The position numbers were made by a program, and so were the translations under genes. This document shows, piece after piece, positions 1-64,000 of a stretch of 64,000 nt of DNA. A model generated the notes under the pieces. It was not told the origin of the DNA. It searched no databases and was given only the letters and a program-made list of their open reading frames with translations. Numbering within the stretch: position 1 is the first letter of the stretch; each line of letters starts with the position of its first letter. This DNA comes from Thermoplasmata archaeon. GTDB taxonomy: Archaea > Thermoplasmatota > Thermoplasmata > Thermoplasmatales > Thermoplasmataceae. Location of the stretch: assembly GCA_021850545.1 (NCBI GenBank), contig JAJZLU010000044.1, forward strand, positions 38,894 to 102,893. The letters run 5' to 3'.

Positions 1-90
1 AAATGTAAGCCTAGCGACTTTTGATTCTAAGGATAATTGTTTCAACCAAAGAAAGTCGTATGGAGACATCTCATCTCATGGGCCCCCAAT

Positions 91-528
91 TCAAAGATTC
101 GGCTCTTTGTATTTGTAAGGCAGGAGGTCTCTCATGAAAACTTTCTTCAACCCTTCTGCGGTCTTAATGATAACCTTTGTTTCAGGGTCATAGTCTGTAA
201 TCATCTCCCTGCACATACCGCATGGCGATACAACCTGGAAATCAGGTCTCCCCCGCTTCTTGTTTGGGTGCTTCACTGCAACTATTGTATCCAGTTTTTC
301 GTGGCCGGCCATTATTGCATTTGCCATAGCGATGGGCTCAGCGCAGATTGAGATCCTCCCCACAGTGGCATCGAAGTGTATCGAGGAAAACACCTGGCCA
401 TCTATGGTCCTCAAGGATGCACCTATGCTGTGCCAATCCTCTTTGTAACCCTTCTTTATGGCTTCCTCTGCAGCCTTTATAAGCTTCTTATCTTCATCAG
501 TAAGTGGGAATTCCTTGAATTCAGGCAT
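91..528 (-). CDS. Cytidine/blasticidin deaminase-like zinc deaminase
   Basis: 145 aa ORF with CAEPIAMANAI and PCGMCREMI zinc-deaminase motifs. Confidence 0.85.
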   Translation of the reverse strand: MPEFKEFPLTDEDKKLIKAAEEAIKKGYKEDWHSIGASLRTIDGQVFSSIHFDATVGRISICAEPIAMANAIMAGHEKLDTIVAVKHPNKKRGRPDFQVVSPCGMCREMITDYDPETKVIIKTAEGLKKVFMRDLLPYKYKEPNL

Positions 529-601
529 ACCAGAGGTACTTCAAGATAAGAGAAAAAACTGTCTCAGGAAATTCAAAATAGGTTCTTGGGATTCCAGGAT
601 G

Positions 602-660
602 CCACGATGATGAATTCAGCCTAGTCTGATAGGATGATGAACGACGGGCAGACTGAGTGG
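602..660 (+). ncRNA. C/D-box sRNA (2'-O-methylation guide), unannotated
   Basis: CCAC stem (602-605); C box ATGATGA (607-613); 12-nt guide; D' CTGA (626-629); C' ATGATGA (634-640); 12-nt guide; D CTGA (653-656); closing GTGG (657-660). Confidence 0.88.
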
Positions 661-754
661 TGCTTTCTTTTATGAGGTACTAAGGAAATGGCTGTTTTGA
701 ACCACAATTGCGAATGAAAGCAATAAATACAACTAGATGATTTTGGAGCAACAT

Positions 755-814
755 ATGCGGAATGGCGTTTCCGCATTAGATGAAACCGCCAGCGGAAAAC
801 TGGCTAATGACGCC
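755..814 (+). promoter_or_regulatory. Structured leader/operator with competing inverted repeats upstream of the Hyf-like operon
   Basis: ATGCGGAA-TGGCGT-TTCCGCAT (755-776) is a perfect inverted repeat; TTTCCGC (768-774) can instead pair with GCGGAAA (792-798); GGCGT (764-768)/ACGCC (810-814) and ATTAG (775-779)/CTAAT (804-808) also pair. Confidence 0.5.
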
Positions 815-828
815 TGCGAAAACGTCTG

Positions 829-1782
829 GTGGTTGGCATAGAATATATAACGTTAATTGAAACGCTCCTGCAGTACTTCTTCGTTGTGGGATTGTCTCCG
901 CTTTTTGCAGGCATATTCCACAGGGCAAAGAGTATTATTGAATCCAAGAAAGGACCAAGCATTTTCCAGCCATATTACGACCTTGCTAAGTTATTGAAAA
1001 AAGAGACCTTGAAGCCGTCAGGTTCCGGAATAATTTTCATCTATGCACCATATGTGGCATTCGGCATTTACTCCCTGATTTCCATAATTATCCCTGTTCT
1101 CATCCCCGCCCCTATTTACTTCACAGCTTCCGCGGACTTTCTTGGTGGGGCTATCATGTTTTCCCTTGCAGCTTTTGTCAAGGTTGCTGCAGCCATGGGA
1201 AGCAACAGCAACTACTCTGCCCTTGGGGTTTCCAGGATGCTTTCATTCAACTTCCTCTCGGAAGGTACCCTAATAACTGTCTTTTTTGCAGTTTCCCTGA
1301 TCACAGCAACAAACAACCCCTATACAACAAACCACTTTCTGGCAGCCAATCCCCTCCAGAACATTTCTATTGTCCACATTTTCTCCACACTCGCTTTCTT
1401 CATGCTGTTTCTCTATGAGACCGGGAAGTTGCCTCTTGAGAGCGCAGGGCTCCAGGAGCTCGGGATGATTGATGAGGCTGCAAATTATGAGTACAGCGGA
1501 AAATTGCTTGCCATAAACAAGTGGAACAGCTACATCAAGCAGTATCTTCTTGGGTCAGTACTCCTGAATGTTTTCCTTGTCCCATGGGGACTCAGTGCGG
1601 CATCTCCCTGGTTCCTCCTCGATATTCCAGTGATGTTTGCCAAATGGTTACTGCTTATTGGAATAGTGCTTGTTGTGGAGACGACCCTTGCCAAGCTGAG
1701 GCTTTTCAGGGTACTGGACTACCTCGCAACAGCCTTCACATTTTCCATACTTTTCCTGATATTCACTGAGGTGATTGTATGA
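829..1782 (+). CDS. Energy-converting hydrogenase/complex I-like membrane subunit (HyfC/HycD/NuoH family)
   Basis: 317 aa multi-spanning protein; GPSIFQPYYDLAKLLKKE and LPLESAGLQELGMIDEAANYEYSG motifs; GTG start. Confidence 0.85.
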   Translation: MVGIEYITLIETLLQYFFVVGLSPLFAGIFHRAKSIIESKKGPSIFQPYYDLAKLLKKETLKPSGSGIIFIYAPYVAFGIYSLISIIIPVLIPAPIYFTASADFLGGAIMFSLAAFVKVAAAMGSNSNYSALGVSRMLSFNFLSEGTLITVFFAVSLITATNNPYTTNHFLAANPLQNISIVHIFSTLAFFMLFLYETGKLPLESAGLQELGMIDEAANYEYSGKLLAINKWNSYIKQYLLGSVLLNVFLVPWGLSAASPWFLLDIPVMFAKWLLLIGIVLVVETTLAKLRLFRVLDYLATAFTFSILFLIFTEVIV

Positions 1783-2426
1783 GCACTTTTGTGGAAGAGT
1801 TGCTGTTTCCTCTCTCAAGCCTCATTCTGGTCACTGCATTTTACATGCAGGGGCAGGAATTCATAAGGCCGATGATACGCGGGCAGCTGGTCCAGTCAAT
1901 TCTCCTCGCAGTGATATCGGTCATGATGGGAATAATAACTGGTGATGCGGCATCCATCATCCTGGCTGCACTCCTTGTGGTACTGCGGGGATTTCTGATT
2001 ACATATTTCCTTGAGAAGGGGATCATGAAAAGCCAGGTGCACCTTCACGAGAAGCATGTGAGCGTTGCCTACCTTTTCCTCATCAGCCTTATATTTGTGC
2101 TTACGGCAGTCCTTATTGTCTATTCGGTTGTATTTTCTGGCATCAGGACAGAGTCAATTACGGGAAACCAGGGAATTCTGGTATTTCCGCTTGCTCTCTT
2201 CTTTCAGGGGCTTTTCCTGATAGCTTCCAGGAGAACCACTTACGCACAGATCATGGGATACATAGAGGAGGAGAATGCAATTGTGCTCTTTGCAGTGTTT
2301 CTCCTCCCAATACCTCTACTCATTGAGGCCAGCGTTTTCCTCGACGTGCTTGCCCTGGTTGTAATCTCTTCTGTAGTAGTGGTAGAGAAGTTCACCCACG
2401 AAAGGGTGGTGGAGCTGAGAGGATGA
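1779..2426 (+). CDS. HyfE/NuoK-like membrane subunit
   Basis: 215 aa membrane protein overlapping both neighbours; Y(I)EEENAIVLFAVFL motif; operon position. Confidence 0.75.
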   Translation: MSTFVEELLFPLSSLILVTAFYMQGQEFIRPMIRGQLVQSILLAVISVMMGIITGDAASIILAALLVVLRGFLITYFLEKGIMKSQVHLHEKHVSVAYLFLISLIFVLTAVLIVYSVVFSGIRTESITGNQGILVFPLALFFQGLFLIASRRTTYAQIMGYIEEENAIVLFAVFLLPIPLLIEASVFLDVLALVVISSVVVVEKFTHERVVELRG

Positions 2427-3769
2427 GCCTGGTTTTCATTCTCCTGATAATTACGCTCATACTCCCGCTGCTCTCCTACCTTGGGTACTTTTCAAGGGTG
2501 CCGAGGCTCGACAATGCAATATCTCTGGCTAACGTTGCCCTGGCCCTTTACCTGTATGAGTTCATTCCATACGCGGGGCCGTTCTATGTTGATTTCACAA
2601 CATGGGTATTCATTCTCATGGTGACATCGATCCATCTTCTGTCCCAGGTCTATTCCAAGAGTTACTTCAGGAATCAGGAGATCTGGATCGGGGAGAACCT
2701 GTTCAATCTTCTCCTGGCCCTATTCACCACTTCAATGCTCTTCTCCCTGGAGATAAACAACCTTGGACTGATGTGGGTTGGCATTGAAGCCACCACTATT
2801 TCATCAGCGCTTCTGCTCATGACGGAGAAAACAGAAACCTCCGCGGAAGCCACCTGGAGATATATTGTAATTGTGTCTGCAGGTGTAACATTTGCCTTCA
2901 TCTCAATCATTCTCATCTATTACTCAATCGGGACCCTTCAGATCTCATCAATTCTTGCCATGAAGGCTGTCCCTACACTTACGCTGAATGTAGCAGTTGC
3001 CATAGCCCTCATAGGCTTTGGGACAAAAGTAGGAGTGTTCCCCGTGCATACATGGCTTCCAGACGCTCATAGTGAAGCCCCATCTCCAATAAGCGCCATG
3101 TTTTCCGGGGTACTCCTACCAACTGCATTATACGTACTTTATAGAATTTATGAAATTGACCCGTTGAGGGACCTGTTTGTATGGGCGGGTGTCATATCTG
3201 TCATTGCAGCGTCACTGTTCCTGGGGTACCAGACACGTTACAAGAGAATGTTTGCCTATTCCACCATGGAAAACATGAATATTGCGCTGGTGGGAATGGC
3301 TGTTGGAGGGCAATATGGCCTGATCGGGGCTTTGCTCCTACTCCTTTCCCACAGTTTCGGAAAGGCTGGTGCTTTCTATTCGTCAGGAAGCATCCTGAGA
3401 TACACCGGAAACAAGATGATCGATGGCGTCCGCGGACTCTGGAAATCCATGCCTGAAACCTCAAGCGCCCTTCTCCTCTCATCATTTGCCGTCACTGGGA
3501 CCCCTCCTTTCGGGACGTTCTTTGGCGAATTTCTCATATTCTATTCACTTTTCACTGTGCATTATTATGCACAGCTTGTGCTGCTGCTCTTCTTCGTCAT
3601 GGCCGCATTCATTTCCGTCAATTACAACATAACAAAGATGGTCTTTCACGGGGAAGCTGAAAAGAATGGGGAAGAGGAACCGGTCATGTCGGGCCTTGCA
3701 CTGCTTTCCTCCGCAATTCCCCTGCTCATTGGAATCATTTACGTGGTGGTGACTATCGGTGCATTATAA
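2423..3769 (+). CDS. HyfF/NuoN-like proton-translocating antiporter subunit
   Basis: 448 aa; LMWVGIEATTISSALL, KVGVFPVHTWLPDAHSEAPSPISAMFSG. Confidence 0.88.
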   Translation: MSLVFILLIITLILPLLSYLGYFSRVPRLDNAISLANVALALYLYEFIPYAGPFYVDFTTWVFILMVTSIHLLSQVYSKSYFRNQEIWIGENLFNLLLALFTTSMLFSLEINNLGLMWVGIEATTISSALLLMTEKTETSAEATWRYIVIVSAGVTFAFISIILIYYSIGTLQISSILAMKAVPTLTLNVAVAIALIGFGTKVGVFPVHTWLPDAHSEAPSPISAMFSGVLLPTALYVLYRIYEIDPLRDLFVWAGVISVIAASLFLGYQTRYKRMFAYSTMENMNIALVGMAVGGQYGLIGALLLLLSHSFGKAGAFYSSGSILRYTGNKMIDGVRGLWKSMPETSSALLLSSFAVTGTPPFGTFFGEFLIFYSLFTVHYYAQLVLLLFFVMAAFISVNYNITKMVFHGEAEKNGEEEPVMSGLALLSSAIPLLIGIIYVVVTIGAL

Positions 3770-4928
3770 GTTTGGAGAACCTGCAGGAAGATACCTCGGC
3801 CCAGGAGGCGGATACCATGTGTACTCTGGTAGCATTTCGGAAGCAGCCCCACAGGGATACGGGGACATTCACGTGCACAAAATGGCGGCGGGGGAGTTCA
3901 ACTTCCAGTATGGGCCCTCCACAGGAGGCCTGATGGAATCTGTTGGAATCAGCCTCACCACTCCCGGGGAACTGATCAATTCTGTTGGCGTTGACCCATA
4001 CTTCAAAGCAAGGGAGCTGAAGCTTAAGGGGCAGGGCATTGAAACAGCCCTTCTCATGGTTGAAAGGATCAACGGCTTTCATGCCGCAAGCAATTCATTG
4101 GCTTTCCTCATGGCAGTGGAGGATGCACTTGGCATCGAAACCAGCGAGGAGGTGCAGAAGGCAAGGATACTGCAGCTCGAACTTGAGCGCATAAGGAGCA
4201 ACCTTGAGGTCATGAAAAGGATGTGCGAACCAGCAGGATTTGGCGTCCCTACAAATCAGCTTGGGTACCTGAGGGAGAAGGTCTCACGGATAATTTCATC
4301 GGCATCAGGACACCGTTTCTTCTTTGGAGTTAATGCCCCAGGCTATGCATCAATTGCATATTCTGGAATTAATGAAAAACTCAATGTGGCCAGGCAGGAG
4401 TTTGAAAGGATATTTTACGCGCTGCTGGAATCAAAGATATTCCTCAACAGGCTTCAGAACAATGGGGTAACTAAGGACCAGTTCCTTAGCGGCCCTGCTG
4501 CCAGGGCTTCCGGCCTGAGATACGACTCACGGCTAGACTCAGGGCTCCTTCCATACGGTGACACACCTTTCTTCCCGGCAGTAAGGGAGGAAAAGGACTG
4601 CTTCGGCAGGTTCAGCGTAAGAGGTGAGGAGATCCTGAACTCAATCGACATCATTGCATCACTTGGCAACCTCAGGGAAACGGATAGGCATGTAAGCAAA
4701 GCAGGGGATGGGGAGGGCTGTGCCCGGCTGGAAAGTCCCCAGGGGGACATCTTCTATTATGTGAAGATCAGGGACGGCAAGCTGGAGGACATCTGGCACG
4801 TATCTCCAGGAGTGCTGAATGTAAGGGCATTCCAGGAATCCATGAAGGGGAACATATTCACTGACTTCCATTTCAACTGGGAAAGCTTCGGCATATGGAT
4901 ATCAGAAATCGGGGTGGTCATCAGATGA
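3759..4928 (+). CDS. NiFe-hydrogenase/NuoD-like large subunit lacking Ni-binding cysteines (HyfG-like)
   Basis: 389 aa NuoD/HycE-like fold; L1 region reads ERINGFHAASNSLAFLMAVEDALGI and the C-terminus has no CxxC. Confidence 0.8.
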   Translation: MHYKFGEPAGRYLGPGGGYHVYSGSISEAAPQGYGDIHVHKMAAGEFNFQYGPSTGGLMESVGISLTTPGELINSVGVDPYFKARELKLKGQGIETALLMVERINGFHAASNSLAFLMAVEDALGIETSEEVQKARILQLELERIRSNLEVMKRMCEPAGFGVPTNQLGYLREKVSRIISSASGHRFFFGVNAPGYASIAYSGINEKLNVARQEFERIFYALLESKIFLNRLQNNGVTKDQFLSGPAARASGLRYDSRLDSGLLPYGDTPFFPAVREEKDCFGRFSVRGEEILNSIDIIASLGNLRETDRHVSKAGDGEGCARLESPQGDIFYYVKIRDGKLEDIWHVSPGVLNVRAFQESMKGNIFTDFHFNWESFGIWISEIGVVIR

Positions 4929-5548
4929 GCAACTTCTGGTTTGGCGAAGGCCTCCGGAAAGGGAGAAAAACAGAGAAATTCCCACTTGCCCCGCCTGAGG
5001 AGCCACCCCTTTGGCCATCTTACCTTGACGGGAACGCAGAGCCATACTGCCCGACAGAAGCTATAAAGGAAGGCATGTGGGACCCCGGCAGGTGCATTTT
5101 CTGCAGGCTATGCGAGCCCCAGTACAAGCCCACAGGGAAACAGGGCATATTCCAGGTGAGGAAAACCCAGCCGTTGCTGAAGAAGTCTTTCTACATTTAC
5201 AAGCTGGACAGCGGTGCCTGTGGGGCATGCAATGTGGAACTTGGAACCATATTCGATCCCCAGTACGACGCAAACAGGCTCAACATTTTCATGACGAATA
5301 CTCCTCGGCATGCCGACGCCATCGTTGTAATGGGCGTACAGACGGAAAGGATGAAGGAAGCCCTGAAGAATGCTTATGAGGCCATGCCTGAACCTAAGCT
5401 GATCATCTCCCTTGGGGCATGTGCTATTTCAGGGGGAATCATTGGGAAATCGCCAATGGAGAGGGAACAGTACCATGTGGAGATAGCAGGTTGCCCCCCT
5501 TCGCCTTACACAATACTTGAGGCCTTATCAAGGGCCAGGGGTGTTTGA
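4925..5548 (+). CDS. Fusion of one-cluster ferredoxin segment with NuoB/HyfI-like small subunit
   Basis: YCPTEAI...CIFCRLC followed by GACGACNVEL...GACAIS...GCPPSP; start taken at MSNFWFG downstream of the listed ORF start. Confidence 0.82.
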   Translation: MSNFWFGEGLRKGRKTEKFPLAPPEEPPLWPSYLDGNAEPYCPTEAIKEGMWDPGRCIFCRLCEPQYKPTGKQGIFQVRKTQPLLKKSFYIYKLDSGACGACNVELGTIFDPQYDANRLNIFMTNTPRHADAIVVMGVQTERMKEALKNAYEAMPEPKLIISLGACAISGGIIGKSPMEREQYHVEIAGCPPSPYTILEALSRARGV

Positions 5549-7300
5549 TTGCTTTCCTACATCGCCATAGCAATACTGGGCATTTCTGCACTGGCGGGCC
5601 TGTACTGGAAGCGCGGGGCATACTTTGGGATTATGGCTGGCTCTGCCTATTTTGCATGGTCGGGTTTCAACCCATTGGACCAGATGAGTTATTTCATACT
5701 CATTGCCTGCATCGTATGGATCCTGGTTTCGATCTACTCCATTTCCTATGATAAACACTATGGCAAGTGGCTTGCCTCTTCACTGGCCCTCATGATAATG
5801 GGTATGATGGCCATACTCCAGTCCACAAATTACCTTCTGCTCATAACTGGGTGGGAGACCATGTCCATACCTGCATATGTCATAGTCGGGATGAACAAGA
5901 AGGATAGCGGGCCTGCTTTCACTTTCATGATGTTCAGTGAATTCAGCACTATCCTTATTGTGGCTGGCGCGGCATACGCATTCTTCTCAACTGGAACCAT
6001 AGACTTCTCGCTGAGTGCATCTTATGGCCCATTGCTTCTTATTTCACTGGGCGCACTCATCAAGATGGGAATGACGCCGTTCATGATAAGCGAATGGCTT
6101 CCCATTGCCCACGGGAACGCACCTGCAAATGCTTCAGCGGCCTTGAGCGCGACCATGACGCTCATGGGCGTTTACGTCATAATGAAGATGATCCTGCTCA
6201 GCCCGGATGTTATCTGGATAGGGTATCTCTTCCTTGCCATAGGATCCATCTCCATCCTTTTCGCTTCCATATATGCATACATTTCTGAGAACATGAAGAT
6301 GCTCGCGGGATTCAGCACAATAGAGAACAATGCTGCAATCCTGTCTGCAATGGGGCTATACCTTGTCGCTTCTGAGCCAGTGCTAAGGCAGTTCATCTTC
6401 ATGACAATAATCATATTCGCTATGGCTCACTCAATCTCCAAGACAGGGCTGTTCTTTTCCATCGGAAACTCACCTGGGGAGTACTTCGGTGAGAGTGATC
6501 ACCCGACGTCCTATACTCAGAGGGTGGGGACAATGCTTACCACCATGTCACTCTCAGGGCTGTTCCCGACTCTTGGCGGACTTGCCACATGGATGCTTCT
6601 CGAGGCATTTTTCATGGAGGCTTACTCAGGGGGCGCCCCTGGAATGAGTGCCATAGTGATTGGTTCGGTAATTGCACTTGGGGAAGGCATGGCCACAGGC
6701 TCAATGATGAAAATCCTGGCATTCGGAAACCTCTTCCGCAGGGGCCTGGGCAGGAAGCAGGAGCCAAATCAGGCCATAATATCAGGAATTGGCATGCTGC
6801 TCATCTTCCTCTTCGCAATTTCCATCTTCATAGTATCAGGCCTGTTCATTTCAGGAATACCTGGGGTTCTTGTCTTCAACGGCTTCATGATCACTTCACG
6901 GTTTGGGGCCGCTGACTTCGGCCTTATCTCTCCAGATTATGTTTTAATGCTCATCACTGTTTTCTCGCTTTTGGCCTATGCCGTTTTCAGGAAACCGAGG
7001 CTGAGGGAAGTTCCGGTCTGGAACGGGGGTTCTGTTGAAGTGGACTCATACACCTCATACGCCTATTCCAACAACATACGCTTAATGCTGAGGAGAGTCC
7101 TGCGGACTAAGGCCGGCGCATTTGGGAGCGCTGTTACGGTCATAGATGTGTTCTGGCTCATAATGAATGACATTGGAAAGGGATACAGGGCAGTGAGCAA
7201 ATTCATCACCCTTAGGATCATGAACAGTTCGATCAGCTGGTATATGATCTACATGATTGCGGCTTTCATGGTCATAATGATAATTGCGGTGGAATTCTAA
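5549..7300 (+). CDS. HyfB/NuoL-like antiporter subunit
   Basis: 583 aa membrane protein; GWETMSIPAYVIVG, GMTPFMISEWLPIAHGNAPANASAALSATM; TTG start. Confidence 0.85.
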   Translation: MLSYIAIAILGISALAGLYWKRGAYFGIMAGSAYFAWSGFNPLDQMSYFILIACIVWILVSIYSISYDKHYGKWLASSLALMIMGMMAILQSTNYLLLITGWETMSIPAYVIVGMNKKDSGPAFTFMMFSEFSTILIVAGAAYAFFSTGTIDFSLSASYGPLLLISLGALIKMGMTPFMISEWLPIAHGNAPANASAALSATMTLMGVYVIMKMILLSPDVIWIGYLFLAIGSISILFASIYAYISENMKMLAGFSTIENNAAILSAMGLYLVASEPVLRQFIFMTIIIFAMAHSISKTGLFFSIGNSPGEYFGESDHPTSYTQRVGTMLTTMSLSGLFPTLGGLATWMLLEAFFMEAYSGGAPGMSAIVIGSVIALGEGMATGSMMKILAFGNLFRRGLGRKQEPNQAIISGIGMLLIFLFAISIFIVSGLFISGIPGVLVFNGFMITSRFGAADFGLISPDYVLMLITVFSLLAYAVFRKPRLREVPVWNGGSVEVDSYTSYAYSNNIRLMLRRVLRTKAGAFGSAVTVIDVFWLIMNDIGKGYRAVSKFITLRIMNSSISWYMIYMIAAFMVIMIIAVEF

Positions 7301-7305
7301 AAAAA

Positions 7306-8205
7306 TTATCTTATTCTTTTCAGCTCGAATGAACCGAGTGTAAGGTCTTTGTTGTTCCTGACCACTTCAATCCAGTCCCTGGATCGGGCTTCCTTCATTC
7401 CTCTGACCCTGAGGTATTCAACCGATGCTTCGCTCCTGAATTCTATAGATCCGTCCATGAAGTAATTCATGTTTTCATACAGGCTTCTCTGGAAAATGCC
7501 GTCCTCAATAAGGTACAGGGTCGTAGAGCCTTCCATCTTCCTCCTCTGTGAGAAATGCTGCAACGCCTTTGGGAACATCTTGTCCTCTGAGGACTGTGTG
7601 ATCCATGCAGTCAGGGAAAAAAATACCATCCGGTATTTTCCCATCTTTGTAAGGACTGTGGTGCATATCTGGTCCATGGATTTCAGGAAATTGCTGATAA
7701 TCCCAACATTGTCAAGGACAACAGCGTTCCTGTCGCTGCTTTCCATCTGTATGCTCTTGGAATATGCGTCCACAAACTTCAGGTGGCCGCTCTCCTCATA
7801 GGCCTCCGGCGAAATGCCAAGGGCGTAGAGGTCAGCCTTGACATCTGAAATGGGCTGGTCCAGCAGGACAACAATTACGGGGCAGGACTCCCGGAGCGAT
7901 GAAACTATAAACCTGTCTGCAACAGAAAATTTCGAGCTGTATGGGGGGCCGCTGAGAAGTATGTTCGACGCCCGTGGATATCCTCCATGCAGGAGGTCAT
8001 CCAGCCTGGAAAAGCCGGAAGGAACCCTTGCATTGCCTTCTGGTTCCTTGCTCTCAGAAGTGAGATCCGGAGAGATCTCCCTGATCGAGGTTTCTACTTT
8101 GTCAAGGAGGCTTCTCGTCTCCTCAAGTTCCTCCAAAAGCTTCCTCTTCTGTTCAAGGAGCTCCTGGAGCTTTCCGTCTGAAGATTCCTGCGGGGACTCG
8201 GTCAT
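7306..8205 (-). CDS. KaiC/RecA-superfamily-like ATPase with N-terminal coiled coil and degenerate Walker A
   Basis: GFSRLDDLLHGGYPRASNILLSGPPYSSKFSV resembles KaiC-type P-loop but lacks GTGKT; start at MTESPQ. Confidence 0.65.
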   Translation of the reverse strand: MTESPQESSDGKLQELLEQKRKLLEELEETRSLLDKVETSIREISPDLTSESKEPEGNARVPSGFSRLDDLLHGGYPRASNILLSGPPYSSKFSVADRFIVSSLRESCPVIVVLLDQPISDVKADLYALGISPEAYEESGHLKFVDAYSKSIQMESSDRNAVVLDNVGIISNFLKSMDQICTTVLTKMGKYRMVFFSLTAWITQSSEDKMFPKALQHFSQRRKMEGSTTLYLIEDGIFQRSLYENMNYFMDGSIEFRSEASVEYLRVRGMKEARSRDWIEVVRNNKDLTLGSFELKRIR

Positions 8206-8206
8206 A

Positions 8207-9406
8207 TCACTTTCCACTTGGGGCCCTGTATGTCCCGGAGACCACCCACGGTGGTTCTTTGGGATCAAAGGGTTCCATGCCCTCAACGGCGTTGGAGTTT
8301 ACAATCTTTTCGTCTACGTCCACACCAATGCCGGGTTTTCCGGAAAGGGTAAATCTCCCTCTTTCCAGTTTATATCCGGACTTCACCAGATTTCGCTTCC
8401 AGTCCGGCCAGAACGCTTCAAAGCTTTCCTGTATGAGGAAATTGGGAAGGGTCTTGTCCACATTCAACGTGGCAGCGGTCTGTATGGGCCCGAATGCATT
8501 ATGGAAGGCAACTGGTACGCCCATGGATTCTGCTATAGCCCCAATCTTCTTTGCCTCGAGGATCCCAAGGGAGTTGGTGAGGTCAGGCTGGATTATGTCA
8601 ACCATTCCCTGTGAGATGTATCTTGCAAAGTCAGATTTGTTTAGAAGCCTCTCGCCCAGTGCAATTGGGGTCCTAACGTATCTCTTCACCTCAGGAAGCG
8701 CTATTTCGAGTTCAGGGTGAAGCGGTTCCTCCATGAATAAGGGTTCAAACTGGTCAAGAGCAGTTCCTGCGTCAATGGCTGCCTTGGTGGAAAACCTGCC
8801 ATGGCATTCAATGAGGAGGTCTACCTTGTCTCCGAATTCCTCCCTCAGCGACCCAACGATATCCACCGCATTATTCAGGCCATCCCTGGAAAGGTGGTCA
8901 TAATTGTTTCCGAATGGGTCAAACTTCATAGCCGTGAATCCCTTGGAGACCACATCTCTGGCTTTCTTGACAAAGTCTTCAGCTGTTACGCAGTCCGAGT
9001 ACCAGCCGTTTGCATATGCCCGGAGGTCACTGTTGAATTCTCCTCCAAGCAGTTTGTATACTGGTTCCCCCACAGATTTTCCTATGAGGTCCCAGCTTGC
9101 GATCTCAAACGCACTGAGGGCTGAAGTTGCCTCCATGGACTTAGACAGGTAGAATGAGTGCCTGTAAAAATCCTTGACATTCTTCTCCACATTAAAGAAA
9201 TCAGCATCCTGGAAGACCCTTTTCACCTCTTCCATGCTCTCCTTTACTGACATTGTCATAAGGGTTGTCGGCGCTTCCCCATATCCAACCAGGCCGTCCT
9301 CGGACGTAAGCCTCACGAGGAGGATGGTGGAACTCCATGGGCTTGATATCTCCTTGCCCTTTTCACCAAGTTCCAAGATGTCTATTTTCTTTATTTTTGA
9401 CGACAT
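8207..9406 (-). CDS. Enolase-superfamily sugar acid dehydratase (gluconate/galactonate dehydratase-like)
   Basis: 399 aa mandelate racemase/muconate lactonizing family; AMKFDPFG, LIECHGRF, EEPLHPE, QPDLTNSLGILEAKKI. Confidence 0.82.
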   Translation of the reverse strand: MSSKIKKIDILELGEKGKEISSPWSSTILLVRLTSEDGLVGYGEAPTTLMTMSVKESMEEVKRVFQDADFFNVEKNVKDFYRHSFYLSKSMEATSALSAFEIASWDLIGKSVGEPVYKLLGGEFNSDLRAYANGWYSDCVTAEDFVKKARDVVSKGFTAMKFDPFGNNYDHLSRDGLNNAVDIVGSLREEFGDKVDLLIECHGRFSTKAAIDAGTALDQFEPLFMEEPLHPELEIALPEVKRYVRTPIALGERLLNKSDFARYISQGMVDIIQPDLTNSLGILEAKKIGAIAESMGVPVAFHNAFGPIQTAATLNVDKTLPNFLIQESFEAFWPDWKRNLVKSGYKLERGRFTLSGKPGIGVDVDEKIVNSNAVEGMEPFDPKEPPWVVSGTYRAPSGK

Positions 9407-9470
9407 ATATGTAAATTGGAAAAATCATACTTAAACCTATCAACGGCATTTGTGCCATAGGACAAGCATA

Positions 9471-10382
9471 TCATCGGCTCATGTCAAGGTATGCCTCTAG
9501 GGCAGGCACCGATGGGAGCAGGGCATAAACCTTGTTGTGGAGTTCGTCAAAAATGATGTCGTATATCTCTGAGCTGCACTTTTCCACTTCCCTCACCTTT
9601 TTGTTCTGAAGGTCAACTATGGCAAGGTTTCTGCTTTCCCTGAAGATCACGTAAAGATGGTTCACAAGCGAGTTGTAAACCATTTTCCTAATTGGTTCCC
9701 TGAAGGCAGTGACAACGGAAAAATTGGCTTCAACTAGGCCTGAAACAAGGATCTTCCCGCTTTCAGTGCCTGCAACTACCAGCTTTTCAACACTGCAGAC
9801 AATGGCAGAATTTACAGTTTCATCGCCAAAGCTGATGTCTTGGCTTAAGGACAGGCTCTCGCCAGATCTTATGATAACAAGGCGGGAAGGGTTGCGAAGA
9901 AGGATGATGAAGGAGTCCTCAAGGCTGTCAAAGGAAGTGTGCCTCACCTCTCCCTGAATTGCAGGGAAATCGATGGCCTTCCCATCAGGGTACCTGCAGA
10001 ACGAATATCTTTCGTTTGAGACAAGTAGTATGTCCCTGTCGCTGTCAAGCGAGATCCTTTCCGGCGTGAACCCAAACTTCAGCGGCATTGGCGTCTTGCC
10101 GGCCCCGATTTTATATACAAGCGCTTCGCCATCCGGGGAACCGGTCAGGAAAAGAAGATCCCTGTCCTGGCATATAGAAGCAATTGCATTTCTTCCAGTG
10201 CCTTCCACTGAACCTGTTATTTTGTCAGTTTCAGTGTTTATAATCATGGTCTTTCCCTCCGCGGGGTCAGGAATGTAAAGGGCTTCGGAACTGGAGTGCA
10301 CAGCACCCTTCCATGGCACAGACTTTCCAGTGGCGGGGTCCTGTTTTGGGAGCTTTATCCTGCAAATCCTGACCGTACTCAT
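9471..10382 (-). CDS. Beta-propeller (YVTN-like) repeat protein
   Basis: Repeating ALYIPDPAEGKTMIINTETDKITGSVEG-type blades; start at MSTVR. Confidence 0.5.
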   Translation of the reverse strand: MSTVRICRIKLPKQDPATGKSVPWKGAVHSSSEALYIPDPAEGKTMIINTETDKITGSVEGTGRNAIASICQDRDLLFLTGSPDGEALVYKIGAGKTPMPLKFGFTPERISLDSDRDILLVSNERYSFCRYPDGKAIDFPAIQGEVRHTSFDSLEDSFIILLRNPSRLVIIRSGESLSLSQDISFGDETVNSAIVCSVEKLVVAGTESGKILVSGLVEANFSVVTAFREPIRKMVYNSLVNHLYVIFRESRNLAIVDLQNKKVREVEKCSSEIYDIIFDELHNKVYALLPSVPALEAYLDMSR

Positions 10383-10524
10383 CTGAACCAAATGCCGGGC
10401 AAAAAAAGGGAACTATACATGGTTCATAAAATATTCTCCTTTGTTTGGAATTCAGTTTATTTTCATATTTAGGCCTTTGTGGAAAAAAAACTAATTATTG
10501 AGAGGTGATTATAGCCTGATACTC

Positions 10525-13266
10525 ATGAGTTCCAAATTTCAGAATATCAAGACTTTTAAGGTAAATGGAAAGGAGTACAACTATTATTCACTGAAGGAGC
10601 TTGAAAAACAGGGTTATCCTATTTCAAGGTTCCCAGTTTCAATCAGAGTCATACTTGAATCCCTCGTCAGGAACCTTGACGGGAAAGAGGTCCATGAGAA
10701 GGATATTGAGAACCTCCTCAAGTGGAACGGAACAAACCTTGCGGATTTTGAGATCCCGTTCAAGGTAGCCAGAGTGCTTATGCAGGATTTCACCGGTGTC
10801 CCTGCAGTTGTTGACCTTGCTGTGATGAGGGACGCGGCCGCGGAACTGGGCAAGAATCCAGGCATCATTCAGCCACAGGTCCCTGTGGACCTTGTCATTG
10901 ACCATTCAGTGCAGGTGGATTTCTATGGGACTCCAGAAGCCATGGAACAGAACAGGCAGAAGGAATTCGAGCGGAATGGGGAGAGGTACAGGTTCCTAAA
11001 GTGGGCACAGGGGGCATTCCAGAATCTCAGGATAGTACCGCCTGCGGTGGGAATCGTACACCAGGTGAACCTTGAGCATCTTGCACGCGTGGTAATGGAG
11101 AAGGAATCTGGAGGTAAGAAATGGGCCTTCCCGGACACAGTTGTTGGAACAGATTCGCACACCACAATGATCGACGGCCTCGGCGTGGTTGGCTGGGGTG
11201 TTGGGGGAATAGAGGCTGAGGCAGCAATGCTTGACCAGCCTGTCACTTTCAGGGCACCGGAAGTTGTTGGCGTGCGCCTTTCCGGAAAGCTCAAGCCAGG
11301 AGTAACCGCAACCGATCTTGTCCTCACGGTGACAGAGCTCCTTAGAAAGAACAAGGTTGTAGGCAAGTTCGTCGAATTCCATGGTGAGGGAATAAGGAAC
11401 CTGACGCTTCCTGACAGGGCAACCATATCAAACATGTGCCCCGAATACGGAGCAACTGTAGCGCTCTTCCCGGTGGATGAACAGACCATTGAATACCTGA
11501 GGCTCACGGGCAGGCCAGAGGACCACATCAAGCTGGTTGAGGAATACTGCAAGGCGCAGGGCATATATGGTTCACAGGAAAACATAGAATTTTCCCAGGA
11601 GATTGAGTTTGACCTTTCCACAGTGAAGCCAAGCGTGGCCGGCCCAAAGCTGCCTCAGCAGAGAGTAGAGCTTGGAAACATTGGAAACAGTTTCCTCAGT
11701 TTCATGGAAGAGGGACAGGCATCAAGCAACAACGGAAAACAGCGCTATGAAAATGAGGGAGGCCTCGCAAATGGCCAGATAAAGGGCAAGGCCGGACAGG
11801 TCTATCTCAAGTCTTCTGGAATCAAGCTTGAGGGCAGTGAGGAAACCCTTACTGAAGGCGATGTTGTAATTGCGGCCATTACAAGCTGCACAAACACCAG
11901 CAATCCATACGTCATGCTCGCAGCGGGGCTTCTTGCAAAGAAGGCTGTTGAGAAAGGCCTCAAAGTGAACAGGAAGGTCAAGACAAGCCTCGCCCCAGGG
12001 TCCAGGGTTGTCACAGAATACCTGAACAAGTCAGGCCTGCAGCCATACCTGGACAAACTTGGATTCAACCTAGTGGGGTACGGGTGCACCACCTGCATCG
12101 GAAACAGCGGGCCGCTCAATGAGAGCATAGAATCAGCCATAGTCAGGGATAATCTTGCTACCGCCGCTGTACTCTCAGGCAACAGGAATTTTGAGGCAAG
12201 GGTCCACAGGAACGTACGCGCAAATTACCTGATGTCACCGCCGCTTGTGGTTGCATTTGCCCTCGCAGGAAAGGTTACCATCGACCTTAACAATGAACCC
12301 CTCGGAAAGGGCAAGGATGGCAAGGACGTCTTCCTCAAGGACATATGGCCAGACAGCAATGAGATCACTGACGCAATGAAGGGCTCAATCAGCAGGGAAA
12401 TGTTCATTGAGAGGTACAGCAACATTGCAGACTACAATGAGCAGTGGCTCAAGCTCGAGGCACCAAGCGGCGTTCAGTATGCCTGGGAACCAGAGAGCAC
12501 CTACATCAGGAAGCCCACATTCTTTGACAATTTCAATCCCAAAACAATCATCGAAACCAAGGAACTGAAGGGAACAAGGCCGCTTCTTGTTCTCGGGGAC
12601 TCCATCACCACTGACCACATTTCTCCAGCTGGATCATTCAGCAAGGACACCCCTGCTGGAAAGTATCTAATGGAACATAACGTCCAGCCTGTGGATTTCA
12701 ATTCCTACGGGTCCAGGAGAGGAAACCATGAGGTCATGATGAGGGGGACGTTTGCAAACAACAGGATCAAGAACAAGCTCGCATCAAAGGAAGGGGGGTT
12801 CACGGCCCATTTTCCGGAGAAGAAGGAGATGAGCGTGTATGATGCAGCAATGCAGTATGTGAAGGAAAAGAACCCGCTGATTGTGTTTGCAGGGGACCAG
12901 TACGGGACAGGAAGCTCAAGGGACTGGGCTGCAAAGGGACCTTACCTGCTTGGGGTAAAGGCCATAGTGGCAGTGGGATACGAGAGGATCCACAGGAGCA
13001 ACCTCGTTGGAATGGGAGTGGTCCCTCTCCAGTTCAGGAACGGTGAGAGCTATGATTCCCTGAAGATAGACCCTGAAAAGCCCATTGACATCATCTTTGG
13101 CGATGGCGTGAAGGCTTCAGGAAAGGCAGCAATGAAATTCACCGAGGCCGGTTCCGGCAAGGAGAAGTCGACTGAGCTGATCATAAGGGTAGACACGCCA
13201 GTTGAAGAGGAATACCTGAAAATCGGCGGAATCCTGCAGTTTGTCCTCAGAAGGCTTGTTTCCTGA
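10525..13266 (+). CDS. acnA: Aconitate hydratase A
   Basis: ~913 aa; VVGTDSHTTMIDGLGVVGWGVGGIEAEA, ITSCTNTSNPYVMLAAGLLAKKAVEKGL, GTGSSRDWAAKG. Confidence 0.97.
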   Translation: MSSKFQNIKTFKVNGKEYNYYSLKELEKQGYPISRFPVSIRVILESLVRNLDGKEVHEKDIENLLKWNGTNLADFEIPFKVARVLMQDFTGVPAVVDLAVMRDAAAELGKNPGIIQPQVPVDLVIDHSVQVDFYGTPEAMEQNRQKEFERNGERYRFLKWAQGAFQNLRIVPPAVGIVHQVNLEHLARVVMEKESGGKKWAFPDTVVGTDSHTTMIDGLGVVGWGVGGIEAEAAMLDQPVTFRAPEVVGVRLSGKLKPGVTATDLVLTVTELLRKNKVVGKFVEFHGEGIRNLTLPDRATISNMCPEYGATVALFPVDEQTIEYLRLTGRPEDHIKLVEEYCKAQGIYGSQENIEFSQEIEFDLSTVKPSVAGPKLPQQRVELGNIGNSFLSFMEEGQASSNNGKQRYENEGGLANGQIKGKAGQVYLKSSGIKLEGSEETLTEGDVVIAAITSCTNTSNPYVMLAAGLLAKKAVEKGLKVNRKVKTSLAPGSRVVTEYLNKSGLQPYLDKLGFNLVGYGCTTCIGNSGPLNESIESAIVRDNLATAAVLSGNRNFEARVHRNVRANYLMSPPLVVAFALAGKVTIDLNNEPLGKGKDGKDVFLKDIWPDSNEITDAMKGSISREMFIERYSNIADYNEQWLKLEAPSGVQYAWEPESTYIRKPTFFDNFNPKTIIETKELKGTRPLLVLGDSITTDHISPAGSFSKDTPAGKYLMEHNVQPVDFNSYGSRRGNHEVMMRGTFANNRIKNKLASKEGGFTAHFPEKKEMSVYDAAMQYVKEKNPLIVFAGDQYGTGSSRDWAAKGPYLLGVKAIVAVGYERIHRSNLVGMGVVPLQFRNGESYDSLKIDPEKPIDIIFGDGVKASGKAAMKFTEAGSGKEKSTELIIRVDTPVEEEYLKIGGILQFVLRRLVS

Positions 13267-13273
13267 GCAGAAA

Positions 13274-13291
13274 GTGCGAAAAATTTCGCAC
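13274..13291. terminator. Inverted repeat after acnA (terminator or operator)
   Basis: GTGCGAAA-AA-TTTCGCAC followed by A/T-rich sequence. Confidence 0.45.
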
Positions 13292-13348
13292 AAAAATTTC
13301 CCATAAACTTAATTTTTTTAAACTCAAGAGATCAGGGTATGCACAACT

Positions 13349-14647
13349 ATGTACATAGCCGCACCACCAGGTACCAAGATACTTGCAAAATACCTCCTTC
13401 CAGCTGAAGAGTACAATCTACTGGAAGAAGTGGATTTCAATGTATATGGTGAGGAGAAGTCGCTCACAATACTGCAGTTCATGCGGGACCTGAAGTGGAT
13501 TTACATTTCATATGATGAGGGAGACAAGATAAGCCTCAAGCCCACTGAGACAGGAATAGACATCTTTGAGAGGGGCCTCACCCAGGAATACATGGAGAAA
13601 AACGGGGAACTTGTCAACCTTGTGAAGAAATACCTGGATGACTACCTCATCCCTGGCAGGGAGGTCACGGAAGAGACCCTGAAGCTTTCTGACTTCTACC
13701 TTAAATCCGGAAATTACGGCAGGGCGCTTGATCTTGCATCAAACCTCATCGACCTGGGAAACAGGAACTCAGACAAGAGGCTCCTGGGGCGCGGGCATTA
13801 CGTGTACGGCACAATTAACCTGTACAAGATGGATCTCGATTTTGCAAAGAACCATTTTGAAAAAGCCAAGTACTTTGCTGAAAATGTGGACGACATCACG
13901 ACCGTGGGAAAGTCAGAGCTTGGCCTCGGCTCTTACTATGGCTACAGGGGTGACGTCAACAAAGCCATGGAGATGTTCGAGCATGCCCTGCTCCTGTTTC
14001 AGGAGGTGGGGGATGAATCCGGGCTGAACCAGGTGAAGATGAACGAGGCGTTCACACTTGCCAAGATGGGGAACCTGAAGGAATTCTTTGCCCTGAACCA
14101 CCAGGCCATAGACTACTTCAACACTGTAACGGACAGGTACCACCTGCAGTACTGTTACCAGAATGAATCCGCTGTCCTGCTTTCGCTCGGCAAATATGAT
14201 GCCGCCATAGATGCGGTCGTGGAAGCCCACAACCTTGCCAAAGAGACAAGCAATGAGATGATTGAGAACAGGTCCGGTCTGAGCATTGCACTGATTTACA
14301 TCTACACCATGAGGCCCGGGGATGCCTATGAGTACATCGAGAATGCGACCGGGTTCTTCAGGAGGAATTTTGACACGAACGGCCTGGCGACTTGCTATGA
14401 GATGTTCATGCTTTATGACATCGCCACGAAGGACCTGGCTGTGGCCGACGTGAATCTTGAGAAGTCGAGGCAGAATTTCATGGTGAAGAAGCAGCTCAAT
14501 TACGTCGTTGAATGTTACTCCCAGTATGTTAAGGTACTCAAGATATACCGGTATGAACCTAAATTAATAGAAAAGAAGACAAGGGAATTTTTGGAACTTT
14601 CAAACAAGTTGGGGTTAAAAGAATTATTTTTGCAATTAATGGATTAA
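13349..14647 (+). CDS. TPR-repeat protein with possible N-terminal winged-helix-like region
   Basis: 432 aa with tandem TPR-like helices (e.g. DLDFAKNHFEKAKYFAENV, GDVNKAMEMFEHALLLFQEVGD). Confidence 0.75.
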   Translation: MYIAAPPGTKILAKYLLPAEEYNLLEEVDFNVYGEEKSLTILQFMRDLKWIYISYDEGDKISLKPTETGIDIFERGLTQEYMEKNGELVNLVKKYLDDYLIPGREVTEETLKLSDFYLKSGNYGRALDLASNLIDLGNRNSDKRLLGRGHYVYGTINLYKMDLDFAKNHFEKAKYFAENVDDITTVGKSELGLGSYYGYRGDVNKAMEMFEHALLLFQEVGDESGLNQVKMNEAFTLAKMGNLKEFFALNHQAIDYFNTVTDRYHLQYCYQNESAVLLSLGKYDAAIDAVVEAHNLAKETSNEMIENRSGLSIALIYIYTMRPGDAYEYIENATGFFRRNFDTNGLATCYEMFMLYDIATKDLAVADVNLEKSRQNFMVKKQLNYVVECYSQYVKVLKIYRYEPKLIEKKTREFLELSNKLGLKELFLQLMD

Positions 14648-14652
14648 TTTAT

Positions 14653-14748
14653 TTAATCTACGCAGTACATGCCAAGAGCCAGTATGGTCTTGACCTTTAC
14701 ATTTGACACGTCGATTTCTGCTACCTTCATTTTAAGTTTCTCGGACAT
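14653..14748 (-). CDS. Unannotated 31-aa small ORF (MSEKLKMKVAEIDVSNVKVKTILALGMYCVD)
   Basis: ATG to TAA on minus strand preceded by GAGGTAAAAAA (strong ribosome-binding-site match); too short for the supplied ORF track. Confidence 0.55.
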   Translation of the reverse strand: MSEKLKMKVAEIDVSNVKVKTILALGMYCVD

Positions 14749-14851
14749 TTTTTTACCTCAAAATACCAAGCCGTTTTTACAGGTTAATGATTGCTAGACA
14801 CTGATTCACTTCCGATCTCAGTTCCGCCTTTCGTAAAATCTGTATTTTCTA

Positions 14852-14926
14852 GTACATATGCTTCATATATGAGATATTATGCAATGAATAAATGGGTATA
14901 TCATTCTTGTCTGTAGGTACATATGC
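14852..14926. promoter_or_regulatory. Two direct repeats GTACATATGC in the glnA / small-ORF divergent region
   Basis: GTACATATGC at 14852-14861 and 14917-14926. Confidence 0.4.
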
Positions 14927-15025
14927 ATTCAATTTCCCTGCTTTTCCAATTTATAATCAATGCAGGATAACAACCGTTCAAAGAGAAACTAAAGTAATAT
15001 AAGGGCAGCTAAAATCTAGCAGAGC

Positions 15026-16360
15026 ATGGAAGACCAGGTTAAGGCTTCTATGGATAAGTTAAAGCAGGATAACGCAGAGTTTCTACAGCTTCAGTTCACT
15101 GATATCGTGGGTGCAGTTAAGACACTCACAATCCCCAAGAACAGGTTTGAAAGTGCCCTGTCAGAAGGGGTCGTTTTTGATGGGAGTTCGGTTGCAGGCT
15201 ATGCCCAGATTGAAGAATCTGACATGAGGGCTCACCCTGACCTTTCTACGTATACAATCCTTCCTGAGGGCAGGGACGGATACAAGACTGTGAGGTTCAT
15301 CTGCGACATTTACACACCTGACGGGGAAAGGTTCCCGGGTGACCCGAGATATGTTCTGCAGAGGACGGTCAAGAGGCTCAATGACAAGGGCATGGACTTT
15401 TACGTGGGGCCGGAGTTTGAGTTCTTCGTATTCAAGAGGGACCATGAAGGAAACCCCACAGCCATTCCAAGTGATTATGGCGGCTACTTCGACAACACCC
15501 CCATAGATTCAGCAAATGAGATCAGGCAGGAGATCCTGAAGCACATGTATGATCTCGGCTACCATCCTGAGGCAGCCCACCACGAAGTGGCATACGGGCA
15601 GCAGGAAATTGACCTGAGATATGGGCAGGCACTTGTCATGGCTGACAGAGTGACAATGCTGAAGAACATAATCAAGAATGTTGCCCAGAAGCATGGAATG
15701 TATGCGACATTCATGCCAAAGCCAATCAACGGCGTCAACGGATCGGGAATGCATGTCCACTCAAGCATCATGTCCACGGGCGAGAAGGAGAACCTCTTCT
15801 ATGATGCAAAGGCAAAATACGGCCTCAGTGAACTCGGCATGAGTTACCTGGCCGGAATACTCAAGAACATAAATTCTGCCTCAGCGGTACTGGCATCCTG
15901 GGTAAACTCTTACAAGAGGCTTATTCCAGGATATGAGGCCCCCGTGTACATTTCATGGGCTAACAAGAACAGGTCCGCCCTTGTGAGGGTCCCGGCCGGA
16001 ACCGGCATGAGGAAGAGGATGGAACTAAGGTGCCCTGATTCAGCAGGGAACCCATACCTGCAGTTTGCAGTAATCCTGGGAATGGGCCTTGACGGAATTG
16101 AGAACAAGCTTTCACCTCCGGGCCCAACCGAGAAGGACATATTCCACATGACAGCCGAGGAAAGGGCAAAGGATGGAATACAAAGCATGCCAGAGAGTCT
16201 TGGTGAGGCGCTCCACCACTTCAGGAACAGCAAGCTCATGAAAGGTATCCTGGGCGAGCACATATTTGAGAATTTCATAACGGTAAAGCAGCGGGAATGG
16301 GATGTCTTCAGGTCTCATGTCACGACATGGGAACTTGAGAGATACCTTCCAATCCTCTAA
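15026..16360 (+). CDS. glnA: Glutamine synthetase type I
   Basis: 444 aa; VFDGSSVAGYAQIEESDM, GPEFEFFVF, GSGMHVHSSI, ANKNRSALVRVPAG. Confidence 0.97.
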   Translation: MEDQVKASMDKLKQDNAEFLQLQFTDIVGAVKTLTIPKNRFESALSEGVVFDGSSVAGYAQIEESDMRAHPDLSTYTILPEGRDGYKTVRFICDIYTPDGERFPGDPRYVLQRTVKRLNDKGMDFYVGPEFEFFVFKRDHEGNPTAIPSDYGGYFDNTPIDSANEIRQEILKHMYDLGYHPEAAHHEVAYGQQEIDLRYGQALVMADRVTMLKNIIKNVAQKHGMYATFMPKPINGVNGSGMHVHSSIMSTGEKENLFYDAKAKYGLSELGMSYLAGILKNINSASAVLASWVNSYKRLIPGYEAPVYISWANKNRSALVRVPAGTGMRKRMELRCPDSAGNPYLQFAVILGMGLDGIENKLSPPGPTEKDIFHMTAEERAKDGIQSMPESLGEALHHFRNSKLMKGILGEHIFENFITVKQREWDVFRSHVTTWELERYLPIL

Positions 16361-16365
16361 TTTTT

Positions 16366-16893
16366 TTACCTGTATTCCCTCAATCTTCTTTCTTTTCTCC
16401 GTTCCACGTGCCTGGAATGATAGTACAGGGCTATCAGCACCATGCCGCTGGGAAGCAGGACAAACCCGAAAATTATTGTGAGCAGCGTGGGATAACCTAT
16501 TGTTCCAAGGGAGGCATCTACGCTTATGGTCTGGGATCCCGTGTTCTTGATTATCAGTGAGATATTTCCCGTTGCGGGAGAAACGTAAACACCGGTGAGG
16601 CTGGATTTCTGAAGGGCCGTCTCATTGCCAAAGGACGAGCCTGAAGAAACTGAAACATAGGCGCTGATGTTGAATGCTGCCACATTTGAAGTTACTGTGT
16701 AATCAATGTCATCGCCGGCGTTCACATATTTACCTGAGAGGGTGTAGCTGCCTCCAGGGGATATGTTCACTCCGCTTGCAGAGGTGCTGTTGCTCTCTAC
16801 AAGATAAACTGAAACAGAGAACAGTGCTAAGGAAACGATGATTAATATTGCTCCAATCTTCAATATTCGCCCTCTTCTTGGCCTTTCAAACAT
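16366..16893 (-). CDS. Hypothetical membrane protein with N- and C-terminal TM helices
   Basis: MFERPRRGRILKIGAILIIVSLALFSVSVYLV...LLTIIFGFVLLPSGMVLIALYY. Confidence 0.6.
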   Translation of the reverse strand: MFERPRRGRILKIGAILIIVSLALFSVSVYLVESNSTSASGVNISPGGSYTLSGKYVNAGDDIDYTVTSNVAAFNISAYVSVSSGSSFGNETALQKSSLTGVYVSPATGNISLIIKNTGSQTISVDASLGTIGYPTLLTIIFGFVLLPSGMVLIALYYHSRHVERRKERRLREYR

Positions 16894-16930
16894 AGTTCCT
16901 TCTCCTCTCAATAGTTTTGATGTGAAATAA

Positions 16931-19426
16931 TTATTGCGATTCGCTCACTTCTATTTCCTGTGAACTGGCTGGGGATATTTTTCCTGTGTTCATGGAAATC
17001 CTTATGATCTCAGAATGGGCGGAGATTATTTTCTCATTGCCCCCAATGGTGAGGTCCCCCACCTCGGCACTCATGGATAGTTTCCTCTCAGTCTTGAAGG
17101 CCCTAATGCCGGCAATCACTGAGATGGCGTAATCAAATTCGGCCACCTCCTGTCCAGTAATTTCAAGGGGCAGCTTTGAAGGCCACTGCTCAAGGTGTAT
17201 GCTTTCCTTCAGGCCAAGGTTGTGCGTGTGGTATATTTCCTCAGTTATGAAAGGCAATACTGGAGCGTACATCTTCATGGTCTGCGAAAGGACGAAATTC
17301 AGGGTCTTGGAAACTTCGGCGAACAACTCATGGCCCAGGCTTTCTTTCCTGTTGTTTACGCTCTTTGCAATTTCAAGGTAATTGTCGCAGAACACATTCC
17401 AGAAGAAATTGTCAAGTTCTGCCCTTGCCCTGGAGACCTGATACTGTTCCATGCTGGCTGTGCAGGCATCAATCACGCTGCTGAGCTTGCCAAGGATCCA
17501 CCTGTTTACAGGATATTTCACTTCTGAAGGTGCTGTAGGTACACTCTGGGAACCAGTGATAATCCCGACAAGGTTTGCAGCATTGAGCATCTTGATCAAT
17601 GTCCTGCGGCCCCTGACGAAATCCTGCTCCTTCACTTTTATGTCTTCGCCGGGAATTGTTGTGGAAGCCCAGTATCTCACTGAGTCCGCGCCATACTGCT
17701 TGATGAGGGATTCCGGCTCTATGATGTTCCCCTTGCTCTTGCTCATTTTCTGGCCCAGTGGATCATAAACATTGCCGCTGATAGCAATGTGTTCCCAGGG
17801 GGCCTTTCCGTCATGGATATATGACCTCACAATGGTTGTGAAAGCCCAGAAGTTGATGATGTCATGGCCCTGGAACCTGATATCCATGGGATACAGGAGG
17901 CCGTAGAGGTTGTCATGGCCAAGGTACAGCCTCGGGGTAAGGGAGGAGGTGGCCCAGGTATCCATTATGTCAGTATCTGGCTCAAGTTCAGAGGAACCGC
18001 AATGAGGGCACTTCAGATCCACCTTGTCAAGCCTTGGGTCGACAGGAAGCTGTTCTTCATCTGCAAAAACAGGCTTGCCACACTTCTTGCAGTGCCATAC
18101 CGGGAATGGAACACCAAAGAATCTTTGCCTGGAGATGAGCCAGTCCCATTTCAATCCCTCTATCCAGTTGTCCAGCCTTACCTTCATATGCTCAGGAATC
18201 CATTTTACACTGGCTGCAGTGGCTTTCAGTTCTTCCTTTAGGTCCAGATACCTCACCGACCACTGCTTGCTGATGCTGATCTCAATGGGGGTGTCGCATC
18301 TCTCATGGGTGTTGACTGAGTGCTTTATCCTTTCAATCTTTTCAACCAGTCCCTCATCCTTCAGCTTCTGGAGCATGGTTTTCTTGGCTTCCTGGATGCT
18401 CAATCCTTTAAGGTCGCCTGAGAGTTCGTTCATCCTGCCCCTGTCATCTATTATTACCCTGAGCCCAAGGTTGCTGTATTTTCTCCACAGGGCAAGGTCA
18501 TTCTGGTCCCCAAAGGTACAGAGCATTTCAGCACCAGTGCCCTTTTCCATGTCAGCGTATTCGTCCGCGATCACCGGGACCTCATGGCCGTATAATGGGA
18601 CCTTCACTTTCTTTCCGATCATGTCCCTGTACCTTTCATCTGCCGGGTTGACTATGATTGCTATGCAGGCCCCAATCAATTCAGGCCTGGTAGTGGCAAT
18701 GAGCATGTTTTTGCTGGACTCCCCGAATTTAAGGTACACAAAATCCGCGGAAAGAACCTGGTCTTTCAGTTCAATCTGAGATATGGCTGTCCTGCATGTG
18801 GGGCACCTTATCGTGGGGGCTTCCTCTCGGTAGACTCTGTTTTTCTTCACAAGGTCAAGGAACATTTTCTGGGAAATTCTCTTGGATTCATCAGATGAGG
18901 TTCTGATAGAATTTCCGAAATTGGCGCTCATGCCTAGGTCCCGCCAGTTTTTGAGGAGTTCCGCTTCGGCCTTGTTGCTCTCTTCCGTGCAGAGCCTTAT
19001 GAATTCAACCAGCTCAGTGCGTTCCCCTTTTATTCCCAACTGCTTTTCCGTGTACCTTTCGGTGGGGAGCCCGTTGTCATCAAATCCCCAGGGATAGTAC
19101 ACCTGAAATCCCCTCATCCTCTTGTACCTGGCAATGAAGTCCTGGTGAGGGTATGAAAAGGCATGGCCCATATGCATCTTGCCAGAAATGGTTGGTGGTG
19201 GTGTGTCAATGGCAAACCACCTGGAGCGATCCCTTACACTGGCATCATACCTGTAGATGTCATTTTCAATCCAGTGTTTTTTCCATTTTTCTTCAATATT
19301 GGGAAGGTCCAGTTCCATAGGAAAGGTTAATTTTCTCTGCATTAAAACGATTTGCTTCATGCCGATGATGCAGGCATATTCATGGTGGACTTTGCAAAAT
19401 TCCGACAAAATGTCTTTTAGCCCCAC
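16931..19426 (-). CDS. valS: Valyl-tRNA synthetase
   Basis: Class I aaRS with HMGHAFSYPHQD, DTWATSSLTP and KMSKSKGN; true start may be slightly downstream of listed ATG. Confidence 0.93.
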   Translation of the reverse strand: MGLKDILSEFCKVHHEYACIIGMKQIVLMQRKLTFPMELDLPNIEEKWKKHWIENDIYRYDASVRDRSRWFAIDTPPPTISGKMHMGHAFSYPHQDFIARYKRMRGFQVYYPWGFDDNGLPTERYTEKQLGIKGERTELVEFIRLCTEESNKAEAELLKNWRDLGMSANFGNSIRTSSDESKRISQKMFLDLVKKNRVYREEAPTIRCPTCRTAISQIELKDQVLSADFVYLKFGESSKNMLIATTRPELIGACIAIIVNPADERYRDMIGKKVKVPLYGHEVPVIADEYADMEKGTGAEMLCTFGDQNDLALWRKYSNLGLRVIIDDRGRMNELSGDLKGLSIQEAKKTMLQKLKDEGLVEKIERIKHSVNTHERCDTPIEISISKQWSVRYLDLKEELKATAASVKWIPEHMKVRLDNWIEGLKWDWLISRQRFFGVPFPVWHCKKCGKPVFADEEQLPVDPRLDKVDLKCPHCGSSELEPDTDIMDTWATSSLTPRLYLGHDNLYGLLYPMDIRFQGHDIINFWAFTTIVRSYIHDGKAPWEHIAISGNVYDPLGQKMSKSKGNIIEPESLIKQYGADSVRYWASTTIPGEDIKVKEQDFVRGRRTLIKMLNAANLVGIITGSQSVPTAPSEVKYPVNRWILGKLSSVIDACTASMEQYQVSRARAELDNFFWNVFCDNYLEIAKSVNNRKESLGHELFAEVSKTLNFVLSQTMKMYAPVLPFITEEIYHTHNLGLKESIHLEQWPSKLPLEITGQEVAEFDYAISVIAGIRAFKTERKLSMSAEVGDLTIGGNEKIISAHSEIIRISMNTGKISPASSQEIEVSESQ

Positions 19427-19441
19427 ACATCTAATGCCAAT

Positions 19442-20329
19442 GTGAAGGAATCGGGAAACTCAGGCCAGGCTGCTGAATTTGAAACTTCAGAGAATAAGGG
19501 TGACATGGGTAAGGTGAAGCTTGTGGAACAGATATGTGATTACATCAGGTCTAACCTAATCTCCAGCCTCACCCTCGTAGATCTGGAAAGTAAATTCGGA
19601 GTCCGAGGCTATACAATCCAGAGGTGGTTCAAGGATATCATGGGAATCACCCCCAGGAAGTACATGGAAGAGCAGAGGATCCACAAGCTCAAGATCAACC
19701 TGAGGAAAGGCGAACCTATGCCGCAGGCAATCTACAGCACTGGCTACAGGTCGCAGAGTTGGCTCTATGAGGATTCACTTTCCAAGCTTGGCATGGTCCC
19801 CAGCGCCTACAGGAAGGGCGGAGACGGCGAGACAATTTATTTCCTCACCGGGAGGTGCGTCCTGGGCACACTGATTGTGGCTGAGACTGAGCAGGGAATA
19901 TGTGCCGTGAGCATCGGAGACAGCGAAGAGGTGCTTGAACTTGCCCTGAGAAGGGAATTCTACAAGGCAGACCTTCAGAGATCAGAAAGGGCCAGGGAAA
20001 GGCTCAATTCACTTCTGCAGTATTTTGAGGGCCAGAGCCTCAACCTGCCGGTCGCTTTGCAGGGTACGGATTTCCAGCAGAGGGTCTGGACAGCCATTGC
20101 GTCCATACCTTACGGGGAAACAAGGACATACAATGAGATTGCAGAGATCATAGGGAAACCCAAGGCATACAGGGCGGTAGCAAACGCCTGCGGAGCCAAC
20201 CATGTGCCCCTGGTGATTCCATGCCACAGGGTTGTAAGGAAAGACGGCTCACTGGGGGGTTACGCCCTGGGCGTTGACCGCAAGAAATACCTCCTCGAGA
20301 TGGAAAAGAGGAACTCTTCAAAGAGATAG
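19442..20329 (+). CDS. AraC-type HTH fused to O6-methylguanine-DNA methyltransferase (Ada-like without Zn/phosphotriester domain)
   Basis: HTH region YTIQRWFKDIMGITPRKYMEEQRIHKL; MGMT active site VIPCHRVVRKDGSLGGYALG. Confidence 0.9.
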   Translation: MKESGNSGQAAEFETSENKGDMGKVKLVEQICDYIRSNLISSLTLVDLESKFGVRGYTIQRWFKDIMGITPRKYMEEQRIHKLKINLRKGEPMPQAIYSTGYRSQSWLYEDSLSKLGMVPSAYRKGGDGETIYFLTGRCVLGTLIVAETEQGICAVSIGDSEEVLELALRREFYKADLQRSERARERLNSLLQYFEGQSLNLPVALQGTDFQQRVWTAIASIPYGETRTYNEIAEIIGKPKAYRAVANACGANHVPLVIPCHRVVRKDGSLGGYALGVDRKKYLLEMEKRNSSKR

Positions 20330-20345
20330 ACGGGGAGAGGATTTT

Positions 20346-21290
20346 ATGATAAGTTCAGCGGAAACTGAGAGCGTCCTGAAAAAGAGCCACTACTCTGGAA
20401 GAGTTTTGCCCATTGCTATCCTTGTAATGCTCAGCATAATCTGGGGAATGGCCTTTGTAGCCATAAAATATCTTGAGCCGGTTCTCAATCCGGTAAACCT
20501 GACTCTTCTCAGGTGGTTCGTGGCAAGTGCTGCGTTTCTTGCCCTCGCCCCATTCCTTGGCAAGATGAAGCAAAAGTTCCAGATGCGCGATCTGCCAAGG
20601 CTGGCACTGGTTTCTTTCGCAAATGTGGTCAGTTACCACCTTACACTCAACTTTTCAGAGAGTTCAATATCTGCAGGCCTTGCTGTTCTCATAACATCAA
20701 TGGGGCCGGTTTTCATATTATTATTGTCATGGCTCTTCCTCGGCGAGAGGCATGGAAAGCGTGTCATTCTTGCAGTGGCCGTTGCATTCTCAGGTGCAAT
20801 AATTCTCTCCGCAGGAAGCAGCGTGGGAACTGGCAGCTCATCAATTTATGGCATCCTGGAGGCTGTGGGCACTGCCATCTCATATTCAGTGTTCGCAGTG
20901 TTTTCCAAACCCCTCGTGGGTAAGTATGGCGCAATTCCACTCACCATCTGGGCGGGCCTGCTGGGTACCCTGATGCTTGTGCCACTTGTGTCTGGAAGCT
21001 TTATTGCCCAGGTTACAGCCATGCCACCTGATGCATGGATTTCAATGCTTTACCTTTCTCTGGCCAGCACAGTACTGGGGTACATGATCTTCTACACTCT
21101 TGTCAACAGGGGAGCACTTTCAAAACTTGCCGTCCAGTTATACCTGATTCCTTTGGTGGGCGTGCTTGGCGGAGTCGTGGTGCTCGAAGAATCCATAACT
21201 GCATTTACGGTTGCCGGCGGGGCTGCAATGCTCACTGCAGTAGCCATAGCCACTGGAAACATCAGGCTGAAAAATCTTGAAAAGGAATGA
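20346..21290 (+). CDS. EamA/DMT-family transporter
   Basis: 10-TM-like protein; IIWGMAFVAIKYLEPVLNPVNLTLLRW. Confidence 0.88.
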   Translation: MISSAETESVLKKSHYSGRVLPIAILVMLSIIWGMAFVAIKYLEPVLNPVNLTLLRWFVASAAFLALAPFLGKMKQKFQMRDLPRLALVSFANVVSYHLTLNFSESSISAGLAVLITSMGPVFILLLSWLFLGERHGKRVILAVAVAFSGAIILSAGSSVGTGSSSIYGILEAVGTAISYSVFAVFSKPLVGKYGAIPLTIWAGLLGTLMLVPLVSGSFIAQVTAMPPDAWISMLYLSLASTVLGYMIFYTLVNRGALSKLAVQLYLIPLVGVLGGVVVLEESITAFTVAGGAAMLTAVAIATGNIRLKNLEKE

Positions 21291-21359
21291 GCTCTAGCGG
21301 GAGCGTTCAGTCATGTTACTAATATCATAGATGCTGAATGGTAATGTTATTACATATGA

Positions 21360-21833
21360 TTGGATATTAGTTGTACAATGAAAGAGCAAAGCCAGATTTT
21401 TGCTCCCCTGATCAGGCATGAGAACAGTATCATCGAAAGTTATCAGGAACTTTCTGAACAGGCAGCGCAGTCAAACATTCAATATTTCCTTAGGCTATTC
21501 ATTAGAGGGCATCAGGAGATAGTAAAGATGCTGAAAGCCTATGGAAAAGACGGGAAACATGTCTCATTTGCACACCGTGAGGTTCTGTTGCCCATAGATG
21601 CCACCCAGCACCTTGTTATAGATGACCACATAGACATCAATAGCCTTCAGAGTGTGCTCCTGCATATAGCAAAGGCTGAGGAGCAGTCAGTGGAAGAATT
21701 TACTGTGCTCATCGGAGAAATCAGGGACAAGAGGGCCCACGAGTTCCTTGAGAAGATCAGGGATGAGAAAACCTCCATGACAACCCAGGCGGATCGGCTG
21801 TACCACGACATGATCGAATCTAAAATATCCTGA
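21360..21833 (+). CDS. Hypothetical alpha-helical, ferritin-like protein
   Basis: 157 aa helical ORF with HENSIIESYQELSEQAA...AKAEEQSVEEFTVL. Confidence 0.45.
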   Translation: MDISCTMKEQSQIFAPLIRHENSIIESYQELSEQAAQSNIQYFLRLFIRGHQEIVKMLKAYGKDGKHVSFAHREVLLPIDATQHLVIDDHIDINSLQSVLLHIAKAEEQSVEEFTVLIGEIRDKRAHEFLEKIRDEKTSMTTQADRLYHDMIESKIS

Positions 21834-21848
21834 ACCGATTAACCCGTG

Positions 21849-22643
21849 ATGCATCTTATTTTGGCCTCAAGGGAGGACGAAGCAAGCATGTCCATGGCCA
21901 GCAGGCTGCTGGAAACATTTGATTTCAGGGAGTTTGAAGGCCAGGACGGTGTACGGTCCCATGGAGACTACCTTTTTTCTTACATAGGCGTGAAACACCT
22001 ATACCTGGAAAATTTTGGCCAGCTTTATGCAGGCATCCGTGACAGGGTAAAGGATATCATTTTCCTGTCCAGGCATTCCTCAAAGGCGGACATCAAGTCG
22101 CTCACGGTGCACCCGACAGGGAATTTCAATGGAGCATTGCTTGGCGGAAGGGAAAAGAAATTGTCCATGAGCGATCCGGGGAAGATGACTTCCACCCTCA
22201 GGGCGATGAACCAGATATACGGGGGATCTCTTTTCAGCGTTACATTTGAGGCTACTCACCATGGCCCTTTACTGAACATCCCGAACTTCTTCATTGAGAT
22301 AGGGACGACTGAAGCACAGTGGAAGGACCCTGATGCCCTGGATTGCGTAATCCATGCAATAATGAAGCCGGAAACGGTTGGCTATCCCGCATTCGTTGGC
22401 GCCGGGGGAGGGCACTATATGCCCAAGGTGACAAGATATGCCCTGGAGAACCAGATTGACATCGGCCATATGATCTCAAAGCATGCACTTGAGGACATCA
22501 CCGAATCCATGATAATCCAGAGTATTGAGAAAACACCTTCCTGCAAAGGGTTCGTCATTGACAGGAAAGGGGTTAAGTCGCAGGCAAAACAGCTCATTTC
22601 AGGAATAAGTGACCAGCTAGGGCTCGAAATGGTAATGGTTTGA
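21849..22643 (+). CDS. dtdA: D-aminoacyl-tRNA deacylase (archaeal/plant GEK1 type)
   Basis: HSSKADIKSLTVHPTGNF, FEATHHGP, EIGTTEAQWKD, GGGHYMPKVT. Confidence 0.93.
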   Translation: MHLILASREDEASMSMASRLLETFDFREFEGQDGVRSHGDYLFSYIGVKHLYLENFGQLYAGIRDRVKDIIFLSRHSSKADIKSLTVHPTGNFNGALLGGREKKLSMSDPGKMTSTLRAMNQIYGGSLFSVTFEATHHGPLLNIPNFFIEIGTTEAQWKDPDALDCVIHAIMKPETVGYPAFVGAGGGHYMPKVTRYALENQIDIGHMISKHALEDITESMIIQSIEKTPSCKGFVIDRKGVKSQAKQLISGISDQLGLEMVMV

Positions 22644-22780
22644 AAATCACGATAATCTATATTTTTTGTAAAATATTTTTTATCTTTTATACACATAATT
22701 CAATATCTGCTAACCTTGGAAAACCCATAGTGGAGGCGAAATAATTCTCTGAATAATCATTAAATATATTTAAATACAAA

Positions 22781-22825
22781 TGAGTGTTATCTTCACTCAA
22801 GTCAGGCACGTTTTTGTCTGAGTGA
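22781..22825. promoter_or_regulatory. TGAGTG/CACTCA palindromic operator cluster upstream of PLP enzyme operon
   Basis: TGAGTG(22781)-TTATCTT-CACTCA(22794-22799) and a further TGAGTGA (22819-22825); TATA-like AAATATATTTAAATAC just upstream. Confidence 0.45.
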
Positions 22826-22831
22826 AATGAA

Positions 22832-23797
22832 ATGGAAGGAATGGACGAAGAAGAACCTCCTGGAAAGACACCATTTTTTAGAGCATCCAATCTTGAACGC
22901 GCCCTCAACCTAAAGAAACTTTATATCAAGTTTGAGGGAGCTGGTCTTACAGGAACCCAGAAAGACAGGATATCTAAGCTTCATGTTCTCAGGGCCAAGG
23001 AAAAGGGATACAATACAGTTTCCCTCGCCACCTGCGGAAATTATGGCGCTTCAATTTCCTATTTTGCCAGTGTCTATGGAATGAAGTCGGTCATTGCAGT
23101 TCCAGGCTATTATGCAGGGGAGCGAAATGATGAGATAAGGCAGAACGGGGCCGAAGTGCTGGAAGTTGACAGGAAATACGAGGACCTTGTTGAATACATG
23201 AGGGACCGCTCCAACGATGAGGCATGGTATGACTCAAGCCCCGGCTCTGTGAACTCAAACCTTGACATTGAAGGTTATGAGGGCATTGCACACGAAATAG
23301 TGGCACAGCTCGGACATGCCCCGCAATACGTATCTGTTCCGCTTGGAAATGGAACAACCCTTGCAGGGATATATTCGGGTTTCGAGAAAATGCAGCGCAA
23401 GGGCATCATAAGGAAGGTGCCATCGTTCATTGGTTCAAGCACTCCCAATGGCAACCCCATCGTGGCTTCATGGAAGAGGAGAAGGAAAACCCTAATGGAG
23501 CTTGACCCTTCAACAATCCGGGAGACGAAAGCCTCTGAACCCCTGGTCGCTTACAGGTCCTACGATGGGCAGAAAGCGCTCAATGCGCTTTACAGAAGCA
23601 ACGGAATGGCAACATATGTTACCGATGATGAGATGTACCGGTATTCAAGCCTCATTGAGAAGGCAGAAATGCTTTCTGTGCTGCCGGCTTCAGCAGCCTC
23701 ACTGGCCGCAGTGGACAAAACAATCAACAGGAAGCTTGACAACAGGGAAATCGTGGTTGTCCTCACAGGCAGGTCAAAAATATGGACAACGCAGTAG
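22832..23797 (+). CDS. Threonine-synthase-like PLP-dependent enzyme (specificity uncertain)
   Basis: LTGTQKDRISKLHV (Schiff-base Lys region), SLATCGNYGASISYFASVYGM. Confidence 0.8.
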   Translation: MEGMDEEEPPGKTPFFRASNLERALNLKKLYIKFEGAGLTGTQKDRISKLHVLRAKEKGYNTVSLATCGNYGASISYFASVYGMKSVIAVPGYYAGERNDEIRQNGAEVLEVDRKYEDLVEYMRDRSNDEAWYDSSPGSVNSNLDIEGYEGIAHEIVAQLGHAPQYVSVPLGNGTTLAGIYSGFEKMQRKGIIRKVPSFIGSSTPNGNPIVASWKRRRKTLMELDPSTIRETKASEPLVAYRSYDGQKALNALYRSNGMATYVTDDEMYRYSSLIEKAEMLSVLPASAASLAAVDKTINRKLDNREIVVVLTGRSKIWTTQ

Positions 23798-24810
23798 TCC
23801 TTGCTGAGGGAGTTTTTGGCTCTACCTATGGAAAGACTGCCAATGGGCTGGTGAGATTCACCAAAAGGTTCAGCGTTGTCGCTGTGATAGATTCGACAAA
23901 GTCTGGCAACGATGCCGGCACTGTTCTCACCGGAAAGCCAAAGGGCATACCGATAGTGTCAACAGTGGAAGAGGGCATCAAGCTTGGTGCCAGGACACTG
24001 GTGGTTGGCGTTGCCACAGACGGCGGCTACATACCTGACGAATACAGGAGGTTCATTGCCGATGCAATTTCCCATGGCCTTAACATAGTGAGCGGCCTGC
24101 ACGAATTCATTTCCGATGACCCAGAATTTTCAGCACTGGCGGCAAAATATGGTTCACATATAACAGACGTAAGGAAGCTGTTCAGGGATATCCAACCCCC
24201 TTACACCGGAGAGATAAGGGAAGTCAAGGCACTGAAGATTGCAGTGCTCGGAACAGACAGCGCAATCGGAAAGCGCACAACCGCCGTCATCATGACCAAT
24301 GCACTCAGGGAGAAAGGAATCCCCACCGCCATGGTTGGGACTGGCCAGACCGCCTGGATGCAGGGCTTCAAGCATACAGTTGTGGTTGACTCCATGATCA
24401 ACGATTTCATACCCGGCGGCCTTGAAGGCATGACTGTGGAGGCATGGAGGGAAGAGAACCCGGAAATAATTTTTATAGAAGGACAGGGATCCGTTCTGCA
24501 CCCCGCCTATCCTGGCAGTTTTGAGATCATAGGCGCATGCAGGCCTGACGGCATAATACTGCAGCACGCCCCGAAGAGAAAATTCTTTGACGGCTTCCCA
24601 GACATTCCAATCCCGGACCTGAAGAAATACATCGATATCCTTGAACTGCTCTCAGGGCACAGAGTCATTGCCATTTCCCTTAACAGGGAGGGCATGACAG
24701 ATGCCGAAGTGAAGGAGGAAATTGCGGGCCTGGAATCCAAATACGGAATACCTGTTTTTGATCCTCTTAACCTGAACCCGGAAGTAGCCAAGAGCATTGT
24801 CGGGCACTGA
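23782..24810 (+). CDS. DUF1611 family P-loop protein (DgcN-like)
   Basis: GTDSAIGKRTTAVIMTNALREKG, EGQGSVLHPAYPGS. Confidence 0.8.
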   Translation: MDNAVVLAEGVFGSTYGKTANGLVRFTKRFSVVAVIDSTKSGNDAGTVLTGKPKGIPIVSTVEEGIKLGARTLVVGVATDGGYIPDEYRRFIADAISHGLNIVSGLHEFISDDPEFSALAAKYGSHITDVRKLFRDIQPPYTGEIREVKALKIAVLGTDSAIGKRTTAVIMTNALREKGIPTAMVGTGQTAWMQGFKHTVVVDSMINDFIPGGLEGMTVEAWREENPEIIFIEGQGSVLHPAYPGSFEIIGACRPDGIILQHAPKRKFFDGFPDIPIPDLKKYIDILELLSGHRVIAISLNREGMTDAEVKEEIAGLESKYGIPVFDPLNLNPEVAKSIVGH

Positions 24811-24815
24811 TTACA

Positions 24816-26246
24816 ATGTCTTATGCACAGAAAATCGCAGTGCTTGATGAGATCAGGGTCCGCCCAACATCCTTTGGAAACAGGAAGGTCAGGGGGACTG
24901 TATCATTCACTTCCGGGGACCATGAGAAATCGTTCGAAGTTATTTACTCATATAATGGCGACATTGAGATAAACAGAAACATCGCGGGCCTTATGATGGC
25001 AATGCCCGCCATCAACTTCACCATTTTTTCAAAAAAGCTGGTACTGGATTTTCCTGCATCAAAGGCTGACCTTGAGCATATAAGGGAGTTTGTGAGGATC
25101 AACAATCGTGAAGTCTTTGTGAACAAACTTGCAAGGCGGCGATACGAATTCTTCAGGAAGGAATACCTGCCAGTTGAATCAGACATAACAGAAGAGAACT
25201 CAAACGGTATCACAGAGGTCGTAGCCACAGAGGAAACTGAAGGCGCAGTACCGGTCAATCATGGGGATGGCAGCAAAAGCGTGGCAGTCCTGTCATCTGG
25301 CGGAAAGGAGAGCCTGCTTTCCTATGGCATGCTCAGGGAGTCAGGGGTCGAAACCCATGCCTTCTACTTCAACGAGAGTGGCTCTCACTGGTTCACTGCA
25401 TCCACTGCTTACGCATATTATTCAAGGGAATTCAAGAATGTCCACAAGGTCTGGTCCAACGTGGACAGGATGTACCGGTTCTTCCTCAGGAACCTTGAGC
25501 CTATAGACCAGGAGGCAATCAGGAGAAAAACAGACACATACCCTGTCCAGCTGTTCATTTTCCCAGTCTATGCCATGGCCCTTGTTCCAATAGCCCTGAA
25601 GCACGGAATCGGGTCCATGGTCCTTGGGGATGAATTTGACGATCCCCGTGAAATGCCTCCTTACCATGGAATTGCCCATTACTTTGGCGTGTATGACCAG
25701 AGCCATGACTTCAATGCCTTCATGAGTGGATACTTCGAGAGCAAGGGCATAGACCTCAGGGTATGGTCAGCGGTCTATCCCGTTTCTGGGTCAATCGTTG
25801 AGAAGGCACTTGTGAATAGGTACCCTGAACTCTTCAGGCTGCAGCGTTCATGCCACTCCTGCCGCTCAATAAACGGCCAGATGGTTCCGTGCGGAAGATG
25901 CTCAAAGTGCATGGGCATTGTAATGTTCGTCCTTGCCGCAGGCGGCGATCCTGCTGACATCCTTTACAGCAAGGAAACAGTCAAGAACCTGGGTGAATTG
26001 GTTTCAAGGGAAAGAATGAGGCTTGACAGCGATGAACTGAACCTCATGAAGGCCAAGCTCAGACTTTCAAGCGCAGACACTGGAAATCTTGAACATGTTG
26101 AGGGAATCCATATCCTGCAAGACGAAAAAGAGCCATTTGAAAAAGTCCCGGAAAATTTCAGGGAAAACATCCAGGACATCATTTCAATGTACTCAGACGG
26201 AATCTACAGGATTGAAAATGGCCAGTGGGTAAGAACCGGGGCCTAG
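24816..26246 (+). CDS. PP-loop ATP-pyrophosphatase, possibly MurL-like epimerase
   Basis: AVLSSGGKESLLSYGMLRESG PP-loop; CHSCRSINGQMVPCGRCSKCMG cysteine cluster; N-terminal domain reminiscent of MurL architecture. Confidence 0.6.
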   Translation: MSYAQKIAVLDEIRVRPTSFGNRKVRGTVSFTSGDHEKSFEVIYSYNGDIEINRNIAGLMMAMPAINFTIFSKKLVLDFPASKADLEHIREFVRINNREVFVNKLARRRYEFFRKEYLPVESDITEENSNGITEVVATEETEGAVPVNHGDGSKSVAVLSSGGKESLLSYGMLRESGVETHAFYFNESGSHWFTASTAYAYYSREFKNVHKVWSNVDRMYRFFLRNLEPIDQEAIRRKTDTYPVQLFIFPVYAMALVPIALKHGIGSMVLGDEFDDPREMPPYHGIAHYFGVYDQSHDFNAFMSGYFESKGIDLRVWSAVYPVSGSIVEKALVNRYPELFRLQRSCHSCRSINGQMVPCGRCSKCMGIVMFVLAAGGDPADILYSKETVKNLGELVSRERMRLDSDELNLMKAKLRLSSADTGNLEHVEGIHILQDEKEPFEKVPENFRENIQDIISMYSDGIYRIENGQWVRTGA

Positions 26247-26740
26247 AAGAAGAGAGCCTCTGCCACGGGAACCTCTTCCTGCGTCCTGCATTTCATGTAC
26301 TCTTCAAGCGGCTGTGTGTTCATTGGTATGAAGTTCTCTCCCCAGTTGAACTTGGCAAGGACTGCAGAAGCTTCTTCCATATAGCCCATTATGTAGAGGG
26401 CAGCTGCCATTGCCTCAACAGATGAGAGTTTTCCGGGCTTGCCAAAATTCACCGGGTTGACAGGAACAAGAACAGGCAATTTCCTTGGATACCTCAACCT
26501 AAGGCCTTCTATGGAAGTGATCCTGTTCCAGGAGCCGTCGATGAGGAGCAAACCGGTTTTAATAGCAATTTCCCTGTCAGAGGGAAGGAGGTAAAGGCTA
26601 GCATAAGGGGTGAGGGAAAGAGTTCTGGCTGCCCTACCAAGGGGAACCTTTGTAACCAGCCCAAAGCGTTCAAGTTTCCTCATGGTGGACTTCTTCGGGT
26701 CATCCTGGTTCAGGTAAGCGTAGAGCAATCTCGGCTGCAT
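26243..26740 (-). CDS. tsr3: Tsr3/DUF367 rRNA aminocarboxypropyltransferase
   Basis: LLLIDGSWNRI, RKLPVLVPVNPVNFGKPGKLSSVEAMAAALYIMG. Confidence 0.9.
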   Translation of the reverse strand: MQPRLLYAYLNQDDPKKSTMRKLERFGLVTKVPLGRAARTLSLTPYASLYLLPSDREIAIKTGLLLIDGSWNRITSIEGLRLRYPRKLPVLVPVNPVNFGKPGKLSSVEAMAAALYIMGYMEEASAVLAKFNWGENFIPMNTQPLEEYMKCRTQEEVPVAEALFF

Positions 26741-26823
26741 CTTTCAAATGGCAAATCTTGAGCGGGTATTTAAGGAAAACAGGGACAACGGCTCATGCCC
26801 CATCCGAATAGCAAGCCTAATCT

Positions 26824-27027
26824 ATGGGATTAAGTTCCAAAATCATGCAGTGGGTGATGAAATGCAGCAAGTGCGAAACAACATTCAATGTTGAGGTCGG
26901 CATGTCAAGCATTTTCAGAAGGGGGAACAGCAGCGCAACAAAGACTCCCTGCCCCAGCTGCGGGAACACCTCGTTCAACAGGATAGTTGAAGCTAAGGAC
27001 AAGAACGGAAGGGAGTTCAGGATCTAG
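26824..27027 (+). CDS. Small zinc-ribbon protein
   Basis: MKCSKCETTF...CPSCGNTSF; exact start uncertain. Confidence 0.6.
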   Translation: MGLSSKIMQWVMKCSKCETTFNVEVGMSSIFRRGNSSATKTPCPSCGNTSFNRIVEAKDKNGREFRI

Positions 27028-27136
27028 GGATGGTTTTTCCACGGTGCAACTAATCAAAAAGTGGTTGAAAATGACTGATTTATAAATAATCAGGTCTAGT
27101 TAGAAAAGTTAATTAATCTACACTCCCTGCCTTAAG

Positions 27137-28747
27137 ATGCATTACATTGTTATTACCGGAGGGGTAATTTCCGGGCTTGGCAAAGGAACTATAACTTCCA
27201 GCCTTGGATATCTCCTGAAATCACACGGGTACAAGGTCACTTCACTGAAAATTGATCCTTACCTGAATTTTGACGCAGGAACTATGAATCCATATCAGCA
27301 CGGCGAGGTCTTTGTGCTTGACGACGGCAGCGAGGTGGACCTTGACCTGGGAAATTATGAAAGGTTCCTGGATGTTGACTTGACCGGCGACAACAACATA
27401 ACCACTGGGAAGGTCTACAAGGAAGTCATTGAGAAGGAAAGGCGCGGTGAATACCTTGGAAGCACTGTTCAGATCATCCCGCACATAACAAATGAGATCA
27501 AGAGAAGGATAAGGCTTGTCTCCAGCAAGGGAGACTTTGATGTTGTCCTTATAGAGGTTGGGGGAACGGTTGGAGACATTGAATCAATGCCTTTTCTCGA
27601 GGCGGTTAGGCAACTCCACCATGAGGAAGGCAGAGGCACTTTCCTCTTCGGGCATGTAACACTTGTGCCGGAACTTGGTGCAAACGGTGAGCAGAAAACA
27701 AAGCCGACACAGCACAGTGTCAGGGACTTGAGGGAAATAGGAATCACTCCAGACCTTCTGTTCTGCAGATCGAAGAAACCCCTTTCCATTGAGACCAAGA
27801 AGCGCATATCACTATTCACTGATGTGGCATTGGACGGAATTGTCAGCATAAATGATGTCCCGAACGTTTACCTTGTTCCAGATGCGATGGAGAAGCAGGG
27901 CATAATCCCGTTCGTGAGGGAAAAGCTCTCGCTGCCCCAGAAAGGATACCACGATGCATGGGCTGAATACAAGGAAAACATCAGGAACCCCAGGGAAAAG
28001 GTCAAAGTTGCACTGGTTGGAAAGTATGTCGAGCTTCAGGATTCATACATGAGCCACAAGGAGGCTTTCTCACATGTCAAGGGAGTGACAGGCATTGACG
28101 TGGACATCAAGTGGATAAATTCCGATGACCTCATTCAGAACCAGGAAAAACTTTCAGATGTGCATGCAGTCCTCGTCCCCGGCGGATTCGGGTACAGGGG
28201 AATAGAGGGAAAGATACAGGCTGCCAGGTATGCAAGGGAGAACGGCATTCCATACCTGGGAATATGCCTTGGGTTCCAGGTAGCTGTGATGGAGTTTGCA
28301 CGGGATGTTCTTGGCCTTGAAGGAGCCAACAGCACGGAATTCGACCCAAAGACGCCATATCCTGTAATAGATCTCCTGCCGGAGCAGCTTGGCATAAACG
28401 ATATGGGTGGCACAATGAGGCTCGGCTCCAAGAAAGTTCTAGTTAAAGACGGCACCCTGGCAAGCAAGATTTATGGATCAGATGTGGTGTTTGAAAGGCA
28501 CAGGCACCGCTTTGAAGTAAATCCGGAATACATAGAAAAGTTCAAGGAAGCCGGCATGCTTTTCTCAGGAGTGGATGAGGAGGGCATAAGGATGGAGATT
28601 GCAGAATTAGAGGGGAACGATAATTTCATTGCGACCCAGTATCACAGCGAATTCAAGTCAAGGCCGTTGAGCCCATCCAGGGTTCACCTGCATCTTATCA
28701 GGCAGGCCCTTGAGTACAAGCAGCAAGTCGTGGAGGCTACAGCTTGA
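27137..28747 (+). CDS. pyrG: CTP synthase
   Basis: [57 protein letters not shown]. Confidence 0.98.
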
Positions 28748-29070
28748 ACAGCGTGGCCATGAAGCTGCTCCTGAAGATAAACGAAAAGCTTTCTGAGTCA
28801 TCAGGGTTCAGGGGAAGGATACTGTCCCTGGATCGGTATTTTCTCCTGGATACCGGGGAAAACAGGACACTCTTCCATCTTTCTGAGGGTGTTGTGATTG
28901 AAGCCGACATAAATTCCCACCCTCCAGACATTACAGTGACAACAACGGAGGACGAGCTCAAGGGAATAATGGAGAAGAGGATCAATCCCATGGAGTCATA
29001 CTCAAAGGGGAGAATAAAGATCAAGTCGTCATTGATGGACAAGCTGTTGTTTTCCGAGTTGTTGACATGA
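28744..29070 (+). CDS. SCP2-like small protein
   Basis: 108 aa; [41 protein letters not shown] resembles SCP2 lipid-binding signature. Confidence 0.5.
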
Positions 29071-32000
29071 ATCCGTTCAGGAACCACGCTGAATACACCA
29101 AATACCTCTGGGACCAGGTTAAAGTGGGCTATGAGGTTGCAAAGAACGTGAGGGCAAAGGGCCTGGATGTGGTTGACAGAGTTGAGATGCCTCTTGCATC
29201 TGACATGGCTGACAGGATTGAGGAACTCATCGATATAAGGGGCATTGCTGATGAAATAAGGGATCTTGCAAAGGCCAAGAGCAGGGAGGAAATCTCAATT
29301 GAAATCTCACGGAAAGTCGCCCAGATGTATGCTTCCGAGGGAAAAACCAAGGCTGTAGACAAGGCTGTGAGGGTAGGCCTTGCAATTCTCACGGAAGGGA
29401 TACTTGTTGCACCGCTGGAGGGAATTGCTGATGTTTCCATAGACACAAACAGTGATGGGACGGATTATGTTTCAGTTGTTTATTCTGGGCCAATAAGGGG
29501 AGCCGGAGGCACAGCACAGGCCCTGAGCGTGCTTATTGCAGATGTCGTGCGGAGGGACCTTGGCATTGGGTCTTTCAAGCCTACAGATGATGAGGTGGAA
29601 AGGTACATTGAGGAAGTGCAGGCGTACAACAGGGTCAAGCACCTCCAGTACCTGCCCTCGCCAGAAGAAGTAAGGCAGGTTATCCTCAATTCTCCGGTAT
29701 GCATAGACGGTGAGGGAAGCGAGGAGGAAGAGGTCTCCGGGCACAGGGACATGGCCCGTGTCAGGACAAACAGGATCAGGGGAGGAATGTGCCTCGTGCT
29801 CTGTGAGGGGCTAATCCAGAAATCTAAGAAGGTTCTCAAGCACACTGAAAAGCTCGGGCTTACTGAATGGAATTTCCTTGGTAAAAAGGAGGCACCAGCC
29901 TCTTCCGGCCAGGAAGAGGCAAAACCCAAGAATTCAGACAAGTTTCTCAAGGATATAGTGGCAGGAAGGCCTGTGTTCGGGCACCCCAACCGCCCAGGCG
30001 GCTTCAGGCTCAGATATGGCAGATCCAGGGTATCAGGGCTCGCTGCTGCCTCAATCAATCCCACTACAATGATTTCCCTGGACAGGTTCATAGCCACAGG
30101 GTCCCAGGTCAAGGTGGAGCTCCCGGGCAAGGCAGCCGCAATAACCCCCAGTGAAGCCATAGATGGGCCCATGGTCCTGCTTAAGAATGGAAACCATGTG
30201 AGGGTTGAATCACCACAGCAGGCATCTGACCTTCTGGAACAGATTGAGCAGGTAACAGATCTCGGAGAGATCCTTATTGCGTACGGAGACTTCCTTGAGA
30301 ACAACTACAAGCTAGTTCCTGGCTCATTCAACAACGACTGGTGGAAGCTTTACATTAAAGATGAGGGAAAGAGGAAAGAGCTGCTATCAAGGACATTGAA
30401 CCAGTTTGAGGCAATCCAGCTTTCAAGGGACCTCAATATACCACTTTACCCAAGGTATGACTATTTCTGGCACGACCTCACTGTGGAACAGATCCTTGCC
30501 CTGAGACGGAAACTGTCAGATTCCACAGTTTCTGGCGAGACCATGTTCATTTCAGGATTCGACATGAAGGGTACTCTTATCGAACTGGGGGTGCCATTTG
30601 AGAAAGCCGAAAATGGCCTTGAACTCAAGGAATTCTATCCGCTTATCGCATCGCTTGGCCTGGAGCTTTCAGATGGGATCATAACATCTTCCGCGGAAAT
30701 CCCTCAGGCGGATGACCCCTTGGAACTCGTGAACAGACTTGCTGGATTCCAAATAAAGCCAAGATCGCCAACAAGAGTTGGCGGAAGGCTTGGAAGGCCA
30801 GAGAAGGCGGGTGACAGAAAGATGAAACCAAAAGTGCATGTCCTTTTCCCGGTGGAAAATTATGGCGATGCCAGGCGCTCGCTGAAGAATGCCGGGAAGA
30901 ACACAAAGGGGAGCAGTGTGGAAATTGAGGCCAGCGTGCGTTCGTGCATTGGCTGCTCATTTGAATCGCCGCAACCGCTCTGCCCGGAATGCGGCTCTAG
31001 GACTGAGCCTACGGGAAAGACAAAGAAGCTGAAGGTTGACATTAACCAGCTGATAAGCAATGCAATTAACAGGCTGGCTATCGATATTCCCGACAAGCTT
31101 GAGGTAAAGGGGGTCAAAAAGCTGATGTCCAAGGACAAGGTAAGCGAGCCTCTTGAGAAGGGATACCTCAGGGCACTGCATGACATTTCAACAAACAAGG
31201 ACGGCACGTGCAGGTACGATATGTCTGATATCCCAATCACTCACTTCAGGGCAGGTGAGATCGGGATAAGTACGGAAAAGCTTGTTCAGCTCGGCTACCC
31301 GGACCAGGATTACAACGAGATTTTTCCGCAGGACATCATTATCCCCTACGAATCTGCTGACTACATTCTCAGGGTCTCCCAGTTCATAGACGACCTCCTG
31401 GTAAGATATTACAACCATCCCCCCTTCTACATGTGCAGGACGCGTGAGGACCTCATCGGACAGTTGGTCATCGGGCTTGCTCCACACACTTCAGGAGGAA
31501 TCCTTGGCAGGATTATCGGATTTGCAGAGGTGAGCGGCTGTTACGCCCATCCATTTTTCCATGCCGCCAAGAGGAGGAACTGCGATGGCGATGAAGATTC
31601 AATCATGCTGCTTCTTGATGGGCTCATAAACTTCTCGAAAGAATATCTTCCGTCAACAAGGGGTGGACTAATGGATGCACCGCTTGTCCTTACCGTGCAG
31701 CTTAACCCGGACGAGGTCGACAAGGAGGCCATGAACGTTGACACACTCAGTGAGTATCCGCTTGAATTCTATGAGGCAGCGAACCAGGGAAAGTCTCCAT
31801 CAGAAATAGAGGAAATGATGATGACAATGGGCGTGAGGCTGAAGAAGACCAATACCATTCTCAACTCAGGATTCAGCACTGAGACCATTGACATAAGCAG
31901 CGGCGTGCGTGTCTGTTCCTACAAGACCATTGATTCTATGGAGGAGAAGATCGAGAGGCAGCTTTCCCTTGCGAGAAGAATAAGGGCAGTGGATGAGAAT

Positions 32001-32351
32001 GATGTTGCAACCAGGGTGCTGAATTCACACTTCCTTCCAGATATGTACGGCAATTTCAGGGGCTTCTTCTCCCAGGAATTCAGGTGCACCAAGTGCAACA
32101 CCAAATACAGGAGGGTCCCGCTTTCTGGAAAGTGCCACAGGTGCGGGAACTCGAGCATATCCCTTACAATCCATAAGGGAAGCATAATCAAATACATGGC
32201 TGAAACTATAAAGATCTCAGAGGAGTTCCAGCTTCCATGGTACCTTCATACTAGGATAGACAATCTTGTGAGGACCATACGGGGAACTTTTAACCTTGAA
32301 GAAGATAAGCCAGACAACTCACTTGCGAGATTCATGGAGGAAGAAGTTTGA
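29067..32351 (+). CDS. polC: DNA polymerase D large subunit (DP2), no intein seen
   Basis: 1094 aa; YSGPIRGAGGTAQALSVLIADVVRR, HPFFHAAKRRNCDGDEDSIMLLLDGL, C-terminal zinc ribbon CTKCNTKYRRVPLSGKCHRCG. Confidence 0.97.
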   Translation: MNPFRNHAEYTKYLWDQVKVGYEVAKNVRAKGLDVVDRVEMPLASDMADRIEELIDIRGIADEIRDLAKAKSREEISIEISRKVAQMYASEGKTKAVDKAVRVGLAILTEGILVAPLEGIADVSIDTNSDGTDYVSVVYSGPIRGAGGTAQALSVLIADVVRRDLGIGSFKPTDDEVERYIEEVQAYNRVKHLQYLPSPEEVRQVILNSPVCIDGEGSEEEEVSGHRDMARVRTNRIRGGMCLVLCEGLIQKSKKVLKHTEKLGLTEWNFLGKKEAPASSGQEEAKPKNSDKFLKDIVAGRPVFGHPNRPGGFRLRYGRSRVSGLAAASINPTTMISLDRFIATGSQVKVELPGKAAAITPSEAIDGPMVLLKNGNHVRVESPQQASDLLEQIEQVTDLGEILIAYGDFLENNYKLVPGSFNNDWWKLYIKDEGKRKELLSRTLNQFEAIQLSRDLNIPLYPRYDYFWHDLTVEQILALRRKLSDSTVSGETMFISGFDMKGTLIELGVPFEKAENGLELKEFYPLIASLGLELSDGIITSSAEIPQADDPLELVNRLAGFQIKPRSPTRVGGRLGRPEKAGDRKMKPKVHVLFPVENYGDARRSLKNAGKNTKGSSVEIEASVRSCIGCSFESPQPLCPECGSRTEPTGKTKKLKVDINQLISNAINRLAIDIPDKLEVKGVKKLMSKDKVSEPLEKGYLRALHDISTNKDGTCRYDMSDIPITHFRAGEIGISTEKLVQLGYPDQDYNEIFPQDIIIPYESADYILRVSQFIDDLLVRYYNHPPFYMCRTREDLIGQLVIGLAPHTSGGILGRIIGFAEVSGCYAHPFFHAAKRRNCDGDEDSIMLLLDGLINFSKEYLPSTRGGLMDAPLVLTVQLNPDEVDKEAMNVDTLSEYPLEFYEAANQGKSPSEIEEMMMTMGVRLKKTNTILNSGFSTETIDISSGVRVCSYKTIDSMEEKIERQLSLARRIRAVDENDVATRVLNSHFLPDMYGNFRGFFSQEFRCTKCNTKYRRVPLSGKCHRCGNSSISLTIHKGSIIKYMAETIKISEEFQLPWYLHTRIDNLVRTIRGTFNLEEDKPDNSLARFMEEEV

Positions 32352-33127
32352 TTGGAAGCATATTTGTAACCGGCCCTGCAGGAACCGGGAAATCCACTTT
32401 CTGTGGAGCGCTCAAGGACTGGCTAATCTCTAACGACTACAATGCAGCGATCGTAAACCTGGACCCGGGTGCAGAGTTCACCCCATACGAACCTGATGTA
32501 GATATCAGGGAAAGCATCTCCCTGGCGCAGATAATGTCGGAGTTCAACCTGGGGCCAAACGGGGCACAGATTGTTGGAGCGGACCTCATACTTGAAAACA
32601 CTGAATTGATCGAAAACAGCCTAAAGGAACTGGATGACTATTATGTCATATTCGACACACCAGGGCAGATCGAACTTTTCAGCTTCAGGCCTGGCAGCCC
32701 GCTGCTTGTGGACAAACTTTCCCATGGGAAGGCAATGGTTGCGTTTGTGACCGATGCAGTCCTTTCGGCCTCACCGTCAGGCTTCATCTCCCAAAAAATG
32801 CTGTACGGATCTGTCATGTCAAGGTTTTTCAAGCCAATGCTTTTCATTCTCAACAAGACAGACCTCATCGGAGACGATGACCTCAGGAACATCCTGAACT
32901 GGGAGCAGAACCCAGACCAGCTTTATGATGCATTCCTTGATGAGAAGCAGGAAATGGTCAAGGATTACTTCTCCTCAGTGCTGAATGCATTCCAGGAGAG
33001 CAGGATGATCAGCAAGGTTCTGTCTGTTTCCTCAAAGGACTTCTATGGTTTCGAGGATGTTTATTCAGAGATGTCTCTCTTTTTCATGGGTGGATCTGAT
33101 GCAGATACCATGTACCGTGACGACTGA
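32348..33127 (+). CDS. GPN-loop GTPase
   Basis: TGPAGTGKSTFCGAL, NLDPGAE, FNLGPNGAQI (GPN), FDTPGQIELF. Confidence 0.93.
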   Translation: MIGSIFVTGPAGTGKSTFCGALKDWLISNDYNAAIVNLDPGAEFTPYEPDVDIRESISLAQIMSEFNLGPNGAQIVGADLILENTELIENSLKELDDYYVIFDTPGQIELFSFRPGSPLLVDKLSHGKAMVAFVTDAVLSASPSGFISQKMLYGSVMSRFFKPMLFILNKTDLIGDDDLRNILNWEQNPDQLYDAFLDEKQEMVKDYFSSVLNAFQESRMISKVLSVSSKDFYGFEDVYSEMSLFFMGGSDADTMYRDD

Positions 33128-33273
33128 AGAATTATTTAGTGCGGATTAAAAAAGGGGCACTCAGGCTGTTTAATAACCCCCTATAAAAACCTGCATTTCA
33201 CTGTTTTTAAAGCTTAGTATACATTTGGTACAGTTCACAAAAATGTTTTAAGGAACCACACCTCACAGAACAC

Positions 33274-33489
33274 ATGGCTGCCAAGCATCACTGCATTATC
33301 TGCGGGACACTAATATTTGGCGGGATGTATTGCTCCAGCTGCTCCAGGGAAATAATGCGTTCCAGGACCCTGGATGAGGAGACCCTTGAGGACTGGATTT
33401 CAAGGATAAGGTTCAGCACAGTGCGCCTGAAGGACAGCCTTAAAAGGAACATTGCACTGGATTCATTTGATTCTGCCCGTTTCCTTTAG
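33274..33489 (+). CDS. Small Zn-binding protein
   Basis: 71 aa with HHCIICGTLIFGGMYCSSCSREI. Confidence 0.55.
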   Translation: MAAKHHCIICGTLIFGGMYCSSCSREIMRSRTLDEETLEDWISRIRFSTVRLKDSLKRNIALDSFDSARFL

Positions 33490-33589
33490 ATTTGCTGTTT
33501 CTGCAGAGCACATAACCACGGTGTTTTCCAACGCCTATCGGCATTATTATTAATATCGTGCCGGGATACGAAAGGGGAGCTAAGGAACC

Positions 33590-34657
33590 ATGGCTGATAA
33601 TACAGAAAAGGTAGATTTGAAAGGCTCGGCCCGTATTTCCGGAAAGGCCGGCATAAAGGCGGCCCTTCTCTATATCCCAATAATATTAGCCACGGCCATA
33701 GGTTTCTCTGCATCCGTGTTGATTGGAAGAATTTCTGTTGTTCTGGCAGGCCTGGGTATTGTTGCATATGTACTGGGGTTGAGGCATGGAGTTGACGCCG
33801 ACCACATAGCAGCCATAGACAACACAACCAGGAAACTAATGCAGGAGGGAAAAGACCCAACGACCGTTGGCACATGGTTCTCGCTCGGCCATTCGACTGT
33901 AGTGGTCGGGCTCATAGTGGGCCTGATATTCTTTGCAAAAACAGTGGTTGGGGCAATCCCGTCTCTCCAGAGCAATGGAGCTATTCTTGGGACCGCTATC
34001 TCCGGGACCTTCCTCTGGATCATAGGGCTTATGAATGCGGCAATCGCCCTTAGCATTTACAGGATTTACCGTGACCTCCGGACAGGGAAAGTGAGAAGCA
34101 TGGACATGGAAGAACTACTGGACAGGCGTGGCTTCCTCAACAGATATTTCCGGTCCATGTTCCGGATAGTAAGCAGGCCCTGGCAGATATACCCCATAGG
34201 GGTGCTCTTCGGGCTGGGATTTGATACAGCCAGTGAAGTGGCGCTGATCGCAATAAGTGTTGGGGCAGATGTCTCAGGCTCAGTGCCATTATGGATGATA
34301 CTGGTGCTGCCGTTCATGTTCACATGCGGAATGGTACTTGTGGACACCACCGATGGACTAGCAATGAAGAAGGCCTATGGATGGGCCTTCCTGAGGCCAA
34401 TAAGGAAAATATACTACAACCTCACCCTGACTATAATATCAGTTATGGTCGCGCTTGCCATTGGAAGTGTGGAGGTGATGCAGGTACTCACACTTGAGTT
34501 GAAGCCAAGCGGGGCTTTCTGGGTGTGGATCATAGGACTGAACTTTTCAGAGATAGGATATTTCATAGTTGCAATATTTGCAGGCACCTGGCTCTTTTCA
34601 ATGGCTTATTACAGGTTCAGGGGAATAGAGGGAAGCGTTGCGAATACTGGAAACTGA
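33590..34657 (+). CDS. NiCoT-family nickel/cobalt transporter
   Basis: RHGVDADHIAAIDNTTRKL signature, FGLGFDTASEVALI. Confidence 0.93.
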   Translation: MADNTEKVDLKGSARISGKAGIKAALLYIPIILATAIGFSASVLIGRISVVLAGLGIVAYVLGLRHGVDADHIAAIDNTTRKLMQEGKDPTTVGTWFSLGHSTVVVGLIVGLIFFAKTVVGAIPSLQSNGAILGTAISGTFLWIIGLMNAAIALSIYRIYRDLRTGKVRSMDMEELLDRRGFLNRYFRSMFRIVSRPWQIYPIGVLFGLGFDTASEVALIAISVGADVSGSVPLWMILVLPFMFTCGMVLVDTTDGLAMKKAYGWAFLRPIRKIYYNLTLTIISVMVALAIGSVEVMQVLTLELKPSGAFWVWIIGLNFSEIGYFIVAIFAGTWLFSMAYYRFRGIEGSVANTGN

Positions 34658-34712
34658 AGTCTCATTGTTTAATGGCTGTAAATTGCCGCTGGCATGGATT
34701 CATAGCGCTTTG

Positions 34713-35030
34713 CTACCTGCCACGGTTCCCTCTTGCGATGAATATGACTTTTCCAAGCACTGATTTTCTTTCAATGCTTCCGAATGAGTTGCTGTCCGTG
34801 CTCCTCATCCTGTTGTCGCCCTCCATGAAAAACCTTGAGCCGCCATCTGTTGGTTCCAGTTTCTTCACGCGCTTTATCAAGAGAGTGCCATCCACGGGGC
34901 TGCGGAATACTAGCACATCGCCTATTCCTATCTTAAAAAAAATATTTGTTGAAACAGCATAGTCTCCTTCCTTTGCGTAAGGCACCATGCTGTTTCCGCT
35001 GATTTTCAGTATCTTAATCGGAGTCCACAA
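34713..35030 (-). CDS. S26-like nickel-type superoxide dismutase maturation protease (SodX-like)
   Basis: ISGNSMVPYAKEGD catalytic Ser, LLIKRVKKL catalytic Lys; immediately downstream of sodN. Confidence 0.85.
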   Translation of the reverse strand: MWTPIKILKISGNSMVPYAKEGDYAVSTNIFFKIGIGDVLVFRSPVDGTLLIKRVKKLEPTDGGSRFFMEGDNRMRSTDSNSFGSIERKSVLGKVIFIARGNRGR

Positions 35031-35031
35031 A

Positions 35032-35550
35032 TCAGAGCTGCGGGTAGACTACTTCTTCATGGGGGTCGTAGGGTGCCTTTGCCCTCTTTGTCTTGATGCC
35101 CTTAATTTCCCAGAATATCTCAGAGAACTTGTTGACTTCATTAAGGAGCTTCATTGCTGCTTCCCTGTCAGGCTCCTGCTTTGACTTCCCTCCAAACTTC
35201 ATGATGTTAAATACGATCTCATGCAGTTCTGGGTGGGCTTTAACGTGCTCCGGTTTGATGAAATCTCCCCAGATGATCCTGATTTCATGCTTGCAAAGCT
35301 CAGCGTGCTTTTCCTTGACTTCTACTGCCCTTGCCATGTCGTGGACGTAGTCCAGCAGTTCGTTTGGGTTCTCGGGCTTTGGCTTCGGGATTGCGTTCAT
35401 GAGGTCAACCATTCTGACCACGGTCAGCGCAGAAAGCTGGGCCAGATGTGGATCATAAATTCCGCATGGGTAATCGCAGTGCGCATACGCAGTCTCGAAT
35501 TTATCTCCCATAGCTCCAAGGAGCTTTGCTAAAGTGTTGTTTTCTTTCAC
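35032..35550 (-). CDS. sodN: Nickel superoxide dismutase
   Basis: 172 aa; AHCDYPCGIYDP nickel-hook preceded by ~23-aa propeptide; GTG start with AGGTGA upstream. Confidence 0.95.
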   Translation of the reverse strand: MKENNTLAKLLGAMGDKFETAYAHCDYPCGIYDPHLAQLSALTVVRMVDLMNAIPKPKPENPNELLDYVHDMARAVEVKEKHAELCKHEIRIIWGDFIKPEHVKAHPELHEIVFNIMKFGGKSKQEPDREAAMKLLNEVNKFSEIFWEIKGIKTKRAKAPYDPHEEVVYPQL

Positions 35551-35843
35551 GATTTCACCTAAATTATAATGATTTCAGACATTAAAAAATTTGCTAGAAT
35601 CTAGAAAGTTCAGCAATTTGCAAAAAACTCAAAATAAGTCACTAGCTATAATCTCAGGAAATTGTTGAAAAGCAACAGGCAGGAACGCCATTCAGGCCGG
35701 AATGGCCACTTAATGCACAGTGGGTAATGGAATAGACAGAAGAGGGGGCTTCTAAAAGCCAATCTTCATGGCATGTGCTATTTGATTGTGTTCCGGCAAA
35801 AGCTGGAAAACTTCCAAAAAATGTTTTTACAACGATCAACATA

Positions 35844-36518
35844 ATGTCACAGATGGAGCCTCTTTCCCCTGTCCAGGAACCTGTGGGCCAACAGGCCACA
35901 ATACTGGAAACAGTTCGCCAGATGGCGTCTTCGCCTTTTTCGCAGGAGGTTGAAAGGAGGGCTCAGGAGTTCATTGCATTCCGGAAAGAGCCAAAGGAGA
36001 AAATCTTCGGGGAACTCTGTTTCTGCCTCCTTACCGCTAACACTTCCGCTGAAATGGGCGTAAGGACCCAGGAAACCATTGGGATAGAAGGATTCCTGAA
36101 CCTTGACCAGGCGTCGCTCAGAAATGCTCTGAAAAATGCAAAATACCGGTTCTATAACCTCAGAAGCAGGTTCATAGTGGAATCAAGGTGGATAATAGAC
36201 GAACTCCCGGCACTGGTAAATTCCAGCGAACCTTTCGGCAGCAGGGAATACCTTGTGGAAAACATCAAAGGGATTGGATACAAGGAAGCATCCCATTTTC
36301 TCAGGAATGTCGGTGTTTTCAATTTTGCAATTCTTGACAAACACATACTGAAAATGCTCCTTTCAGAGAGGCCAGGCCTTAACATCAAGGTGGCATCAAG
36401 AAAGAACTACCTTGCCACAGAACAGTTGATACTGGAGATGGCAGACGAAATGGGGCTGGAGCCCGGCATCCTTGACCTGTATATGTGGAAAATTGCCACT
36501 GGAAAGCTAATAAAATAG
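35844..36518 (+). CDS. 8-oxoguanine DNA glycosylase/AP lyase (OGG2-type)
   Basis: IKGIGYKEASHFLRNVGVFNFAILDKHILKML (HhH-GPD with K/D). Confidence 0.88.
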   Translation: MSQMEPLSPVQEPVGQQATILETVRQMASSPFSQEVERRAQEFIAFRKEPKEKIFGELCFCLLTANTSAEMGVRTQETIGIEGFLNLDQASLRNALKNAKYRFYNLRSRFIVESRWIIDELPALVNSSEPFGSREYLVENIKGIGYKEASHFLRNVGVFNFAILDKHILKMLLSERPGLNIKVASRKNYLATEQLILEMADEMGLEPGILDLYMWKIATGKLIK

Positions 36519-36543
36519 CCTGCCATGTTATTATGGATTCAAA

Positions 36544-37947
36544 ATGTCTCTATCTTTCCTTGATGTGAAGAGGGCGGACAGGAACTACCAGTTCCTTTAC
36601 GGAGATCTCTACGGCCTTATGGCAAATGCTGGGGCCAGGGTTGCTGAAACTGTAGAGAAGGAATACGGAAGGAACAGGAAGATCCTTGTTGCCTGCGGTA
36701 CAGGGAATAATGGTGGAGACGGTTTTGTTGCAGCCAAGGTTCTCTCAGCCTCTAACAAGGTTACTGTCTGCGCCATCTCAGGAAAGGATGGGATGAAGAC
36801 CCAGGAATCCCTGAAGGCGGCAGCAGATTACAGAGGGAAGGTCCTGCCTGTTTCTGAAGCCAACAATGCAATATCCGGGGCTGAAATAATCGTGGATGCG
36901 CTACTGGGTTCCGGAATAGTCGGTGAGCCTAGAGAACCTTACTCAGGAATGATCAGGGCAATAAACTTGTCCGGGAAACCCGTGGTAGCAGTGGATGTTC
37001 CCTCCGGGCTGGGTGCCAAGACGCACATCAGGCCCCATGTTACAGTAACATTCACAGATGCAAAGGAAGGCATGAGCAGGGCAAACTCTGGAAAGATTGT
37101 AAAGGCAGACATCGGAATTCCAGAAAAGGCCCTTACACACAATGGCCCCGGAGATTTTGCCTATTACAGGCTTCCTGGGAGGGAATCCCACAAAGGCATG
37201 AACGGGAGTGTGGCTCTTGTTGCCGGTTGGACATTTTACGGATCTGCCATAATAGCGGCACTTGGGGCAATAAGATCAGGCTCTGACCTCGTGAGGATCT
37301 ATTCCCGGCATGAGAACAGGGAGATACTCTCCTCCTACAGCCCCGGCATTATTGTGAGGGATGCGGAAAACGATGAAGCCCTTTATGAGCTCCAAAAAAG
37401 TGACACAATACTGATTGGCTCCGGAATTGGAAAGAATCAGGCTTTTGGCAATGTCATAAAGGCTATCAAAGGCTTCAAGGGGGCAATTGTGCTGGACGCT
37501 GAAGGGTTGGATCATGTTGCAGAGATAAGGAAATCATGCCCTGATGCAGGCCTCATATTGACACCCCACAAAGGGGAGTTCCAGAGGATATCCGGCAAGG
37601 AACCAACCGAGAAGAATGCTGTGGAATACGCCAAGAAGGCCAGGTGCACAGTGCTCCTCAAAGGGGTGGTAGACATTGTGACAGATGGAAAGAGAACAAG
37701 GTACACAGAGGGCGGAAATCCGAGGATGACAATGGGAGGAACCGGGGATCTTCTTGCGGGAATTGCAGGGGCAGTCTCCACGCGGGTGGATGATCCTTTC
37801 AACGCTGCATGCCTTTCATCATTCATAAACAAGAGGTCAGGGGACATTGCTTTTGGGGAGAAAGCCTACTGGTATACAATAGAAGACATGATACAAACAA
37901 TCCCTGAAGTGATGAAGATGTCAATTGGAACAGCCATTGTTTCCTGA
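36544..37947 (+). CDS. nnr: Bifunctional NAD(P)H-hydrate epimerase/dehydratase
   Basis: ACGTGNNGGDGFVAAKVL and TPHKGEFQRISG...GNPRMTMGGTGDLLAGI. Confidence 0.95.
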   Translation: MSLSFLDVKRADRNYQFLYGDLYGLMANAGARVAETVEKEYGRNRKILVACGTGNNGGDGFVAAKVLSASNKVTVCAISGKDGMKTQESLKAAADYRGKVLPVSEANNAISGAEIIVDALLGSGIVGEPREPYSGMIRAINLSGKPVVAVDVPSGLGAKTHIRPHVTVTFTDAKEGMSRANSGKIVKADIGIPEKALTHNGPGDFAYYRLPGRESHKGMNGSVALVAGWTFYGSAIIAALGAIRSGSDLVRIYSRHENREILSSYSPGIIVRDAENDEALYELQKSDTILIGSGIGKNQAFGNVIKAIKGFKGAIVLDAEGLDHVAEIRKSCPDAGLILTPHKGEFQRISGKEPTEKNAVEYAKKARCTVLLKGVVDIVTDGKRTRYTEGGNPRMTMGGTGDLLAGIAGAVSTRVDDPFNAACLSSFINKRSGDIAFGEKAYWYTIEDMIQTIPEVMKMSIGTAIVS

Positions 37948-38021
37948 AATTTATTGGGCGAAATCAAAATCTTAGAGTCAAATAGATTTAAATCGGTTGA
38001 GGAGTTTTTAGTAAAAGCTTC

Positions 38022-39665
38022 ATGGAATCTTCTAAACTGCTTGACGCCAAGAGCGATGCGCGTCAGCACTGGAATAACCTGTACGAGATTTTCAGGTCAA
38101 AGGTTGAGCACAACAGGAGCAACCCTCTCATAATCTTCCACGGGAAGCACATTTCATATTACACAATCCTTTCTATGGTCGATTCCATGGCCGAGTCCCT
38201 GAAGGGGAAACTGAATATTTCAAAGGGGGACCCGGTGGCAATCTGCCTTCCCCTTTCGCCGCAGTTCTTTGTTTCACTTCTTGCGCTGCAGAAGATAGGG
38301 GCGGTTGCGGTTCCACTCGATCCCGGCATAAAGACATATGAGCTGAACAATGTCCTGGGCCTTCTCAGGCTCAAGTCAGCAATCTGCCTCAGCACAACAG
38401 GGCTTGAACTGAACCAGGATCAGGGAGTGGAGTCCGTGGTTCTTGTAAGGATACAGGATTTCCTGCCTTTTGAAAAAGCAGTAGCAACAACCACAAGGAA
38501 TTTTGCGGCCTCTGCCCGGGGCATCTCGAAAGAAATCAGGGTCTTCAGGTTCACCGACCTCATATATGACGCGAAGGGAGACGCAGAGTACACCGATCCA
38601 CAAAAGGACCCATCTGTAGCGCTCATCTCAGCATCGAGGAATGGCGAACTCCAGGCGATGCTGTTCACTTCTGCGAGTATCCTTGAATCTGCCTCATCCA
38701 TTGCAAAGTCCCTCTCCCAACCCAAGGCAAGGTTCAGGATTTCATCCTTCCTTCCCCCGTTCACTCCAGCATCATTCCAATTTTCTGTTGTCCTACCTAT
38801 AATGATGGGCGGCACAGTCCTCACATCTTTCGAAAGGGGGAATTATTACCGTACGTTCTTCCTGAGCAGCCTCTTTGACTGCGACTACATGATCGCATCT
38901 CCCTGGGACCTCAGTGAAATTCTGAGGGATAAAATTCCTAATATGGCCATAAAGAGCCTTAAAGGCATCATCACCAGCACATATCTACTGAGTGATAAGG
39001 TCCGCCATTCAATAGAGAAAACCTATGGAACCCGTGTCATAGAATATTACGGGTTGCCTGAAATGCTTGGAATCACGCACATGCAGCCTTCGGACAGGTC
39101 AAAGCAGAAACCCGGAAGCCCCGGACTTCCAATCCATAATGTTGAGGCGAGGATACTGGAGGAAAAGACCCATGAGGAAGTGATGCAGCCAGCCACAGGT
39201 GAACTCTTCATAAAGGGCCCAGGGCTCTTCGCATCACTTGTGCCCGAATTAGACGAGCATGGCGGCTACTTCATAGGCGATTTCTTTGACACAGGGGACC
39301 TTGCCAGGATGGACGAGGATGGCCTCTATTACATAGAGGACAGGAGAAGGGAAGCCATAACATCTCAGGGCATACTTGTAAGCTCAAGTGAAATCGAGAG
39401 GCTCATCGGGAGTGTAGACAGCGTAAAGGAGGTTGCAGTGGTAGGTATATCAGAGGAGTCAGGCAACGAATACATCCTTGCCGTGGTGTCATCAGAAGTA
39501 GAGAATGACGCCCTCATCTCAAAAATAATGCAGGCATGCAGAAAATCACTCTCTCCATATAAGATTCCAAGGAAGGTTGAGTTCAGGAAAGAACTCCCGA
39601 AGAGCATGTCAGGGAAGGTCCTTAAGAGGCAGATCATCGAAGAACATCTCAGGCAGGTGCAATAA
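38022..39665 (+). CDS. AMP-dependent acyl-CoA synthetase/ligase
   Basis: 547 aa; YYGLPEMLGITHM, GDLARMDEDGLYYIEDRRREAITSQGILVSSSEIE, PKSMSGKVLKR. Confidence 0.85.
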   Translation: MESSKLLDAKSDARQHWNNLYEIFRSKVEHNRSNPLIIFHGKHISYYTILSMVDSMAESLKGKLNISKGDPVAICLPLSPQFFVSLLALQKIGAVAVPLDPGIKTYELNNVLGLLRLKSAICLSTTGLELNQDQGVESVVLVRIQDFLPFEKAVATTTRNFAASARGISKEIRVFRFTDLIYDAKGDAEYTDPQKDPSVALISASRNGELQAMLFTSASILESASSIAKSLSQPKARFRISSFLPPFTPASFQFSVVLPIMMGGTVLTSFERGNYYRTFFLSSLFDCDYMIASPWDLSEILRDKIPNMAIKSLKGIITSTYLLSDKVRHSIEKTYGTRVIEYYGLPEMLGITHMQPSDRSKQKPGSPGLPIHNVEARILEEKTHEEVMQPATGELFIKGPGLFASLVPELDEHGGYFIGDFFDTGDLARMDEDGLYYIEDRRREAITSQGILVSSSEIERLIGSVDSVKEVAVVGISEESGNEYILAVVSSEVENDALISKIMQACRKSLSPYKIPRKVEFRKELPKSMSGKVLKRQIIEEHLRQVQ

Positions 39666-39673
39666 CCAGCCTC

Positions 39674-39688
39674 TGGAGATGATCTCCA
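39674..39688. promoter_or_regulatory. Perfect 15-nt palindrome between acyl-CoA ligase and S53 peptidase
   Basis: TGGAGAT-G-ATCTCCA. Confidence 0.35.
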
Positions 39689-39747
39689 CCCGGATTGTGT
39701 TACAGGTCAATGAAAAGGTTTTTCAATTATATGGACTGGAGTGAATT

Positions 39748-42690
39748 ATGACTAAAGGGCTCAGGAAACGAAAGTTCACAGCATTTATTGCCCTGATTGT
39801 GGTATTTTCTTTGCTTCTTGTACAATTCTCCGCCTACGGGAATCCTATCCATTCCACCGCAGCTAACACATCCCATGGACCGGACTACTCCCTTAAACAG
39901 ATACCTTTCCTGGGAGGCACCACCTCCTTCAATTCAAGCTCCTATGGCGGCAACATAGGAGTCGACGTGATCTTCAACTTCAGCAACCAGTATGTGCTCT
40001 CATCACTGCTCAATAACCTTTCGAATCCTGCCAGCAGCCAGTATGGGCAGTATCTTAGTGCAGGCCAGTTCAACAGCCTCTTTGCACCTTCACAGTCCAC
40101 CTACGCAGCTTCAATTTCATACTTCAGGGAATATGGCCTCATTGTGAAGGAAACATTCTCAAACAGGCTACTCCTTGCCCTTTCCGGCTCTGCCTCAAAC
40201 TTCTCAAAGGCATTCCATACATCAATTGCGGGATACAGCAACGGTGTCAGGCCATTCTTTGCCCCGCATACATCGCCCATGCTCCCCGGATGGCTATCCT
40301 CTTCAGTCAATACGGTAATCGGCCTCAACAGCCAGTACAGTGACACAAGCCTGAACCTGAACATTGCGGGCCTTCAGCAGTTCAGCCAGGTTGGCGCAAA
40401 CAGCACGAAGGCTGCATCAGTAATCGGGCAATTCAAATATCCTGCGGTACAGGTCAAGAACGGCATCCAGTACCTTGTCGGGTCGCAATTCCAGCCTGCA
40501 TATAATGAAACTCCGCTCCTCAACAAGGTGCTTCCGACCAAGGAAGTTATCGCAACATTGCTATGGGGCGGTTCGTACACATCAGGTGGGAAAACAATCT
40601 ACACGGGCGCATACAACCCGTCTGATGTCTACTTTTACTTTAACAAAACACTCCCAAGCGGGGAGCCAACACCACAAATTTACGGCGTCCCCGTGGGAGG
40701 TGCAGTCGGACCCGGTACGTCTGCAAATAATGACACAACAGGCGCAGTGGTGGAGAACACCCTTGACCTTGAAATGGCAGGAAGCCTTGCACCCGGAGCT
40801 TCAATATACAATGTATACGGGCAAAACAGCACACTATCAGACGTGACCGCCGCGTTCAATGCCATACTAAGCCCGCCAGCCAATTATTCTGGGCTTGACA
40901 ATGTTTCTGTGATATCAAACTCCTGGGGATCGAACGATACCATTGTCTCTCAGTGGAACCAGCTGCTGGAGGAGTGCCAGGCAAGGGGAATCACTGTCCT
41001 TGCCAGCTCTGGGGACAGCGGAAACGACTATAATAGCGCCAAGAGCGTCAGCAATACTGAATATGTCCAGTTTCCATCCACTGCTGCATACAATTCATTC
41101 GGCGTGGTTGCAGTTGGCGGAACCAACATATCACTTAACCTCAACTCGGCCAGCAGCAGTTACCTCTCCATCGCAGCACAGCAGGCTTGGTACGAGCCAG
41201 GATCACAGTTCTCGTCAGCCACTCTTGGGACAGTTGGAGGAATCAGCAGCCTTTACACTGAACCAATCTGGCAGCTAGACTCACAGGCTAACAGCGTAAT
41301 AAAGGGTGCAGGAAGGGGAGTCCCTGATATCTCTGCTGTTGCAAACAACACCATCATCTATTTCTCTAACGCAACCGAACCTAACTACTATGCGGTATCA
41401 GGAACAAGCGTATCTTCACCTGTTATGGCAGGCATAATAGCTGAGATGAACGCATACAGGGCATCATTGCACCTGGGAAACCTTGGATTCCTGGATCCGT
41501 ATATATACTTCCTTGGAACGCAGCAGTACGGCAACACTCTCAAAGCTCCTTACCTCATGCCTTTCTATGATGTCACAGCGGGGCACAACAAGGTATACAG
41601 TGCCCTTCGCGGATATGACCTGGTTACCGGCATGGGGTCCATAGACGCATTCAACTTTGCCATGGACCTGTCGCAGGCAACATACAACGCCTCATTCAAA
41701 GAAACCGGCCTTGCGCCAGGTACAACTTGGGCTGTACAGATCAACGGGATTGAATTCAACTCCTCGTCCCAGTACCTCAACGTGAGCCTCATAAACGGGA
41801 CCTATAATTTCCAGGTACTGAATGTCGGGTCCCAGGTTGCAGACCCAACCGGCGGATACATCACTATCAGCGGGTCAAACCTCAGCAGGAATATCTCCTT
41901 CTTAACAGGATACAGGGTAACATTTTCTGAAAGCGCGCTTCCAGCAGGAACTTCATGGTATGTGCAATCCTGGAACTATACGAGGATCACATTCTCAAAC
42001 CAGATAACTGTTCTCTTCCCCACGGGCAAATTCAATTTCACGGCAAGTTCAGGGGATCCGAACTACCGGGGTTCGGCCGGCAATTTTTCTGTTGGCACCA
42101 AAGCGCTTACAGTGAATGTGAACTTTACCAGGGGAATTTTCAACGTATCATTCATTGAATCCGGCCTCCCAGTGGGGCAGAAATGGTCGGTATCCACCGG
42201 CAACCTCACGGAATATTCCACAAATACATCCCTCAATTTCTCACTTCCGGGAGGGGAATATACATTCAATTTCCCCCCATCCGGCCGCTATATAGGCAAC
42301 TACACAGTTCTTTCAATGAACACAGACGGGATGAACAAGACCATGTACATCCAATTTGGTTACGGATACTTCATTACCTTCAACATGTCCGGGCTGCCCT
42401 CCGGATACCACTGGAACCTGCTTATCCTCACATACAATGTTTCCAGCCCCAACAGCACCATCACCGTGGAGCTACAGAATGGCACGTACCTCTTTTACGC
42501 ATACTATTACAACGGCCTTACAACGGTGAAGTACAAAGGCAATATTACTGTGAACGGGGCCAACCAGACAGTCAACCTTGTTGCGGGGCCGCATCCATTT
42601 GATTACTCATATTATGCCTTCTACGGTGCACTTTTCATTGTTGGCCTCGCAGTATTGGGCATAGGGCTGATGCTCCTTAGGAAGAAATAG
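39748..42690 (+). CDS. S53 family peptidase (sedolisin/pro-kumamolisin) with C-terminal repeat domains and TM anchor
   Basis: Signal peptide-like N-terminus; ENTLDLEMAG (E/D), SGTSVSSPVMAG (Ser); C-terminal TM ending LLRKK. Confidence 0.93.
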   Translation: MTKGLRKRKFTAFIALIVVFSLLLVQFSAYGNPIHSTAANTSHGPDYSLKQIPFLGGTTSFNSSSYGGNIGVDVIFNFSNQYVLSSLLNNLSNPASSQYGQYLSAGQFNSLFAPSQSTYAASISYFREYGLIVKETFSNRLLLALSGSASNFSKAFHTSIAGYSNGVRPFFAPHTSPMLPGWLSSSVNTVIGLNSQYSDTSLNLNIAGLQQFSQVGANSTKAASVIGQFKYPAVQVKNGIQYLVGSQFQPAYNETPLLNKVLPTKEVIATLLWGGSYTSGGKTIYTGAYNPSDVYFYFNKTLPSGEPTPQIYGVPVGGAVGPGTSANNDTTGAVVENTLDLEMAGSLAPGASIYNVYGQNSTLSDVTAAFNAILSPPANYSGLDNVSVISNSWGSNDTIVSQWNQLLEECQARGITVLASSGDSGNDYNSAKSVSNTEYVQFPSTAAYNSFGVVAVGGTNISLNLNSASSSYLSIAAQQAWYEPGSQFSSATLGTVGGISSLYTEPIWQLDSQANSVIKGAGRGVPDISAVANNTIIYFSNATEPNYYAVSGTSVSSPVMAGIIAEMNAYRASLHLGNLGFLDPYIYFLGTQQYGNTLKAPYLMPFYDVTAGHNKVYSALRGYDLVTGMGSIDAFNFAMDLSQATYNASFKETGLAPGTTWAVQINGIEFNSSSQYLNVSLINGTYNFQVLNVGSQVADPTGGYITISGSNLSRNISFLTGYRVTFSESALPAGTSWYVQSWNYTRITFSNQITVLFPTGKFNFTASSGDPNYRGSAGNFSVGTKALTVNVNFTRGIFNVSFIESGLPVGQKWSVSTGNLTEYSTNTSLNFSLPGGEYTFNFPPSGRYIGNYTVLSMNTDGMNKTMYIQFGYGYFITFNMSGLPSGYHWNLLILTYNVSSPNSTITVELQNGTYLFYAYYYNGLTTVKYKGNITVNGANQTVNLVAGPHPFDYSYYAFYGALFIVGLAVLGIGLMLLRKK
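41683..42594 (+). repeat. Four tandem ~75-aa protein repeats in S53 peptidase
   Basis: FKETGLAPGTTW / FSESALPAGTSW / FIESGLPVGQKW / FNMSGLPSGYHW repeat starts. Confidence 0.8.
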
Positions 42691-42697
42691 CCACGGT

Positions 42698-42714
42698 GGG
42701 TGTAGCCGGCACCC
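42698..42714 (+). terminator. Possible hairpin terminator after S53 peptidase
   Basis: GGGTG-TAGCCGG-CACCC followed by CTACTTTTATTT. Confidence 0.4.
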
Positions 42715-42841
42715 CCTACTTTTATTTCCTGCTTGTTGCTATCCCTTCAAAATTGCCTATCCAGCAGAAAATATCCATTATTAGAAAAAAGTCTAAAGAT
42801 TAATTAGCTGAAAATGACTCCTAGGAAAACAGGCGTTAATT

Positions 42842-43993
42842 ATGGCTGACACACATGAAGTTCAATTTTCAAGGGGACTGGAAGGTGTAATAGCGGCCGA
42901 AACAAAGATTGGCTTTGTCGATGGCGTAGAGGGGAGACTTGTTTACAGGGGATTTGACATTGGAACCCTTGTGGAACAATCCAATTTTGAGGAAGTCTCT
43001 TACCTGCTTCTATACGGAAATCTTCCAAATAAAAAACAGTACAGTGATTATGTATCCAAACTAAAGAGATACCAAGTTCTGCAGAAGGATGAGCTTGACC
43101 TCATCACGAAAATTGCCCATGAGGCGCACCCCATGTCCGCACTGAGAACCGTAGTATCATATATCGGTGCCAAGGACAGCAGGACTGTTGAGCCTGACAG
43201 TGAAGTGCAGGAAGAGCTTGGCGTTGAAATTATCGCAAAAATACCCACAATAGTGTCTGCAATTAATAGGGCCCACGAGGGCGAAAAGCCACTTGGCCCG
43301 GACAATGACCTGTCTTACTCCTCCAATTTCTTCTATGGTTCCCTTGGAAGGAAGCCAAGCACTATTGAGGCAAAGATGCTGGATGCCGCCCTGATTCTCC
43401 ATGCAGACCATGGGATGAACGCATCCACTTTCTCAGGAATGCTTACAATTTCGACCCTGTCGGATATGTATTCCACAATAACTGCGGCCATTGCCACACT
43501 CAAGGGTCCGCTGCATGGCGGTGCAAACGAGAGGGCACTGGCGCTGATCCAGAAGGTTGGCACTCCTGACAATGCAGAGAAAGTCATTGGCGGAATGATC
43601 GAGAGGAAGGAAAAGATCATGGGCTTCGGCCACAGGGTATACAAGGTGTACGATCCAAGGGCCAGGATACTAAAGCAGTTTGCCGAACAGGTAACAAAGG
43701 CACATGGGAAAGAGAATCTCTTCGCAGCAGCCAACAAGATCGAGGAAGTCATGATCTCAAAGCTCGGGTCAAAGGGAATCTTCCCCAACGTTGACTTCTA
43801 TTCGGGCCTTATGTACTACTCAATCGGCTTCAACCCGGAAATATTTACCCCCATATTTGCAGTCAGCAGGGCTTCCGGATGGGTAGCCAGATCACTTGAA
43901 TACGTGAGGGACAACAGGCTGTTCAGGCCCAAGGCCCTGTACATCGGCGAGAAGGGCCCGAGAAAATACGTACCAATTAATGAAAGGGACTGA
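42842..43993 (+). CDS. gltA: Citrate synthase
   Basis: LVYRGFDIGTLVEQSNFEEVSYLLLYG, GPLHGGANERAL, GFGHRVYKVYDPRA. Confidence 0.97.
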   Translation: MADTHEVQFSRGLEGVIAAETKIGFVDGVEGRLVYRGFDIGTLVEQSNFEEVSYLLLYGNLPNKKQYSDYVSKLKRYQVLQKDELDLITKIAHEAHPMSALRTVVSYIGAKDSRTVEPDSEVQEELGVEIIAKIPTIVSAINRAHEGEKPLGPDNDLSYSSNFFYGSLGRKPSTIEAKMLDAALILHADHGMNASTFSGMLTISTLSDMYSTITAAIATLKGPLHGGANERALALIQKVGTPDNAEKVIGGMIERKEKIMGFGHRVYKVYDPRARILKQFAEQVTKAHGKENLFAAANKIEEVMISKLGSKGIFPNVDFYSGLMYYSIGFNPEIFTPIFAVSRASGWVARSLEYVRDNRLFRPKALYIGEKGPRKYVPINERD

Positions 43994-44020
43994 AGGTCCC
44001 ATTCTACCCCATTTTCTGAA

Positions 44021-44524
44021 GTGAACCAGGAATACCTTGTGCTGGACACATCTGCGATTCTTTCCAGGAAATTCAACCTTAACCAGGAAAATATAGTGAT
44101 CCCCGAATCCGTAATGGAAGAGGTCAGGCTGGGCAAGATCGCAAGAAGCCTGGAATGGCACGAGGAAGGGCTCAGGATTTTCCGCCCATCAGGTTCCAGC
44201 CTAAAAACAGTAAGGGATACCGCTGCCAGGACAGGAGACCTGGAAAAACTCAGCTCCACAGACATGGATGTCATAGCCGTTGCCCTCGAGACAGGGGGAA
44301 CCATAATCACCGATGATTTTGCAATTGAAAACGTAGCATCCCGGCTTGGACTGAAATTTCTAGGGGCAGACCTGAAGCCAATCTCAAGGGAGATAAAATG
44401 GCAGTTTAGGTGCACCGGGTGCGGAAAAAGATTCAGCTCACACAGGGAGGAATGCCCTGTGTGCGGGCATGAAGTTAAGAGGATTGTAAAAAGCTTTAAG
44501 GAAAGGGATACTGGCAAATTATGA
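44021..44524 (+). CDS. nob1: Nob1-type PIN-domain endoribonuclease with zinc ribbon
   Basis: LVLDTSAIL, STDMDVIAVALETGGTIITDD, CTGCGKRFSSHREECPVCG. Confidence 0.92.
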   Translation: MNQEYLVLDTSAILSRKFNLNQENIVIPESVMEEVRLGKIARSLEWHEEGLRIFRPSGSSLKTVRDTAARTGDLEKLSSTDMDVIAVALETGGTIITDDFAIENVASRLGLKFLGADLKPISREIKWQFRCTGCGKRFSSHREECPVCGHEVKRIVKSFKERDTGKL

Positions 44525-45114
44525 TTGACATTTCCCTTCCCATCGACGGAAATCTCATAACTTACCCCGGAGATGCCAGGCTGGAGCTTTATGACTATTA
44601 CACCCACGAGAAGAATGGTGTCCATATTACACGGGTGCTGATGGAGACCCACACAGGAACCCACATCGATGCACCCTTCCATGCTATGAAAGATGGAGGG
44701 AAGCTGGGAAGCATACCTCTTTCGAAACTTATGGGGCCGGCGACGGCAATCACAGTATCGGGGGACGCAGTGCATGCTGAGGACATCCCTGAGGACACGG
44801 AGAAGCGCCTTCTCATCAGGTCTAAGAACTCAGGCTTGTATGGGAAAGAGTTCAGGAAGGACTTTTGCTATATTTCCATGGATGCAGCCGAGAAGATGGC
44901 CGAAATGAAACTGGATCTTGTAGGGCTGGATTATCTTTCAATAGAACAGTTCGGGACCTCTGGAATGCCAGTCCATAAGAAACTTCTAGGGAATTCAGTT
45001 GTTGTTGTCGAGGGCCTGTACATGAAAGATGTTGAGCCAGGCACTTACGAACTTGTATGCCTGCCGCTTAAAATGGATCTCGATGGCGGACCATGCAGGG
45101 CAATCCTGAAATGA
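44521..45114 (+). CDS. Cyclase/kynurenine formamidase-like metal hydrolase
   Basis: MIDISLPIDGNLITYPGD, ETHTGTHIDAPFH. Confidence 0.9.
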   Translation: MIDISLPIDGNLITYPGDARLELYDYYTHEKNGVHITRVLMETHTGTHIDAPFHAMKDGGKLGSIPLSKLMGPATAITVSGDAVHAEDIPEDTEKRLLIRSKNSGLYGKEFRKDFCYISMDAAEKMAEMKLDLVGLDYLSIEQFGTSGMPVHKKLLGNSVVVVEGLYMKDVEPGTYELVCLPLKMDLDGGPCRAILK

Positions 45115-45176
45115 CCTGCTTCTGCGGTAAGGAAAATTTAAGGCGTTTCAATAGTATTCCTTTACAGGTCTAAATC

Positions 45177-46217
45177 TTGGTGGAATCAGAACAGGGCCAG
45201 GGCATTGTTGAGCTTCTGAATCAGTTATGCAGGGAAGCGCTTCAGGAGGATTCCCTCACCGGAATTAGGGAGAAATTCAGTAAGGTGGAGCCATGCGCCT
45301 TTGAACATCTTGACGGCATCACCAGAGTGGCAGTTGAGAGGGAGATAGGCCAGATCCTTTCTTCAAGGACCATAGAGAGGGCCCGTTACTATGCCAGAAA
45401 CCTCCAGAATGGTCTGAGAACCCCCCCGGAAGAAGAAAGGGAAGCAATTAACCTCAATCTCTGGAAGGGATATGACCACATTATTACTGACAGCCTCTGG
45501 AACCTAGGGGCAAGGGCAAGGGATGGGCACCACAAGGCATGGTACTGGGGTAACTTTGTGCCGCAGATACCTTTCCAGCTAATGTCAAGGTATACAAGCC
45601 AGGGAGACTGGGTACTTGACCCGTTCTGCGGATCAGGGACAACACTTCTGGAGGCCCTGAAGCTCGGAAGGAATTCACTGGGAGTCGAGCTTAACTCCGA
45701 TGTGTACCAGAAAACATCAGGACTGGTCGCAAAGGCATCTGGGAAAGAAGGCGCCAGAGCGGTCCTGGAAAATCATGATTCAATGGATTTTGATTTTGCC
45801 GGTTTTATGGAAAAGGAAGAAATTCCGGGGTTCAAGCTCGCTATAATCCACCCGCCTTACTGGGACATAATAAAGTTCTCCGAGAATCCAAAGGACCTTT
45901 CCATGGCGCGGGATGTTGATGATTTCACAGGGATGCTTGCCAGCCTTGCACACCGGATCCTTCCTTCCATGAAAGAGGGCAGCCACCTGGCTCTTGTAAT
46001 AGGTGATGTCTACAGGAAGGGGGAAGTCATCCCCCTGGGTTTCAGGAGCATGGATGCACTGGCCAGCCTTGGTCTTAAGCTCAGGGGCATTATCGTAAAG
46101 GATATACAGAACACCAGGGCAAAGAGAAATTCTGAAAACCTATGGAGATACCGTGCCCTGAAGTCAGGATTTTACGTTTTCAAACATGAATACGTCTTCG
46201 TATACAGGTATCAGTGA
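45177..46217 (+). CDS. Orphan N4/N6-type DNA methyltransferase-like protein
   Basis: VLDPFCGSGTTLLEALKLGRNSLGVELN and IIHPPYWDII; TTG start. Confidence 0.78.
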   Translation: MVESEQGQGIVELLNQLCREALQEDSLTGIREKFSKVEPCAFEHLDGITRVAVEREIGQILSSRTIERARYYARNLQNGLRTPPEEEREAINLNLWKGYDHIITDSLWNLGARARDGHHKAWYWGNFVPQIPFQLMSRYTSQGDWVLDPFCGSGTTLLEALKLGRNSLGVELNSDVYQKTSGLVAKASGKEGARAVLENHDSMDFDFAGFMEKEEIPGFKLAIIHPPYWDIIKFSENPKDLSMARDVDDFTGMLASLAHRILPSMKEGSHLALVIGDVYRKGEVIPLGFRSMDALASLGLKLRGIIVKDIQNTRAKRNSENLWRYRALKSGFYVFKHEYVFVYRYQ

Positions 46218-46275
46218 CTGTCAATTGCAAGGGTTGTGGTTTCTATCTCAGGGAAATCGGGCAACTGTGCCGTGT

Positions 46276-48012
46276 TTAAGCTCCTGATCTTTTTTCGAGA
46301 TACTTTGTGAAACCTTCTGCAAACTCATGCATATCGGCAACTATCCCATAATCCGAGAATTGGAATATTGGAGCTTTTTCATCCGAATTGACTGAAATGA
46401 TCTTCCTTGCGTACCGTATCCCCACAACATGGTTGGCCTGTCCTGATATCCCAAGTGCAATATAGACGCCAGGCGAGATTGAGAACCCGGTAAGGCCAAT
46501 CTGTTGCTGCCTGGGTATAAAGTTCATGTCAACAAGCGGCCTTGTTGCGCCAAGGGCAGCATCAAGTAGGTTCGCAAGCTTCAGGAGATCATCGACCTGC
46601 TCCCTTTTCTTGACGCCACGGCCGAACCCAATAACCACTTCCCTAGAACCAAGTGGTGCATATTCGGATGGCACGGGAATCTGTTCATGCCTTTGGTAAA
46701 CCTTTCTAGGCGTGTACTCCAGGTCGAATATTTTTGGCGGACTTTCCGGTGAGGCTGAAGTGAACATTCCTGGCCTGACTGTGGTCATCTGAGGGTCTGT
46801 CTTGGAATAAATCTCGGCAATGATGCCTCCGCCAAAGGCTGGCTTGTACTGTATAAGCCTGGAATTCCTGATCTCAAGGTCCACGCAATCAGCTGTAAGC
46901 CCCACCTCAAGGCGTGCTGCTATTGTGCCCGCAGCTTCCCTCCCCCTGACAGTTGATGGGAAGACAACGTATTTCGGGCTTTTCTCCCTGATGAATTCTG
47001 TGAGTGCATCTGTAAATGCCTCAACGCTTTCAGTGCTGTAATGGTAATATTCATGCCCGGCCAACTCAGCCGTTGAGGGATCGATATTGCCAAAAATAAC
47101 TGCCCTGAGGTCATGCGCATTTGCAAGCTGGGATATTTTTGTCGAAATTTCTTCTCCCAGCTGTGGGTCATCGAGGGCTACCCCGAGGATAACTGGCGCA
47201 CGCTCATGTGGAGATTTCAGGGCCAGTTCTTCTGTGCTGCCTCCAGCGGCCCTGTGGTTTTTGATTATGCTGTAAACCTTTTCATAGACACTGCCATCAA
47301 AAGGAAGCATCTGGACATTCCTGGAACTCTCAAGGCTCGATGTGCCTGACACTACTGTGGGGCTGTATTCGCTTCCCTTGAGGTTGAGCCCAAGGTCTGC
47401 GGCATTAAGCTCCTTTATTTTCTCTGACATATCAGGGACTTCTGGCTTAACTGCCCTTGCCCTGTTTATCTTTTCACTCACAGACAGAACTGCCGGAAGG
47501 GGAATGGTGTATACCTCAGAGCCATGCTCATTCTCGTGCTCCACCCTCAGGGTACCCTCCTTTTCACCGGGTTCGATCCTGGAAATGGAAGACTTGAAGG
47601 AATACCTGGAAAAGACGGCCAATTCTGGCGGCACCTGGGCAGTTTCCCCATCCAGAGAATATTTTCCCGTAAGCACAAGATCAGGTTTGACCTTCTTTAC
47701 GAGTGCAGAAAGTATCCTTGCGGTAGCGAGGGTATCAGAGCCAGCAAAATTCCTGTCCGTAATGAGGTAGGCCTCATCAATTCCCATCCTCAGTGAATCA
47801 TTAAGGATCCCCTTTGACTGGGGAGGCCCCATTGTTGCCACTGCAGTTTCCCAGCCGAATTTTTCCTTCATCCTCACCGCTTCCTCAACAGCCTTCCTGT
47901 CGAATGAGTTCATGGAGAGCGGGACATTTTCCCTGACAATCCTGTTTGTCTGTGGGTCAAACTTTACCTGATTCACATCCGGTATCTGCTTTGCAAAAAC
48001 GAGGACTTTCAT
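46276..48012 (-). CDS. Electron transfer flavoprotein, beta-alpha fusion
   Basis: MKVLVFAKQIPDVNQVKFDP (beta) fused to alpha-type C-terminus GRGVKKREQVDDLLKLANLLDAALGATRPLVD...QIGLTGFSISPGVYIALGISGQANHVVG. Confidence 0.92.
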   Translation of the reverse strand: MKVLVFAKQIPDVNQVKFDPQTNRIVRENVPLSMNSFDRKAVEEAVRMKEKFGWETAVATMGPPQSKGILNDSLRMGIDEAYLITDRNFAGSDTLATARILSALVKKVKPDLVLTGKYSLDGETAQVPPELAVFSRYSFKSSISRIEPGEKEGTLRVEHENEHGSEVYTIPLPAVLSVSEKINRARAVKPEVPDMSEKIKELNAADLGLNLKGSEYSPTVVSGTSSLESSRNVQMLPFDGSVYEKVYSIIKNHRAAGGSTEELALKSPHERAPVILGVALDDPQLGEEISTKISQLANAHDLRAVIFGNIDPSTAELAGHEYYHYSTESVEAFTDALTEFIREKSPKYVVFPSTVRGREAAGTIAARLEVGLTADCVDLEIRNSRLIQYKPAFGGGIIAEIYSKTDPQMTTVRPGMFTSASPESPPKIFDLEYTPRKVYQRHEQIPVPSEYAPLGSREVVIGFGRGVKKREQVDDLLKLANLLDAALGATRPLVDMNFIPRQQQIGLTGFSISPGVYIALGISGQANHVVGIRYARKIISVNSDEKAPIFQFSDYGIVADMHEFAEGFTKYLEKRSGA

Positions 48013-48096
48013 TGATCAAAAATGGTTTTGGGTTATTTAGCTGTTCAGTAGCATTAGATCGAGACAGGACAGTTTGCCGCCCACCCATTCCATGTC

Positions 48097-48303
48097 CTAC
48101 TGTATATTAACCCTGAGGCCCCTGGTAACAATGCAGTCCACTATTATTGTTCCCGAATGCCCGCAATTTTCACAGGAATAGGTAAGTTCCATTAGGTGGC
48201 TGTAGAGGATCTCCTTAAGGTTCGTGCATTTTATTTCTGGAGACTCGCAGGAACTGCATTTGAGTAAAATTGACTTTCCGCTTTCTGGCATCCCAGACCA
48301 CAC
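48097..48303 (-). CDS. Small zinc-ribbon protein
   Basis: LLKCSSCESPEIKCTN...YSCENCGHSGTIIVDC. Confidence 0.55.
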   Translation of the reverse strand: MWSGMPESGKSILLKCSSCESPEIKCTNLKEILYSHLMELTYSCENCGHSGTIIVDCIVTRGLRVNIQ

Positions 48304-48354
48304 CTGATAAATAGAGATAAGGGGGTAGTTCTGCTGTCCCCCTATGCCCTCTCC

Positions 48355-48945
48355 TTATGGTGGGCTGGCGAGGTGGCCGTTAAGGGCCATGAAGCCAATC
48401 ACAAGGGCAAACACAGTTCCAATTCCAAGTACTATCCATACTGTATAATAGAGGCCCTTTGTGGTGGAGTTAACGGGCTTAAGGTACATGACTGGCGCAA
48501 GTACGGCGCCAAGCCCGTCGAATACGTAAAGCCCCATTGCTGTTATGAGGTTCTGACCTTTCTCAAGGTTCAGCTGGACAATGCTGAAAGCCCCAACCAG
48601 CGTATAAATGCCCACAAATAGAATCAGAAGCGGAACTATGTTCCAGTGGATGTGCTCTGGATCACGGTAACCCATTACACCTCCCATAACCAGGATGAGC
48701 CCGGCGAGAAGGAGTGGATCGCCAAAGAGCATGTTATAAGCTGTCCCGAATCCTGTCATGGGCCACCCAAATGCCATGTAAAACCCTGCAACTGCATCAA
48801 ATATTCCTATTGCAATTGCCGGAACGGCTAGTGACCTCACGTGTTCATATTTGCCACGGGCAGCGAAGAAAAAATAAAAACCGCCTACTGCTGTGCTCAT
48901 GGCAAGACCAATCAACATTACTGCCAATGGATCTACAAAGACCAT
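48355..48945 (-). CDS. DUF981 family membrane protein
   Basis: 196 aa multi-TM; YNMLFGDPLLLAGLILVMGGVMGYRDPEHIHWN. Confidence 0.75.
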   Translation of the reverse strand: MVFVDPLAVMLIGLAMSTAVGGFYFFFAARGKYEHVRSLAVPAIAIGIFDAVAGFYMAFGWPMTGFGTAYNMLFGDPLLLAGLILVMGGVMGYRDPEHIHWNIVPLLILFVGIYTLVGAFSIVQLNLEKGQNLITAMGLYVFDGLGAVLAPVMYLKPVNSTTKGLYYTVWIVLGIGTVFALVIGFMALNGHLASPP

Positions 48946-48987
48946 TTTAATCCCCAGATGTTATCGCGAAATAGGCTATAACACAAC

Positions 48988-49027
48988 GTGCACGCTTATG
49001 CGCAAACATGCGCAGGCATGCACTTCA
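48988..49027. repeat. Four helically phased 10-bp RTGC repeats upstream of DUF981 gene
   Basis: GTGCACGCTT / ATGCGCAAAC / ATGCGCAGGC / ATGCACTTCA beginning at 48988, 48998, 49008, 49018. Confidence 0.6.
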
Positions 49028-49040
49028 GATGGGCACCCAG

Positions 49041-49601
49041 TTACTGGAAAGTGGCTCTTACAAATCCAGCCATAACTTCCAGGGACTTTATTTTCATTTG
49101 GTACGCTTCCAGGAGACCCTTAAGGCCTGAAGCAAGGCACTCGGAAGAGCTCTGACCATAGCCAGCGCCGGATATGGTGGCTTCCCAAAGATCCTTGTTC
49201 CTGTTGAACCTTATGTCATCAAGGGGAAGTTTAATTTTGAGCTTTTCGGAAAGCCGTGAAAGGCTCTCCATGTCGGAAGCATAGTTCCTCAGGAGGTTAC
49301 CCAGCACCAGACCCGTTTCGTAGAAAAGTTTGGGCGGTTTTTCCTCGGATTCATCCATGGAGATGGCAAGCATGTCATCGAACAGCCTGAACGGAACCGG
49401 GACAGATCTGGTTGAAGTTATTATGTGGAAATAGGTCAGGAAATCATTAATGGATCCAATGTCCAGCCCCTGTTCCTTAAGCTCAATGTACTGGATGGCG
49501 GCCTCAGTGATGAGGGAGCTTATGGTCTTCCCCATTCTGCCCGCTTCATCAGTAATTCTGCTGGCCAGCTCATTCGATAACGAAATGTTCAGTCTAGCCA
49601 T
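49041..49601 (-). CDS. Ribbon-helix-helix (CopG-like) regulator with uncharacterised C-terminal domain
   Basis: MARLNISLSNELASRITDEAGRMGKTISSLITEAAIQYIE. Confidence 0.75.
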   Translation of the reverse strand: MARLNISLSNELASRITDEAGRMGKTISSLITEAAIQYIELKEQGLDIGSINDFLTYFHIITSTRSVPVPFRLFDDMLAISMDESEEKPPKLFYETGLVLGNLLRNYASDMESLSRLSEKLKIKLPLDDIRFNRNKDLWEATISGAGYGQSSSECLASGLKGLLEAYQMKIKSLEVMAGFVRATFQ

Positions 49602-49608
49602 AATGTAG

Positions 49609-49625
49609 ATAGCAACAGTTGCTAT
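49609..49625. promoter_or_regulatory. Perfect 17-bp palindrome immediately upstream of RHH gene
   Basis: ATAGCAAC-A-GTTGCTAT, 7 bp upstream of the start codon. Confidence 0.6.
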
Positions 49626-49721
49626 AATTTGCTTTCTTTGAGAGTTACCTGCAACAGTGAAAAGTATGGCGGCACCAATTCCAATGATCCATTAAAATAA
49701 GAATTTTTAAAGTTGGGCCTG

Positions 49722-50048
49722 TTAAAGCTCAACCATTATATGGCCTTCCTCAACCTTGGTTTTGTAGGATTTGAGGGGGCTGATGTCCCCTGCACCCTCA
49801 GGCGGGCTGATGACAGAACCGTCCTTGGGGCTGAATGTGGCGAAATGGTTGGGGCATATGAGCTGGTGGTCATCCATGAAGCCCTCTGAAAGGTCATAAT
49901 CTTCATGTGTGCACAGGTGCGATGTTGCAAAATAGCTGCTGCCATCCCTTATGATGAGGACTTCCCTGCCTTCAACGTCCACCTTGAAAAGGTCTCCGTC
50001 TTTCATCGCTCCTTCTTTCAGTACTTTGTACCATGTCATGATTACCAA
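49722..50048 (-). CDS. Rieske [2Fe-2S] ferredoxin-like protein
   Basis: CTHEDYDLSEGF...CPNHFATFSPKDG. Confidence 0.92.
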   Translation of the reverse strand: MVIMTWYKVLKEGAMKDGDLFKVDVEGREVLIIRDGSSYFATSHLCTHEDYDLSEGFMDDHQLICPNHFATFSPKDGSVISPPEGAGDISPLKSYKTKVEEGHIMVEL

Positions 50049-50143
50049 TTATGCATAAGCCTAATTATAAGTTTCGGGAAATTGCAGCTCCCACGATCAA
50101 ATTTTATACAAATAAGCCATTTTTGCACAGGCGTTGATTTCAG

Positions 50144-51016
50144 GTGGATCCGGAAGTTAAGGAAAAATACAGGCTGGCAGGCTCGATCGGGAAGAAGGCA
50201 CTGGAGTATGGCAAGAGCCTCGTGGAGCCGGATGCCCTCCTACTGGACATTGCCAATGGAATTGAGAAGCATATCAGGGATCTCGGAGGCAAGCCCTCTT
50301 TTCCCGTCAACATATCAATAAACAATGAGGCAGCCCATTACTCCCCGTTCCACGGTGACAGGAAAAGGCTGAGCACTGGAGATGTGGTGAAGCTTGATGT
50401 TGGCGCACAGGTCGATGGCTACCTATCAGACAATGCCGCAACCATTGAAGTTGGAGGAAAAGGGGAGTATTCTACACTGATAGACGCAACCCGGGAAGCC
50501 CTCAATGCCGCTATCAGGAAACTCAGGCCCATGATCCAGGTCAGGCAGATCGGCCAGGAAATAGAGGGCACAATCAGGAAGTACGGCTTCAAGCCCGTGA
50601 GAAACCTGGGCGGCCATGGCATAAACAGGTACGACCTCCACTCAGAGATCTTCATACCGAATTATGACGATGGGAACAGCAGGCCCCTCCATAATGACAT
50701 GGTCATTGCCATTGAGCCATTCGCAAGCACCGGAATAGGGATGATACACAACGGTCCTGGCGGGAACATATACATCCTGAGCGGAACCAAGGTCAGGAAG
50801 GATGAGATTCTTTACCAGAATTTCAACACAGTTCCATTTGCGCAGAGATGGGTCGCGGAACTGATGCCCAATCCGGATGAATACCTCAAAGCCATGATGA
50901 AGTCAAGGGAGGTGAGCGAATTTGCCGTGCTTAAGGAACACAAGGGCTCGATGATATCTCAGGCAGAACATACTATCATGATCCTGTCGGACGAGATTAT
51001 CGTAACTACTGCTTGA
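50144..51016 (+). CDS. map: Methionine aminopeptidase type II
   Basis: GDVVKLDVGAQVDGYLSDNAATIEV, NLGGHGINRYDLH; GTG start. Confidence 0.95.
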   Translation: MDPEVKEKYRLAGSIGKKALEYGKSLVEPDALLLDIANGIEKHIRDLGGKPSFPVNISINNEAAHYSPFHGDRKRLSTGDVVKLDVGAQVDGYLSDNAATIEVGGKGEYSTLIDATREALNAAIRKLRPMIQVRQIGQEIEGTIRKYGFKPVRNLGGHGINRYDLHSEIFIPNYDDGNSRPLHNDMVIAIEPFASTGIGMIHNGPGGNIYILSGTKVRKDEILYQNFNTVPFAQRWVAELMPNPDEYLKAMMKSREVSEFAVLKEHKGSMISQAEHTIMILSDEIIVTTA

Positions 51017-51605
51017 GGTGAGGAGACAGCCTTTCCATTACATCCGAGAAGCTCTGCTGAATGGTGCCGGAACCGTCAAGCGTGACTTTTCCCCTGAAAT
51101 CAATGGAATTGTAAAAGTTCCTTACGCTTGATAGGTATTCCTTTTCCTCAAAGCCAGTGAAGGATCCGCGTCCGGCGATTCTATTCATTGAGATCTGAGG
51201 GTCCACATCGATGTAGAAGGTTATATCGGGCCTTACCTCGATTATTTCGGAGACCAAGGACATCCACTGCAACACCTTTTCCCTGCTTCCGAAGCATTTC
51301 TCAAGGATTGCTCCCTGATAAGCCATCGATGACATGAGGTACCTGTCGCAGAGCACGATTTCACCCTTTCTAAGGTGTTCTGATATTTCATCCTGGTGGC
51401 CAAAGCGGTCCTCAGTGAACCTGAAAAACAGGGAAAGGGCGGAAGAAACTTCCCTAGATTTCTTTAGGTCTTCCGGAAGCTCCAGGCGGCTTGTGGGTTC
51501 CTTTGTTGCAAAGACACCGAATCCCCTAGACTCAAGTTCCTTTTTCACCATTGAGACAAGGGTCGTCTTTCCAGTTCCGTCGATGCCTTCGAATGCTACA
51601 AACAT
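51006..51605 (-). CDS. tmk: Thymidylate kinase
   Basis: FVAFEGIDGTGKTTLVSMV, LCDRYLMSSMAYQGA. Confidence 0.95.
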   Translation of the reverse strand: MFVAFEGIDGTGKTTLVSMVKKELESRGFGVFATKEPTSRLELPEDLKKSREVSSALSLFFRFTEDRFGHQDEISEHLRKGEIVLCDRYLMSSMAYQGAILEKCFGSREKVLQWMSLVSEIIEVRPDITFYIDVDPQISMNRIAGRGSFTGFEEKEYLSSVRNFYNSIDFRGKVTLDGSGTIQQSFSDVMERLSPHLKQ

Positions 51606-51702
51606 TGGAAACCCCTGAAACCAATCCCCAAACTCCTATTAAATAAATCCGTGGCTTATGATTATATCCTTCTCTGGCATACCTGTGAACTCTTGAACAG
51701 GT

Positions 51703-52929
51703 ATGAAAATTCCCGGGTTAAACTTCAGCATCCTTTCGAACCGCTACGTCGGAGCCATATCAATGGCACAGCTGATCAGGATTCTGGGGAGATCGCAGGC
51801 CTGGATATTCATACCCCTTTACCTTTCTAGTGTCAGGCACATTCCATATGTGTATGTGGGAGTGCTCTTTTTCCTCACCGCCATAGCTGCATTGCCTTTT
51901 TCTATCTATGGTGGGAACCTCATCGACAGGATTGGAAGGAGGGCTGCTGCCATATGGCTCCCCCCAATTATAATCGCCATTTTCATGACTATGACTGTTG
52001 CGGTCTATCTGCACCTCCCGGACATCATCCTCTATATCGCTTTCATCCTGGTTGAGCCTTTCAGCAATATGCAGGGCATACTGGACAATGTTGTCCTCAC
52101 GGATACAACAAGTGAAGTGGAGAGGATGGACGCATTCAGCATGGTGAGAATAGGCGGAAACATAGGATTTTCCCTGGGCCCAGCAATTGGAGGGTTCCTT
52201 TCAATAATCAATTATTCACTTGTATTCCTGATTCCTGCCCTTGCTTCCATCGGGGAACTCTACCTTTACGTGAAATACGTGAAGGAAACGCGTCCTGCAG
52301 AGCCCCAGGGAAGGGAAAAGATGCAGATACCCATATCAGACAGGCCTTTCATGCTGCTTTGCATCCTCATTGCCTCCGTATGGTTCATTGCAGGGCAGTG
52401 GGGCACAACACTGACACTGTTCTGGAGCAATGTAGACATGGTACCGAACAGTTTCATCGGCATTCTCTATGCAATCAATGGCGTGGTCGTGGTATTTCTC
52501 CAGATACCCATAAACTGGGCGCTGGCCAAGATGAAAGACTTCAAGAGAATAGCACTTGGGGGGCTGGTATATGCATTCTCATTTTTTGCGCTGGTTTTCA
52601 GCAACAACATCATCTTCCTAGCCGCAGATGTAGTTTTCATAACAATCGGAGAGAACATACTTTCCCCGGTTGCGTACAGCGTCGTGGGCAAGATGGCTCC
52701 CGCAGACAAGAGAGGTCAGTACTATGGCGCTTTCCAGCTCATCATGGGCCTTGTCATGCCTGTCGCCCCTGTGATAGGCACAATGCTGCTCACAAGGTAT
52801 TCTTCTGATCCGATTTTCATGTGGGGCCCTCTTATGCTTCTCGGAGTTGCCCTATCCCTGACAGTATTGAAATTTGGCGGAAAAGTGCTCATAAAGGACA
52901 GAAGGGAGCCAACTGAGGTAAAAATTTAA
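51703..52929 (+). CDS. MFS transporter
   Basis: 408 aa, ~12 TM; YGGNLIDRIGRRAAAIWLPP. Confidence 0.85.
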   Translation: MKIPGLNFSILSNRYVGAISMAQLIRILGRSQAWIFIPLYLSSVRHIPYVYVGVLFFLTAIAALPFSIYGGNLIDRIGRRAAAIWLPPIIIAIFMTMTVAVYLHLPDIILYIAFILVEPFSNMQGILDNVVLTDTTSEVERMDAFSMVRIGGNIGFSLGPAIGGFLSIINYSLVFLIPALASIGELYLYVKYVKETRPAEPQGREKMQIPISDRPFMLLCILIASVWFIAGQWGTTLTLFWSNVDMVPNSFIGILYAINGVVVVFLQIPINWALAKMKDFKRIALGGLVYAFSFFALVFSNNIIFLAADVVFITIGENILSPVAYSVVGKMAPADKRGQYYGAFQLIMGLVMPVAPVIGTMLLTRYSSDPIFMWGPLMLLGVALSLTVLKFGGKVLIKDRREPTEVKI

Positions 52930-52939
52930 TAAAATGGGC

Positions 52940-54886
52940 TCAGGAAGTTTCCTTCCTGAATGTCTCTATGGCTGCTTTTACTTCATCAACGGAAGCAGAG
53001 TTTTCAAGGGTACTGATATCTCCGGGCAACTGGTTCAGTGCCACGGCCTTGACAACACGCCTCATGATCTTTCCGCTCCTGGTTTTTGGCAACGTCTTCA
53101 CCACATGGATCTCTTCGGGGACGTAGATAGGGCCAAGCTCTGTCCTGATTCTCTTCCTTATGGAGTTGACTACTTCGCCGTTTCCCTCGTGTTCCTCCTT
53201 CACAACCACGAAAGCCACAATCACCTCTCCCTTGACTGGGTCAGGCCTGCCGAAAACTGCGGATTCAGCAACCTCTGGCGATGATATAAGCGCATCTTCT
53301 ACCTCTATTGTGCCAAGGCGGTGCCCGGACACATTGAGGACCTCGTCTGCCCTTCCAAGAAGCCAGTAATATCCATCCTTGTCCTTGATGGCATAGTCTC
53401 CGCAGTAATACATTCCGGGATACTTTGTGAAGTAGGTGCTCTTGAACCTTTCAGGATCATTGTTCAGGGTCATGAACATGCCAGGCCATGGCCTCTTGTA
53501 GGCTATATAGCCCTTTTCTCCAGCAGGGATCTCTTTTCCCTTCTCGTCAAGAATCACCGGAACAACCCCCGGCATGGGGAACGTTCCTGATCCTGGTTTC
53601 AGCGGTGGCAGCCCTAGTGCAAGGGGCGGTGCGATCATGAACCCGCCTGTTTCGGTCTGCCAGTAGGTGTCGATTATAGGGCTGTTGGATTTGCCAATGT
53701 GGTCATAGTACCATTTCCACGCAGCTGGGTTTATTGGTTCTCCCACGGTCCCAAGCACTCTCAGAGAACTGAGGTCATGCTTTTCAGGGTACTTTTCGCC
53801 ATACCTCATTAGGGTCCTGATTGCTGTGGGGGATGTATAGAGCAAATTCACCCTGTACCTCTCAATGATCTCCCACATTCTGTCAGGGGCAGGATATGTG
53901 ATTGCTCCCTCGAACATTATTGAAGTAAGGCCGAGGAAGAGCGGTGCAAATACAATGTAGCTGTGCCCGGTCACCCAGCCGATATCGGCAGCGCACCACC
54001 ATCTGTCATTCTCGCCAGGGTCGAATGCCCACTTCAGGGTATTGGCTGTCCAAACGGCATATCCGCCGTTTCCATGGACTGCCCCCTTTGGCTTTCCCGT
54101 GGTGCCGGATGTGTAAAGTATGTACAGCGGGTCTGTCGCATCCAGCCATTCAGGCTCAACATATGTTATCCTTGAACCAACAATGTCGTGCCACCAAAGA
54201 TCCCTGCCCTCCTGCATCTGGATCTCGTGCTTTGTCCTCTGCACAACAACTACGGTCTCCACCGTTGAAGACTGCACAAGCGCCTCGTCAACGATATCCT
54301 TCAGCTTGATGATCTTTCCAGCCCTGAAGGCGCCATCCGCAGTTATGACCAACTTAGCCTTCGAGTCGTTTATCCTCTCAGCTAGTGCACCTGCACCGAA
54401 GCCTGCAAAAACGAAGGAAAAAACTGCTCCAATTCTGGCTGCTGCAAGCATTGCAACAGGTGCCTCGAGTATCATGGGCAGGTAAATGATGATCCTGTCT
54501 CCTTTCTTTATGCCAAGGTCCATGAGGGATTTCGCAAAGGAATTGACTCTCTGGTATAGCCCATCATAGGTGACAATCTTCTCATCGCCGTTCTCCGCCA
54601 CCCATATGTATGCAGCTTTGTTCCTCCTGTTTCCCAGGACATGCCTGTCAAGGGCATTGTAGGATACATTTAGCTTTCCACCGACAAACCACCTGTAGAA
54701 TGGAGGGTTGCTCTCATCCAGCACCTTGTCCCACTTCCTGTGCCAGTCAAGGATCTGTGCGTGCTTTTCCCAGAATTTTACAGGGCTCTCTATGGATTCC
54801 GTGTAAACCTGTTTATAAGATTCTATACTTGGGTGATATGTTTCCTGTGTGGGTAACACCTCACCGCTGCCAGTGGTTTCTGCCAT
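52940..54886 (-). CDS. acs: Acetyl-CoA synthetase
   Basis: YTSGTTGKPKGAVH, CAADIGWVTGHSYIVFAPL, YWQTETGG, GRADEVLNVSGHRLGT, PKTRSGKIMRRV. Confidence 0.95.
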   Translation of the reverse strand: MAETTGSGEVLPTQETYHPSIESYKQVYTESIESPVKFWEKHAQILDWHRKWDKVLDESNPPFYRWFVGGKLNVSYNALDRHVLGNRRNKAAYIWVAENGDEKIVTYDGLYQRVNSFAKSLMDLGIKKGDRIIIYLPMILEAPVAMLAAARIGAVFSFVFAGFGAGALAERINDSKAKLVITADGAFRAGKIIKLKDIVDEALVQSSTVETVVVVQRTKHEIQMQEGRDLWWHDIVGSRITYVEPEWLDATDPLYILYTSGTTGKPKGAVHGNGGYAVWTANTLKWAFDPGENDRWWCAADIGWVTGHSYIVFAPLFLGLTSIMFEGAITYPAPDRMWEIIERYRVNLLYTSPTAIRTLMRYGEKYPEKHDLSSLRVLGTVGEPINPAAWKWYYDHIGKSNSPIIDTYWQTETGGFMIAPPLALGLPPLKPGSGTFPMPGVVPVILDEKGKEIPAGEKGYIAYKRPWPGMFMTLNNDPERFKSTYFTKYPGMYYCGDYAIKDKDGYYWLLGRADEVLNVSGHRLGTIEVEDALISSPEVAESAVFGRPDPVKGEVIVAFVVVKEEHEGNGEVVNSIRKRIRTELGPIYVPEEIHVVKTLPKTRSGKIMRRVVKAVALNQLPGDISTLENSASVDEVKAAIETFRKETS

Positions 54887-54975
54887 AGCAAATCATGGTG
54901 ATGATTCTATATTAAGGTTATTAGGACAAAATATCAATGGTCATACGGAAAATAAAAAAAGGGGTTTAAAAAAAT

Positions 54976-55575
54976 TTAGGCTTTTTTCTTGAACAATCCA
55001 GGGCCAAGGGGCAGGGTTCCGGGCCTTACAGAGTTTGTAACTATTGCGAAGCTTGTGTAAGCCGCAAAGAATGCAGTTGCAAATCCCAGGTATCCTCCTG
55101 CATGCAGGGTCATGGCGTTGCCCGTTATGTTGGCAATTCCGAGCACGAAGAATGCGAGCCACAGGAACAGGAAAGTCAGGTTCAGGGAGAAGCTTGCCAT
55201 CATGGCTGGGAGCCACATGTACAGGGTGAAGAATCCCCAAAGTATAAGCGCATACCCAATCTCTGTACTGCTAACTGTAATCATTCCAGTGCCGGCAAAC
55301 AGGCCAAGCAGTGCATAGAAGATCCAAAAGCCACCATAGCTGGAGAACGCTGTGAAGCCAAAGGTATTGCCCTTTCTCATCTCAAACACTCCAGCCAACA
55401 GCTGGCCCAAACCACCGTATGCAATCGCAAGCGGAACCACAGCCCCGCCTGCAGGCACTATCCCTGCATTTGTGAAACTAAGCAGGAAAGTGGTAAATGC
55501 GAATCCTGCGAGCCCAAGCGGTGCAGGATCAGCCATCAGAGCCTTTGTAAATGGGCTCTCCATTGCATCAGCCAT
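54976..55575 (-). CDS. GPR1/FUN34/YaaH (SatP-like) acetate permease
   Basis: ADPAPLGLAGFAFTTFLLSFTNAG, FGGLGQLLAGVFEMRKGNTFG. Confidence 0.92.
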   Translation of the reverse strand: MADAMESPFTKALMADPAPLGLAGFAFTTFLLSFTNAGIVPAGGAVVPLAIAYGGLGQLLAGVFEMRKGNTFGFTAFSSYGGFWIFYALLGLFAGTGMITVSSTEIGYALILWGFFTLYMWLPAMMASFSLNLTFLFLWLAFFVLGIANITGNAMTLHAGGYLGFATAFFAAYTSFAIVTNSVRPGTLPLGPGLFKKKA

Positions 55576-55598
55576 ATCTAACCTCCAATTTTATGCCG

Positions 55599-55674
55599 TT
55601 ATTCGACATTAGCAGTAATTCACATAAATCTTATATAAAAGTTTCTGGACGGGCATATTATTCGATATAATGTC
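55599..55674. promoter_or_regulatory. Repeat pair around acetate-permease promoter
   Basis: TTATTCGACATTA (55599-55611) and TTATTCGATATAATGTC (55658-55674) flanking a minus-strand TTTTATATAAG TATA-like box. Confidence 0.4.
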
Positions 55675-55855
55675 AACTTTACCATAAAAAGGAGATTTAC
55701 CCGCAATATAACAGGCTTTAAGGAATGATTTGCGATATTTGCGGTTGAAATCAGGTTAATAGTGAATACTGGTGAAAATGCTGAAAAGACCCAAGTTTAA
55801 TAATGAAGTAAATTCATGCAAGCTGCCTTGAACCAATGGATCAAGCAAGCGAAAC

Positions 55856-56215
55856 CTATAAGAGAGGATACTGGCCTGTGATGGGTTCAATGATTTCTTC
55901 TTCTACAGGACCCATTCCAAGGCATGTTGCAGTTCCTGGGGCTATCTGGGTCCTGCCTGCATCATTTATCAACTCATGGACTATCCCGAGGGGCTCTATC
56001 TTTCTCTTGAGCTCCATAAGGGCAGCTTCGTTTTCGACCCTGATGACGATCTTCCTCTGGCCTTCCCTCATCCATTCCTTGAAAAGCTTCTTCTCGTATT
56101 TTTCTGCCTTGAGTGCACAGCTTACCGCTGCATGGGCAGCCTGCGCTGCAATCTTTCCCTTTCCAAGGTCAAGGTCCTTCCTTACTGCAATGACCATCTT
56201 TACGTTGTCTACCAT
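55856..56215 (-). CDS. pth2: Peptidyl-tRNA hydrolase Pth2
   Basis: [27 protein letters not shown]; start trimmed to MVDNVK. Confidence 0.93.
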
Positions 56216-56772
56216 GGGACATCCTTTTTCTTCATCTTGTAGCCAATTATGTTGACCGCCCTGTGAAGTGGGGGGGTTATGAGAAGTATGGCCAGGGCAC
56301 CTATAATATTTCCATAGTATGCCATGAAAAACTCCCTTGAGAAAATAAACAGGAAAAGGAATGAAACAAGCACAAAGGGCCACTGGTCAAGCAATGAGCC
56401 TTTGCCCCCTCTCTGGATGCCTATCCTCCTCTTTACAAACGAGCCTGTGACGTCACCTGTAAGTGAGCCGAAGGACATGGCCATTAGCGTTATAAGGATG
56501 CCAGAAAGCGTGCTGCCATAGGAAACGGACCCGGCTATGCCAAGTATAATGAAAAATCCAGTGAGGACTAGACCAGATATAACTCCAATAAAGGATCCGC
56601 CGAAATAGCCAGACCATGTCTTCCCGTCCCCGAATATCCGCTTCCCGTCTGGGAAGTTCCTGCCTCCATCCATGGGGAAATGCCCTCCAGTTATAACCGC
56701 TGCGGGGTTGGCTATGAAGCCTGGAATGAAAAGTACGAAAGCCTCAACTATGGCCAATGGAATGCTAAGCAT
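56209..56772 (-). CDS. carS: CDP-archaeol synthase
   Basis: [39 protein letters not shown]. Confidence 0.93.
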
Positions 56773-57343
56773 ATTCTTCTACAGCCTTGAGAATATCCGC
56801 CTTGGTTATAATTCCCTTCAGTTCGCCGCTGTCCACTATGAGGACTGCGCTCGAAAACTTCAGCAGAGGGTAAATCATGGAGATTGGGGAGCCCTTGTCA
56901 AGCTGCGGAAGAGTCACCCCCATGACCTTCCTTACAATAAGCGAACGCAGCGAATCCGGCGTTGAGCCCTTGAGCAGAAGATCGTTTATGTCCGATTCTG
57001 AAACGCTACCGATTACCTTTCCGTCCATTGTTACAACCGGAAGCTGCGAGAAACCCTTCTCCCTCATTGTGTTCAGTGCGGATATGATAGAATCTGTAGG
57101 GTAGCATGTCAGTACAGAGGTACTCATGATTTTTTCAGCAGTAATGTCGATGGTATTGGCTTTCTGGCCAGTCTTGTTCAGGTATTCGAAAATCTTCCTC
57201 ACCTTGTCATAGGTGGGATTTATGCTCCCCTTTTCCAGGCGTGCAATATAAGACTGGCTCACCCCGCTGATCTTTGCCAGTTCTTTCTGGCTGATGCCCA
57301 GGTTCTTCCTCATTTTCCTGAGTTCCTCAATGGAAGGTAACAT
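56765..57343 (-). CDS. XRE-HTH plus CBS-pair transcriptional regulator
   Basis: [34 protein letters not shown] followed by two CBS motifs. Confidence 0.9.
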
Positions 57344-57506
57344 CTTCCCATGCCATTTATTACGGATATATAAAAAGTATCAGTGGATGAAATTACCCAT
57401 AATAATAACTATTCTTCTCCCACGGATACTGGGGGAAGTGCCACAACGACTGCATATTAAGGCATATGAATATCTAGTCATCAGGTTCCACGAAATCTAA
57501 TTTATA

Positions 57507-58310
57507 TTGAATCACACTTTACCAGTATTGAACTTCAACAAGCAGTGGATCTATGACAACAACAAGGTCATAGCTCCTGTACTGGCAATCATTTTCTCTA
57601 CACTTGCAACACTTCTTGCAATTTACACGGTGGCGGAGTTTATTTTTGTCCTCGTTCCCGCGGTTACTTTCTTCACTTTCCATTACACAAAGCTGTACAA
57701 GATGAAGCTGAGGCTTCTGGGCGGTCTTATAGTATTTATCGTGGTAGTATTCATAACAGCAGGGCTTGCGACAAATATCATCTATCATGCTGAACCAACA
57801 TATCAGACCCAATTCTACAATTCAAACGGCAACCAGACCGGTACAGTAGTGCTTGCATCAGTATCCCCATTTGCAGGTACTTCCTCTTCATACAACTTCC
57901 AGATTTACATCAAGCCAAATGGAACATTTGACTACAAGTCGGTTTCCCTGAATATCCAGGAATTGGGGGGCAAGACCACTGTAGTACACTATTCTCAAAT
58001 GGCAAATACTACGTATCCAGGAAACAATACCATTAGACTGACTTATACAACATCACTGGCCAATGGCATATACCAGTACAACTTGACAGCACAGAGCAAC
58101 GGTTCACTGCACACCCCGAGCATCAATGGCCCTTTCAACACTTCACCTTTTTCATACTACACTTATGTGCTTCCGGTCTATGCAATATACTATACAATAC
58201 TCTATGAGATGGTATTCCTGGCTGGAGTGTTCATAGCAAGGAGCCTGTCACGGTCAAGAAGGTACAATCCTCCACAGCCGCCTCAAGCCGGAGATCAGAA
58301 AAATAACTGA
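57507..58310 (+). CDS. Hypothetical membrane protein
   Basis: 267 aa with N-terminal and C-terminal TM segments and extracellular-type N-glycosylation-rich loop; TTG start. Confidence 0.55.
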   Translation: MNHTLPVLNFNKQWIYDNNKVIAPVLAIIFSTLATLLAIYTVAEFIFVLVPAVTFFTFHYTKLYKMKLRLLGGLIVFIVVVFITAGLATNIIYHAEPTYQTQFYNSNGNQTGTVVLASVSPFAGTSSSYNFQIYIKPNGTFDYKSVSLNIQELGGKTTVVHYSQMANTTYPGNNTIRLTYTTSLANGIYQYNLTAQSNGSLHTPSINGPFNTSPFSYYTYVLPVYAIYYTILYEMVFLAGVFIARSLSRSRRYNPPQPPQAGDQKNN

Positions 58311-58394
58311 AATGGGCATTTCCCTTTCTTTTTCATGCGAATCAATACGGCAAATCTTTAAATTGCCATTAAATGTATATAACTTGGTGATAAA

Positions 58395-58580
58395 ATGGCC
58401 AAGTATCAGTTCAAGTGCAAAGAGATAGGCATGGATTGTGACTTTCAGGTAACTGGAAAGGAGGCCGCAGATCTTATACCCCAGATTGCTGAACACGCAA
58501 GGAACGCTCATCAGCTTGATGAGATCAATGATGACCTTAAGGACAAAATAAACAATTCAATCAAGAAAAAATTCTTCTGA
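58395..58580 (+). CDS. DUF1059-like small protein
   Basis: FKCKEIGMDCDFQVTGKEAADLIPQIAEHARNAHQLDEI. Confidence 0.75.
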   Translation: MAKYQFKCKEIGMDCDFQVTGKEAADLIPQIAEHARNAHQLDEINDDLKDKINNSIKKKFF

Positions 58581-58596
58581 AGCCAACAAGAGAATC

Positions 58597-58633
58597 TATA
58601 GAGATATATTCTATATTATAGTATATAGAGATA
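58597..58633. promoter_or_regulatory. Repeated TATAGAGATA boxes upstream of PhoU-like regulator
   Basis: TATAGAGATA at 58597-58606 and 58624-58633 within A/T-rich partly palindromic region. Confidence 0.35.
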
Positions 58634-58672
58634 AATAGTATAGTCTATATAGTCCTAAAAAATGATACATAA

Positions 58673-59656
58673 ATGGCCGCTTATACTAGACGAATACAGC
58701 TTACCGGTGGATCAACATATATTATCTCCCTCCCCTCGAAATGGATCAGGGAAAACAGGCTTGAAAAAGGCAGCGAACTGACCATAGACGAAACCAACGG
58801 CAATCTCCTCATCTCCCAGGCAGCCCTTGGAAAGAATGAACTTGTCAAGAAGATAAACATCGAGGGAAAGGTTGACCTGGTAAATTTCCAGAGGGCCCTT
58901 ACTTCACTTTACATTTCTGACTTTGACACTCTTGTCATAAGAAGTTCCCAGTACATTGACGACAGCCTGAGGGAGACCGTGAAAAAATTCTCCAGGCTTG
59001 TGATGGGAGTTGAAATATTTGAGGAATCGTCCCGGACAATAGTGCTGCAGAACGTTCTCGATACTAGCTCTTTCCCAATGGCCAATGCTGTGAGGAGGAT
59101 GAGCCTCAATGTTGAGACCATGCTTGGGGACGTGATAAAAGGGATTGAGGACAACGACACCAGGTTGCTTGAAAGCGTCATAAGCAGGGATGACGACGTG
59201 GACAGGTACCAGCTCTATGTGTACAGGATGGTAAACAGGAGGAAGAATGAGGCAGAGAACAGCATCTTTTACCTCATTTTCTCAAGGATATTGGAGAGGA
59301 TAGCGGACCATGCGGTGAATATCTGCAAGATATGGAATGCAGGAGAACATGGACAGGATGACCCGAAAGCCGCAATGGTGGAATTCATGAAGAACGCCAC
59401 GGCCCTATACAACTCATCCGTGGAAGCCTTCTATGCAAAGAAGTTTGAGGTACTCAACTCAATAATATCAAGGAAACCAGAATTCATAGAGGAAAAACAG
59501 GAGCTTACCGAGAGCGTGGAAGGCTCCAGGTTTACGCATTACCTCTCGTCGATTTCCGAGGAAGCCCTCAGGGTCGCCCTTTATGCAACAGATATTGCAG
59601 AGCTTGCCATGGATATTATTCTTGGCAATAAAATGGACTTCACCATCTATTCATAG
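58673..59656 (+). CDS. PhoU-like regulator with N-terminal AbrB/SpoVT domain
   Basis: RRIQLTGGSTYIISLPSKWIRENRLEKGSELTI; helical PhoU-like C-terminal region ILERIADHAVNICK. Confidence 0.88.
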   Translation: MAAYTRRIQLTGGSTYIISLPSKWIRENRLEKGSELTIDETNGNLLISQAALGKNELVKKINIEGKVDLVNFQRALTSLYISDFDTLVIRSSQYIDDSLRETVKKFSRLVMGVEIFEESSRTIVLQNVLDTSSFPMANAVRRMSLNVETMLGDVIKGIEDNDTRLLESVISRDDDVDRYQLYVYRMVNRRKNEAENSIFYLIFSRILERIADHAVNICKIWNAGEHGQDDPKAAMVEFMKNATALYNSSVEAFYAKKFEVLNSIISRKPEFIEEKQELTESVEGSRFTHYLSSISEEALRVALYATDIAELAMDIILGNKMDFTIYS

Positions 59657-60475
59657 GTCTACGGCTTCTGCCTTTGGTTCATCCACAGTCCCGGAAAGGA
59701 CAGCTGCAGGCATCTCAGTATCATGGTTGAATATGCAGATGGATTTATTGCGGATTGCGCGTGCCAGGAGCTTTCTCTTCATCTCAACTGTGCTCAGCGG
59801 GAAAGTGTCAATGGCAGTCACGTAAGGGAGTTTAAGGTGGAATGATGTTGGTACAAGGTCTCCAAAGTAGATCATTTCTCTTCCACCATTGCTGTAAATA
59901 ATGGCCTGGTGGCCTATTGTGTGGCCTCCAGTGTAAACTGCAGTGAGGCCATGCTTGAGCCTGGTGGTGCCTTCAAGCTGGACTTTCCTTGCTTTAGAAA
60001 GGAGCATGGTGTCAAGTTTCCCATAGTTGGTACGGGTAAATTCATTGGTTTTCCTGGAGGCAGCGAATTCGCTTTTCTGGGCAACAATTCTGGCCCTTGG
60101 GAAAACCCACCTGTTGCCGTTTCTTTCCAGGCTGTGCCCAAAATGGTCAAAGTGAAGGTGTGAATGGATTGTCATGTCAATATCCATAGGGTTTCCTATT
60201 TCGCTGAGCTGGGAAAGAAGGTCTTCTTCCTTCTTCATTTCGAATATCTTTCTGAATTTCTCATCCGGATTGGTTCCAATGCCAGTGTCAATGAGCGCGC
60301 TGAATCCACTTCCTGTAATATATGGGATGCGAAGTGCCAGGGTCACCCTGCCTGCCTCTGTTGTTGCAAACCGCCTGGACCAGAACTGGTGCGGCACTAT
60401 TCCAAAAGCGGCGCCTGGATCCAGCGTGAAAGTCCCGTCTGAAAGCAGCCTTACTTCATAGTCTCCAAATTTCAT
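59651..60475 (-). CDS. MBL-fold metallo-hydrolase
   Basis: DMTIHSHLHFDHFGHSL, YTGGHTIGHQAIIY, MIYFGDLVPTSFHL. Confidence 0.9.
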   Translation of the reverse strand: MKFGDYEVRLLSDGTFTLDPGAAFGIVPHQFWSRRFATTEAGRVTLALRIPYITGSGFSALIDTGIGTNPDEKFRKIFEMKKEEDLLSQLSEIGNPMDIDMTIHSHLHFDHFGHSLERNGNRWVFPRARIVAQKSEFAASRKTNEFTRTNYGKLDTMLLSKARKVQLEGTTRLKHGLTAVYTGGHTIGHQAIIYSNGGREMIYFGDLVPTSFHLKLPYVTAIDTFPLSTVEMKRKLLARAIRNKSICIFNHDTEMPAAVLSGTVDEPKAEAVDL

Positions 60476-60495
60476 TCGTTGCCATCTCCTGCATT

Positions 60496-62364
60496 TCAGT
60501 TCCCATAAAGCATCCCCACTTCTTTTATGTAGTCTATAATGCCGATGTCCTCAATGTTGCTTAGGTCACCCGTATCCTGGTTCAGGAAAGCTGACCTCAC
60601 AACTCTCCTCATTATTTTCCCGTTCCGTGTTTTGGGGAGCTGTGGCAGCCAAATCACATATTTTGGGATGAAGGATTTGCCAAGGCCATTTTCTACCGTT
60701 TCCCTGATGAGGTCCCGGGTCCTGTCGCTGTTGCTGCCAGTATAGAAAACTGATACAGCCTCTCCTTTTATTTCATCGGGAACACCTGCAACAGCAGACT
60801 CTACCACTCCGTCCACGGCCATCACAAGGTTCTCCACCTCGTTTGGCCCAAGCCTCTTGCCGGCTATTTTCAGGACATCGTCCGATCTCCCGAATAAGAA
60901 AAAATACCCATCCCTTGTCATCATGGCCCAGTCCCCCTGGACCCATTTGCCTGGGAACTTAGACCAGTAGGTCTCAAGGTACTTTTCCTCATTGTTCCAG
61001 ATCCCCCTTGTCATAGAAGGGCAGTGCTTTCCCGCCACAAGGTAGCCAACCTTGTCGTAGGCTTCCTTTCCATCCTCATCAAGCACAGACACATTCATTC
61101 CAAGGCCTCTGTAAAGGCACCTTGGCATTAAGGGAATGGCCGCGGTCGATGCCAAGAAGCAGCCGATTATGTCTGTTCCTCCGGATATGTTTGCAATTGG
61201 AACTTTCCCATCGCCAAGATGTTCGAAGAGCCAAATCCAAGAATCCTCATCCCACGGTTCCCCCGTGGAGCCGAAAAGCCTGATCCCATTGAAGGGCTCC
61301 TTCAGTCCTCTTGATTTCAAGGTCCTCACCAGGGTGGGCGAAAGGCCGAGCAGTGTTACCCTGTGCTCTGAAATGAGGTTCCATAGCCTGGTAGGCTCCG
61401 GGAAGTCAACTGCACCATCGTAAACAAAAATCGATCCCCCAAGTGCATTGGCGCCAATGATGGACCATGGACCCATCATCCATCCTAGATCTGATATCCA
61501 GAAAAGAGTATCCTCCCGGTTCATGTCCATGTAATACCTTACTTCCTTGGCAATGTTGACGAAGCTTCCTCCATGGACGTGGACAGTGCCCTTTGGCTTT
61601 CCTGTGGTTCCAGAAGTATAAAGCATAATCGCAGGGTCTTCCGAAGAAGTTTCAACGGAGGGAACATATTCTCCAGATTCCATGAGCCTGTACAAGCCAA
61701 TTTCACCATTATTTTCCGGATCGATGAGGATCAAAGTTACATTCTCAAGGGCGTCCAGTGTTTTTCTCACATTTACCGTTTTACCCTTCCTGCTGTATTT
61801 GGATAGGGAAAACAGGAACCTGATCCCGGCATCCGCTATCCTCGTGTTCACTGCTTCCTGCCCATAACCGGAGAAAATTGGAACAGCAACAGCCCCAATC
61901 CTCATTATAGAGTAGAGGGAGACAATGCTCTCCGGATTAGGAGGCATGTAAATCCCAACCCTATCCCCCTTCTTCACTCCAAGAGTCAGCAGGGCACCAG
62001 CCAGTTTTCCTGTCATCCTGTCAAGTTCGCTGAATGAAATGGACCCTTTTGCACCGCCTTCCCTTTCAAACTTTATGGCGGGGGAAGAACTGCCTTTGTG
62101 CTTCTCCACACAGTTACGCGTGATGTTTATCCCACCGCCCACAAACCATTTGGACCAAGGAACTCCGTGTTTCTCATCTATGAGTTTACTGAAAGGGGTG
62201 TCAAACTCAATGCCGCAGTCTTCGATGACAGCTGGCCAGAACCAGGCCGGGTCAGAATCCGCCCGCGCGTATAATTCTTCCAGTGTGGCAATATGGTGCT
62301 TACGCGCCAGTTTCATGATGTTTGTGCTTTCGGGGTCTGGAGGAACATAAGCAAAATCAGGCAT
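60496..62364 (-). CDS. AMP-dependent acetyl-/acyl-CoA synthetase
   Basis: YTSGTTGKPKGTVHVHGG, GRSDDVLKIAGKRLGPNEVE, PKTRNGKIMRRV. Confidence 0.9.
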   Translation of the reverse strand: MPDFAYVPPDPESTNIMKLARKHHIATLEELYARADSDPAWFWPAVIEDCGIEFDTPFSKLIDEKHGVPWSKWFVGGGINITRNCVEKHKGSSSPAIKFEREGGAKGSISFSELDRMTGKLAGALLTLGVKKGDRVGIYMPPNPESIVSLYSIMRIGAVAVPIFSGYGQEAVNTRIADAGIRFLFSLSKYSRKGKTVNVRKTLDALENVTLILIDPENNGEIGLYRLMESGEYVPSVETSSEDPAIMLYTSGTTGKPKGTVHVHGGSFVNIAKEVRYYMDMNREDTLFWISDLGWMMGPWSIIGANALGGSIFVYDGAVDFPEPTRLWNLISEHRVTLLGLSPTLVRTLKSRGLKEPFNGIRLFGSTGEPWDEDSWIWLFEHLGDGKVPIANISGGTDIIGCFLASTAAIPLMPRCLYRGLGMNVSVLDEDGKEAYDKVGYLVAGKHCPSMTRGIWNNEEKYLETYWSKFPGKWVQGDWAMMTRDGYFFLFGRSDDVLKIAGKRLGPNEVENLVMAVDGVVESAVAGVPDEIKGEAVSVFYTGSNSDRTRDLIRETVENGLGKSFIPKYVIWLPQLPKTRNGKIMRRVVRSAFLNQDTGDLSNIEDIGIIDYIKEVGMLYGN

Positions 62365-62571
62365 CTAAATAACAATGCGCAAAATCAAAATAACTTTGCG
62401 CAACACTGCTTGTCACCCGGACCATAGCTCCTGCGAGGCATTATTTGACGCCCTAAATGCCTGCCTGGACAATTTTTGGATCAGCAAGGCCACGTGGCTT
62501 CGAGAATATAATTTCATCTGCGTAGCCTGATTTCGATCCCTTGTAGGGGTCTTTTCTCTGCCAACTATTTC

Positions 62572-62751
62572 TTAGAGCTTGAACATCTTCATGCCGCAGA
62601 AAAGGGAAATTTCGTCCTTCTCCTTGTCTGGTAGTGCCCTGAAGAATAGTTCATGGACACTGCAGAGATCAAAGCTTGAAGACATCCTGTCCGATATCTT
62701 TTTCAGGTGATGTTCGGCTCCTTGCCTGTCACAGAAACAGCAAGTTCCCAT
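62572..62751 (-). CDS. Candidate small Cys-rich protein (59 aa from MGTCCFCDRQGAEHHL)
   Basis: CCFCDRQ...CSVHELF motif; TATA-like TTTTTTATAT about 24 bp upstream of the internal ATG (leaderless arrangement). Confidence 0.4.
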   Translation of the reverse strand: MGTCCFCDRQGAEHHLKKISDRMSSSFDLCSVHELFFRALPDKEKDEISLFCGMKMFKL

Positions 62752-62960
62752 GAGTTGAAACCTGCAGTACATATAAAAAAGTTGGCATCCCCCATCAAGC
62801 ATGCCTTGCACAGGTGTTTCCATTACCCACGGTAGAGGTACCCCGGACCAGTTTTTCCGTGTCCGTGGATTCAAGCCCAACACAAATGGCTCCGGTTGGT
62901 GGCAAAATCCTCCGGACAGGTTTGTGTTAGGTTTTTAAGTTGATTGTATTTTATATTCTA

Positions 62961-64000
62961 TGGTTTCAAGGATCTTGATGCATGTTGGCCCATCAGTGGC
63001 CAATTATAATGTGCTCAGTTCTGCAGTTGCTCCTAACATAGGATTCGCTTCCCCTGAGTTCAACAAGGCCATGAAGTATTCACTGGAACAGTTCATGGAA
63101 GTAACAGGGGCAGAAGAAACCTACACCCCCTTTATCATTCCTGGCGGCGGAACAGCAGCAATGGAAAGTGTGGTCTCATTCCTTGCCAGGGGTTCCAATG
63201 TGTTGATTGTAACTAACGGAGTTTTCGGGGACAGGTGGGAGGGTATACTTTCCAGGTATCCGGTGAAATTCAAGGTTCTCAGGGCAAAGGCAGGCCAGGC
63301 CATCCCTGCCAGCCAGATTGTAGCTGAGATCAGGGAAGGAGGATACGACGCTGTCACAATAACACAGGTGGAAACAAGCACTGGGGTAAGGATGCCGTTG
63401 AAAGAGATTGCTGCTGCCATAAGGCCGTATGTGAAACTTATTATTGTCGACGGAGTGGCAAGCATCGGTGGGGAGAGGATGAATGCGTCCCAGTGGAATA
63501 TTGACATCTGCCTCACCGCCAGCCAGAAGGCCCTTGGGGCGCAGGCCGGTGCAGGCCTTCTTGTAGCATCCAGGCAGGCGATGGAAATGCTCCAGCAGCC
63601 CTCCATCTCCGGTTATCTCCTCGACCTCAGGAACTGGGCCAAGATCATGCAAAGCTACCTGTCAGGGGGAGGGGGATATTTTGCGACCCCTCCAATAGGG
63701 ACAGTATTCTCTCTCGCAGAAAGTTTCAGGAGAATTGAGATTGAGACCATGGAGGATAGGATAGCAAGGCACAGAACTTGCTCAGAAGCTTTCAGAAAAG
63801 GGATCATGGAAATGGGGCTCGGCATTGTGGCTGCAGAACATCTAAGGAGCAGCACGGTAACCGGGGTATATCTGGAGAATGCAGACATAAGCAGGTTCCT
63901 GCAGGCAGCAATGGCAAAAGGCGTGGAATTTGCTGCAGGCGTCCATCCTGAAATTAAGGACAGGTACTTCAGGGTGGGCCATATGGGCTGGATTGAGCCT
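62961..64000 (+). CDS. Class V aminotransferase (serine-glyoxylate/alanine-glyoxylate type), truncated by window end
   Basis: MVSRILMHVGPSVANYNVLSSAV..., VDGVASIGGERMNASQWNIDICLTASQKALGAQAGAGLL. Confidence 0.88.

Follow-up and report, generated by a model that had tools for sequence, protein, structure and literature searches.

The window, i.e., the whole stretch of 64,000 nucleotides that was analysed, originates from a Thermoplasmata MAG. At its left end, a cytidine deaminase-like gene (PF00383) is located on the minus strand at positions 91-528. This gene is the divergent neighbour of a small RNA locus on the plus strand at positions 602-660 and is regarded as context only. The sRNA locus is preceded by an AT-rich, TATA-like block, aaattcaaaata, at positions 569-580 of the same strand and followed by a fluoride riboswitch on the plus strand (RF01734, 43.3 bits, positions 749-823), which is situated directly upstream of a hydrogenase/complex-I-like operon (positions 829-7300; NADHdh, Proton_antipo_M, Complex1_49kDa, and Oxidored_q6). 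Sequence comparison confirmed positions 602-660 as encoding a predicted double-guide box C/D sRNA of approximately 60 nt.

In detail, a terminal stem is formed by the 5' strand CCAC (602-605) and the 3' strand GTGG (657-660), after which a T-rich stretch follows. Enclosed by this stem and read on the plus strand are a C box ATGATGA (607-613), the D' guide ATTCAGCCTAGT (614-625), a D' box CTGA (626-629), the spacer TAGG (630-633), a C' box ATGATGA (634-640), the D guide ACGACGGGCAGA (641-652), and a D box CTGA (653-656). Sequence and coordinates reported in a first-pass annotation matched the letters exactly on re-reading, and both pairs of boxes, the two 12-nt guides, and the terminal stem are present as described there. 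C and C' boxes conform to RUGAUGA, and D and D' boxes to CUGA. A search of the 64-kb window for the two-box-pair pattern at the spacing observed here gave one match, and none was obtained in 100 dinucleotide-preserving shuffles. The free-fold energy of the sRNA is unremarkable (z -0.67), as expected of a C/D RNA, with structure confined to the 4-bp stem and the boxes. A gene encoding fibrillarin, the methyltransferase, is present in the host genome (E 3.3e-56).

Conservation of the sRNA in the Thermoplasmata

Positions 560-720 of the window (161 nt) were used as query for a DNA search against 100 relatives. Most strong homologues share nearly the same boundaries, at about query positions 41-102 of 161. 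Due to the fact that these ends coincide with the terminal stem, positions 602-660 are considered to be the conserved unit. Copies in the relatives exhibit RTGATGA and CTGA boxes, guides of mostly 12 nt, and a C'/D' spacer of varying length. Among the named relatives with the sRNA are Thermoplasmata MAGs, Thermoplasmatales UBA447, and DHVE2/Aciduliprofundum MAGs.

In an alignment of 31 homologues, both CTGA boxes and the TGATG of the C box are invariant and the C' box is conserved. The terminal stem, which encloses the C and D boxes and is predicted to support a k-turn, is paired in 97.6% of its cells. Three of its four pairs show changes on both sides, the column pair 3/58 being observed as A-U, C-G, G-C, and U-A, and both sides are changed in 10 cells versus 1.3 in shuffles. 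The assignment to the archaeal C/D-box sRNAs is thus supported by the box pattern, the shuffles, the class-wide conservation, and the covariation of the stem.

A covariance model built from the 31-sequence alignment was applied to a sample of 400 genomes of the class, 335 of which gave matches. Guides were read in several dozen of these matches, comprising close as well as distant relatives. In the readable primary matches, the D guide has the form GAYRGGC, which is missing from two weak second matches in G014 and G030 (L219 and L220). The D half-pattern TGATGA-N1-3-GAYRGGC-N2-4-CTGA was found in 125 out of 390 genomes of the phylum, some of them outside the class, and its reversed control gave 0 matches among those listed. 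The covariance model and the guide pattern would enable annotators to find the sRNA gene.

Guides and their predicted 16S rRNA targets

The core of the D guide (641-652), GACGGGC, is complementary to GCCCGUC of the 16S rRNA (E. coli 1401-1407), and the base located fifth before the D box faces C1402 in E. coli numbering. The flanking mismatches mentioned in the first-pass annotation, which had considered this target tentative, are real: in the lineage of the window the duplex comprises only 7 contiguous pairs, and an A-C mismatch is located three bases away from the D box. The window copy alone thus falls short of the guide match of at least 9 bp that had been asked for, but the comparison with relatives overrides this shortfall. 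Complementarity in a single genome was not used as evidence, since shuffling yielded guides that matched no worse than the D guides of the relatives in 44-50 out of 400 cases. Due to the absence of rRNA genes from the window MAG, 16S sequences of relatives were used. Helix 44 is not covered by those obtained from the same genus, and the D target of the window species itself is predicted from its family.

The assignment is based on covariation at 16S position 1404. Considering the 43 genomes for which both partners were available, 1404 and the opposing guide base occur as C/G in 31, as U/A in 11, as U/G, a wobble pair, in 1, and as C/A in none. Of the 12 genomes with a changed 16S base, 11 hence show the matching change in the guide, and the twelfth a wobble. 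Relatives with the 16S sequence GCCUGUC, i.e., with U at position 1404, nearly all carry the guide GACAGGC or GATAGGC. An exception is given by the G137 lineage, in which U in the 16S rRNA faces a guide G and which therefore represents wobble and not compensation. Where the guide is GATGGGC, G1405 of the 16S rRNA is unchanged and is paired by wobble.

A 16S tree was built with position 1404 masked; at least 6 changes in the 16S rRNA and 5 in the guide map onto it. Independent pairs over the starred branches were concordant in 4 cases, discordant in none, and without difference in 1; the corresponding sign test (p 0.125) is not significant due to the small number of independent pairs. When independent evolution of the guide was simulated on the 16S tree by a simple two-state model, with the rate set to five changes, none out of 20,000 runs was as concordant. 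The target formerly proposed, 16S GCCCGUC with N+5 on C1402 in the decoding site, is thereby strongly supported for the D guide by guide/16S covariation. Target predictions for archaeal C/D sRNAs are often derived from short complementarity alone; repeated compensatory evolution of a guide and the decoding site constitutes independent evidence for a C/D target.

U at position 1404 was observed in the 16S rRNA of several Thermoplasmata lineages, represented by G017, G020, G023, G036, G048, G063, G066, G069, and G072, as well as in G075, G094, and G137. With U at position 1404, the pair C1404-G1497 would become a U-G wobble, and universal 16S primers that cover about 1391-1406 would be mismatched. 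These natural C1404U ribosomes are marked for study.

The D' guide (614-625) is predicted by complementarity to address helix 27 of the 16S rRNA (AAGGCUGAA). In close relatives the D' guide ATTCAGCCTTG(T) pairs with helix 27, GCAAGGCUGAAA, over 10 to 11.5 units, G-U being counted as half. These long matches occur in genomes G013, G016, G017, and G018, and shuffled D' guides reach such values in 0-9 out of 400 cases. The N+5 nucleotide is the first G after the GCAA loop of helix 27, equivalent to E. coli G902. In the genus of the window, the D' guide mostly contains A instead of T and forms 8 contiguous pairs with helix 27 of same-genus 16S rRNA, and a rival site near 16S position 597 attains, with 8.5, about the same score. 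No true compensatory change was found between the D' guide and helix 27. The D' guide is best assigned to G902 in helix 27 of the 16S rRNA; this target is probable in the family as a whole, with less certainty in the case of the window species. If this reading is true, lineages with the D' guide TTCAGCCT are expected to carry Gm902.

The D' guide of other genera and families differs or has degenerated, with the D guide being retained. In case of L209, L213, and L215-L218 (genera g10, g18, and g19), A/T-rich D' guides are accompanied by the D' box ATGA and the C' box TGATTA. Judged from these sequences, the D' half appears to have lost its guide function, with the D guide intact. A compensated D' guide, TTCAGTCTT, had been predicted for genomes with G903A in helix 27, but none was present in G014, G022, and G023, which carry this change and the D' guides of which are A/T-rich. 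L178, L193, L198, and L186 (families f24 and f33) share an alternative D' guide core, AACCCAGC, for which a candidate 16S site is located near position 1356 in G237 and G288; the D' guide may have been retargeted in these two families. Candidate 16S sites were also found for some D' guides of other families, e.g., in G310 with 10 pairs.

Proposed function and known counterparts

Positions 602-660 very probably encode a double-guide C/D sRNA of about 60 nt, the D guide of which would direct methylation to C1402 and the D' guide, most likely, to G902. Upon transcription, the sRNA would most likely assemble with fibrillarin and with L7Ae and Nop5, the latter two being expected in any archaeon. 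The D guide would then base-pair with the 3' end of the 16S rRNA, and fibrillarin would 2'-O-methylate C1402 in the decoding site, located on the P-site side of helix 44. Most likely, G902 of helix 27 would be methylated as well, directed by the D' guide. One might tentatively speculate that selection for Cm1402 in the Thermoplasmata is strong enough to preserve the D guide when the other guide decays or changes its target, and to re-tune it whenever the otherwise conserved base 1404 mutates to U, and that, by also holding helix 27, the sRNA may coordinate the maturation of the decoding centre.

In part of the order, the strands addressed by the two guides surround the decoding centre, and the D duplex is short, which would also fit a chaperone of 30S assembly that mainly holds the strands of helix 27 and helix 44 at the decoding centre. 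We regard this function as unlikely, because guide lengths of mostly 12 nt, the canonical spacing, and the placement of N+5 at a position known to be methylated in bacteria, eukaryotes, and P. abyssi (PMC11542601) are in line with methylation. Furthermore, the D' guide is different or degenerate in many lineages in which the D guide stays, so bridging is not the conserved function. Even less probable is that the main conserved target of the D guide is located elsewhere, in a tRNA or the 23S rRNA, with the 16S match being incidental. With two tRNA genes of its own genome (L023 and L030), the D guide reaches 8 contiguous pairs, one more than with the 16S rRNA in the lineage of the window, and its single-genome match to the 16S rRNA is not significant. 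However, nothing comparable to the tracking of 1404 by the guide was seen for tRNAs. The best tRNA matches, 8 pairs for the D guide and 6 for the D' guide over 30 of the 45 tRNA genes of the genome, were judged to be chance.

Regarding methylation of C1402 as the preferred function, both the kind of RNA and the modification site are known; new are the class-wide family and the repeated co-change of guide and rRNA at the decoding site. Archaeal box C/D sRNAs are characterized by RUGAUGA/CUGA boxes, double guides, and the N+5 rule (PMC7994747, PMC4644070), and share boxes, 12-nt guides, a short C'/D' spacer, a terminal stem, and rRNA targets with the window sRNA. In the Rfam check recommended by the first-pass annotation, only the fluoride riboswitch and no C/D family reached its gathering cut-off. 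The best C/D match was sR60 (RF01309) with 37.5 bits and E 1.1e-7, which has the same D' guide core, UUCAGCCUA, and an unrelated D guide (GGGAGUGACGGA). Due to a score below the gathering score of 50 bits and the differing D guide, the window sRNA was not assigned to sR60. Neither was it assigned to SNORD43, the model of which weakly touches positions 629-683 (17.8 bits, cut-off 45).

The 2'-O-methylation equivalent to C1402 is listed for plants, human, yeast, algae, and P. abyssi (PMC11542601). In Pyrococcus abyssi the equivalent of E. coli Cm1402 is 16S Cm1369, a methylation of the same position in an archaeon (PMC11542601). Plant U43 and yeast snR70 guide the C1402 equivalent (PMC11542601, PMC8307265), the 18S sites being Cm1703 for SNORD43/U43 and Cm1639 for snR70. 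In bacteria, Cm1402 is made by RsmI, a protein enzyme that yields the same product without a guide RNA (PMC5053481). The covarying D guide suggests that a major archaeal class relies throughout on an RNA guide for this modification, for which bacteria use a protein and eukaryotes use snoRNAs. Eukaryotes employ separate snoRNAs for the two sites, whereas here a single RNA would serve both. Yeast Gm1126 is presumably the equivalent of G902, by a count on the yeast 18S rRNA. The respective yeast guides are snR70 for Cm1639 and snR41 for Gm1126 (PMC8307265, PMC5199042). Predictions for helix 44 were relatively sparse in the seven archaea considered by Dennis et al. (PMC4644070). No paper on C/D sRNAs of Thermoplasmata was found in the open-access literature, most subscription papers being outside that search.

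Promoter-like block, second copy, and neighbouring genes

At -38 to -27 before the C box, 42 distinct homologues have an A/T content of 74-90%, compared to roughly 40-57% just upstream; their downstream flank is T-rich. The A/T-rich block fits an archaeal TATA box of a transcript that would start close to the stem; its counterpart in the window, at positions 569-580, is likely the core promoter of the sRNA. The conservation of this block distinguishes the family from archaeal C/D sRNA genes in general, only about 20% of which have been reported to possess a TATA-like motif (PMC7994747). A sigma-70 promoter scan was set aside as not applicable to archaea.

The cytidine deaminase gene adjoins the sRNA in L031, L033-L035, L041, L043, L045, L047, L055, and L061, representing several genera. 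A tRNA gene is also located beside the sRNA in several genera, and in the genome of the window a tRNA-Pro(TGG) gene is situated just upstream of the window. A second sRNA copy with identical guide cores occurs in the same MAG (G000:C16:7136-7194). The window sRNA might accordingly be a decayed or silent copy with the functional one on contig C16, but we consider this highly improbable, as boxes, stem, and guides of the window copy are all intact. Furthermore, the C16 copy (L061, 2404-3100) has its own tRNA and cytidine deaminase cassette, and its flank shares 83% identity over 2 kb with G011, a genome from another genus, and about 75% with the window. Given this cassette and the G011-like flank, C16 seems to be mis-binned or to reflect duplication of the cassette, and not to hold the one true copy; a mis-binned contig from a related genus appears likelier than a true paralogue.

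The adjacency to the hydrogenase-like operon described in the first-pass annotation is correct for the window and for some relatives, but in others, e.g., L128 and L134, the operon is located more than 3 kb away from an intact sRNA. The association is positional only, and no functional link is indicated. That the boxes are a chance arrangement or part of the operon's leader, as their location 5' of the operon might suggest, is practically negligible and already refuted by the lack of matches in shuffles, the class-wide conservation, and the intact sRNAs of L128 and L134.

The fluoride riboswitch travels with the operon. Riboswitches before or near the operon were also observed in L033, L036, L039, L041, L128, and L134. 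A fluoride-responsive switch in front of a proton-pumping complex, and not of crcB, is worth a closer look.
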